From: an uncultured bacterium
Lineage (GTDB): Bacteria > Hydrothermota > Hydrothermia > UBA1063 > CAJXJZ01
Reading direction: 5' to 3'
Assembly (NCBI GenBank): GCA_913055745.1
Contig: CAJXJZ010000013.1
Span: forward strand, 1-40,794
Length of the DNA: 40,794 nt
Numbering within the stretch: the stretch's first letter is position 1; every line of letters begins with the position of its first letter. The notes below the pieces were generated by a model that was given only the letters and a program-made list of their open reading frames with translations, did no database searches and was not told the DNA's origin. Made by a program: the position numbers and the translations under genes. Positions 1 through 40,794 of this stretch are shown here, one piece after another.

Positions 1-957
1 ATAATGGAACGCGAAAACGATGGTACACTACGCCCTCCCTTAGATACACAAGGGGCGATGAACAATCTATTAAACCTTGAACCCAGACTTAAAGATATTG
101 TAGATATTGACCTCGTTTATATTGCGAATATGGACAGTACCAATATGACACCAGCAGAATGGGACAATATAATTGATGTGATAGAGAAAAATTACAATAG
201 ATATGACGGTTTTATAATAATTCATGGTACAGATACCATGGCTTACACTGCTTCTGCGTTATCCATATCTATACAGAATCCTGGGAAACCCATTATACTC
301 ACTGGTTCACAGATTCCTGCTTACCTCTTTTATTCTGATGCAAGAGATAATCTAATAAACGCTGTAAGGGTTGCTACAATGGATATAAGTGGTGTTTACA
401 TAGTTTTCGGAGAGAAAATTATCTTAGGATCAAGGGCAACAAAATCTTCAGAATCAAAACTGGATGCCTTTTCCACTGTAAATGGCCTTGACGTGGGTGA
501 GATAAAGGTGGATATTGAACTTAGAAAGGATGTCCCAAAAAGGCATGATGGAGAGATCATTGTAAAAAAAGGTTTTGAGCAAGATGTATTTGTGGTCTCT
601 CTCATCCCAGGTCAGGATGTCTCAGACCTTGAATTTTTGCTTGATAATGAGAGGATAAAAGGTATTATTATAAAGGCTTTTGGTACAGGCAATATACCGT
701 ATAACTTTGAAAATTTCTTCAAAAAGGCACGGGTAAAAAAAGTGCCTGTGATAATAACTTCCCAGTGTCTAAACGGGATTACAAGAATGTATGCATACGA
801 TGTTGGAAAGAGGGCACTTGAACTTGGTGCAATTGAAGGGCATGACCAGAGCATTGAAATGCTTGTTGTAAAACTTATGTGGGCATTAAAGCATTATCCC
901 TATGAGGAGATTAAACATATAATCAACAAAAATTTCACAGGAGAGTTGAATTTATAG
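1..957 (+). CDS. ansA: Type I L-asparaginase, 5'-truncated by window edge
   Basis: Cytoplasmic-type asparaginase that would hydrolyse L-asparagine to aspartate and ammonia. The reading frame is open from base 1, and the first residues (I, then MERENDGTLRPP) fit directly after the TGGTI catalytic motif that opens this family, so the true start with the first catalytic Thr lies outside the window and the ATG at 4 is internal. The second conserved block is visible as HGTDTMAYTA, followed by ILTGSQ, both typical of the family. The C-terminal half (SQCLNG region) is complete. It lies upstream of pyrB, separated by 71 bp that contain a promoter, so it belongs to a different transcription unit. An archaeal-type GatD is a less likely alternative because no extra N-terminal domain can be judged here. 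Confidence 0.85.
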   Translation: MMERENDGTLRPPLDTQGAMNNLLNLEPRLKDIVDIDLVYIANMDSTNMTPAEWDNIIDVIEKNYNRYDGFIIIHGTDTMAYTASALSISIQNPGKPIILTGSQIPAYLFYSDARDNLINAVRVATMDISGVYIVFGEKIILGSRATKSSESKLDAFSTVNGLDVGEIKVDIELRKDVPKRHDGEIIVKKGFEQDVFVVSLIPGQDVSDLEFLLDNERIKGIIIKAFGTGNIPYNFENFFKKARVKKVPVIITSQCLNGITRMYAYDVGKRALELGAIEGHDQSIEMLVVKLMWALKHYPYEEIKHIINKNFTGELNL

Positions 958-992
958 AACGTTGACCTTAAAAGATTAAAAGTGGGTTATAA

Positions 993-1021
993 TTGATTAA
1001 ACACCTTTATACATATAAAAT
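993..1021 (+). promoter_or_regulatory. Promoter of the pyrB operon (leaderless start)
   Basis: TTGATT at 993-998 and TAAAAT at 1016-1021 are separated by 17 bp. The -10 box ends 7 nt before the pyrB ATG at 1029, and no Shine-Dalgarno sequence precedes that ATG. Transcription should therefore start at or next to the A of the start codon. The same arrangement recurs at six other gene starts in the window. Confidence 0.6.
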
Positions 1022-1028
1022 TTTATAG

Positions 1029-1979
1029 ATGCAAAAGGGAATAAAGCGTAAGGATCTATTGGGATTAAAAGAACTTGAGCGAGGGGAGATAGAGATTATC
1101 CTTGAAACGGCCTTTTCTATGAAGGAAGTGCTTAAAAGGCCCATAAAGAAAATACCTACTTTGAGGGGGAAAACAGTATGTTTTATGTTTTTTGAGCCTT
1201 CAACAAGAACAAGGAGTTCTTTTGAACTTGCAGCAAAAAGGCTGTCTGCTGATACTATAAATATTTCAGGAGTGGGTAGTGCCCTTCAAAAGGGAGAGAG
1301 CGTGCTTGACACCATGCTAAATATTAATGCTATGGGCATAGATGCTTTTGTTATAAGGCATGCGTCTTCAGGGCTTCCTTATTTTTTGGCAAGGCATACA
1401 GATACTGCTGTGATTAATGCTGGAGATGGAATGCATGAACATCCCACTCAGGCACTATTGGATATGATGACAATGAAGGAAAGATTTGGAAAACTTGAGG
1501 GTTTGCGGGTGCTTATTGCAGGGGATATAAGACACTCCCGAGTGGCTCGTTCTAATATTTATGGTCTTTTGAAGATGAGTGCAGAGGTTAGGCTATTTGG
1601 TCCACCTCCACTTGTACCTAAGGAGTTTGAACAATTCGGAGCAGAGGTTTTATATGATAAAAAGAAGGCACTCCGTAATGTTGATGTTATTATGGGACTT
1701 CGGATACAAAGAGAGAGACTTTTGGAGAGTTTCTTTCCAAGTATAAGGGAATACAGGAAGTTTTTTGCCATCACTCCTCAGGATATAGAAAATCTTTCTA
1801 AGGATGTTTTGATAATGCATCCAGGGCCTGTTAATTGGGGAGTGGAAATGGATTATGATATAATAAAACATAAAAACAATGTAATTTTAGAACAGGTGAC
1901 CAATGGCGTGGCAATAAGGATGTCTGTACTTTATCACTTTATAAGTGGGGAAAAATTGGATGAAGAGCATCTTAATTAA
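1029..1979 (+). CDS. pyrB: Aspartate carbamoyltransferase, catalytic chain
   Basis: Condenses carbamoyl phosphate with aspartate, the committed step of de novo pyrimidine synthesis. The carbamoyl-phosphate loop STRTR is at residues 58-62, followed by the HPTQALLDMMT block, GDIRHSRVARSN and MHPGPVNWGVE, all characteristic of the family. The length (316 aa) is normal for a bacterial catalytic chain. No regulatory chain (pyrI) is nearby. The ATG at 1029 has no Shine-Dalgarno sequence and lies 7 nt after a -10 box, so translation is probably leaderless. The end overlaps pyrC by 20 nt, as in organisms where ATCase and dihydroorotase are encoded together. It is the first gene of a nine-gene run reaching 9925. 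Confidence 0.97.
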   Translation: MQKGIKRKDLLGLKELERGEIEIILETAFSMKEVLKRPIKKIPTLRGKTVCFMFFEPSTRTRSSFELAAKRLSADTINISGVGSALQKGESVLDTMLNINAMGIDAFVIRHASSGLPYFLARHTDTAVINAGDGMHEHPTQALLDMMTMKERFGKLEGLRVLIAGDIRHSRVARSNIYGLLKMSAEVRLFGPPPLVPKEFEQFGAEVLYDKKKALRNVDVIMGLRIQRERLLESFFPSIREYRKFFAITPQDIENLSKDVLIMHPGPVNWGVEMDYDIIKHKNNVILEQVTNGVAIRMSVLYHFISGEKLDEEHLN

Positions 1980-3243
1980 AAACGCAAAAATTTTAGATTT
2001 TGATAAGAAGAAAGAAGTAATACAAGATGTTCTCATAGAAGGGGATAAGATTAAAGATGTTTCGCAAGGTATTACTATTACTGATGCAAAGGTGATTGAT
2101 ATCAAAGGCCTATACCTTTTTCCAGGTTTTATAGACGCACACGCACATTTCAGAGAACCTGGTGAGGAATATAAGGAGGACATTGCATCTGGAGCACGCG
2201 CTGCACTTCATGGGGGCGTGACTACTGTCTTTGCTATGCCCAATACAAAACCGCCATTGGATTCGCGTGCAATGATAGAATTTGTTAAGGAAAGGTCTTT
2301 AAAGGCAAATTATGCAGATGTTTTGCCTGTTGGAGCGATTACCAAAAAAAGGGAAGGAAAAGAAATCGCTGAAATGGGTGATATGAGAGAGGGGGGTGCT
2401 ATTGCCTTTTCTGATGATGGCACATGGGTTCAAAACTCAAGCGTGATGAGGAGGGCACTTGAATACTCTATTGCATTCCGTACTGTTGTAATATCCCATG
2501 CCGAAGATACAACCTTTTCGCATGGGGTGGTACATGAATCTTTTATTTCTTATGATAGAGGAGTGGAAGGATACCCTTCCCAAAAAGAGGAAATTGCTGT
2601 TTTCAGGGATGTAAAACTTGCAGAACTTACAGGTGGAAGGCTGCACATAGCACATCTTTCGTCTAAGGGGTCTTATGAAATAATTAAAATGGCAAAAAAG
2701 AGGGGAATAAACGTTTCAAGTGAGGTTACACCGCATCACCTTTTGCTTGCACAGGAGGAGATTGATCTTTTTAATCCCTTATATAAGGTCAATCCACCTA
2801 TTAGAACAAAAGAACATAGAGATGCGCTTTTGGAGGGTCTTAGGGATGGCACAATTGATATTATTGCCACAGACCATGCACCACACAATTGGTATGAAAA
2901 AGAGACAGATGTTAATAGCGCTCCGTTTGGCATGATTTCCCTTGATTTTTACTTCAGTCTTTTATATTCTGAATTGGTTAGAAAAGGTAAACTCTCTCTT
3001 TTTGACCTTGTTTCTGCTACAACATATAAACCTGCAGAGATTTTTGGTCTTTCAGATAGAGGGGTTATAAAAAAAGGGTATATTGCAGATCTTGTTGTAT
3101 TTGATCCTCAAAGAGAATATGTTTTAACAGAGGATTTTATTCGCTCAAAATCTAAAAACACACCTTTTTTAGGTCAAAGGATTAGAGGCTGTGTTGTTTA
3201 TGTTATAAAAAGGGGAAAATTATTTAAGATAGAGGAGATTTGA
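1960..3243 (+). CDS. pyrC: Dihydroorotase, class I
   Basis: Cyclises carbamoyl aspartate to dihydroorotate, directly after PyrB in the pathway. The metal-binding HAHFR is at residues 61-65, followed by the REPGEEYKEDI block. Later come the family segments SEVTPHH and TDHAPH (about residue 304), the latter carrying the catalytic aspartate. The 427-aa length fits class I bacterial enzymes (PyrC/allantoinase family). The ATG at 1960 (MKSILIKNAK) is preferred to the in-frame GTG at 1945, because class I dihydroorotases begin just before the ILIKNA strand and the five extra residues have no counterpart. The first 20 nt overlap the end of pyrB, implying translational coupling. Allantoinase or hydantoinase is less likely given the pyrB neighbour. 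Confidence 0.95.
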   Translation: MKSILIKNAKILDFDKKKEVIQDVLIEGDKIKDVSQGITITDAKVIDIKGLYLFPGFIDAHAHFREPGEEYKEDIASGARAALHGGVTTVFAMPNTKPPLDSRAMIEFVKERSLKANYADVLPVGAITKKREGKEIAEMGDMREGGAIAFSDDGTWVQNSSVMRRALEYSIAFRTVVISHAEDTTFSHGVVHESFISYDRGVEGYPSQKEEIAVFRDVKLAELTGGRLHIAHLSSKGSYEIIKMAKKRGINVSSEVTPHHLLLAQEEIDLFNPLYKVNPPIRTKEHRDALLEGLRDGTIDIIATDHAPHNWYEKETDVNSAPFGMISLDFYFSLLYSELVRKGKLSLFDLVSATTYKPAEIFGLSDRGVIKKGYIADLVVFDPQREYVLTEDFIRSKSKNTPFLGQRIRGCVVYVIKRGKLFKIEEI

Positions 3244-3244
3244 T

Positions 3245-4579
3245 ATGGATATAGAAAAAATAGGTGAAGAACTCAATAGAGTAAGAGAAAGTGATGGGCT
3301 TGAGGTTGTGTCAGGTAGGGGGCATCTCAATCTTTTGAGGTTTTCTAATTCAACCTTTCATCAGAGTGTTGATACGGATTTAAATGCCGTTTACATGAGG
3401 TCCAGATATGGGAAAAAACAAGGGACAGCAACAACACTAAATTTAAATAGAGATGCCCTTATTCATGCCTTAAGACAGAGTGAAAGCATCGCAAAGATAA
3501 CGCCAGAGGACCCTTACTTACCACCTCTCATGGAAAGCGATAAGAGGGAGTATAATGCCATAGATGCTAAACTTGAAGAACTTGATGGGAAGAAGAAGGC
3601 GGAGATTTTGAGTGATATATTTCGTTCATTTGAAAACTACAGTTTTTATGGCTCATTTTCAACCTATGAACTTTACTCAACATTGTTTCATTCAACAGGA
3701 TTTGTTTTAAACTCTGCATTCGGCGATGCACAATTGAACCTATTGGTAATTGATGATAAAACAGAGAACTCTGTATGGATACAGAAGAGTTTTAAGGACC
3801 CTTCATCCATCAATATAGATGAGATTAAGGATACTATTAGCAAGAAACTCTCTTTTCCTTCACCAATAACATTGCCAAAAGGCACATACACAGTGATATT
3901 GGAGCCTGTTGCACTTTTTGACCTACTTAACTATTTTCAATATGTTGCCTTTTCAGGACAAGCGCATTTAGATGGCTACTCACCGCTTAAGGGAAGAGTT
4001 GGTGAGAAGGTTTTTTCCTCATCCCTTACACTTATTGATGACCCTCTTGATGAGAGCCTTTTACCTGTAAAATTTGATGCAGAGGGTGTTCCAAAGAAGA
4101 AAACCGTATTTATTGAAAATGGGGTGTTCAAATCTATTGCCTATGATAGGAAAACAGCCCTCAGGGCAAACACAACATCCACAGGCCATTCAGCTTCACC
4201 CTTTGGGCATATAGTAGTTACGCATCTTAAGATGGAGGAAGGGGAGAAGTCACTTGGTGAACTCATTGAAGGGACAGAAAAAGGTATACTTATTACGCGG
4301 TTTCATTATATTAATATTGTGGATATGCAAAAATTGGTATTTACAGGAATGACCCGTGATGGAACATTTCTAATAGAAAATGGAAAATTGACAAAAACAT
4401 TGACTAATATGAGGTTTAATGTATCACTCTTTGATGCGTTTTCTGAAGAGAATTTGATTGTAGGGCGAGGCACCTCTGATGTTGGTATGGCTGAAACATA
4501 TGAGGGTAGAATACCTTTGAGGTACAGAATACCTCCAGTAAAAATAAAGAACTTTAATTTTATTCAGAGCGGAAAATGA
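3245..4579 (+). CDS. TldD/PmbA-family protein without HEXXXH (TldE-like)
   Basis: Member of the TldD/TldE (PmbA) family, whose pairs act as cytoplasmic metalloproteases on peptides or unfolded proteins. The N-terminal half and the C-terminal beta-rich half (TSTGHSASPFG, then TRDGTFLIENG) follow the family pattern over 444 aa. The HEXXXH zinc motif that marks the catalytic TldD subunit is absent: the corresponding region reads QYVAFSGQAHLDGYSPLKG. It is therefore TldE/PmbA-like or a solitary divergent member, and no TldD partner is in the window. The start ATG lies one base after the pyrC stop, and the end overlaps the next gene by ATGA, so it is operonic. The function inside this operon is unknown. 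Confidence 0.85.
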   Translation: MDIEKIGEELNRVRESDGLEVVSGRGHLNLLRFSNSTFHQSVDTDLNAVYMRSRYGKKQGTATTLNLNRDALIHALRQSESIAKITPEDPYLPPLMESDKREYNAIDAKLEELDGKKKAEILSDIFRSFENYSFYGSFSTYELYSTLFHSTGFVLNSAFGDAQLNLLVIDDKTENSVWIQKSFKDPSSINIDEIKDTISKKLSFPSPITLPKGTYTVILEPVALFDLLNYFQYVAFSGQAHLDGYSPLKGRVGEKVFSSSLTLIDDPLDESLLPVKFDAEGVPKKKTVFIENGVFKSIAYDRKTALRANTTSTGHSASPFGHIVVTHLKMEEGEKSLGELIEGTEKGILITRFHYINIVDMQKLVFTGMTRDGTFLIENGKLTKTLTNMRFNVSLFDAFSEENLIVGRGTSDVGMAETYEGRIPLRYRIPPVKIKNFNFIQSGK

Positions 4580-5361
4580 GCATCCTTTTACATTTTATTA
4601 TTGCCTATTCTATGTTCTTTTCTTCATTTTCAGGTAATATAAATGACCTTCATGGCGTGCAAGATACATCCTTTGCCTTTAAATACGCTATTTTGGGAGG
4701 TTATACCGCTTTTAATATACCATTTGCAAGGTTTTCTTTAACCCATAAGGACTATGTTTTCCATGCTTTTATGTTGACAAGTGGTAAAATGTCCAAAACT
4801 GATGCAGAGGGAAACACTGTGGGTAATTTCTATTATAATGGCATAGTCCTTAGCGCAGGAAAAACTATTCACAAAGATCTAAAAAATACACTATATCTTG
4901 ATGTGGGACTTTATCTTGAGACAGCAGACAGGTGGTATAATCCAGGTATTGGACTTAATGTAAAATACAGAAGATGGCTCTATGATGCATTTTATGGCGA
5001 AGTTTTTGTAAAAAATCTTGGTTTTTCTTTAAATCCACGAGATTTAATAGATTTTGATGCTATCTTCTCTCTTGCTTATCAAAAATATGGTATAAACCCG
5101 TTTTTAACCCTTTCTATAAGTCCAGATAGAGGGGTTTTTTATCATACAGGCCTTTCTGTACCGCTTCACCATGTATTTTCCTTAAATGTTTATTATACAA
5201 ATGCTTACAAGGAGTTTAAATTTGGCTCAGGTAGTGATCTTTTAAATGGTTTAAGCATTGGTACAGACATAAGACTTACATTTATGCATGTTAAATATGT
5301 TGCAGACTTTCAAGGAGAAGGTGGCATAGCACACTCTATTGAACTTTATTTTTTAAAATGA
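4576..5361 (+). CDS. Predicted small outer-membrane beta-barrel, possibly PorV/PorQ-like
   Basis: A 261-aa protein with a hydrophobic N-terminus (about residues 1-19, ending SSFSG) that looks like a signal peptide, then alternating hydrophobic and polar strands rich in Tyr, Phe and Gly, and an aromatic-hydrophobic C-terminus (IELYFLK). The segment EVFVKNLGFSLNPR recalls the VKNLG-type strand common in the PorV/PorQ family, which shuttles or anchors T9SS cargo at the outer membrane. Two T9SS-like cargo proteins occur elsewhere in the window, which makes the idea attractive but not proven. The protein is shorter than usual for PorV/PorQ (over 300 aa). It overlaps both neighbours by ATGA. If not PorQ-like, it is simply an unclassified barrel. 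Confidence 0.5.
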   Translation: MSILLHFIIAYSMFFSSFSGNINDLHGVQDTSFAFKYAILGGYTAFNIPFARFSLTHKDYVFHAFMLTSGKMSKTDAEGNTVGNFYYNGIVLSAGKTIHKDLKNTLYLDVGLYLETADRWYNPGIGLNVKYRRWLYDAFYGEVFVKNLGFSLNPRDLIDFDAIFSLAYQKYGINPFLTLSISPDRGVFYHTGLSVPLHHVFSLNVYYTNAYKEFKFGSGSDLLNGLSIGTDIRLTFMHVKYVADFQGEGGIAHSIELYFLK

Positions 5362-5813
5362 GTAACATAAAGATCATTCAGGAGAATAGAAAGGCGAGGC
5401 ATGATTTTGATATTATTGAAACCTATGAGGCTGGTATTGTGCTTTTGGGCCCTGAGGTGAAATCTGTAAAACAAGGGAGGGTTAGTTTAAAGGATAGTTT
5501 TGTTGAAATAAAGGATAACGAGGCATGGATAAAGAAACTCCATATATCTACTTATGATAAGAATACCATTTTGAAGATTGACCCTGAGAGAAGGCGTAAA
5601 CTCCTGCTTCACAAATATGAGATAAAGAGGCTTATAGGTAAGGTAAAGGAGAAGGGGCTTACTATTGTACCTCTTAAGATCTATCTCAAAAATAACTTAG
5701 TGAAGGTTGAGATTGCCCTTGTAAAGGGAAAGAGAAAGTATGAAAAGAGGGAAGAACTCAAAAGGAAGGCTATTGAAAGGGAAATAGAAAGGGAACTTAA
5801 GAGATTTTCATGA
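5358..5813 (+). CDS. smpB: SsrA-binding protein SmpB
   Basis: Binds tmRNA and delivers it to stalled ribosomes for trans-translation. The protein shows the family order: IQENRKARHDF near the N-terminus, the strand GIVLLGPEVKSVKQGRVSLKD, then DPERRRKLLLHKYEI and GLTIVPLKIYLKN. It ends in a basic, helical tail (residues about 125-151) that normally inserts in the mRNA channel. The length of 151 aa is typical. Its tmRNA partner (ssrA) is not in this window. It overlaps the genes on both sides by 4 nt (ATGA), so it is translated as part of the pyrB operon. Confidence 0.97.
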   Translation: MSNIKIIQENRKARHDFDIIETYEAGIVLLGPEVKSVKQGRVSLKDSFVEIKDNEAWIKKLHISTYDKNTILKIDPERRRKLLLHKYEIKRLIGKVKEKGLTIVPLKIYLKNNLVKVEIALVKGKRKYEKREELKRKAIEREIERELKRFS

Positions 5814-7054
5814 AGATAGATAGTATTCCATTTGGCAAAATTACACTCAGTAATGGTTTTACCATATACTATATTGAAAGACCTGTTCCTGATGTAGTGT
5901 ACATGTACATATTCTATAGGGCAGGCTCTGGTTATGAAAAAGAGGGCGTGCGAGGCATATCACATTTTCTTGAACACTTAATGTTTAAGGGAACCAGGAA
6001 CTATCCGAAAAACTACTTAGAGACGCTTTTATCTAAATACGGTGGGGATTCAAATGCATATACTTCTTGGGATTCAACTGTGTTCTATGCACAGTTTCCC
6101 TCATGCGTGGCGCAGAAGGTTTTTATGTATGAAAGGGATAGGATGGAGAGACTATCCTTTGAGGATTTTGATAAGGAACTTGCTGTTGTTTTGGATGAAA
6201 AGCAATTATCAGAAAAGACCAATCCTACAGGACTTTTTTCTGAGAGACTTTTTTATACCACATTTCTACTCCATCCATACCGATATCCTGTAATAGGAAC
6301 AGAAAAGGATTTATTGAATATGACAGAAGAGAAGGTTTATGACTATTACAACGCGTTCTATTCACCAGAAAACGCCTTTATGGTGCTTTCTGGTAATGTT
6401 GGACCGGATGTTATAGATAGTGCAGTCAAGGTTTTTCAAGAAGTGAAAAAGAGGGGAACTTTTCATAGGGTACCTTCTTGTGATATAGAACCTGCGCAAA
6501 ATGAGACAAGGTCTTTTGTTATGAAGAGAAAGGGCTTTGGAACCAATGTGGTGAGCGTAGTGTTTAAAACTGTACCGTTTTATCATAAGGATACACCGTA
6601 TCTTGATGTATTATCATCAATGCTGGGTGCAAGTAAAAACTCTTACCTTTACGAAAAACTTGTGATAAAAGAAGGTCTCTTTACCAGTATAAACTCAGAG
6701 GTATATGAAACCCAGGCATGCACGCTCCACTCAATCGGGGGTGTGGTTGCAAAGGATAAGAACCCAAAAAGGGCAGTGGAGAGATTAATGAAGTATATTG
6801 AAAACCCTGTGGGACTTTTCACAAAAAATAGGTTTAAAAGAACGATTTTTAATGTATATGCAGACCTTGTTTACTCAAGGGAGAGTATAAGGTCACAAGG
6901 TGAGATGTTGGGTGAGTTTGTGCTCTTAGCAAAGGATTCAGAGTTTAATGATTTTCCTTTGAAACTTCTTAGTGTGGAATTTGATAAATTAAAAGAGGTA
7001 TATAACAGGTATTTTAAGGTAGATTACGCAACATACGGTATTTTAACAGAGTGA
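5810..7054 (+). CDS. M16-family zinc peptidase, catalytic subunit
   Basis: Pitrilysin/insulysin-like protease of the small bacterial M16B type (414 aa). The inverted zinc motif HXXEH is visible as HFLEH at residues 52-56, and the third zinc ligand is probably E130 in AVVLDEKQ, 74 residues beyond H56, close to the family spacing. The GGDSNAYTSWDSTVF segment is also typical. The following gene encodes a paralogue lacking the zinc motif, so the two likely form an active/inactive heterodimer that degrades peptides. No convincing signal peptide is present, suggesting a cytoplasmic role. The start codon overlaps the smpB stop (ATGA). Confidence 0.93.
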   Translation: MKIDSIPFGKITLSNGFTIYYIERPVPDVVYMYIFYRAGSGYEKEGVRGISHFLEHLMFKGTRNYPKNYLETLLSKYGGDSNAYTSWDSTVFYAQFPSCVAQKVFMYERDRMERLSFEDFDKELAVVLDEKQLSEKTNPTGLFSERLFYTTFLLHPYRYPVIGTEKDLLNMTEEKVYDYYNAFYSPENAFMVLSGNVGPDVIDSAVKVFQEVKKRGTFHRVPSCDIEPAQNETRSFVMKRKGFGTNVVSVVFKTVPFYHKDTPYLDVLSSMLGASKNSYLYEKLVIKEGLFTSINSEVYETQACTLHSIGGVVAKDKNPKRAVERLMKYIENPVGLFTKNRFKRTIFNVYADLVYSRESIRSQGEMLGEFVLLAKDSEFNDFPLKLLSVEFDKLKEVYNRYFKVDYATYGILTE

Positions 7055-7058
7055 AAGT

Positions 7059-8303
7059 ATGATAAAGAAGAGGATTGATTTAGAAATAAAAAAAGGGATA
7101 AGGCTAATCATTGTAAAACCTGTGTGGGATTATCCTGTAACTCGTGGCGCCTTGATTTTTCATACAGGTGCATATAAAGACCCAGAAGGGAAAAAAGGCC
7201 TTTCTTCCATTTTCTTTGACCTATTAAATGAAAGGCGTGACATAATTGATAAAATGGAAAATCTTGGTGCAAGGATAAAGGCATCATCTTCCCTGACAAA
7301 GAGTTTTGTATCGTTTGCCTTTCTCAATGCAAAACTTAAAAAATCCTTTGACCTTCTTATAGAATTTATAAAGCAATTTGATGTAGATGAGGCATTATTG
7401 AACATAGTAAAACGCAAAAAAAACAGTTCTCTCGCCCTATTAAATGAGGATCCAGAGTATCTAATTGCACGGAAGTTGTACGAGATCATTTATCCTCAAA
7501 GTGAGTTAAGTAATCCAGTTGCGGGTCTTAAAGAAGACATAGAAAATATAGTCTTTGATGATATTGAAAGATTTTATAAAGAAGAATTTTTAAATGCCTT
7601 TTTGGATATAGTTGTTGTAAGTTCTGAACATTGGAAAAGGATTAAGGCCTTTGTTGAAAAAATCACAGAGTTTTTTTCACCATCAAGGATAAAAATGCCG
7701 ACTTCTCCAGAGGCGTATATCCCACAAAATATTATTATTAAGAAAAAGCATCTTGGGAATGTTTTTGTGAGTTATGTGGTACCTGCGTGTGAAGAAGGAA
7801 CAAGTGAGTATCTTCCTTTAAAGTTGTTGAGTTATATACTTGCAGAGGGCTCTTTTAACTCAAGACTCGTAAAGAGGATTAGAGAGGAACTTGGACTTGC
7901 GTATTATATATCTTCTAATACCTCTCGTGGATTTTCAGTGCATGATAAGAAATTTAGAGGTTATTTTGAGATAATTGCAGAGACAGGAAAGGAAAACAGA
8001 GAAAGGTTAATACATGAGATTGAACATTCTATAAAAGAGGTATTTAATTTTGGCATTACAGATGAGGAATTACAAACAGCAAAGTCTTACTATATTGGTG
8101 TGGAGCGCAAGAGAGGAGAAACATATAAGGATATCCTTAATACCTTAATGACGGAACGACTTTATAATCTTGAGAAGAACTATTTTATGAACATTAAGGA
8201 TGAGATAAATAAGGTAGAAAAAGAGAGTATAATGGCATCCTTAGATAGAATGAAAGAAAAACACTTTTCACGCATACAACTTGTGGAGGAAGAGATTGAA
8301 TAA
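7059..8303 (+). CDS. M16-family non-catalytic partner subunit
   Basis: Second M16 gene, again 414 aa, starting 4 nt after the first. The position equivalent to HXXEH reads GLSSIFFDLLNE, so no zinc site exists. The C-terminal substrate-binding segment is retained (SRLVKRIREELGLAYYI), which in two-gene M16B systems supplies the R/Y pair that completes the active site. This is the known split between catalytic and R/Y subunits. The end overlaps the start of lepB. The predicted function is therefore as an obligate partner of the upstream gene rather than an independent protease. Confidence 0.88.
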   Translation: MIKKRIDLEIKKGIRLIIVKPVWDYPVTRGALIFHTGAYKDPEGKKGLSSIFFDLLNERRDIIDKMENLGARIKASSSLTKSFVSFAFLNAKLKKSFDLLIEFIKQFDVDEALLNIVKRKKNSSLALLNEDPEYLIARKLYEIIYPQSELSNPVAGLKEDIENIVFDDIERFYKEEFLNAFLDIVVVSSEHWKRIKAFVEKITEFFSPSRIKMPTSPEAYIPQNIIIKKKHLGNVFVSYVVPACEEGTSEYLPLKLLSYILAEGSFNSRLVKRIREELGLAYYISSNTSRGFSVHDKKFRGYFEIIAETGKENRERLIHEIEHSIKEVFNFGITDEELQTAKSYYIGVERKRGETYKDILNTLMTERLYNLEKNYFMNIKDEINKVEKESIMASLDRMKEKHFSRIQLVEEEIE

Positions 8304-8997
8304 AAAGGTTAAGAAGGAGATTGAAGCATGGATCTGGACTATTGTTGTAGTTATATTTATTAGAGCGTTTTTACTTCAAGCTTATGAAATCCCAACAGGT
8401 AGTATGGAAGATACCCTTCTTCCTGGCGATTTTTTGCTTGGTGCAAAGTTTGTATATGGTCTTCAGGTCCCTTATACGACAAAGAAAATAGTGGGGTTTT
8501 TAAAACCCAAAAGAGGGCAAATAGTTATATTTAACTTTCCCTTGAATCCACGACAGGATTTTGTAAAAAGATGTATAGGGCTTCCTGGAGATACTGTAAT
8601 GATAAGAAATAAAGTGGTTTATATAAATGGGAAGGCATTAAAAGAACCTTATAAAACATTGAAAGATTCTTTGCATATTATACCCCCTTTAATGGAGGTA
8701 AACTCAGATGTTGCGATGAAACAATTTGAACGACTATGGCTAAATGGAGCCTTTAGAAATGAGAAAAGGGTAAGGGATAATTTTGGTCCTGTGGTGGTTC
8801 CCAAAGGCACATACTTTGTTATGGGTGATAACAGAGACTATTCTTATGATTCAAGGTTCTGGGGACCTGTTCCATATGCAAATTTTAAAGGAGTTCCACT
8901 TATTACATATCTTTCCATAGAGCCTTCTGTACCTTTGTACAAGTTATGGAAGAAGATAAGATTTAAGAGGATGTTTCGTCTTGTGTTATTTTATTAG
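8296..8997 (+). CDS. lepB: Signal peptidase I
   Basis: Membrane-bound serine protease that removes signal peptides from Sec- and Tat-exported proteins. A single N-terminal membrane segment lies at about residues 12-29 (WIWTIVVVIFIRAF). The catalytic Ser is S36 in PTGSMEDTL and the general-base Lys is K91 in DFVKRCIGLPGD. The late GDNRDYSYDSRFWGP box is intact. TTG at 8296 is chosen as start because a perfect GGAGG (8285-8289) precedes it by 6 nt; the in-frame TTG at 8281 has no such site. It overlaps the upstream M16 gene by 8 nt and the downstream trmB by 17 nt. The length of 233 aa is normal. Confidence 0.95.
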   Translation: MNKKVKKEIEAWIWTIVVVIFIRAFLLQAYEIPTGSMEDTLLPGDFLLGAKFVYGLQVPYTTKKIVGFLKPKRGQIVIFNFPLNPRQDFVKRCIGLPGDTVMIRNKVVYINGKALKEPYKTLKDSLHIIPPLMEVNSDVAMKQFERLWLNGAFRNEKRVRDNFGPVVVPKGTYFVMGDNRDYSYDSRFWGPVPYANFKGVPLITYLSIEPSVPLYKLWKKIRFKRMFRLVLFY

Positions 8998-9925
8998 CCC
9001 ATTTCATTTTAATGTGCCTTTTAAGTTGGCAGATTATTTTCCTGATAGGAAGAAGTACTTTATTGAGATAGGCTTTGGAAGGGGTGATTTTGCCCTTTAT
9101 CTTGCACAAAATCAGCAAGATGTTGGGTATTTAGGTGTTGAAATATCATCAAGGTCTGTGTTGAAACTCGTAAGGAAATTACTTAAAACTAAAATAAACA
9201 ACATAAAGGCTATTAAAATAGATGCATTTATGCTATTTTCCATAATAGAACCTGCATTTAGCATCGATAACATTATTTTTAATTTTCCAGACCCATGGCC
9301 CGGCCATCCAGAAAGGAGGGTGAGTTCTAAGGAGCATCTTCTTTTAATACATAGGATACTTAAAAGAGATGGCAGTTTATATATTGCCACAGATGCTGAT
9401 ATACTAAAAGAAGACATAGAACAAAACACAAAAGGTTTATTTTCTTTGGAAAAAAGCAAGATGCCCTATTTTACATTCCAAACAAAGTATGAAAAAAGGT
9501 GGATTTTGGAAAAAAGGGATATAATCTATTACAGATTAACACCCCTCCCGTATGCTGGGAAATACCCTATTTTGGCCTATAAAGGAGATGGTAATATGGC
9601 TCATGTAATTTTTAAACTAAAAGACAAAATGAAGGACTTAGATCTCCCATTACCCGTAAGATTGAGGCCTTTAAATGATATGATTATCATTATTCAAAGG
9701 CCGTATAAAAGGGTAGAGGAGTATCTTTTCCCTGTTTTAGTTAAGGAGAGAGGTTTCGTTCAAAAGACTTTTTTTAGACTCTATGTAAGAGGGGATGAGG
9801 CAAGACTGATCCTTGATGATACAGGTTATCTTGTGGTCACAGAGGGTATAAGGAAGGCAATGGCTTACCTTCGTGACATGCTTCTTAAGATGGGGCATAT
9901 TGAAGTGATAAGGGATACTACTTAA
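8981..9925 (+). CDS. trmB: tRNA (guanine-N7-)-methyltransferase with C-terminal extension
   Basis: Methylates G46 in the variable loop of tRNA using S-adenosylmethionine. The SAM-binding loop FIEIGFGRGDFALYLA is near residue 27, and the class signature NFPDPWPGHPERR follows; both are diagnostic of TrmB. The core ends around residue 210, but the protein runs to 314 aa. An extra C-terminal domain of about 100 aa is known from thermophilic TrmB proteins such as that of Aquifex, where it stabilises the enzyme. The start is a TTG at 8981, with AGAGG at 8966-8970 as ribosome site, inside the end of lepB. It is the last gene of the pyrB run and converges with tadA, overlapping it by 8 nt. Confidence 0.92.
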   Translation: MCYFISPFHFNVPFKLADYFPDRKKYFIEIGFGRGDFALYLAQNQQDVGYLGVEISSRSVLKLVRKLLKTKINNIKAIKIDAFMLFSIIEPAFSIDNIIFNFPDPWPGHPERRVSSKEHLLLIHRILKRDGSLYIATDADILKEDIEQNTKGLFSLEKSKMPYFTFQTKYEKRWILEKRDIIYYRLTPLPYAGKYPILAYKGDGNMAHVIFKLKDKMKDLDLPLPVRLRPLNDMIIIIQRPYKRVEEYLFPVLVKERGFVQKTFFRLYVRGDEARLILDDTGYLVVTEGIRKAMAYLRDMLLKMGHIEVIRDTT

Positions 9926-10373
9926 CCCTCTTTTTCCTGAAAAATTCCTTTAAAAGAAGTGCAGATTCATCGCCCAAAGGTCCTTTCCTATAACGGACTT
10001 TATGATTTAGTCCCTCTATATCAAGAATATGTGCCTTTGAGACAATTCCCCCAAACTTGAGGTCTTCTGTTGCGTAAATTACCTCTTCTATACGAGATAG
10101 AACCAAAGCACCTGCGCACATAATGCATGGCTCCACTGTTGTATAGAGTTTTGCACCATTAAGTCGCCAGTTTTTAAGATAGTTTGATGCCGCAGTGATG
10201 GCTATAATTTCTGCATGAGCCGTAGCATCATGTAGGGCTTCTGTTCTGTTGTGTCCTCTTCCGATTATTTTCCCATTTAGTACAACAACAGCACCAATAG
10301 GCACCTCACCCTCTTTAAAGGCCTTCTCTGCCTCAAAGAGAGCCTGCCTCATAAAAATGGTGTCAAGGTCCAT
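9918..10373 (-). CDS. tadA: tRNA-specific adenosine deaminase
   Basis: Converts A34 to inosine in the anticodon of tRNA-Arg(ACG). The zinc and catalytic residues are H53 and E55 (HAE) and C83/C86 (PCIMC), with the conserved EVPIGAVVV strand earlier. The length of 151 aa is standard. It lies 9 nt downstream of the gene for its own substrate, tRNA-Arg(ACG), on the same strand. The 9-nt leader is TTTTTTATT with no Shine-Dalgarno sequence, so the start depends on the tRNA transcript or on leaderless translation after 3' processing of the tRNA. The first Met is kept because FMRQAL aligns with the N-terminal helix of known TadA proteins. Confidence 0.95.
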   Translation of the reverse strand: MDLDTIFMRQALFEAEKAFKEGEVPIGAVVVLNGKIIGRGHNRTEALHDATAHAEIIAITAASNYLKNWRLNGAKLYTTVEPCIMCAGALVLSRIEEVIYATEDLKFGGIVSKAHILDIEGLNHKVRYRKGPLGDESALLLKEFFRKKRVK

Positions 10374-10382
10374 AATAAAAAA

Positions 10383-10456
10383 CGCGCCCGGAGGGAGTCG
10401 AACCCCCAGCCTACGGATTCGTAGTCCGTCGCTCTATCCAGTTGAGCTACGGGCGC
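10383..10456 (-). tRNA. tRNA-Arg (anticodon ACG)
   Basis: The minus strand folds as a complete cloverleaf: acceptor GCGCCCG/CGGGCGC, D arm GCTC..GAGC, anticodon stem ACGGA/TCCGT with loop CTACGAA, a five-base variable loop (AGGCT) and a T arm with loop TTCGACT. The anticodon ACG is at 10420-10422. The discriminator is G at 10383. CCA is not encoded: the next bases are TTTTTT, so CCA must be added after processing. In bacteria ACG is the tRNA whose A34 is converted to inosine by TadA, which is encoded immediately downstream. Confidence 0.96.
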
Positions 10457-10465
10457 ATTATACAA

Positions 10466-10494
10466 ATTTTAAGGTATTAGATGCGAAAATAAAA
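10466..10494 (-). promoter_or_regulatory. Probable promoter of tRNA-Arg-tadA
   Basis: On the minus strand TAAAAT (10471-10466) lies 9 nt before the mature tRNA 5' end, giving a start two or three bases upstream of the tRNA. The -35 region at 17 bp (TTTTAT) is weak. A second, perfect TATAAT directly abuts the tRNA (10462-10457) but would initiate inside the mature tRNA. Confidence 0.4.
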
Positions 10495-10553
10495 ACCCTC
10501 GGGATTCCTCAAAAATAATCTCCGCGTTGGCCATTGTTTCCTCAAATTAAATA

Positions 10554-10583
10554 TTGACCAAAAGGGCATTCATATCTTAAAAT
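10554..10583 (+). promoter_or_regulatory. Orphan promoter in the tRNA-Arg / small-ORF gap
   Basis: TTGACC (10554-10559), 18 bp, TAAAAT (10578-10583). This is one of the best promoter matches in the window, yet no gene follows on the plus strand until 11072: the first ATG (10592) opens only six codons. Transcription would run into the hairpin cluster at 10651-10721, so a small RNA is possible. Confidence 0.4.
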
Positions 10584-10650
10584 ACATTAAGATGAAAATG
10601 AGTGTTATATAGAGAAGATTAAAGAGTAGATTAGGTTAAAACATCCCCCT

Positions 10651-10721
10651 CCCCTTTCTACGGAAGGGGGAATTTTAGTAGTTTTCCCAGTTAGTAAAGG
10701 GGGAACAAGAGGGATTGTTCC
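10651..10721. other. Cluster of adjacent hairpins
   Basis: Three inverted repeats follow one another: CCCCTT/AAGGGG (10651-10656, 10664-10669), GTTTTCCC/GGGGGAAC with two G-T pairs (10681-10688, 10699-10706), and the perfect GGAACAA/TTGTTCC (10702-10708, 10715-10721). The second and third share bases 10702-10706 and so are mutually exclusive. The C-tract/G-tract pattern resembles REP-like intergenic repeats. A function as RNA structure or repeat remnant cannot be decided here. Confidence 0.45.
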
Positions 10722-10856
10722 TTCAATTCTCACTCCTGGTGAAGTGTGCATCATCAACATTAGTTTCAAATAGATTTATTTTTGAGGAAATACGATAACA
10801 AAGAGCAAAGACGAACTAAAAAGGGACAGTAAATATTTCCAATCTATGTTTGTGTC

Positions 10857-10994
10857 TTAGTCTTCTTTTTCTTTATCTTTGCTTTTTTTCTTGATTTTAT
10901 TGAGTCTTATGAAGTTCGCGATGATCAAGATTGCCACAATGGACACAGGAACAAATATAACAACGAATAACATGGTATAATAAAAGCCCCGCAT
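10857..10994 (-). CDS. 45-aa single-pass membrane protein
   Basis: A short gene on the minus strand. Residues about 8-23 form one hydrophobic helix (MLFVVIFVPVSIVAIL), followed by a strongly charged tail that ends KDKEKED before TAA at 10859-10857. The ATG at 10994 is chosen because a TAAAAT -10 box (11006-11001) ends 6 nt upstream, the same leaderless geometry seen at six other starts; an inner ATG at 10973 has neither a ribosome site nor a well-placed -10 box. The topology suggests a small inner-membrane protein with a cytoplasmic tail. I do not recognise a family. Coding is supported by the clean hydrophobic-then-charged pattern and the promoter placement, not by homology. Confidence 0.6.
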   Translation of the reverse strand: MRGFYYTMLFVVIFVPVSIVAILIIANFIRLNKIKKKSKDKEKED

Positions 10995-11000
10995 ATGGAT

Positions 11001-11029
11001 ATTTTAAATGAACCAATGCGTTTAAAAAA
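11001..11029 (-). promoter_or_regulatory. Promoter of the 45-aa membrane protein (leaderless start)
   Basis: On the minus strand TAAAAT at 11006-11001 ends 6 nt before ATG (10994). The -35 region 17 bp upstream is only a T-tract, so the match is mainly in the -10 box. It is divergent from, and overlaps, the promoter of the 940-aa gene. Confidence 0.4.
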
Positions 11030-11050
11030 ACAAGGTATATGCTTTATAAT
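11021..11050 (+). promoter_or_regulatory. Promoter of the 940-aa transglutaminase-like gene
   Basis: TTTAAA (11021-11026), 18 bp, perfect TATAAT (11045-11050). The predicted start near 11057 leaves a short leader holding AGGAGG (11061-11066), 5 nt before the ATG at 11072. This is a conventional, non-leaderless start. Confidence 0.5.
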
Positions 11051-11071
11051 TAAAACAAAAAGGAGGGTATT

Positions 11072-13894
11072 ATGTTTTTAATATTTCTCTTATTTACAGC
11101 ATTAGAGACAAGAATAGATTCTGCTTTTATTTTTTCACTACCTGATGATACTGCAAAGGTTATATCACATGCATTAGCATATCCTGATAGCATGGTAAAA
11201 CTCCCGCTTTACGGTAGATGGATTAATAGATACCAAAATGATCTCATTGTCTTAAATGGAGATAGCATACTTTTTTACTCACCATATACATTTTGCATAG
11301 ACAGCACAATGAATTTGCCCTTTAGTGGCGTTAAAAGGGTTTATACGGATAAAAAAGGTAGAATAATACTTGTGAAGAACAAAAAATCTTTTTATTTAAA
11401 TGGTAAAGAAAGTAAAGTGCGCATTTTGCCCGATACAATTAATGTTGTGAACGGAAGAAAAGTTTCATACAGATACATCTCTCCTGTATTGTATGGGAAC
11501 TTAGTTTTTTATCTCAATGAACAAAATAGGGTGGTAATGAAAGTCCCTATTGAAACAACAGCAAAGACGCTTATGTTGAAAAGATACAACCAGTTGCCAT
11601 CATTCTTGGCATACGAGCAAGGCAAATACCTTGTTTATACCTATGATGGAAAACTTTACATAGGTGATACTATTTTAAAAGATGGACTCTTGCAAGGTAT
11701 TGCGAGAATGCGAAAGGATACGATTTTTATTAGCAATCTGAAGGATACGGATTCTGTTTGCGTGTTTTTATATCCAAAGATGGAATATAGAGGTAGAATA
11801 GGTTTTAGAAATTCACCATTTTCTGTGCTGCACTCAGACCTTGATGGAAATGTGTATTTTAAAGGCAAATGGATTTATAAGGATAAATACCTCGTATCAC
11901 CAAGTATGTATGACATTGATAATGATGGCAATAAAGAGATTATCTTGGGAAGGATGGATGGGAGTTTTGCTGTTTTGAAAAAATATAAGGATAGGTATCA
12001 AGAATATATGTCTCATGTACCATCATCTGATATTTATAAAAGATACTTTTCCATAGATGGCGTTCCTCTATTTTATATGACAACCCTTAAGAAAAGCCCA
12101 TTTGCCTCTGTGTTGGATACATTGAATCCTATGTACTATGATGAATACATTTATGTACTTGAACACGGCTCTCCTGAATTTTTAGATTCTCTAATAAAAG
12201 TTGGAATGGATTTTCTATATGAGAATATTTTTGATATTTATCTTGCTGCAAGGAGATTAAAGTATGTGGATTTATACGAACTTCCAGATGGTAGGACCAC
12301 ATTGATATTGAATAAAAAGGATACCATACCCCCTGATATGTATTACGAGTATGTTGTATTCCCACGCATTTTGTATGAGTTTCCCAAAAAGCCTCTTTTT
12401 AGAGAGTTTTTTATGAATGACAGGAGTTTTGGAAGGTCGGTGATAGAGGTGGTTGAAAAGGATACCACCGTAATGGATGCTGTAAGGTCATTCTATAAGT
12501 GGGCAAAGTCTTTTATGCATTTTGGATATATGACCAATGACTTAGATCCTGTTGTCATATACAAGAAGGCTTATGGGTCATGTGGAGAACATTCTATTTT
12601 GTCTGCTGCATTATTAAAAACCATTCTTATTCCTGCTTATGTTGCTGTGGATATGGGAGAGGACCATCAATGGAATGAGTTTTATAATGGTAAAAGATGG
12701 GTGCATTTTGATTTAACACAAGAGATAGAAAAGGCTTTGGACAATCCATTTGCATCCTCTGAAGGGCTTGGACATAAAGAGGTTTCTACTGTCGTTGGTG
12801 TATCACCCACGGGTAAGTATTTTCCCATTACATCCCATGGTTATACAAAAACCGGTAGAATATATGTAGATGTTGTAGATAGCATGGATAACCCTGTGCC
12901 TTATGCTCTTGTTGTAGTAAAAAGCCATTGGAACGGAAGAAACAGTGTTTCTATTTTTAAGTATACAGATGAAAACGGTAGGGCGTTTTTTGATATAGGG
13001 AGGGAGCGTTTGGGCTATAGCTTAGATGTTTACTCTCCCTACGGCAAAGGTGGGATAGGCAATTTTTATATAGATGAGGGAGATACAGTAAATCTACTTG
13101 TTAAGTTGCCCGATGCTGTTGCGCCTTGCAATAGAAGGAAGAATGCTAAGATGCTTGTTTTTGGAAGGAATTTTAGAACAGGAGAGACCGATATAATGTT
13201 AAAAAATGGTTTTATTTGCTCAAAAGGGAATAAAATATTTAACCCTATTTTGAATGCGATAGGCGTTTATGTTAAAGAGGATACACTCTTTATGGAGAGT
13301 AGGCCACCCCACTTGAATGTAAGTATAAAGGATACTGTTATTAAAAATGGTATGCCACTTGTTTGTAAGATAGATGCAAAGGATAATCTTGGAATAAAAC
13401 AGGTAAAGGCGATATTTTCTGGTAAGGTTAAGAGGGTGTTTAATCTAAATGTATTAAATGGCATGGATACGATTTTTGTGAATGAAGATACTGTTATGCC
13501 ACCGGGTGTTTATAAGGTTTTATTTCTGGCAGAGGATTTTTCCCATAATAAGAGCAAAGAAGAAAAGATAGTAGAGATTAAAAGTACGAGTGTTTTTAAA
13601 GACCAGTTAGTAAAACAAGATCCTATAGGAACAGACAATGGAAGTTGGAATGATGTAATCAAGATAAAAGATACCCTGCCTTTTATTTATATTGAAACAG
13701 ATGGGAAGAAAGAGCACATGGACATTGACCTCTTCCTGAAAAGGGATAAAAAGGTCATAAAGAAATCTACCTCGCCTACGGCTCATGAAACTATTTACCT
13801 TCATCCCTTATTACCTGGCACATATACTATTGTGGTTCAGGGATGGCATGTGCCACAGAACAAAGGCCTTTTTGATATAAAGGTAGTTTATTAG
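11072..13894 (+). CDS. Secreted multidomain transglutaminase-like protein
   Basis: A 940-aa protein with a short N-terminal signal-like helix. The first 320 residues are strand-rich and include an FG-GAP-like calcium loop (DIDNDGNKEI), suggesting a propeller. A transglutaminase-like cysteine core follows, with C504 (YGSCGEHS), H532 (EDHQWNEF) and D547 (VHFDLT) as an intact catalytic triad. Next comes a carboxypeptidase-regulatory-like beta domain (about 605-670, VPYALVVVKS then DENGRAFFDI), an Ig-like stretch, and a C-terminal segment resembling a bacterial pre-peptidase C-terminal domain (LHPLLPGTYTIVVQGW). It may act as a protease or cross-linker on extracellular proteins. It stands alone between its own promoter and a terminator-like hairpin. 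It lacks a recognisable T9SS sorting domain, unlike two other secreted proteins here. Confidence 0.8.
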   Translation: MFLIFLLFTALETRIDSAFIFSLPDDTAKVISHALAYPDSMVKLPLYGRWINRYQNDLIVLNGDSILFYSPYTFCIDSTMNLPFSGVKRVYTDKKGRIILVKNKKSFYLNGKESKVRILPDTINVVNGRKVSYRYISPVLYGNLVFYLNEQNRVVMKVPIETTAKTLMLKRYNQLPSFLAYEQGKYLVYTYDGKLYIGDTILKDGLLQGIARMRKDTIFISNLKDTDSVCVFLYPKMEYRGRIGFRNSPFSVLHSDLDGNVYFKGKWIYKDKYLVSPSMYDIDNDGNKEIILGRMDGSFAVLKKYKDRYQEYMSHVPSSDIYKRYFSIDGVPLFYMTTLKKSPFASVLDTLNPMYYDEYIYVLEHGSPEFLDSLIKVGMDFLYENIFDIYLAARRLKYVDLYELPDGRTTLILNKKDTIPPDMYYEYVVFPRILYEFPKKPLFREFFMNDRSFGRSVIEVVEKDTTVMDAVRSFYKWAKSFMHFGYMTNDLDPVVIYKKAYGSCGEHSILSAALLKTILIPAYVAVDMGEDHQWNEFYNGKRWVHFDLTQEIEKALDNPFASSEGLGHKEVSTVVGVSPTGKYFPITSHGYTKTGRIYVDVVDSMDNPVPYALVVVKSHWNGRNSVSIFKYTDENGRAFFDIGRERLGYSLDVYSPYGKGGIGNFYIDEGDTVNLLVKLPDAVAPCNRRKNAKMLVFGRNFRTGETDIMLKNGFICSKGNKIFNPILNAIGVYVKEDTLFMESRPPHLNVSIKDTVIKNGMPLVCKIDAKDNLGIKQVKAIFSGKVKRVFNLNVLNGMDTIFVNEDTVMPPGVYKVLFLAEDFSHNKSKEEKIVEIKSTSVFKDQLVKQDPIGTDNGSWNDVIKIKDTLPFIYIETDGKKEHMDIDLFLKRDKKVIKKSTSPTAHETIYLHPLLPGTYTIVVQGWHVPQNKGLFDIKVVY

Positions 13895-13899
13895 AATAA

Positions 13900-13920
13900 G
13901 GGGCAGGGTTTAACTGCCCC
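13900..13920. terminator. Bidirectional terminator-like hairpin
   Basis: GGGGCAG (13900-13906) pairs with CTGCCCC (13914-13920) around a 7-base loop. It sits between the convergent 940-aa gene and the YfhO-like gene, whose TAA stop (13912-13910) lies in the loop. The trailing T-tracts are weak on both strands. Confidence 0.55.
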
Positions 13921-16351
13921 TCTTGGATTTCTTCTCCTCTATAGCAAAGAATACGAGTGAGAAAACTGAAAGTATAAAGGATAATAGGCCAAGTTTGTTG
14001 TAAAGTGAGGCATCATAGTAAAATTCAAGGGTATGGTTGCCTTTGTCTGTTATAATGGCACGCATTATATAGTCTGCCCTGTATATTTTTACAGGTTGTC
14101 CATCTACCAATGCCTTCCACCTTGGATAATAGTTTTCAGAATAAACAAGGATGGATTTTTGGGGTACCGTGTATGCCAGTTTTATATAATTGGGCTCTCT
14201 TTTAATGAAATGGAAGCTCGCTTTCTTATACTGTAAAGTGGTGTCATTTGTATCAAATGTTATATTTGGATGCTCTTCCAAAACCACTTCTTCATACGGC
14301 TTGAACATAGGTGATAGCATGTACTTTAAAGCGCTGTCTTTCTTTTGGATAACCCTGTATTTATCAACAAAAAATACGCGTGGGACAAAGTGCTTGTTTT
14401 TGAATATAACATACTGAGTTCTATAATCCCTTGCTATATAAACTGGTTCAAAATGTGTTGTATCGTAGATAAGATGATTGATGTCTGAGAGAAGATGGTA
14501 AATCATGGGATTTTTCATGTACCCACTTAAATCCTTTGGCGTTGGTTGGGTGATTATATACTTGACATTCAAAAGGTCAACAAGATAAGGGTATTTTAAA
14601 AGATTTGGAACTTCTTGAGGTCTAAACATAAAATGGTGTGGATTGCCAAGGTATTCCTGATATCGTTGAAATTGGTTCCCATGATGACCGCCTATGGATT
14701 CTATGTTATGTAGCATAAGGTAGTTTTCATCTGTTCTGTAAAACAGTGGAAAGACCCTATAAACATCTTTGTCTTTTTCTAAGAAGTTTACAACATCGTC
14801 TTTTGCATATACCCTTTTAGGAGAGGGGAGTGCCTTTATAAAGAGGTTATCTACTTGAAAGAGGTCAGCATAGGTGATTATACCCAATATGAAGAGTGTA
14901 TAGAGTGCGTTTTTTTCATCAAACATCCGAAAGAGCATGTATGTGAATATAAGCACGATTAGTCCTGTTCTTAGAAATGATAGTGGTATGTAATGATATG
15001 CAGAATGTAATGCCTGTATTTTTTGCCCTTTTACATGGAATAGACTACTTATAAGTGACATCCCAGGTTGTTTAAATAGAGCAAATACTATCCATAATCC
15101 TGCGAGCCCAAGGCCCGTATATAGGAGTTTTTTAAATACTTTTTCGTTCTTTTGTAGTTCTTCTATGTTTTCTAACGCAATGGCACCAAGGGCATATATA
15201 GAGAGAACAACAAGGAAGAAACTCATTGATGGTGCTCTAAACTTTTTAATACCAGGTAGCACTGCATAATAGACCTTGTAAATGGGTGTATATCCACCAA
15301 GTGCCATAAAGGAGAATAAAAGAAAGGTGAATGAAAAGAATAAGGCTTTTCTGTTCTTCTTATAGGTACCTGTAAATAGGGATAAAAGAATTAAAAAGAG
15401 GCAAATGCCTCCAGAATACTCTGAGTTTATCTTAAATGGCGCTCTTCCCCAATAGGAATCCATAAAACTTGAGAACCTTGCGAAGAATGCTGAGATGTAA
15501 TCCTCCCACGGCATGGACCAGGAGACGGAAAAATCATACCCCCTATTCCCTGCGGCCCTTGGAGAGAAAGTGGATGTATACTGATAACCAGGGTAGAGTT
15601 GAATTGCACCTATGCCAAAGGATACAATCAGTATTACAAGGTATTGAAGCACTAAGAGGCCTGCTCCTTTAATGTCTTTTTGGGCAAGTAGTGCTACTAT
15701 TTCCATAAGATAATAGAAACTCACAGTCATATAAAGGTAATACATCATCTGAACATGTGGCGAAAGAAGGCCTAAACCCATGACAAAACCACCTAAGAAT
15801 GCGTAATGGATTTTTTGCGTTCTTGCGCCTTTTAATACGCTCCACAGGACTAAGGGCGCAAGAGAAAAAATCGCAACCTTTGCATCATGGCCTGAAAAAA
15901 CAAGTGTGACGCTGTATCCTGAGAACATGTATCCTACGGAAAGGAGCATTTTAAGTTCTTTCTTCAAATCAAATTCACCCAAAAACACATACATGAAAAG
16001 ACCAGCAAGGAAGGTGTGGATAATAAATTGCCAGTTCATCACGACATTTGTTGGAAGGATCAGCCTCATGAAACTCGTTATATAGAATATATCACCGTGA
16101 AAGGCATCAACGAATGGGATACCAGAGAAGAGGTATGGATCCCATAATGGAAAGTGATGAAAGGTCCTTAGTGTATGTGCGCAAAACGCCCTAAAGGCAT
16201 ACCCTGCAGTTATTTGGTCAGTAGCATATACAAGCACATTAAACGGTAGAATCTTTCTAAAGAGTATCAGAGTTAATACAAATATACTTCCTATGAACCA
16301 CCAAATAGATATGTTTTTATGTTTTACTTCTTTTTTTGCCTTTTTGTTCAT
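13910..16351 (-). CDS. YfhO-family polytopic membrane protein
   Basis: An 813-aa protein with about a dozen hydrophobic helices in its first 530 residues and again at the very C-terminus. A periplasmic beta domain carries the family signature ENYYPRWKALVDG followed by IYRADYIMRAI. YfhO-like proteins have a GT-C-type fold and are linked to glycosylation of cell-envelope polymers, using lipid-linked sugar donors. The start overlaps the tsaD stop by 4 nt (ATGA), so it is the last gene of the DUF3857-tsaD operon. The substrate is unknown. Length and topology are ordinary for the family. Confidence 0.85.
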   Translation of the reverse strand: MNKKAKKEVKHKNISIWWFIGSIFVLTLILFRKILPFNVLVYATDQITAGYAFRAFCAHTLRTFHHFPLWDPYLFSGIPFVDAFHGDIFYITSFMRLILPTNVVMNWQFIIHTFLAGLFMYVFLGEFDLKKELKMLLSVGYMFSGYSVTLVFSGHDAKVAIFSLAPLVLWSVLKGARTQKIHYAFLGGFVMGLGLLSPHVQMMYYLYMTVSFYYLMEIVALLAQKDIKGAGLLVLQYLVILIVSFGIGAIQLYPGYQYTSTFSPRAAGNRGYDFSVSWSMPWEDYISAFFARFSSFMDSYWGRAPFKINSEYSGGICLFLILLSLFTGTYKKNRKALFFSFTFLLFSFMALGGYTPIYKVYYAVLPGIKKFRAPSMSFFLVVLSIYALGAIALENIEELQKNEKVFKKLLYTGLGLAGLWIVFALFKQPGMSLISSLFHVKGQKIQALHSAYHYIPLSFLRTGLIVLIFTYMLFRMFDEKNALYTLFILGIITYADLFQVDNLFIKALPSPKRVYAKDDVVNFLEKDKDVYRVFPLFYRTDENYLMLHNIESIGGHHGNQFQRYQEYLGNPHHFMFRPQEVPNLLKYPYLVDLLNVKYIITQPTPKDLSGYMKNPMIYHLLSDINHLIYDTTHFEPVYIARDYRTQYVIFKNKHFVPRVFFVDKYRVIQKKDSALKYMLSPMFKPYEEVVLEEHPNITFDTNDTTLQYKKASFHFIKREPNYIKLAYTVPQKSILVYSENYYPRWKALVDGQPVKIYRADYIMRAIITDKGNHTLEFYYDASLYNKLGLLSFILSVFSLVFFAIEEKKSKRGS

Positions 16352-17349
16352 TTATTAGCCTCCTCTATATAAAGGGACGGTTTTACCGCAAGGCTAAGAG
16401 GTGACCTCTCCCCTCTTTTTAAACGCAAGAGTCCTGCTGCCCCTATCATTGCGGCGTTGTCTGTTGTATAGATGCGTTCTGGAAAGTATAATTCTGTTTG
16501 TTTTAATGTCCTTGAACATTGCTCTCTTAAGTATGAGTTATTTGACACACCTCCCACTATTGCAACCTTTTTCACATTGGTATATGCTATGGCTTTTCTC
16601 ATTCTATCGCAGAGCGCCTCCACTAAGGCCTTTTGAAATGACGCAATAATGTCGTTTTTATGCTCTTCTACAAATCCCTTAGGATGTTTATTCAAATAAT
16701 ATAGCACGGCAGTTTTGAGTCCTGAAAAACTGAAGTTGAAGTTGCCGTGTTGTGGTACTGGAAACTCTACAAAGTTTTCATCCCCATGTTTGGCGAGTTT
16801 GTCTATATAAGGTCCACCGGGATAAGGCAGGCCGAGCATTTTGGCGACCTTGTCAAAGCATTCACCTGCTGCATCATCAACTGTGTGACCTAAAACCTCG
16901 TATTCTCCAAAATCTTTCATCAAAATGATTTCTGTATGTCCACCTGAGGCAAGGAGAAAGAGTATTGGTGGTTTAAGTTCTGGATATGTGAGAAAAATAG
17001 AAAATATGTGCCCCTCAAGATGGTTTATCCCAATGTAAGGGATATTCATAGATTGGGCAAGTCCCTTAGCATACATAAGGCCTACCACAAGAGAGCCTAT
17101 AAGCCCTGGGCCATATGTCACTGCAATGCCGTCTATATCCAAAAGTGATAGATTTGCATCCTGTATCGCTTTATTTACAACACTGTGGATATTCCTTGAA
17201 TGCAATCTTGATGCTATTTCAGGCACTACACCACCGAAGTCGCTGTGTTCCATCTGTGAAAGGACCACTTGAGATTGCACCCTAAAATGCTCACTTACAA
17301 CTGATGCTGATGTCTCATCGCAGGATGTTTCTATGCCAAGAACGAACAT
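16348..17349 (-). CDS. tsaD: tRNA N6-adenosine threonylcarbamoyltransferase
   Basis: Transfers the threonylcarbamoyl group to A37 of ANN-decoding tRNAs, working with TsaB, TsaE and TsaC. The N-terminal ASKHA strand GIETSCDETS starts at residue 5, the metal-binding histidines are H110 and H114 in INHLEGH, and the LASGGHTEI and GGVSNN motifs are intact. The 333-aa length is standard. It starts 4 nt after the stop of the upstream DUF3857 gene and overlaps the YfhO-like gene by ATGA, so it is co-transcribed with secreted or envelope proteins, an unusual but not informative context. Confidence 0.97.
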   Translation of the reverse strand: MFVLGIETSCDETSASVVSEHFRVQSQVVLSQMEHSDFGGVVPEIASRLHSRNIHSVVNKAIQDANLSLLDIDGIAVTYGPGLIGSLVVGLMYAKGLAQSMNIPYIGINHLEGHIFSIFLTYPELKPPILFLLASGGHTEIILMKDFGEYEVLGHTVDDAAGECFDKVAKMLGLPYPGGPYIDKLAKHGDENFVEFPVPQHGNFNFSFSGLKTAVLYYLNKHPKGFVEEHKNDIIASFQKALVEALCDRMRKAIAYTNVKKVAIVGGVSNNSYLREQCSRTLKQTELYFPERIYTTDNAAMIGAAGLLRLKRGERSPLSLAVKPSLYIEEANK

Positions 17350-17353
17350 ATTA

Positions 17354-19405
17354 TCACTTTGTTTTCAAAATAAACCACTTTCTTGATAATTCCACAGGTT
17401 TTGCAATACATTTTAGGTAGTTTAAAGATTTTTCCTTTGGAATCTCTTGTACACCTATACGCATGTTCTCTTCTATCTTATATCCACCTTTTTTGCGATA
17501 AATAGAGTACATATAATAATACCCTGAATCCTTAACCATTGTTCCTTTGGGAATATATAGTGGTTTGTATCCTTTTCCTAAGGAGATTGATGTTGTTAAC
17601 TTGTAATAAGCAAACTTTCCCATATAAATCGGGTAGTTCCTATTTGGAGAGAAAAGGGAATCTTCATTATAAAAGGACGGTATTCTAAATAAACTAAAAT
17701 TATTTTCATTCAAAATGAAGCCCTTTACCCTATAGGAAAGGTTTTCCTTAAGAGGTATATTCAAACTATCAAACCCTGTGTGCTCAAAATTTATAAGTTC
17801 TGCATTTTTCCATATCTTAGCAAGTTCCATCTCCTTTTTCTGCCATATTTCGCGAGGCTTTAATCTGGCAAGTTCCCTCTCTTTAATCTCTGCATAACCT
17901 TTAAATGTTCTTGTCTCTGTGACTAAAAGGTCTTTTCCGTCTAATTTACACCTTCTCTCTACAATGAAACCCTCTCCCTCTGCGGGTATCTCGGGCAGCA
18001 CATCCACTTTTTTGTCAGTAATATTTAAGTAAAATGCACCTTGAAACCTTGGCGGGATGTATCCTGAAGGAGTGTATTGTATACCTGGAAAGAGGTAGAG
18101 TGAGTCATCCACCAATACAAATGCACCATCAAAAGCAGAATTTCCAGGCGTGTTTGCCATAAGAAAATATCCATCAAAACCGCTTCCTATGCCGACTACC
18201 TTTGAAAACTCAGGATTGTCTTTTGAAAGCACAATACCCAATTTAACATTGTATCCCTCGTTTTTTAAAGTGTTATATAGGAGCACTGCCTTGTCAAAGA
18301 TATTTGCATAACCGTTTTTCATTACAGATTTGGGTGAGTTAAATTTGAATGTAGCAGACAAAAGGGGTGCATTCACATATTCAATATTTTTTTGCACATA
18401 ATAAAAGAGATTAAGAGGACCCTTTCTTTTTAAAAGTTCCTTAGGTATATCTGTAAAATTTGTTGAGGCATTAAGAGTGTTCGCGAGTTTATGCCATGTG
18501 TTGGAGATAGCAAAGGATACTGTTGGAAGTAGTGTTTTATATGGAGGCATGTATCTTTCTCTTTTTAGGCCATGATTATTCATAACCTCCCATTTAAATG
18601 TCTGAATCGTTCCATTGTTGGTGAGGGTAGGTTGAGGGACATCTTTTTGAGAAAACTGTATAGGCATGGATGATGGAGCCTTCAATGTTATCTCGGATTT
18701 ATATGTTGGTTGGATTTCTCCCATGGGAATAACAAAGTAGAAGGGATTTGTTTCATCTATTTTTGGATAATCTATTTCAAAAGAAAAATCAAGGATATTT
18801 CCCACTCTACTTTCAGGTATCGCCAATTTCATCTCTTTTATATGACTGTATGCAGGGTATGAAGAGAAAACATTGGCATCCTCTATCGCATTGTCCCTTA
18901 TGTGGGAGATCTTACCAGTAGGAGATATGGACCTTGCAAATAGCACGCGGGCAATGGCATAGTCAGGGTACCAAAATCTCACATTCCCACCACTTTCCCC
19001 GCTCTTTGTTAGTATTTTACGAATTATTCTAACCTTAACAGAATATGAGAGGTCATTGTTTACTGTAATATTGTAGTCAAGAAGGAGGTTTACATAATTA
19101 CCAACAAGATTTGGCTTTACCTTTAGATATTTAAGCAAAATGGGGTCTTTTATATCAGATATGTTTTTCCAGTCATCGCCTTCTCTTATCTTTCCTATGT
19201 CAATGCTTGAGATAGAGTCCACTGGCAGGGAAGATGGTTTGTTGTTATCCGGTGTTTCAAATTTTATTTTACCTTTTTTTATCTCAAGAACATGGCAGAT
19301 AATCTCTTCTCCATTTCTAAGATACACGATGTCATTAAATGCCTTTGTTTTACTTGCCTGTAAAAATCCAATAAGTATAAGTGAAATAAATACTATTCTT
19401 TTCAT
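17354..19405 (-). CDS. DUF3857 protein with a degenerate transglutaminase domain
   Basis: A secreted or periplasmic protein of 683 aa with a signal peptide (residues 1-20, ending QASKTKA). The layout, a strand-rich DUF3857 domain followed by a transglutaminase-like core and a beta-rich C-terminal part, matches the upstream paralogue, but the catalytic triad is gone. Where the paralogue has NGYGDCTDKS, this protein has NGYANIFDKA, with Ile at about residue 369 in place of Cys; the His and Asp positions are replaced within SAFDGAFVLVDDS. It is therefore a pseudoenzyme, plausibly a binding partner or scaffold. Its start overlaps the stop of its paralogue (19402-19405), so the two are translationally coupled. 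Confidence 0.82.
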   Translation of the reverse strand: MKRIVFISLILIGFLQASKTKAFNDIVYLRNGEEIICHVLEIKKGKIKFETPDNNKPSSLPVDSISSIDIGKIREGDDWKNISDIKDPILLKYLKVKPNLVGNYVNLLLDYNITVNNDLSYSVKVRIIRKILTKSGESGGNVRFWYPDYAIARVLFARSISPTGKISHIRDNAIEDANVFSSYPAYSHIKEMKLAIPESRVGNILDFSFEIDYPKIDETNPFYFVIPMGEIQPTYKSEITLKAPSSMPIQFSQKDVPQPTLTNNGTIQTFKWEVMNNHGLKRERYMPPYKTLLPTVSFAISNTWHKLANTLNASTNFTDIPKELLKRKGPLNLFYYVQKNIEYVNAPLLSATFKFNSPKSVMKNGYANIFDKAVLLYNTLKNEGYNVKLGIVLSKDNPEFSKVVGIGSGFDGYFLMANTPGNSAFDGAFVLVDDSLYLFPGIQYTPSGYIPPRFQGAFYLNITDKKVDVLPEIPAEGEGFIVERRCKLDGKDLLVTETRTFKGYAEIKERELARLKPREIWQKKEMELAKIWKNAELINFEHTGFDSLNIPLKENLSYRVKGFILNENNFSLFRIPSFYNEDSLFSPNRNYPIYMGKFAYYKLTTSISLGKGYKPLYIPKGTMVKDSGYYYMYSIYRKKGGYKIEENMRIGVQEIPKEKSLNYLKCIAKPVELSRKWFILKTK

Positions 19406-21471
19406 TTCTTACCTCCCTTTTTTTCAAGAACTATTGGAGCAGATACAAAGTTTTTAAATCCCAAGAGGGCATTTCTGAAGTCTTTATAATCTTTTGTTGG
19501 AATATATCTTCCAAAACGTTTGTAGGTATCTGTGTAGATTATTGTATTATCATCCTCTTTTTGATATTTACCCCTTACTATCCAAAGTGATGCAGAGTCA
19601 TAGTATTCTTTCGGCAAGGCCAGTATATTAAAATTGGATGGGATATGTATTCTATATGTGTCTGTGATCATTTCAGAAGTACTAAATCTCAAAGGATATG
19701 TTCTCTTTGATAGTGAAATATAATCAAAATCAAATCGCCCTTTTATTTCAGGAAGATTGAATAGATAGAACTTGCCTTCTTTTCCCATATAAGAAGGTAC
19801 AGTGGCATAGTAAAGAATATGAAAGGGCTTTGATATGTCGCTGGTGTTTATAAGTTTAAATGAATCTAATACAGCATCTGGCTTTATTTGTGCAACCATA
19901 GACATAAGTCTGAGTTTGCGCTCATCTTCTCTTACATAGTTCCAATAATACTTAAGTGAAGCCTCATAATCGCCTGTATAGGAAGAGTAGAACTTGAGTT
20001 TCATATCCCCTGTGGGGTTTATATTTATATCGTATGTATAAATCCGTGCAAAGTCCTCTGGCGGTGGGACCTCAATAAAGTAAATAGAATCTTTTTGGGC
20101 ACATATTGCCCATACTCCATGGTCGGCACTCCAAAAATAGGGATATCTGCTCCATCTGCCAGTTGCATCCAAAAACCTATAACTTCCGTCTGGATAAAAC
20201 ACCTGTGTTATTGCATGATTCCCATAATATGATGGTATTTCTTTAACGAGCATAGGACCATCGTTTGTTCTTATATACACAGGGTATGCTTCAATGCCTA
20301 CCGCCTTTAAAAGGGTTGAAAATAGAATAGATTTATCTGTACAATCTCCATATCCGTTTTTTAAGGTCTCCCATGCAGGATGTCCAGACACTCCAGATGC
20401 AGCAGCCCCTTTTATTGAGATATATCTTATGTTCTGTTGAACCCAATAATATATCCTTGCAATCTTGTCATCTATGGATTGGGTATTTTTTGTAATGCTC
20501 TCTGCAAGATTTTTTATAGTATCGGTGACAGTCATCCTTTTCTTTTGAAAATCCGAGTACCAATGAAATATATAAGACCAATCTTTTTGATTTGATCCTA
20601 CAAGTTTTGGAACAATGTCCAACATTGCGGGCATAAGTGGTTCTTTTAAAAATGCCGGGATATTATGCGCTTCAGCATCTATGATTCTTTTGCCATTTTC
20701 CCTATTCTCTTTTACTGTTATATCAAATGTATCTGTGTGAATAAGGAGTTTTTTAAAGAAAGAGGTATCAGGTAATACTATCCTGTAATGGGAGTAGTAA
20801 ACAGGGTCAAAACCGCCAAAGTTCCAACTGGCTGTAAATATATTCTTGTTCCAGGGGCTGTAGATGTCGTACATGACGGCATATTCTACGATATCTCCAA
20901 CCTCTGCTTGTGGAAGGGTAAAACTCACAGTATAGCCTTTATCAAAAAATTCAAGGCCTTCTGTGGGTTTTATGATCTTAACTTCATTTGGAGCAAGATT
21001 TATTACCTCTTTGCTTTTCTTGATGGTCCTCGCGAGGATTATCTTAAAGTGTTCGCTCTCTGGTGAATATCCCAACTGTAATTTAGCGATCTCTTTTCCT
21101 TCAGGCTTCAAGATCACGCCAGCAAAGTGATAAACAAATACCCTTGTCCCATCATTTTTAAGTCTTATGTATCCTTCATCAAGTAATGTTATGGTTTTCT
21201 CGTTTTTAAATACCGAAAGTGCACTATCTTTTAAAGAAATAAGGTATTCTGGTGAGGTCTTTCTGTATCCTTCTATTTTAATTTCTCCTTTTTTGGTGAA
21301 CATTATCCGTTTTACATCATCCTTATTCAAGGTGCAGGTGTCTAATTTAAATTTTCCCTTCTTATATTCTATACGGTTAGATATGATTCTTTTTGCATTC
21401 TGGGTTTCAATCTCCACAGCCCAGAGTGGATAAGCCAAAGATAATAGTATAAGTATATTAAACCATCTCAT
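19402..21471 (-). CDS. DUF3857/transglutaminase-like secreted protein, triad intact
   Basis: A 689-aa secreted protein with a signal peptide (residues 1-18, ending LAYPLWA). It has a DUF3857 domain, then a transglutaminase-like core with C377 (YGDCTDKS), H419 (GNHAITQ) and D435 (RFLDATG), and a C-terminal beta domain with a transglutaminase-associated look. Proteins of this type are common in FCB bacteria; their role is uncertain, probably proteolysis or cross-linking in the envelope. It is the first gene of a four-gene operon. GGAGG (21484-21480) lies 8 nt before the ATG, and a promoter lies 21 nt further up. Confidence 0.87.
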   Translation of the reverse strand: MRWFNILILLSLAYPLWAVEIETQNAKRIISNRIEYKKGKFKLDTCTLNKDDVKRIMFTKKGEIKIEGYRKTSPEYLISLKDSALSVFKNEKTITLLDEGYIRLKNDGTRVFVYHFAGVILKPEGKEIAKLQLGYSPESEHFKIILARTIKKSKEVINLAPNEVKIIKPTEGLEFFDKGYTVSFTLPQAEVGDIVEYAVMYDIYSPWNKNIFTASWNFGGFDPVYYSHYRIVLPDTSFFKKLLIHTDTFDITVKENRENGKRIIDAEAHNIPAFLKEPLMPAMLDIVPKLVGSNQKDWSYIFHWYSDFQKKRMTVTDTIKNLAESITKNTQSIDDKIARIYYWVQQNIRYISIKGAAASGVSGHPAWETLKNGYGDCTDKSILFSTLLKAVGIEAYPVYIRTNDGPMLVKEIPSYYGNHAITQVFYPDGSYRFLDATGRWSRYPYFWSADHGVWAICAQKDSIYFIEVPPPEDFARIYTYDININPTGDMKLKFYSSYTGDYEASLKYYWNYVREDERKLRLMSMVAQIKPDAVLDSFKLINTSDISKPFHILYYATVPSYMGKEGKFYLFNLPEIKGRFDFDYISLSKRTYPLRFSTSEMITDTYRIHIPSNFNILALPKEYYDSASLWIVRGKYQKEDDNTIIYTDTYKRFGRYIPTKDYKDFRNALLGFKNFVSAPIVLEKKGGKK

Positions 21472-21498
21472 ACAGCATGCCTCCTTTGTTTAACTCAT

Positions 21499-21527
21499 AT
21501 TTTAACACGCACCTTAGAATTGTTCAA
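21499..21527 (-). promoter_or_regulatory. Promoter of the DUF3857-tsaD operon
   Basis: On the minus strand TTGAAC (21527-21522), 17 bp, TAAAAT (21504-21499). The predicted start near 21492 gives a leader of about 20 nt that carries the GGAGG site. It is divergent from the DUF948 promoter. Confidence 0.6.
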
Positions 21528-21541
21528 ATTCTACCTATTAC

Positions 21542-21570
21542 TTGATGATACCTTTTCAATGCCTTATAAC
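21542..21570 (+). promoter_or_regulatory. Promoter of the DUF948-YtxH-gap operon (leaderless start)
   Basis: TTGATG (21542-21547), 17 bp, TATAAC (21565-21570). The -10 box ends 7 nt before ATG at 21578. The upstream in-frame TTG at 21542 is itself the -35 box, which argues against it as a start codon. Confidence 0.55.
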
Positions 21571-21577
21571 TATTGAC

Positions 21578-21901
21578 ATGACATATCTAATTGTGAGCAT
21601 CTATGTGTTATTGATTTTACTCCTGCTGGTTTCTATTATATTTTTTATCCACCTGTTAGGTTTACTCAAAAAAGCCGAAAAGACTCTATCTCAACTTGAT
21701 GATACACTTCTTAGTTTGAACAGTGACCTTCCTGTTATCCTTGAAAATGTAAAGGAGGCGTCAGAGGAGGCGAAAGAAGCGTCAAAGATGGCAAGAATTG
21801 CAACAAAAAAAGCAAAAGATGGTCTAATGTGGCTTGATTTTGCGAAAAACATCGTAGGTATGTTCTTGAAATTTAAGAAAAAGGAGGACAAATATGAGTG
21901 A
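21578..21901 (+). CDS. DUF948-like membrane-anchored coiled-coil protein
   Basis: A 107-aa protein with one N-terminal membrane helix (residues about 3-26, VSIYVLLILLLLVSIIFF) followed by a heptad-rich Ala/Glu/Lys stretch and a short hydrophobic C-terminal helix. This is the pattern of DUF948 (PF06103) proteins. The start is placed at the ATG at 21578 rather than TTG 21542 or ATG 21545, because those overlap the predicted -35 box and because the -10 box lies 7 nt before 21578. The next gene is YtxH-like, and DUF948 and YtxH genes often sit together, so a joint envelope or stress role is likely. It overlaps the YtxH gene by 8 nt. Confidence 0.75.
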   Translation: MTYLIVSIYVLLILLLLVSIIFFIHLLGLLKKAEKTLSQLDDTLLSLNSDLPVILENVKEASEEAKEASKMARIATKKAKDGLMWLDFAKNIVGMFLKFKKKEDKYE

Positions 21902-22121
21902 TAGAGAAGGTGGCTGGACCCTGATTACATTCTTGGCAGGTGTAGTAGTAGGGGCAGGTGTTGCCCTTATATTGGCACCAGAATCAGGTAAGGAGACAAG
22001 GAAGAAACTGAAAGATGTTGCAGGAAAGGCAGGTGAGTATGTAGCAGAAAAGGCAAAGGAAAAACTTGAGAAAAAAGTAGAGGACAAAGAAGAAAAAGAG
22101 GAGAAGGAGGAAGAGGAATGA
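21894..22121 (+). CDS. YtxH-like small membrane protein
   Basis: A 75-aa protein with one Gly/Val/Ala-rich helix (residues about 12-27, FLAGVVVGAGVALILAP), the APESGKETRKKL motif that identifies YtxH-like proteins (PF12732), and a highly charged coiled-coil tail ending in a Glu run. A strong ribosome site, AAGGAGG at 21881-21887, lies 6 nt before the ATG. The gene overlaps DUF948 upstream and gap downstream (ATGA), so all three should be co-expressed. Family members respond to envelope or general stress in other bacteria, but the biochemical function is unknown. Confidence 0.85.
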   Translation: MSDREGGWTLITFLAGVVVGAGVALILAPESGKETRKKLKDVAGKAGEYVAEKAKEKLEKKVEDKEEKEEKEEEE

Positions 22122-23119
22122 AGGTAAAGGTTGCAATTAATGGCTTTGGCCGTATAGGAAGGCAGATTTTTAAGATAGGGTTTAACCATCCCAATCTTGA
22201 ATTTGTGGCAGTCAATGATCTAACTGATGCAGAAACATTGGCTCTATTACTGAAGCGTGATTCTGTTTTCAGAAAGTATGATAAAGAAGTGAAAGCTGAA
22301 GGCGATAGTATTGTTGTGGAAGGCAAAAAAATAAAGGTTTTTGCAGAAAAAGACCCCGCAAAGATTCCATGGCAGGATGTCGGTGCAGAAATAGTTGTTG
22401 AATCAACAGGCCTTTTCCGCTCAAGGGATAAGGCTGCACTACATTTAAGAGACACCGTAAAGAAAGTTGTCATCTCAGCACCTTCAAAGGGTGAGCCGGC
22501 AGATGTCACCATTGTTATGGGTGTTAATGATGAAAAGTATGACCCTGAAAAACATCATGTTATTTCTAATGCATCCTGTACCACTAATGCATTTGCACAT
22601 CTTGTAAAGATAGCCCATGAGAACTTTAAAATAAAGCGTGGGATAATGACTACCATTCATTCATACACCAATGACCAGAGAATATTGGACCAACCGCATA
22701 GAGACATAAGAAGGGCGAGGGCAGCGGCTCTTTCAATGATACCAACCACTACCGGGGCGGCAAAAGCCATCTTCTCCATATTCCCAGAACTTGATGGCAA
22801 ACTCTCTGCGATTTCCATGAGAGTACCTACACCAGATGCATCAATCGTGGATTTTGCAGTTGAGGTTGAAAAACCTGTGACAGTGGAAGAGGTAAACAAT
22901 ACTTATAAGAAGTATGCCAACAAATACTTTGGATATACAGAGGAAAAACTCGTGTCAGTGGACTATATTGGTGATTCACATGCAGGTGTGTTTGATGCCA
23001 CACTGACACAGGTCATTGATGGTACATTTCTTAAACTCTTTGCATGGTATGATAATGAATGGGGTTATTCGACCATGCTTGTACATCTTTTGGATAAAAT
23101 AGCATCTATGATGAAATAA
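22118..23119 (+). CDS. gap: Glyceraldehyde-3-phosphate dehydrogenase, NAD type
   Basis: Oxidises glyceraldehyde 3-phosphate to 1,3-bisphosphoglycerate in glycolysis, or the reverse in gluconeogenesis. The Rossmann motif INGFGRIGR starts at residue 7, the nucleotide-selecting D34 (AVND) points to NAD, the catalytic Cys is C154 in SNASCTTNA and its partner His is H181 (TTIHSYTNDQ). The C-terminal WYDNEWGYS is intact. The length of 333 aa is normal. The residue after TTN is Ala rather than the usual Cys. It is unusual that its operon partners are two envelope proteins (DUF948, YtxH) and a secreted protein rather than pgk. Confidence 0.97.
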   Translation: MKVKVAINGFGRIGRQIFKIGFNHPNLEFVAVNDLTDAETLALLLKRDSVFRKYDKEVKAEGDSIVVEGKKIKVFAEKDPAKIPWQDVGAEIVVESTGLFRSRDKAALHLRDTVKKVVISAPSKGEPADVTIVMGVNDEKYDPEKHHVISNASCTTNAFAHLVKIAHENFKIKRGIMTTIHSYTNDQRILDQPHRDIRRARAAALSMIPTTTGAAKAIFSIFPELDGKLSAISMRVPTPDASIVDFAVEVEKPVTVEEVNNTYKKYANKYFGYTEEKLVSVDYIGDSHAGVFDATLTQVIDGTFLKLFAWYDNEWGYSTMLVHLLDKIASMMK

Positions 23120-23135
23120 AAAAGGAGGTTATGCT

Positions 23136-24962
23136 ATGAAGAGGTTGTATGTAATAGTGGCACTGCTTGTCGCCACAGGGCTAAGTGCCCAAACACAAAC
23201 AGATATATATACCATCCAATCCCAGATGGACTCCACGGGTGCATCTTTGTGGGTGGATAGTACTGTAACAGTGGAAGGTATCGTATCTGCTGGATACGGT
23301 GTGACAGGTTCAAGGAACTTCTTCCTTGAGATGAGACAGGGTGGGCCATATTCAGGTGTAATGGTGTATGTGCCAAGTTCTGCTGGTGATTTTCCTGTTC
23401 AACTCGGTGAATCTCTGAGAATAACAGGAACTGTGTCTGAGTATCGTGGCAACACAGAATTGGGTGTTTCTGATACGACAAACATACAAAGACTCGGTGT
23501 GGTCTCACCTATCACCCCAACTGAGATCACCTGTGATTATCTTGATACTGCATCTACAACCACTATGCCATGGGATTCTGCTGAGGCTTATGAAGGCGTG
23601 CTCATAAAGGTGAACAATGTGGTAGTTACAGATACAATGGATGCAAACGGAAATTGGCAGGTATCTGATGGAAACGGATATGTGTATGTAAACAATAATT
23701 ATTCTTACACGCCTGCACTCTATGATAGGCTCAACATAACAGGAATAGTTCAGACGAATTATGGTCTCTACAAGATAAGGCCTCGTAGTGATGCAGATTT
23801 TGAGTTTTTAAATGCTGGGATTTCAAATGTCTATGCTGAAGATGCACAGGTAATTAGATTGGAGTTTAAGAGTAATATGGATCAGAATGCCGAGGATGCA
23901 ACAAAATATATTATAACACCTTCAATAACTATAGACCATATTACACTTGACGCTAACGATTCTTCAGTTGTTCATATTTATACAACCGATATGGAAGGTG
24001 GCACTCTGTATACGCTCATAACCTCAGGACTTCAGGATGCAAGTGGGCAGGATATTAATGATACGGTAACTTTCTATGGAGGATTCACTTCCATTGCAAC
24101 CATTCAGAGTGATACAGTAGCAGGTGATAGCACAGGTAATTATCCAACAAATTGGGCAGGAAGGGTTGTTACTATAACAGGTATAGTAACAGCAAATAAA
24201 GACCATTTTGATTACCCATTTTATTTTGTGCAACAAGGTGATACTCCGTTCAGTGGTATTCAAATATGGGATCCCCAAAATGCATTTTCTCCACAGGATG
24301 GTGATTCTGTCATAATAGTTGGTCAGGTTACAGAATACAATGGTGCAACAGAGTTCTCCAATATTGTTTATGGAAAGGTTGTATCAAGTGGACATACAGT
24401 AGCGCCCATAACTGTCAATACTGGAGACCTTATACCAGGTGCAGGTTTTGTGGCAGAAGGGTATGAGGGAGTGCTCGTGAAAGTAGATTCTGCGATGGTT
24501 ACAGATGCAGGCACTGGCTCAAATTTTGTAGTAGACGATGGTACAGGTGGAGTAACTATTACAAACATAGACCATATAACTTATACGCCAAATTATGGGG
24601 ATATTCTGAATGTTACGGGTATTATGAGATTCATAGGGCAACTCTATCCAAGAGATGACAATGATGTTGAATATCTGGGTTCAGATGTGGCAGAAAGCCC
24701 ATCTTCTTTCATTAGAGACTTTAAGATAAATGCCCTTGAAAGAGGCAAACTTTCCTTTAACATTACCCTCAGTAGATCAGAAAATATCAGTGTTTCAGTT
24801 TATAACATTCTGGGTGCAAAGGTATACGGCAAGTCCTTTGGTAAGGTTACAAAAGGCTCACATACCTTTAATGTTCCTACAAGATTATCGCGTGGTGTGT
24901 ACTTCGTGGATGTGAAGTTCGCAAGTCAGCATATGATTGGAAGGGCGGTTATAACCAGATAA
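23136..24962 (+). CDS. Secreted OB-fold-repeat protein with T9SS-like sorting domain
   Basis: A 608-aa exported protein with a signal peptide (residues 1-19, LSAQ cleavage). It contains four OB-fold-like units in two pairs: about 40-121 and 151-225, then an Ig-like domain (about 230-316), then about 340-416 and 442-515. The second and fourth units are related (YEGVLIKVNNVVVTD and YEGVLVKVDSAMVTD), showing internal duplication. Residues about 525-608 are a T9SS type A-like sorting domain (VYNILGAKVYG, then LSRGVYFVDV). Such OB units usually accompany extracellular nucleases, but no nuclease domain is present. AAAGGAGG precedes the start. A strong terminator follows at 24982. Confidence 0.8.
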   Translation: MKRLYVIVALLVATGLSAQTQTDIYTIQSQMDSTGASLWVDSTVTVEGIVSAGYGVTGSRNFFLEMRQGGPYSGVMVYVPSSAGDFPVQLGESLRITGTVSEYRGNTELGVSDTTNIQRLGVVSPITPTEITCDYLDTASTTTMPWDSAEAYEGVLIKVNNVVVTDTMDANGNWQVSDGNGYVYVNNNYSYTPALYDRLNITGIVQTNYGLYKIRPRSDADFEFLNAGISNVYAEDAQVIRLEFKSNMDQNAEDATKYIITPSITIDHITLDANDSSVVHIYTTDMEGGTLYTLITSGLQDASGQDINDTVTFYGGFTSIATIQSDTVAGDSTGNYPTNWAGRVVTITGIVTANKDHFDYPFYFVQQGDTPFSGIQIWDPQNAFSPQDGDSVIIVGQVTEYNGATEFSNIVYGKVVSSGHTVAPITVNTGDLIPGAGFVAEGYEGVLVKVDSAMVTDAGTGSNFVVDDGTGGVTITNIDHITYTPNYGDILNVTGIMRFIGQLYPRDDNDVEYLGSDVAESPSSFIRDFKINALERGKLSFNITLSRSENISVSVYNILGAKVYGKSFGKVTKGSHTFNVPTRLSRGVYFVDVKFASQHMIGRAVITR

Positions 24963-25638
24963 TGCTAAGTAGATTATTTACAAAAAAGGGGCACCTTGTG
25001 GTGCCCCTTTTTCTTTTGACACCTCTTCACATTAGAGCAGAATCTTTAGAGCGTATCTTTTTACCCATACCCTCAATATATGCCTCTTTTTATGCAGATG
25101 GTTTAATGACATACAAAGAATTTGAAAGAATGCCCTATCTCAAGGGTTTCTCTGTTTTTGGTAGGGGAGAGGTTGCCTTAGGGCTTTCTGCGATCTTTGG
25201 TTCTATGGCAATTCTTGACAAAAATGATTTGAGTTTTGCTAAAAGGTTTTTCTTAGCATGTGCCATATCTGGTATTACATCTGTTTCTTTAAAGTATGCT
25301 TTTCACAGAACAAGGCCAAATACAGGAAAAATCGGTTTTACGGACCAGGTTTTACTGAAAAAAATGTTTCTTTCCCTTCCGGGCATACAGAGATGGCCTT
25401 TGTAATGGCAGGTGCATTATCTGAAAGATATAAAAATCCAATATTTTTTTATACTCTTGCATCTTTAGTTGGTGCAAGTCGTATAGCAAGGAATATGCAT
25501 TATCTAAGTGATGTAGTGATGGGGGCATATACAGGCTACATGATAAGTAAAATATCCTTTGGTAAGATGCCCTTCCTAAGGATTTATATGTATTCTAAGG
25601 ATTTAAAGAAAGACATAAAGTTGATTTACATATGGTAA
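24962..25638 (+). pseudogene. PAP2-family phosphatase, broken by a single-base frameshift
   Basis: Lipid phosphatase of the PAP2 superfamily. The first signature motif, KYAFHRTRPNTG, is in the frame of 24962-25405, while the second (SFPSGHTEM) and third (ASRIARNMHYLSDVVMG) are in the frame ending at 25638. Adding one T to the run at 25335-25338 would join them as GFYGPGFTEKN. The gene is therefore interrupted either by a real one-base loss or by a sequencing error in a homopolymer. The ATG at 24962 overlaps the previous stop (TAATG), but the predicted terminator at 24982-25017 lies inside this N-terminus, so the true start may be further downstream (next in-frame ATG 25106). The last 7 nt overlap the next gene. 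Confidence 0.75.
24982..25017 (+). terminator. Strong rho-independent terminator
   Basis: GGGGCACC (24988-24995) and GGTGCCCC (25000-25007) form a perfect 8-bp G+C-rich stem with loop TTGT, preceded by six A and followed by TTTTTCTTTT. It ends the gap operon just after the OB-fold protein. It falls within the apparent 5' end of the PAP2 reading frame. Confidence 0.92.
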
Positions 25639-26534
25639 AGGGCATTGAAAAAAGAGTAATAGCACTATTTTCAGGTGGTCTTGATAGTATTCTTGCTATA
25701 AGGCTAATGGAGAGGGCAGGTTTTGAAGTAATACCACTTTTTATTTACACACCTTTTCTGTCAAAAAAAATGCCTCTTGAGATAAGGGAGGATTTTAAAA
25801 GGTATGGGGAGAGTTTCAAAGATAGGGTAATAATTCATGAAACAGGCGATGATTATCTTGAACTTGTTGAAAAGCCAAAGTATGGGTATGGTAAGAACCT
25901 AAATCCATGTATTGATTGCAAGATATTCTTTTTAAAGATTGCAAAAAGTTATATGGAAAATCTTGGTGCTCGGTATGTTGTAACCGGTGAGGTTCTTGGA
26001 CAGAGAGGGATGTCACAGAGAAAGGATGCTATCTTAAAGATAGAGAAAGAGAGTGGACTTAGGGGCAAGATAGTGCGTCCACTTTCTCTTTCATCTTTTC
26101 CTAAAACAGAACTTGAAGAAAAGGGCATCTTAGATGCATCGCTCTTTCCTTCTATAAAGGGAAGGAGTAGAGCATTACAGATAGAACTTGCAAAGAGGTT
26201 GGGCATTGAAAATTATCCACAACCCTCAGGTGGTTGTCTTTTGACTGATCCTGGCTTTTCCAAAAGAGTTCGTGTTCTCATAAGGGAACATCTCTTTGAG
26301 ACGGGGTATATTCATGCGGTAAAGTTTGGTAGGTTAGTTTTAGAAGATGGGATATATGTTGTTGCAAGGAATGACATTGAGAATAAAAAACTCCTTTCTT
26401 TATCAAGTAAGTATCAGATAAACCTTTTTATACCAAGATTTAAAGGCCCAGTAGTTGCAATACTAAAAGGTGATTACGAAAAGGCAAAGATGCTCTCCTG
26501 TAGGTACACAAGGCACTGCCCATTTAATATTTGA
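25632..26534 (+). CDS. ThiI-like PP-loop ATP pyrophosphatase (tRNA thiolation-type)
   Basis: A 300-aa PP-loop enzyme that adenylates its substrate. The pyrophosphate loop is SGGLDS (residues about 15-20). The NPCIDCK block, TGEVLGQRGMSQRKDA and YPQPSGGCLLTDP (with a conserved Cys) define a family usually annotated as tRNA 4-thiouridine synthase-like, and the C-terminal part resembles an NFACT-R RNA-binding domain. It lacks the ferredoxin-like and THUMP domains of classical ThiI. The most likely role is sulfur transfer to tRNA, using the conserved cysteines, but the target base is not known. It overlaps the broken PAP2 gene by 7 nt and is followed by the pyrG promoter. Confidence 0.78.
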   Translation: MVKGIEKRVIALFSGGLDSILAIRLMERAGFEVIPLFIYTPFLSKKMPLEIREDFKRYGESFKDRVIIHETGDDYLELVEKPKYGYGKNLNPCIDCKIFFLKIAKSYMENLGARYVVTGEVLGQRGMSQRKDAILKIEKESGLRGKIVRPLSLSSFPKTELEEKGILDASLFPSIKGRSRALQIELAKRLGIENYPQPSGGCLLTDPGFSKRVRVLIREHLFETGYIHAVKFGRLVLEDGIYVVARNDIENKKLLSLSSKYQINLFIPRFKGPVVAILKGDYEKAKMLSCRYTRHCPFNI

Positions 26535-26559
26535 CCATCTTTGTCAGAGTCTTTAAAAT
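26531..26559 (+). promoter_or_regulatory. Promoter of the pyrG operon (leaderless start)
   Basis: TTGACC (26531-26536), 17 bp, TAAAAT (26554-26559). Both boxes match consensus at five of six positions. The -10 box ends 6 nt before the GTG start at 26566, so the transcript should begin with the start codon itself. The -35 box overlaps the stop region of the ThiI-like gene. Confidence 0.7.
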
Positions 26560-26565
26560 TTAAAA

Positions 26566-28170
26566 GTGAGTAAATTCATTTTTATAACTGGTGGTGTTGT
26601 ATCAGCCCTTGGTAAAGGGGTTGCTACAGCGTCAATAGGTTTTTTGTTAAAGAGAAGAGGGTACAATGTAGTACCTCTTAAGTTTGATCCATATCTTAAT
26701 GTAGACCCAGGGACAATGAGCCCATTTCAGCATGGGGAGGTCTTTGTCACAGATGATGGTGCAGAGACAGACCTTGACCTTGGACATTATGAGAGATTCC
26801 TTGATATTTCTCTTTCGCGAAAGAATAATGTTACAGCAGGTCAGGTTTATTACACTATAATTGAGAACGAGCGAGAAGGAAAATATCTCGGTAAAACGGT
26901 TCAGGTGGTTCCACACCTGACTGATGAGATCAAGCGGAGGGTGCTTTTACTTGAAGAGGATGGTGCAGACATTGTTCTTGTTGAAATAGGTGGTACAGTG
27001 GGAGATATAGAGTCTTTGCCATTCCTTGAGGCAGCAAGACAACTCCGTTTAGAACGTGGACCATCGGATGTCCTTTTTATACATTTGACACTTGTTCCCT
27101 ATCTTAAGTCAGCGGGTGAATTAAAAACAAAGCCTACACAGCATAGTGTAATGAAACTTCGTGAAATTGGGCTTCAGCCTGATATACTTATATCGCGTTC
27201 TGAAAAAAGATTGACTGATGAGGTTAGAAAAAAGATAGCACTGTTTTCAAATCTACCAGAAAAGCACGTAATTGAAGCACAGGATGTTGACTTTATTTAT
27301 AAAATACCCATTGTGTTTTACAACCAGGGGTTGGATAAATTAATACTTGAAAGGCTAAATCTCGCTGTTATGCCTATAAAAATGGATGATTGGATAGATT
27401 TTATAAGTAATTATGAACAGAGGAAGGATGAGGTTAACCTATGCATTACAGGGAAATATGTTGGACTTAAAGATTCTTATAAGAGCATTATAGAGGCACT
27501 CAGTCACGCACAGAGTTCTACGAGGACAAAGGTTAATATAAAATTTATTGATGCTGAAGAAATTGAAGAGAAATCCCCTTCTCTTATTCTCTCTGATTGT
27601 GACGGCATACTTGTTCCCGGTGGGTTTGGCAAAAGGGGTATAGAAGGTAAAATAAAGGCTATTCAGTATGCAAGGGAGAGTGGACTTCCATTTTTCGGCA
27701 TATGTCTTGGCATGCAACTTGCCACTTTGGAGTTTGCAAGAAATATAGCGGGACTAAAGAACGCCCATTCAACAGAGTTTGATCCTGACACACCGTATCC
27801 TGTAATAACCATTTTACCTGATAAAGCCAATATCAAACGCTTAGGTGGTACACTTAGAAAGGGTGCATATATTGCTCAACTTAAGGAAAATACCCTTGCT
27901 CACAGAATTTATGGAAAAATAGAGATTTCAGAGAGGCACAGACATAGATATGAATTTAATCCTGAATTTATGGACATACTTGAAGAAAAGGGTCTTGTTT
28001 TTTCAGGTATTTCTAAATCAGGAGAATATGTGGAAGTAATAGAACTTAACAATCATCCATTCTTTATTGGCGTACAGTTTCACCCAGAGTTTAAATCAAG
28101 GCCACTCTCTCCCCATCCTATATTTGTTAAATTTGTGGAGGCCATGAGGGTGTATAGATATGGCTATTGA
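26566..28170 (+). CDS. pyrG: CTP synthase
   Basis: Converts UTP to CTP using glutamine. The N-terminal synthase domain begins FIFITGGVVSALGKG, a P-loop-like signature, followed by DPYLNVDPGTMSPFQHGEVF and GGTVGDIES. The C-terminal class I glutaminase has its nucleophile in GICLGMQLA and the catalytic His in GVQFHPEF. The length of 534 aa is typical. The start is GTG with no Shine-Dalgarno sequence, 6 nt after a -10 box, so translation is predicted to be leaderless. It is the first gene of a five-gene run to 34766, and its last 11 nt overlap the next gene. Confidence 0.97.
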   Translation: MSKFIFITGGVVSALGKGVATASIGFLLKRRGYNVVPLKFDPYLNVDPGTMSPFQHGEVFVTDDGAETDLDLGHYERFLDISLSRKNNVTAGQVYYTIIENEREGKYLGKTVQVVPHLTDEIKRRVLLLEEDGADIVLVEIGGTVGDIESLPFLEAARQLRLERGPSDVLFIHLTLVPYLKSAGELKTKPTQHSVMKLREIGLQPDILISRSEKRLTDEVRKKIALFSNLPEKHVIEAQDVDFIYKIPIVFYNQGLDKLILERLNLAVMPIKMDDWIDFISNYEQRKDEVNLCITGKYVGLKDSYKSIIEALSHAQSSTRTKVNIKFIDAEEIEEKSPSLILSDCDGILVPGGFGKRGIEGKIKAIQYARESGLPFFGICLGMQLATLEFARNIAGLKNAHSTEFDPDTPYPVITILPDKANIKRLGGTLRKGAYIAQLKENTLAHRIYGKIEISERHRHRYEFNPEFMDILEEKGLVFSGISKSGEYVEVIELNNHPFFIGVQFHPEFKSRPLSPHPIFVKFVEAMRVYRYGY

Positions 28171-30337
28171 TAGGGATGATATACCTCTTTTAATCAACAT
28201 GATAAGGCAATTCAGAATTGCCATAAGCAATATGAGGCTCTATCCCACAGAGAGTGTGATTGTTCAAACATCCATAAAAGACCTGCACAACACTATTGCA
28301 ACTTTTCTAAGTAAATACAAGTTTATAACCATTGGATTTGTTGATGAAAAGCCTATTGTTAACAAAGAAGATATCTCCAAAGGCCTTCCAGAGCCAGTAA
28401 ATCCAGGTATTTTTCTTGAGAGGTTAAATGAACACAATATTAAAACAGTTTCATTTCGTCAGGGTTTAGAATTTTCTGAACTTATTGCTTTTCTTGAACT
28501 TATTAAGCAAAGATATGACCCTGCGCACAGTATAAGAGAAGGGATGAGAAAAGGAGGGATAAAACACATAGGTGTAAATGAGAAGGTTTATACAGCCATT
28601 GGTGATAAAGACCTTGTTATAGAACGGGGTGAGGAGATACTGGCTAAGGATAAAGGAGCATTGGATGCAATTCTCTCCTCTGTTGAGAGGATAGTGGATA
28701 TGACATTGAATATTGAAAATCCGAGTTTAAGAGAGAAACTTAAATTAGAAATAGGTAAGAGACTCCTTTTTAAAGACCCAAAACTATTGGAAAAACTTGT
28801 AGGCAAGATGGGTGGGAGGGGAGGTGGACCGCTTGAGAATCTTTCCATTGAGGAGGTTGAGGAACATCTTGCAGAACTCATTGAAACATACAGATTACTA
28901 AAGGATGGGAAGGTTGAGGAGGTAAGGGATAGATTAAAGGAACTTATAAGAAATGTGACAGGGATGTTGAAGAAGATGGACCCTACTTATGAATTATCCG
29001 ATACCATAGCAAATATAGATAAAATAGATGATTTTGCCAAAAAATGGGAGCGTTTAGCAAAAGAGGATATGGTATCAGAGGAGGGTAAATTGGCAAAGAA
29101 GATGCTTTCTGAGAGTTCTTTTGATGTGCTTTGTGAGAAAGATTTTGGGCGGGTTATTAATACTATTTCTGAGAGAGGCGCATGGAAAGTGAGTTTCAAG
29201 ATTATTAAAAAGGTACTCATGGGCTTGGAGTCCCTAAATCCAGGCACAAGGCAGATGGCTATAACAAAACTCAATGAGATAATGGATGTAGTTTTTATGA
29301 ATGCAGAGCCAAAAGAGTTTTATTTGGTTTTCATAAAGGTATTAAAGGCATTTATTAAGGAAACTTCCCAGGATGTATTGGATGCACTCTCTAATCTTTT
29401 ACCAGAACTATTACAAAAGGCGTATGAGAGGGGTCTTAAAAGAGAAGTCTTGAAGGTATTGGCATTTATAAACATGGAAGTAAAATCAGAAAAGAGTAGC
29501 AAGGAGAGAATCAATAAATTCAGAAAGATAAAAAGGCGAACGGCGGAACTTTTAAAGGATGTGCTTTTAGAGCACCTATTAAAGAGTGATAAACTTGATG
29601 CCTTCACATTGAAGGCATTCTATTATCTTGGGGATGAACTTGCGCCAGTTTTGGTTGAAAGATTAAAGGAAACAGGGGATGAAGTGATACATAGAAAAAT
29701 TACAAGAATACTCTGGTCCATTGGACCTGTTGCAGAACCTGTTGTCCTTGCAGAAATAGAGGTTGAGCAGTCTTTAGAAAAATTGCAGAGGCTTTTAGAC
29801 GTTATAGACAAGTTTAAGGATAAGAATGCGGTATTAAAGACCCTTGAAACTGCGCTTTTATCTGCCCCATCATCCATTAAACCCGTTATCTTCTCTAAAT
29901 TAATTGAACTCGGTGGTGAAAATCTGGAAGATTTTGCCTTGGATTTTCTGGAACAAGATAATCCAGATGTGAAGGTATTGGGATTTGAATACATGTTAAA
30001 AAATGCTCCTGACAGGGTAAAGGATAATGTTGAAAGCCTTCTTGTCCCGAAGAAAGTATTATTTTTAAAATTCCAGCAGAGAGAATATATAAAGGTAAAG
30101 AAAAGGGTTGTGGAACTTATAGGAGATGAGGAACTCCTCTGGGGTATCCCCATGGTTATACCACAACTTGCTCATCAAGATAGGGGAATAAAGAAGGCAG
30201 CCTATGGTTCCCTCCAAAAATTTAAACCAGAAATTTTAAAGAGGTATGAAAAAGAAATAAAGCAATTATTAAAGGATAAAGACCCTATAACACGTGATTA
30301 TACAAAAAGGCTTTTGGAATACATTGGGGGAGGATAG
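28160..30337 (+). CDS. Large alpha-helical (HEAT-like repeat) protein of unknown function
   Basis: A 725-aa protein with no signal peptide. The first 110 residues are a compact domain (MRLYPTESVIVQTSIKDL), then a long predominantly helical region of repeated pairs of amphipathic helices, for example LKAFYYLGDELAPVLVERL and KITRILWSIGPVAEPVVLAEI, which resemble HEAT repeats. A Gly-rich linker (GKMGGRGGGP, about residues 214-223) separates the two halves. Proteins of this layout act as scaffolds. The start overlaps pyrG by 11 nt and the stop is directly followed by the GH57 gene. I do not recognise a specific family. Confidence 0.65.
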   Translation: MAIDRDDIPLLINMIRQFRIAISNMRLYPTESVIVQTSIKDLHNTIATFLSKYKFITIGFVDEKPIVNKEDISKGLPEPVNPGIFLERLNEHNIKTVSFRQGLEFSELIAFLELIKQRYDPAHSIREGMRKGGIKHIGVNEKVYTAIGDKDLVIERGEEILAKDKGALDAILSSVERIVDMTLNIENPSLREKLKLEIGKRLLFKDPKLLEKLVGKMGGRGGGPLENLSIEEVEEHLAELIETYRLLKDGKVEEVRDRLKELIRNVTGMLKKMDPTYELSDTIANIDKIDDFAKKWERLAKEDMVSEEGKLAKKMLSESSFDVLCEKDFGRVINTISERGAWKVSFKIIKKVLMGLESLNPGTRQMAITKLNEIMDVVFMNAEPKEFYLVFIKVLKAFIKETSQDVLDALSNLLPELLQKAYERGLKREVLKVLAFINMEVKSEKSSKERINKFRKIKRRTAELLKDVLLEHLLKSDKLDAFTLKAFYYLGDELAPVLVERLKETGDEVIHRKITRILWSIGPVAEPVVLAEIEVEQSLEKLQRLLDVIDKFKDKNAVLKTLETALLSAPSSIKPVIFSKLIELGGENLEDFALDFLEQDNPDVKVLGFEYMLKNAPDRVKDNVESLLVPKKVLFLKFQQREYIKVKKRVVELIGDEELLWGIPMVIPQLAHQDRGIKKAAYGSLQKFKPEILKRYEKEIKQLLKDKDPITRDYTKRLLEYIGGG

Positions 30338-30338
30338 T

Positions 30339-33300
30339 ATGATAAACATTTTTATTTTTTTCATTGTATCAGGTACTGCAAAGATAGCGTTTTTGCATCA
30401 CGCAAATCAGTCACTTACAGACAATTCGTACTATACCTTGAGGCAAGGTGATGCAGGTTATGTGGGAAACAGTTTTCATAGAACACTTGATACGCATGAG
30501 TACTATCATGTGCCAGTAGATATTCATATATCAGGCCCTCTTATGCAGTCTTACTCATGGGGAAAAAACGATAATGGACTCTTATCTCGTTTAAGGGATA
30601 TGCCTGAGGTATGGCTTGTAGGTGGAAGTTATGCAGAGAATATTATGCCATATATGGACTCTGTGGGAAATAAGTTTTCTATGTGGTATGTACAAAATGT
30701 GTATGATTCCACTATAAAAGGCATCTCTTATTACGATATACCCAATGTGTTATGGATACCTGAGAGGGTTTATAAGAGTGATAGCCTCATGCCATATTCC
30801 CTTATAAAGATTTTGAATGAAGAGTATGGAAAGTATGACAGCCAGGGACGGTATCTTGCCCCATGTATTGTACTTGATGACAATGCCTTATCATGGTATT
30901 GTTCAGATTGTAATCCAAGAAAGGTTTACAGAATGTATGATCAAGAAGGAAACTATGTATTCGTTGTTTTTATCCAGAAGATTGCAAGGGATAATGTTGT
31001 GTGGCAGAATATGTCTGACCCTTCAAATTCATTACATCAACTCCTTTGGAACTTAAGCCAGGATGCTGACCAGGAGCAGGTGGTTATATATGGAGATGAT
31101 TGGGAGAAGGCAGCGGGTGTTGCAGGTTGGGACTTTGGTCAAGCAGGTGCCCCTGCATCCAGTTATGATGCCAACATAGCATGGGTTGCATCACAGGATT
31201 TTATACAGCCTGTTCATATAGGAGAGGTTGTAAAATGGTGGGGTGTGGATAAGATGTATGATAATGACCCAAATAATGACCCACCAGTGATAAATATTAA
31301 TTATGCCACTTATCAGGAACTTAATGATTGGGCAGGGGGAACCTATGACCATTGGTACAATGATTTTAAGAATACACAGGCCTATGGCACAGGGGATGGA
31401 CCGGATTTAAATGGAAATGGTATAAATGGCGATTATGAAGACCTCTGGTTGTTTGGAGAACAAAGACTAATGCGACTCATGCATCTGCCAGATAACAATG
31501 TGGCAAAACTTGGGTGGACAGTGCTTATGGGCAATCTCTATGAAACAGCGTGGCATACAGGACCTGGTGGTGAACTTGTATACTGGGGCAAGAATGTATG
31601 GAATCATACAAGATATGCAGGGCTTTTTGCCTACGCCTCTTTATGGCTTGATAGTTTGAGATTACAGGATACACTATCACATATAGATTCCTTAGACCTT
31701 GATGCAGATGGCATTAAAGAATATGCTATATACAATAGCAAGGTGTTTGCTGTGTTTGATAAGAGAGGGGGAAGAGGCCTTGTTGTAGTGAACAGTCAGG
31801 GCCAGGTGATAATAGGCAATCTAATGACATATTTTGGAGGTGAAGGTGATTTTGATGATGGTGCACACGAGGGGCTCTTTGAGGATTCACAGGGCACAAA
31901 TTCATGGTATAACCCTTCTGTTTTTTATAGGGGTGATACAGGTGTATTAAAATTCTCTGAGGCATACGATGCACAGGGTGATAGTTCATGGGATGTTGTA
32001 AAGGAGATAAGGCTTGTGCCGAATGTTTCCTATTTTGAGGCACGATATAATTCTGGTTTTGAAAACTGGGTAAAGAGTGCTGTAACACCCGATGTATGGG
32101 AGAATCTATTAAAAGGATACAGTCTTAAATTTATCACAGGTCTTTCAAATAATGGATGGATGTATGCAGGGTATGAAAATACCTCAAGCGGCGCAAAGGG
32201 TTGTTATCTCTGGGCTTCCGGTGATGGACTTACCTATCACAATATAGGAAAAACTGGGCAACTTGCAGAACTCATTGAACTTGGTGGAAAGAATGATACA
32301 TTTACTGTATATTTTTATGCAGGTAGTGGAAATCCTGATATAAATGCCCAAGGTCCTGGGGATAGGGAAGGTCCTATGATAAGCGGAACATCCTACAGCC
32401 CATGGCGAAATATATTACCTTCGGATTCAGTACTTGTTTTAACATATGTAAATGACCCAAGTGGTGTATCTTCGGTTTCTATACACTATGGGGTAAATGG
32501 AGACTGGTCTCATTCAGATATTCCCATGCATGAGGATGATGGTAATAATTATGATTTTAACGGAAATGGTACCCAAGATCCAGGCCTCTATGGTGCGTAT
32601 ATTCCTCCTGCGCCAAATCATTCAAGGGTGGAATTTGTTATACATGCCTATGATACGAATAATCTGGATTCATGGGATAATAACTTTGGACAAAACTACT
32701 CCTATACAGTGGGGTACATAAACTTTGTTATGGATGGGAATTTAGACAGGGTAGCAAAATTGTATGGACAGAATGGGGATATGCACCTTTTTGCATACTA
32801 TTATTCAGATTCAAGTAAGTTGTATATTGCGACAGAGGCAGCAGGTGGAAGTGAGGGCACAGGTATATTTCAGAATGACCATTTTATTCTTGTAGGTACA
32901 CGCTTTGATTCTATGCTCCCTGCTATGTGGGCAAAAAAAGGTGTGGTACCTTTTTATGATTTTTATCTTGCCGATGAAAACGACAATGATTTTGTATCGT
33001 TTTTTATAAGAGCGGATAGCACAGATACCATGGCGCAGGATACATCCATATTTAAGTGTGCATCAAGCAAGAATGATCAGGGGTATTTAGAGGGGGTTGT
33101 AAATCTGAAGGATTTTTATGGGAGTGTCCCTGATAGCCTTTTCATAGTTGTTCTAAGTTATGAAACGCAGGATAGCGGCTCTCTTCAATGGGAGGTTCCG
33201 AGAACAGATAGCATGGACGATACAGTTAAAATAAAAGAATGCCTTGTGTTCTATCCCAATAGGACAGTGGTTGGGGAAGAAAGAAGGGGGCGTCTTTCCT

Positions 33301-33542
33301 CTTCGGATATAGTTTACCTTAAAAAAGGTGTAAGTATTGGCTTTGATACCGAAAGTACTCATAAATATACCTTCTCTCTCTATGATATACTTGGTAGGCA
33401 GGTTAAAATTATAAAAGGCACAGCAAAAAAGGGTAAAAATACGATAACACTACCGTATTCATCTATGAGAAGAGGCATTTATTTTGGTGTATTAAAGATG
33501 CATTACAATAAAAAAAGGGTGTTTAAGCTAATAATACCATGA
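30339..33542 (+). CDS. Secreted GH57-family glycoside hydrolase with T9SS-like sorting domain
   Basis: A 1067-aa protein with a short hydrophobic N-terminus. The GH57 signature regions are visible: LHHANQ near residue 19 in the position of HxHQP, the nucleophile motif WIPERVY with E142, and YGDDWEK at 251-257, which resembles the acid-base region (DDxEK) of 4-alpha-glucanotransferase-type enzymes. An alpha-glucan-acting enzyme is likely. A DOMON/CBM9-like beta domain begins near residue 805 (VMDGNLDRVAKLYG), and residues about 1000-1067 form a T9SS type A-like sorting domain (LYDILGRQVK, then MRRGIYFGVLK). The ATG at 30339 is chosen because GGGGGAGGA (30326-30334) precedes it; the in-frame GTG at 30294 lies inside the previous gene. 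Confidence 0.82.
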   Translation: MINIFIFFIVSGTAKIAFLHHANQSLTDNSYYTLRQGDAGYVGNSFHRTLDTHEYYHVPVDIHISGPLMQSYSWGKNDNGLLSRLRDMPEVWLVGGSYAENIMPYMDSVGNKFSMWYVQNVYDSTIKGISYYDIPNVLWIPERVYKSDSLMPYSLIKILNEEYGKYDSQGRYLAPCIVLDDNALSWYCSDCNPRKVYRMYDQEGNYVFVVFIQKIARDNVVWQNMSDPSNSLHQLLWNLSQDADQEQVVIYGDDWEKAAGVAGWDFGQAGAPASSYDANIAWVASQDFIQPVHIGEVVKWWGVDKMYDNDPNNDPPVININYATYQELNDWAGGTYDHWYNDFKNTQAYGTGDGPDLNGNGINGDYEDLWLFGEQRLMRLMHLPDNNVAKLGWTVLMGNLYETAWHTGPGGELVYWGKNVWNHTRYAGLFAYASLWLDSLRLQDTLSHIDSLDLDADGIKEYAIYNSKVFAVFDKRGGRGLVVVNSQGQVIIGNLMTYFGGEGDFDDGAHEGLFEDSQGTNSWYNPSVFYRGDTGVLKFSEAYDAQGDSSWDVVKEIRLVPNVSYFEARYNSGFENWVKSAVTPDVWENLLKGYSLKFITGLSNNGWMYAGYENTSSGAKGCYLWASGDGLTYHNIGKTGQLAELIELGGKNDTFTVYFYAGSGNPDINAQGPGDREGPMISGTSYSPWRNILPSDSVLVLTYVNDPSGVSSVSIHYGVNGDWSHSDIPMHEDDGNNYDFNGNGTQDPGLYGAYIPPAPNHSRVEFVIHAYDTNNLDSWDNNFGQNYSYTVGYINFVMDGNLDRVAKLYGQNGDMHLFAYYYSDSSKLYIATEAAGGSEGTGIFQNDHFILVGTRFDSMLPAMWAKKGVVPFYDFYLADENDNDFVSFFIRADSTDTMAQDTSIFKCASSKNDQGYLEGVVNLKDFYGSVPDSLFIVVLSYETQDSGSLQWEVPRTDSMDDTVKIKECLVFYPNRTVVGEERRGRLSSSDIVYLKKGVSIGFDTESTHKYTFSLYDILGRQVKIIKGTAKKGKNTITLPYSSMRRGIYFGVLKMHYNKKRVFKLIIP

Positions 33543-34138
33543 TTCCTAACTGGATAACACTTGGAAGGATAGTATTTTCCTTCATAGTTCTCTTTATGTT
33601 TGAGATTAGAAGCCTCACTGTGAATATATTAGCCTTTTTTTCCATATTTGTAATCATCTTCTTAGACTTTTTAGATGGATATATCGCAAGAAAGTACAAT
33701 ATGTCCACTGAGTTCGGTGCTATGTTTGATATAACAGGGGACAGAATCGTAGAGGTGATATTCTGGACCTATTTTGCGTATAAACACCTTATATCCTTTT
33801 GGTTCCCTATTATTGTATTATCAAGGGGTATATTCACAGATGCTATAAGACATCAGGCTATGAGGAAGGGGATAAAGCCCTATGACATGTTTACAAAAGG
33901 CATATTGAGATTTATACTCGTATCTCCGTGGATGAGAACAGGGTATGCTGTTTTAAAGGTGATTACTTTTTCTCTTTTAGGGCTACTCTTGATCCTTATT
34001 AATAATAACATTGCATTTCAATATAAAGAAGTGATGTTTCATATAACATATGTTGTAGCAGTTTGTACGGTTATCGTATGCATAATAAGGGGTATCCCGG
34101 TTTTTGTATATGCAAAAAAACACATCTTCTCAAAATAA
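33539..34138 (+). CDS. pgsA: CDP-alcohol phosphatidyltransferase (PgsA-like)
   Basis: Integral membrane enzyme that exchanges CMP of CDP-diacylglycerol for an alcohol. The complete CDP-alcohol motif is present: D43, D46-G47, A50-R51, G60, D64 and D68 in the stretch LDFLDGYIAR and EFGAMFDITGD. About six hydrophobic helices span its 199 aa, the usual size of phosphatidylglycerophosphate synthase. The following gene encodes a HAD phosphatase, a pairing that fits synthesis of phosphatidylglycerol (PgsA then a PGP phosphatase). The alcohol cannot be read from the sequence, so glycerol-3-phosphate is inferred. It overlaps the GH57 gene by ATGA. Confidence 0.8.
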   Translation: MIPNWITLGRIVFSFIVLFMFEIRSLTVNILAFFSIFVIIFLDFLDGYIARKYNMSTEFGAMFDITGDRIVEVIFWTYFAYKHLISFWFPIIVLSRGIFTDAIRHQAMRKGIKPYDMFTKGILRFILVSPWMRTGYAVLKVITFSLLGLLLILINNNIAFQYKEVMFHITYVVAVCTVIVCIIRGIPVFVYAKKHIFSK

Positions 34139-34766
34139 GCCTTGTGCTATTTTTGACCTTGATGGGACAGTGCTTACAGGACCTTCCTCTGAAGGGAGAT
34201 TTTTTCTTTATCTCTTATGGCATGGTGTAATTACTTTAAAGCATATTGCATATTATTTGCTAAATTTTCTTCTTACATGGAGACTTAGACAAAACAAGTC
34301 CTTTTATAGGGGGCTCAAAGTTAAGAGACTTAAGAGACTTGCAAAGGTTTTTGCAGAGAAACACCTTAGGGTAAGTCTTGCACCAAGTGCCATTAAAAGG
34401 ATGAGAGAAGAGGAAGAAAGAGGTAGAAAAGTAATATTGCTTTCAGGTTGTCCAGAGTTTTTGCTGAAATATATCGCATCATATACAGGTTGTGAGGAGG
34501 CAATAGGTCTTCAACTTGAGCAAAAAAACGGTGTTTTCACAGGAAGGTACATCCCCCCCTATCCATTTGGAAGGGGGAAGATGCTTCTTTTAGAGTCAAT
34601 GCCATGCAAAAGATCCAAAAGTTCAGGCTATGGCAATCACATATCAGACAAGTATTTCCTATCCCTCTTAAGCGAGCCATATTGTGTAAATCCAGGCCAT
34701 TCATTTAGAAAGTATTGTAATAAGAAGGGCATTCCCATCCTCTACTGGAGGAGCAATAAGGGTTAA
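34110..34766 (+). CDS. HAD-superfamily phosphatase, IB-like
   Basis: A 218-aa HAD hydrolase. The nucleophile motif is FDLDGTV with D16 and D18, motif II is LLSGCPEF, and the C-terminal motif reads GYGNHISDKYFLSLL followed by CVNPG. The overall order matches subfamily IB (SerB/PgpC-like), although the first Asp of motif IV is replaced by Asn. Next to a PgsA-like gene it could be the phosphatidylglycerophosphate phosphatase, but a phosphoserine-type substrate cannot be excluded. The start is uncertain: ATG 34110 is preferred, TTG 34104 is possible, and both overlap the phosphatidyltransferase. It converges with clpC, sharing 4 nt. Confidence 0.7.
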   Translation: MQKNTSSQNKPCAIFDLDGTVLTGPSSEGRFFLYLLWHGVITLKHIAYYLLNFLLTWRLRQNKSFYRGLKVKRLKRLAKVFAEKHLRVSLAPSAIKRMREEEERGRKVILLSGCPEFLLKYIASYTGCEEAIGLQLEQKNGVFTGRYIPPYPFGRGKMLLLESMPCKRSKSSGYGNHISDKYFLSLLSEPYCVNPGHSFRKYCNKKGIPILYWRSNKG

Positions 34767-34777
34767 AGGACCCTTAT
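34756..34777. terminator. Bidirectional hairpin at the HAD/clpC junction
   Basis: ATAAGGGT (34756-34763) and ACCCTTAT (34770-34777) form a perfect 8-bp stem with loop TAAAGG. The loop and its edge hold the stop codons of both converging genes (TAA at 34764-34766 on plus, TAA at 34765-34763 on minus). The A+T-rich stem and missing T-tract make it a weak terminator. Confidence 0.4.
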
Positions 34778-37156
34778 GTTTAATGCACCATCCTTAGCAT
34801 CTACTATAACCTTACTCCCTTTCTTTATATCTCCTTTTATGATGCCCTTTGCAATTTCATTAACCACTTCCCTTTGAATGACCCTCTTAAGTGGCCTTGC
34901 TCCAAATTCCTTTGAGTATCCCTTCTCTGCAAGATAAGAAAGTCCTGCATCTGTTACCTCAAATCCTATGCCTTTTTCTTTTAGGTTCTCTACAAGTTCC
35001 AAAAGTTCCAGTTTAACAATCTCTTTGATCTCTTTGATCCCAAGGGGTGAAAAGAGTACGATTTCATCTATCCTATTTATAAACTCTGGCCTGAAGTATC
35101 GTAAAAGTTCAGGCATTACCTTATTAATCTTTTCTTCTCTTTTCCCTGTGAGGGTTGGTATCACGGATGATGCTATATTACTTGTCATTATTATAACGGT
35201 GTTTTTGAAGTCCACTGTTCTACCGTGAGAGTCTGTGAGCCTTCCAGAATCAAAAATCTGAAGCATTAAATTGAATACATCTGGATGTGCCTTTTCAATT
35301 TCGTCAAAAAGAATAACCTGATATGGCCTTCTTCTTACCGCTTCTGTTAGTGTGCCACCTTTTTCATATCCAACATACCCAGGAGGTGCACCAATGAGTT
35401 TTGATACAGCATGTCTTTCCATATATTCAGACATATCAAACCGTAGTAGTGCATCCTCATCGTCAAACAAGAACCACGCAAGTTGCCTTGCAAGATGAGT
35501 TTTACCAACCCCTGTCGGACCCATGAACAAAAATACACCAATAGGCTTTTTCAAGGAAACAAGGCCTGCCCTGTGTCTTCTTATAGCATCGGATACAACC
35601 TGAATAGCCTCATCCTGACCTATTACCCGCTTTTTCAGTATCTCCTCCATACGAAGGAGTTTGTCTCTTTCTGATTGTAAGAGAGCATCTTGTGGAATGC
35701 CTGTCCATTTAGATACAATTTCCGCAATATCCCGTTCTCTTACAACCTCATCCACGCCGCTTTTTTCTTGCCATTCCTTTAATTTTCTCTGATACTCAGG
35801 CATTATCCTGTCAAGTTCCTCTTTAAGTTTACGTGCCCTTTCATAATCGCCATACTCTGTGCTTATTCTCCCTTCTTCTGTGAGTGTTTCCACTTGTTCT
35901 TTGAGTTTCTTCAAATCTTCGGGCATTTTTGAGAGTTTTATTTTTTTGTTGCTACATGCCTCATCTAAGAGGTCAATGGCCTTATCTGGCAGTTTCCTAC
36001 CCTGTATATACCTTTCTGAGAGTTTTGCTGCAGCATAGAGTGCGTCATCTTCTATTTTGACCTTGTGGTGCTCTTCATAACGCTTCTTGAGGCCTTTTAA
36101 GATCTCGTACGTCTCTTCTACAGTTGGCTCTCTTACAAATACTGTCTGAAACCTTCTCTCAAGAGCGCCGTCCTTTTCAATATGCTCTCTATATTCATCT
36201 AAGGTGGTTGCACCAATCAGTCTGAGTTCTCCAGATGCAAGTGCTGGCTTTAAGAGGTTTGCTGCGTCCTGCGCGCCCTCTGCCGCACCAGCACCAACAA
36301 TAGTATGAAGTTCGTCCACAAACAAGATAACATTATTGCGCTTCTTGATCTCATCAATGATCCCTTTTAGCCGTTCTTCAAACTCTCCTCTAAATTTTGT
36401 ACCAGCAATGAGATGGCCCATAGAAAGGGATAGGATTCTTTTATCTTTCAAATCATCAGGAACGTCCTTTTTCACTATTCTTTGTGCAAGACCCATTACA
36501 ATGGCTGTTTTGCCAACACCTGGTTCACCAATTAGAACAGGATTATTTTTGGTTTTACGAAGTAATATTTGCACCACTCTTTCAATCTCTTCTTCCCTTC
36601 CAATAACAGGGTCAAGCCTGCCCATCTCTGCGAGTTTCGTAATGTCTTCTGTGTATTTTTCCAATGGACTATAGGATTTTTCAGCATCCGGATTTTCTAC
36701 CCTTTTTGTTCCTCTTATCTCATAAAGGGATTTAAAAACACCTTCCCTGTCAATCCCAAATTCCTTAAAGAGTTTAAAAAGTTCACCCTTTGCTTCCTCA
36801 ATGAGTGCAAGTAGGATGTGTTCAGAGGCCACGTACTCATCTTTCATCATCTCTCTTTCTCTATCCGCCCTTTCTAAAACAGATAAGGCGTCTTGAGAGA
36901 GAAAGACCTGATATGTTGAACCTTGTGAGTATTCTACCTCTGGAAATCTCCTCAGGATGTCTAAGAGACGGTTTTTAATGACAGATGGATTTTTACCCAT
37001 TTTGCTTAATATCTGTGATGTTATACTGTCTTTCACCTCAAGCAAACCATAAAAAAGATGTTCTGGCTCAATTTGATTGTGCTTGAATTTTCTTAAAGAT
37101 TCCTCTGCAATTAAAATTGCCTCTTTTGCGCCTTCAGTAAACTTATCCATTCTCAT
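34763..37156 (-). CDS. clpC: ClpC-type AAA+ unfoldase lacking a ClpP-docking loop
   Basis: A 797-aa Hsp100 protein with a Clp N-domain (residues about 1-145), two AAA+ modules with Walker A at about 210-217 (GEPGVGKT) and near 535 (GPTGVGKT), and a short middle domain with a UVR motif ([16 protein letters not shown]) typical of ClpC rather than ClpB. The segment between MTSNI and [10 protein letters not shown], where ClpA, ClpC and ClpX carry an [LIV]-G-[FL] tripeptide for ClpP, reads [15 protein letters not shown] and has no such tripeptide. It may therefore act as a disaggregase or remodelling ATPase without ClpP. GGAGG lies 8 nt before the ATG. TTGACC at 37227-37222 may be its -35 box, but no good -10 follows. 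Confidence 0.9.
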
Positions 37157-37237
37157 TTTTTTCTCCTCCTTTTTTATTCTTTTATTTTTAAGTACTATTT
37201 AGTAATAATTTTAATTCGTAGGGTCAAGAGTTTGTTT

Positions 37238-37265
37238 TTGTAAGCCGTGTTATGGGATATATAAT
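37238..37265 (+). promoter_or_regulatory. Promoter of the LptF/LptG gene (leaderless start)
   Basis: TTGTAA (37238-37243), 16 bp, perfect TATAAT (37260-37265). The -10 box ends 7 nt before ATG at 37273. The in-frame ATG at 37252 lies upstream of the -10 box and so cannot be in the transcript. Confidence 0.55.
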
Positions 37266-37272
37266 TTTACTT

Positions 37273-38346
37273 ATGAAAAAATTAGAGTGGTATATACTTA
37301 GAAGGTTTTTGTTTTTTTTGACACTTTTCACTATTGGTGCTATATTTATTTTTATTGTTGTTAATTTTTTTGAAAGGATAGACCATTTTGTATCAAATAA
37401 AGCAAGTATTATTTCTATATTGAGGTTTTATGTTTTTCAATTAGGATATATCTTTAACCTCATGTTTCCTGTAGCACATCTTCTTGCCCTTTTCTTGTCT
37501 CTTGGCGAACTATCTGCAAAGAATGAGATTCTTGCTATTAGGGCTGGTGGTATAAGTTTGAAAAGGGTCTTTTTACCGCTTTTGGTTTTTGCCCTGTTTT
37601 CATCACTTTTAGACCTTTTTGTGGCAGAGTTTTTCGGTTATCCTGGCTATAATAAGGCAGAGAGGGTTATGAGGGTTGAGATAGAGAAGAGAAAGCCTAT
37701 CTTTGGAAGAATAAGTGGTGAAGACATAAGTTTTTTTTGGAAAAATAATCTCTATTTTTTTGGTTATATCAATAGATTGAGAAATACTGCAAGCAGAATT
37801 ACTATCTTTGAGTTTAAAAAAGATACGATTGTAAGGATGATTGATGCAAGGTCCGGGACCTTTAATGGAAGGTTTTGGGTACTAAGGGATGGGACAGAAC
37901 GCATAATAGGAAAGAAGGATACACTTATATTCTTTAGAAAAAGGGCCTTTCCTGAGTTTACCATAACGCCTTTTGAGTTTCTTAAAAAAAGGAGTAGGCT
38001 TATATACACACCAGCAAAAGAATTAAAAAAATTGATAGATAAAAAGAAAAAGGCAGGTCTTGATTATACGGCAGAACTTGCAGAGTATATATCACGATTC
38101 TCGTTTCCATTTTCATGTTTTGTAATGTTATTTTTTAGCATACCACTTGCTTCATCATCACGCTGGAAGGGAAGGTCAACCATGTTTGGCATTGCACTTT
38201 CTTTGGCATTTTTATACTGGGGCATGTTTCAGGGTATAAAACTGGCAGGTTCCTTGGGAAAAATTAACCCGTATTTAGCAGGTCATCTTACGAATCTCAT
38301 ATTCTTTATCCCTTCTCTTTATATGTATCTTAAGATTGACGATTGA
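37273..38346 (+). CDS. LptF/LptG-family permease (lipopolysaccharide export)
   Basis: Inner-membrane component of the LptB2FG transporter that extracts lipopolysaccharide and feeds it to the periplasmic bridge. The 357-aa protein begins MKKLEWYILRRFLFF, the family's usual N-terminus, has three N-terminal membrane helices, a periplasmic jellyroll-like beta region (about 120-250) and three C-terminal helices, with FPVAHL and LSLGELSAKNEILAIRAGG between helices 2 and 3. LptF and LptG cannot be told apart here; the usual second gene is not adjacent. The start is set at 37273 by the promoter position and the family N-terminus. It converges with lpxK, with a 17-nt overlap. Confidence 0.9.
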   Translation: MKKLEWYILRRFLFFLTLFTIGAIFIFIVVNFFERIDHFVSNKASIISILRFYVFQLGYIFNLMFPVAHLLALFLSLGELSAKNEILAIRAGGISLKRVFLPLLVFALFSSLLDLFVAEFFGYPGYNKAERVMRVEIEKRKPIFGRISGEDISFFWKNNLYFFGYINRLRNTASRITIFEFKKDTIVRMIDARSGTFNGRFWVLRDGTERIIGKKDTLIFFRKRAFPEFTITPFEFLKKRSRLIYTPAKELKKLIDKKKKAGLDYTAELAEYISRFSFPFSCFVMLFFSIPLASSSRWKGRSTMFGIALSLAFLYWGMFQGIKLAGSLGKINPYLAGHLTNLIFFIPSLYMYLKIDD

Positions 38347-39268
38347 GTATATTGTCCAAGGTTTTAAAAAAATCATTCTCTTTTCTTATCTGAAGGGATA
38401 TCTTGAGATAGAGCATAGATTTTCTATATTTTTCTGGGATCCTGTAAAAATCCTTTTCTGTTGTTATAACAGGAAGGTTTTCTTTCAATATATGTTCAAG
38501 GAATTTTTCAGAAAAATAGGAATGGTCTCTATAAAAGATGTGTTTTTTTACATCTATGCCCATTTTATCCCTTACTACATTTAAAAATTCCCTGTTTTTT
38601 GCTATAGCAGATATAAGTATTGCCTTTTTTATGCCATCTATTTTGTTATCTTTAAAATCAAATAATCCGTCAATTTTATACCCAGCAGAAAAGGTTTTTT
38701 TACCCATAAAGTCTGTAACATTCTGGATGTTGCAGAACCTAAAGTTTACAATTACTATATGGGCTCTTTTTATATGGGATACAGGCTCTCTGAGCATCCC
38801 AAATGGAAAAACATACCCTTTATGTTTATAGAGTTTTTCACTCATTATTACGATGTCAATATCGCGGTGTAATCTATAATACTGAAACCCATCATCAAGA
38901 ATTAGAACAGTATCAGGCAGAAGGTTTAAACTTAAAACATCTTCCCTTTTTTTATTAACATATACACGAACGCCGGTATTTTTATAAATCATAAAGGGCT
39001 CATCACCACACTCATAAGCAGAAAGATGCCCATCTGTTATGCATGGAGTTTTAAATTTTCTCTTGTATCCACGGGAAAGGACCGTCACAGGATGGGTTTT
39101 CTTAAGATATTTTGCTATCTTTATAACAAGTGGTGATTTTCCTGTACCTCCCATTTCAATATTCCCTACTGAGATAACAGGAAATGGAAGATGGATTTTA
39201 CGCAAAAAGTGCCTTTTTAATTCCACCATCCAGAGATATGGCGAGAGAAATGAGACGAAATCCTTCAC
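38330..39268 (-). CDS. lpxK: Tetraacyldisaccharide 4'-kinase
   Basis: Phosphorylates the 4' position of the lipid A disaccharide, so its presence shows that the organism makes lipid A. The Walker A motif is SVGNIEMGGTGKSP (residues about 33-46), followed by LSRGYKRK and the Walker B-like LILDDGFQYYRL. The length of 312 aa is typical. The start is GTG at 39268: a TATAAT -10 box (39280-39275) ends 6 nt upstream and no Shine-Dalgarno sequence is present, so a leaderless start is likely. It converges with the LptF/G gene and diverges from the DUF763 gene, 86 bp apart. Confidence 0.93.
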   Translation of the reverse strand: MKDFVSFLSPYLWMVELKRHFLRKIHLPFPVISVGNIEMGGTGKSPLVIKIAKYLKKTHPVTVLSRGYKRKFKTPCITDGHLSAYECGDEPFMIYKNTGVRVYVNKKREDVLSLNLLPDTVLILDDGFQYYRLHRDIDIVIMSEKLYKHKGYVFPFGMLREPVSHIKRAHIVIVNFRFCNIQNVTDFMGKKTFSAGYKIDGLFDFKDNKIDGIKKAILISAIAKNREFLNVVRDKMGIDVKKHIFYRDHSYFSEKFLEHILKENLPVITTEKDFYRIPEKYRKSMLYLKISLQIRKENDFFKTLDNILNRQS

Positions 39269-39274
39269 ACATAG

Positions 39275-39303
39275 ATTATAAATGAAAAAAGAAGAAATAA
39301 GAA
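39275..39303 (-). promoter_or_regulatory. Promoter of lpxK (leaderless start)
   Basis: On the minus strand a perfect TATAAT (39280-39275) ends 6 nt before the GTG start codon. The -35 region 17 bp upstream (TTCTTA, 39303-39298) is a weak match. Confidence 0.5.
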
Positions 39304-39319
39304 GACATTATTTTCGAAG

Positions 39320-39348
39320 TTTTTTATACTTGTTTTTTACCTCATAAT
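39320..39348 (+). promoter_or_regulatory. Promoter of the DUF763 gene (leaderless start)
   Basis: CATAAT (39343-39348) ends 6 nt before ATG at 39355, with no Shine-Dalgarno sequence between. The -35 position at 17 bp is a T-tract (39320-39325) and gives little support. Confidence 0.4.
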
Positions 39349-39354
39349 AATCTT

Positions 39355-40440
39355 ATGCGAACAGGATATACCACGCTACCTTTACATGGAGGTCATGCTC
39401 CAAGATGGCTATTTGAGAGGATGGCAAAACTCGCAGGGAGTATAACAGAGGCAATAGTCATTGAATTTGGAACAAAGGAGTTTTTAAAAAGGGTGTCAGA
39501 CCCTGTATGGTTTCAATCACTTGGATGTGTTCTTGGCTTTGATTGGCATTCTTCAGGACTCACCACCACAACCACAGGCGCCATAAAAGAAGGGATTAAA
39601 AATAAGATGTTTGAACTTGGTATTTTTGTCGCAGGGGGAAAAGGAAAGACTTCTTTAAAAACACCAGAGGAGATAAGAAAAATAGGTGATATTACAGGCA
39701 TTTCTCCAGAACCTCTTGTGTTGGCATCAAAGGCATCTGCCAAAACAGATGCTGTACTCTTACAGGATGGCTATAACATTTATCATCATACATTCTTTTT
39801 TGATAGGTGTGGCAATTGGGCAGTGGTGCAGCAGGGTATGAATGAGAGAAAACGCAAAGCAAGGAGGTATCACTGGCTTTCGGGAGTATTTGAGCGATTT
39901 GACGAAGAACCACATACAGGAATAATTGCCCCACAGAAGGAGAAAATGGTAATTGATCTTACATCCCGAAGGTCAAGGGAAAACAAAAATAGGATTGTTG
40001 AAATCCTTAAAAATGAATCTCCCAATAAGGTAGTTTTAGAGTATAAAAGGGCCATTAAAAGCCTAAGTCTTCCCTTAAGGCATTACATTGTGCCATATAA
40101 AGATATAAGCGAAAAGTATCTCTTTAAGATTTTAAAGACCACTTATGACAGAGGTTTTGAAGGATTTGAAGATTTTTACCTCATAAGAGGAGTGGGCCCT
40201 TCCACTGTAAGGGCACTTTCAATGCTTGCTGATGTAGTGTTTGGTGCAAAGCCCAGTTTTGAAGACCCTGTGGTTTATTCCTATGCTCATGGAGGAAAGG
40301 ATGGCTTTCCATATCCTGTAAATAGAAATGTTTATGATAATAGTATCAATGTGATGGAAAATGCTATAAAAAAGGCAAAGATAGGGAAAAAAGAGGAACT
40401 TCTGGCACTTTGGAGGCTTTCAAAGGTTTTCAATAGTTGA
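39355..40440 (+). CDS. DUF763-family protein
   Basis: A 361-aa protein of the DUF763 family, which is known mainly from archaea and thermophilic bacteria and whose function I do not know. Typical segments are TGYTTLPLHGGHAPRWLF at the N-terminus, a conserved FGTKEFLKRVSDPVWFQ block, LGFDWHSSGLTTT, and YHHTFFFD followed by WAVVQQGM. The sequence YLIRGVGPSTVRALSML near residue 278 looks like a helix-hairpin-helix, so DNA or RNA binding is possible. No signal peptide is present. The gene stands alone behind its own promoter. The ATG at 39355 is supported by the -10 box 6 nt upstream. Confidence 0.85.
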   Translation: MRTGYTTLPLHGGHAPRWLFERMAKLAGSITEAIVIEFGTKEFLKRVSDPVWFQSLGCVLGFDWHSSGLTTTTTGAIKEGIKNKMFELGIFVAGGKGKTSLKTPEEIRKIGDITGISPEPLVLASKASAKTDAVLLQDGYNIYHHTFFFDRCGNWAVVQQGMNERKRKARRYHWLSGVFERFDEEPHTGIIAPQKEKMVIDLTSRRSRENKNRIVEILKNESPNKVVLEYKRAIKSLSLPLRHYIVPYKDISEKYLFKILKTTYDRGFEGFEDFYLIRGVGPSTVRALSMLADVVFGAKPSFEDPVVYSYAHGGKDGFPYPVNRNVYDNSINVMENAIKKAKIGKKEELLALWRLSKVFNS

Positions 40441-40471
40441 TTGTACGAGGAAAATCTTAAATATTATACAT

Positions 40472-40794
40472 ATGGAATTTGCAAAAGAGTATTACGATAG
40501 TTTAACAGAGGCATTTTCAAGGAGATTTCTCAATATTTTTGTTGATAGGGAGATAAAGAGGATTAGGAGGTATGGTGGGACGTTCTCCATCATGCTCCTT
40601 GATATAGACAATTTCAAGGAAATTAACAACAAATACGGTAAATTGAAGGCTGACAGGGTTCTCGTTGAATTTACAAAGATGATAGATAGTCTTATAAGAG
40701 AAGCAGACTTTGTTGTAAGATACAGGGGGGATCTCTTCGTAGTCATCTTACCAAACACAGATGGGATGGGAGCCGAGGTAGTAGGGCAGAGGAT
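40472..40794 (+). CDS. GGDEF-domain protein with degenerate active site, 3'-truncated
   Basis: The frame is open from ATG 40472 to the window end (107 codons). The first residues (DSLTEAFSRRFLN) match the opening of a GGDEF domain, and LLDIDNFKEINNKYG carries the conserved metal-binding Asp. The signature loop is RYRGDLF instead of RYGGDEF, so the first Gly and the Glu of GGDEF are replaced, and a working diguanylate cyclase is unlikely. It could be a c-di-GMP receptor or an inactive scaffold. No sensor domain precedes it, since the start is only a few residues before the domain. What follows the domain lies outside the window. Confidence 0.75.
   Translation, partial: MEFAKEYYDSLTEAFSRRFLNIFVDREIKRIRRYGGTFSIMLLDIDNFKEINNKYGKLKADRVLVEFTKMIDSLIREADFVVRYRGDLFVVILPNTDGMGAEVVGQR

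Follow-up and report, generated by a model that had tools for sequence, protein, structure and literature searches.

Housekeeping-type promoters placed at the start codon predict leaderless expression beside Shine-Dalgarno-led expression in the genome of an uncultured bacterium

Analysis of a 40,794-nucleotide window, contig 13 of a 1.79 Mb draft genome (window GC content 37%), and of sampled stretches of the same genome and its relatives indicated that housekeeping-sigma promoters are very probably placed at the start codon itself, so that promoter position would set two start modes, one leaderless and one led by a Shine-Dalgarno (SD) site. The promoters would be of the ordinary housekeeping-sigma type, with TTGAnn, a spacer of about 17 bp and a TATAAT-like −10 box. 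Counted 7 nt from the final T of that box, the canonical start of transcription would fall on the start codon or within about 3 nt of it. The mRNAs would then be leaderless, and their translation would therefore have to proceed without an SD interaction. Initiation at the 5′ AUG or GUG would presumably be by 70S ribosomes or assisted by IF2, as it is on leaderless mRNAs in other bacteria. The remaining units would begin with leaders of 14–24 nt carrying an SD site, and operon interiors use SD sites.

The first-pass annotation of the window had described seven genes with a −10 hexamer 6 or 7 nt before the start codon, and its hexamers, gaps and start codons were all correctly placed (Table 1). 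The absence of SD sites that it reported was also found: with an SD core defined as GGAG, GAGG or AGGA at −18 to −4, none of the seven genes carried one. As it had further claimed, TTGAnn was present at exactly 17 bp for three genes (pyrB, the 107-aa protein gene and pyrG); the −35 regions of the other four sites were T-rich. Scored with a promoter profile from whose training the window had been left out, the seven sites gave 9.2–14.2 bits, and all were among the only 24 of 81,508 window positions, counted on both strands, that reached 9 bits or more. The DUF948 label given to the 107-aa protein was unsupported, because Pfam returned no such match.

Table 1. Promoter elements and genes in the window, ordered by position. 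Gaps are counted from the −10 box to the start codon; G001–G003 are congeners.
Feature	Positions	Strand	Details
pyrB −35 box TTGATT	993..998	+	17 bp from −10 box; TTGATTA kept in 3 congeners
pyrB −10 box TAAAAT	1016..1021	+	7 nt before ATG 1029; 11.8 bits; TATAAT, same gap, in G001–G003
pyrB, predicted leaderless	1029..1979	+	ATG 1029; Pfam OTCace_N/OTCace
tRNA-Arg promoter −10 box	10466..10471	−	C at −26
45-aa protein gene, predicted leaderless	10857..10994	−	G001 ortholog 62% identity; no Pfam family
−10 box TAAAAT, 45-aa membrane protein gene	11001..11006	−	6 nt before ATG 10994; 13.0 bits; kept in G001
Contrast: −10 box TATAAT of SD-led unit	11045..11050	+	GGAGG before ATG 11072; gap 21; 15.1 bits
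Contrast: −10 box TAAAAT of SD-led unit	21499..21504	−	AAAGGAGG; gap 27; ATG 21471; 12.3 bits; kept in G001
−35 box TTGATG, 107-aa protein gene	21542..21547	+	17 bp spacer
−10 box TATAAC, 107-aa protein gene	21565..21570	+	7 nt before ATG 21578; 12.0 bits; kept in G001
107-aa protein gene, predicted leaderless	21578..21901	+	G001 ortholog 54% identity; no Pfam match
pyrG −35 box TTGACC	26531..26536	+	TTGACCATCT identical in 4 genomes of the genus
pyrG −10 box TAAAAT	26554..26559	+	6 nt before GTG 26566; 14.2 bits; TCTTTAAAATTTA identical in 4 genomes of the genus
pyrG (CTP synthase), predicted leaderless	26566..28170	+	GTG start; Pfam CTP_synth_N
lptF/G −10 box TATAAT	37260..37265	+	7 nt before ATG 37273; 13.0 bits; kept at 6–7 nt in G001–G003
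lptF/lptG, predicted leaderless	37273..38346	+	Pfam LptF_LptG
lpxK, predicted leaderless	38330..39268	−	GTG start; Pfam LpxK
lpxK −10 box TATAAT	39275..39280	−	6 nt before GTG 39268; 11.3 bits
DUF763 gene −10 box CATAAT	39343..39348	+	6 nt before ATG 39355; 9.2 bits, weakest of seven
DUF763 gene, predicted leaderless	39355..40440	+	Pfam DUF763

Two of these genes called for closer attention to their surroundings. The pyrG gene had been presented as the first of its unit; it does have a promoter of its own, but its unit-leading position is unclear, with a same-strand ThiI-like gene ending 31 nt upstream, from which pyrG may additionally be read through. The stop codon of that gene and the pyrG −35 box overlap, so that promoter and coding sequence share bases. 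The LptF/G frame contains another in-frame ATG at 37252, but this lies upstream of the −10 box, and the congeners have a GTG start at the position equivalent to 37273. The window also holds four back-to-back divergent pairs with closely packed promoters (10994–11072, 21471–21578, 37156–37273 and 39268–39355). At least two of the four pair one leaderless with one SD-led gene, and in the lpxK/DUF763 pair both genes are predicted to be leaderless.

If the layout were a general one, the first-pass annotation had reasoned, distances from −10 motifs to SD-less unit-leading starts would show a sharp peak genome-wide. Such a peak was found in sampled stretches amounting to 829 kb, or 46% of the genome. 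Genes were called from coding statistics with a home-made caller whose choice of start was blind to upstream signals, and divergent genes were used since these must lead a unit. Of 71 SD-less divergent genes, 33 (46%) had a TANNNT motif ending 6–7 nt ahead of the start codon; the same count in 200 dinucleotide shuffles was 6.5 ± 2.3, with a maximum of 14, and no SD-bearing divergent gene had the motif there (0/43). Within the same upstream regions, 9.6% of non-start ATG or GTG codons were preceded by TANNNT at 6–7 nt, as were 4.0% of gene-internal ATGs. Boxes picked solely for TANNNT at 6–7 nt had a −35 element in register (T92 T80 G48 at −35 to −33). For genes lying close behind a same-strand gene, and hence operon-internal, no −10 peak was found in the 829 kb sample; SD was present in 53% of them.

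A promoter profile was then built on unit-leading genes, and the gap was measured from the −10 box to the first in-frame start. The distribution in the 829 kb sample was bimodal. Gaps of 6–9 nt were found for 74 promoters, two of them with SD, and gaps of 20–30 nt for 63, of which 57 had SD; between them, at 10–19 nt, lay only 10. A further 19 had gaps of 31–60 nt (15 with SD), and only four were below 6 nt. Within the shorter class, 54 of the 74 gaps were exactly 6 or 7 nt, with 7 at 8 nt and 13 at 9 nt. Reading frame gave a control: in a related count at 6–9 nt, 62 starts were in the correct frame vs 3 and 6 in the wrong frames. The bimodality implies that a leader is missing altogether or has just the length needed to accommodate an SD site, and the SD-less peak at 6–9 nt and the SD-bearing peak at 20–30 nt bear out the two initiation modes proposed at first pass. 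The leaderless class comprised 74 of 189 detected promoters, a share of about 39% that refers to detectable promoters and not to all genes. SD-led leaders in this genome were short and uniform, at about 14–24 nt, and leaders of about 4–13 nt were rare.

The layout was retained among relatives. All seven boxes recurred at 6–8 nt in every congener for which an ortholog was found, despite sequence drift. Four genomes of the genus had TTGACCATCT...TCTTTAAAATTTA immediately ahead of the pyrG start, with variable flanks and spacer. In two congeners (G002 and G003) the lpxK start lay three codons further in, and the box was again 6 nt before it. For the DUF763 gene, each of the six relatives checked, spanning two families, had an equivalent box with a gap of 6 nt. 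In a sister family in which pyrB and pyrG lie inside operons, the −10 box was gone, and pyrB had an SD site instead. Among 23 ortholog pairs between the genome of the window (G000) and congener G001 in which each member could be assigned to the leaderless or the SD-led class, mode agreed in 20, with 8 leaderless in both and 12 SD-led in both; three switched class, and some of these switches seem to reflect start-codon artefacts or wrongly paired orthologs.

Gap bimodality and SD exclusion were also seen in G001, G005, G020 and G015, which together with G000 represent four families of one class. By the same counting, none of 51 unit-leading genes in Escherichia coli had TANNNT at 6–8 nt; a looser profile gave 3 of 25 weak sites at 6–9 nt, indicating a small false rate. 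The positive control, megaplasmid MP1 of Deinococcus radiodurans, had 7 boxes at 6–9 nt among 31 SD-less unit-leading genes. In a PyrG tree the class stood apart from all named phyla sampled. In at least four families of this uncultured class, leaderless expression seems to be an established and conserved mode, cleanly split from short-leader SD-led units. Preferred −35/−10 spacing differed between families, being 18 bp in family f10 (G020, 33/54) and 17 bp in G000 (109/147).

Alignment of promoters on the −10 box showed a further conserved position. The base at −26 was C in 78% of promoters in the leaderless class and in 69% of those in the SD-led class, against a background of 15%. When boxes were re-chosen without that region, the composition at −26 was C71 T24 in G000, C59 T32 in G001 and C51 T40 in G005; the same held-out test gave A56 in G020 and no −26 signal in G015. 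The position was fixed relative to the −10 box, with C in 72, 72 and 67% of promoters at spacers of 16, 17 and 18 bp, respectively. It was present ahead of stable RNA genes as well: of 20 tRNA promoters in G000, 18 had C at −26, one had T and one, at the weakest box, had G (binomial p about 2 × 10−13), and the 16S promoter had C. Elsewhere in the order, C stood at −26 in 11 of 12 tRNA promoters, vs 2 of 11 in G015. Six of the seven window sites had C (for pyrB at 1002, plus strand), and pyrG had T at 26540. In our sample, where the other families of the class are thinly represented, the −26 pyrimidine was limited to this order, and it was absent from the two other families that were sampled well enough. 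At −22 to −18, the positions of the Z-element, no held-out conservation above 0.1 bit was found in G000.

The −26 pyrimidine may serve as an extra core promoter contact in this order. We consider the chances about even that nearly all housekeeping promoters of the order (those of leaderless mRNA, SD-led mRNA, tRNA and rRNA) share an undescribed core element: a pyrimidine at −26, with C preferred, whose position is tied to the −10 box and which the RNA polymerase holoenzyme, or a constant partner of it, would recognize directly. As to its cause, the β′ N-terminus showed nothing that obviously separated genomes with and without the element, and neither did sigma regions 2–4 in a comparison of three genomes. 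Tentatively, no −26 promoter element appears to have been reported; a limited literature search, which could not query '−26', returned only the Z-element. If the polymerase does contact this base directly, the core promoter would have gained a lineage-specific component, and promoters of this order would be predictable with unusual accuracy.

Other explanations for the seven sites were weighed against start-codon promoters. TANNNT is common in AT-rich upstream regions, and in a genome of 37% GC the boxes could in principle arise by chance; the probability of this is negligible, given that shuffles, wrong frames, gene-internal ATGs (4.0%) and non-start ATG or GTG codons (9.6%) all fell far below the observed 46%, and that the boxes are conserved in congeners. 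The hexamers occupy the usual position of an SD site, and might instead be a signal for translation, like the unstructured or A-rich non-SD regions of Bacteroidota. This is extremely improbable, since −35 TTG and the −26 pyrimidine stand in fixed register with the hexamers and the same composite precedes tRNA and 16S rRNA genes. Initiation of the SD-independent Bacteroidota type, which goes with an SD-poor genome, was rejected, as 57 of the 63 promoters at 20–30 nt carry SD. Misread start codons were also tested as the cause of the pattern and rejected.

Two further alternatives accept the promoters as real and concern the transcripts. Most mRNA might come from upstream promoters with longer leaders, and both the location of pyrG, 31 nt behind a same-strand gene, and a second candidate site for pyrB (8.5 bits, gap 54) would fit. 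We regard this as very unlikely: SD is almost absent from genes of the leaderless class (2/74), no second site scoring above 2 bits lies within 55 nt of the other six window genes, and congeners keep the layout. The mRNAs could otherwise carry leaders of 1–5 nt and not be strictly leaderless, with nearly the same function. Gaps of 8 and 9 nt do exist (7 and 13 of 74), but 54 of 74 gaps are exactly 6 or 7 nt and almost none are shorter than 6, as would follow if the transcript had to begin just early enough to include the start codon, and short leaders are accordingly the less probable reading, though one with some weight. Within the preferred reading, that of promoters placed at the start codon, transcription may start exactly on the first base of that codon, the 6–9 nt spread allowing 0–3 leader bases.

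The translation machinery showed no sign of a loss of SD initiation in anti-SD, IF3 or S1. The anti-SD CCTCC is intact, because the 16S tail ends GGATCACCTCCTTT; IF3 is present, as is a 581-codon frame with six S1 domains. The coexistence of leaderless and SD-led modes in the genome is, at the level of sequence, well supported. The predicted leaderless mRNAs are likely to be translated, pyrG and lpxK being essential-type genes. In such genomes, gene finders built to expect SD sites will place starts wrongly; here, 15 of the 74 leaderless starts differed from, and were missed by, the blind coding-only call.

The leaderless layout by itself is already known from Actinobacteria and Deinococcus-Thermus. 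An in silico survey found leaderless genes in 207 of 953 bacterial genomes (PMC3160421), and a GeneMarkS-2 survey built on representative genomes places 21.6% of bacterial species in a class predicted to be leaderless for up to 40% of transcripts (quoted in PMC9581028). Engagement of leaderless mRNA by 70S ribosomes or with assistance from IF2 is the route expected from work on other bacteria (PMC9031893). In Deinococcus-Thermus the leaderless mark is a −10 box 6–7 bp before the ORF (PMC12340547), and the genes described here resemble its TA-led genes, with TANNNT 6–7 bp before the ORF beside an SD motif class (PMC12340547; PMC3160421). The motif is found there in about 30–46% of genes, whereas the figure of about 39% here is of detectable promoters, not all genes. 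Unlike in Deinococcus-Thermus, the box here is a fuller TAWAAT, with a clear −35 element and the −26 pyrimidine.

Among Mycobacterium tuberculosis genes whose primary start has been mapped, about a quarter are leaderless, and SD-led genes exist alongside them (PMC3898074). Leaderless genes in that organism were shown by TSS mapping, whereas those here are predicted from sequence; its other leaders have a median of 55 nt, whereas SD-led leaders here are uniform at about 14–24 nt. The closest counterpart of the −26 pyrimidine is the Z-element, a spacer element at −22 to −18 read by RNAP β′ (PMC10911233). Both are sequence-specific positions inside the −35/−10 spacer; unlike the Z-element, the signal in this order is a single pyrimidine at −26, outside −22 to −18, shared by mRNA, tRNA and rRNA promoters.
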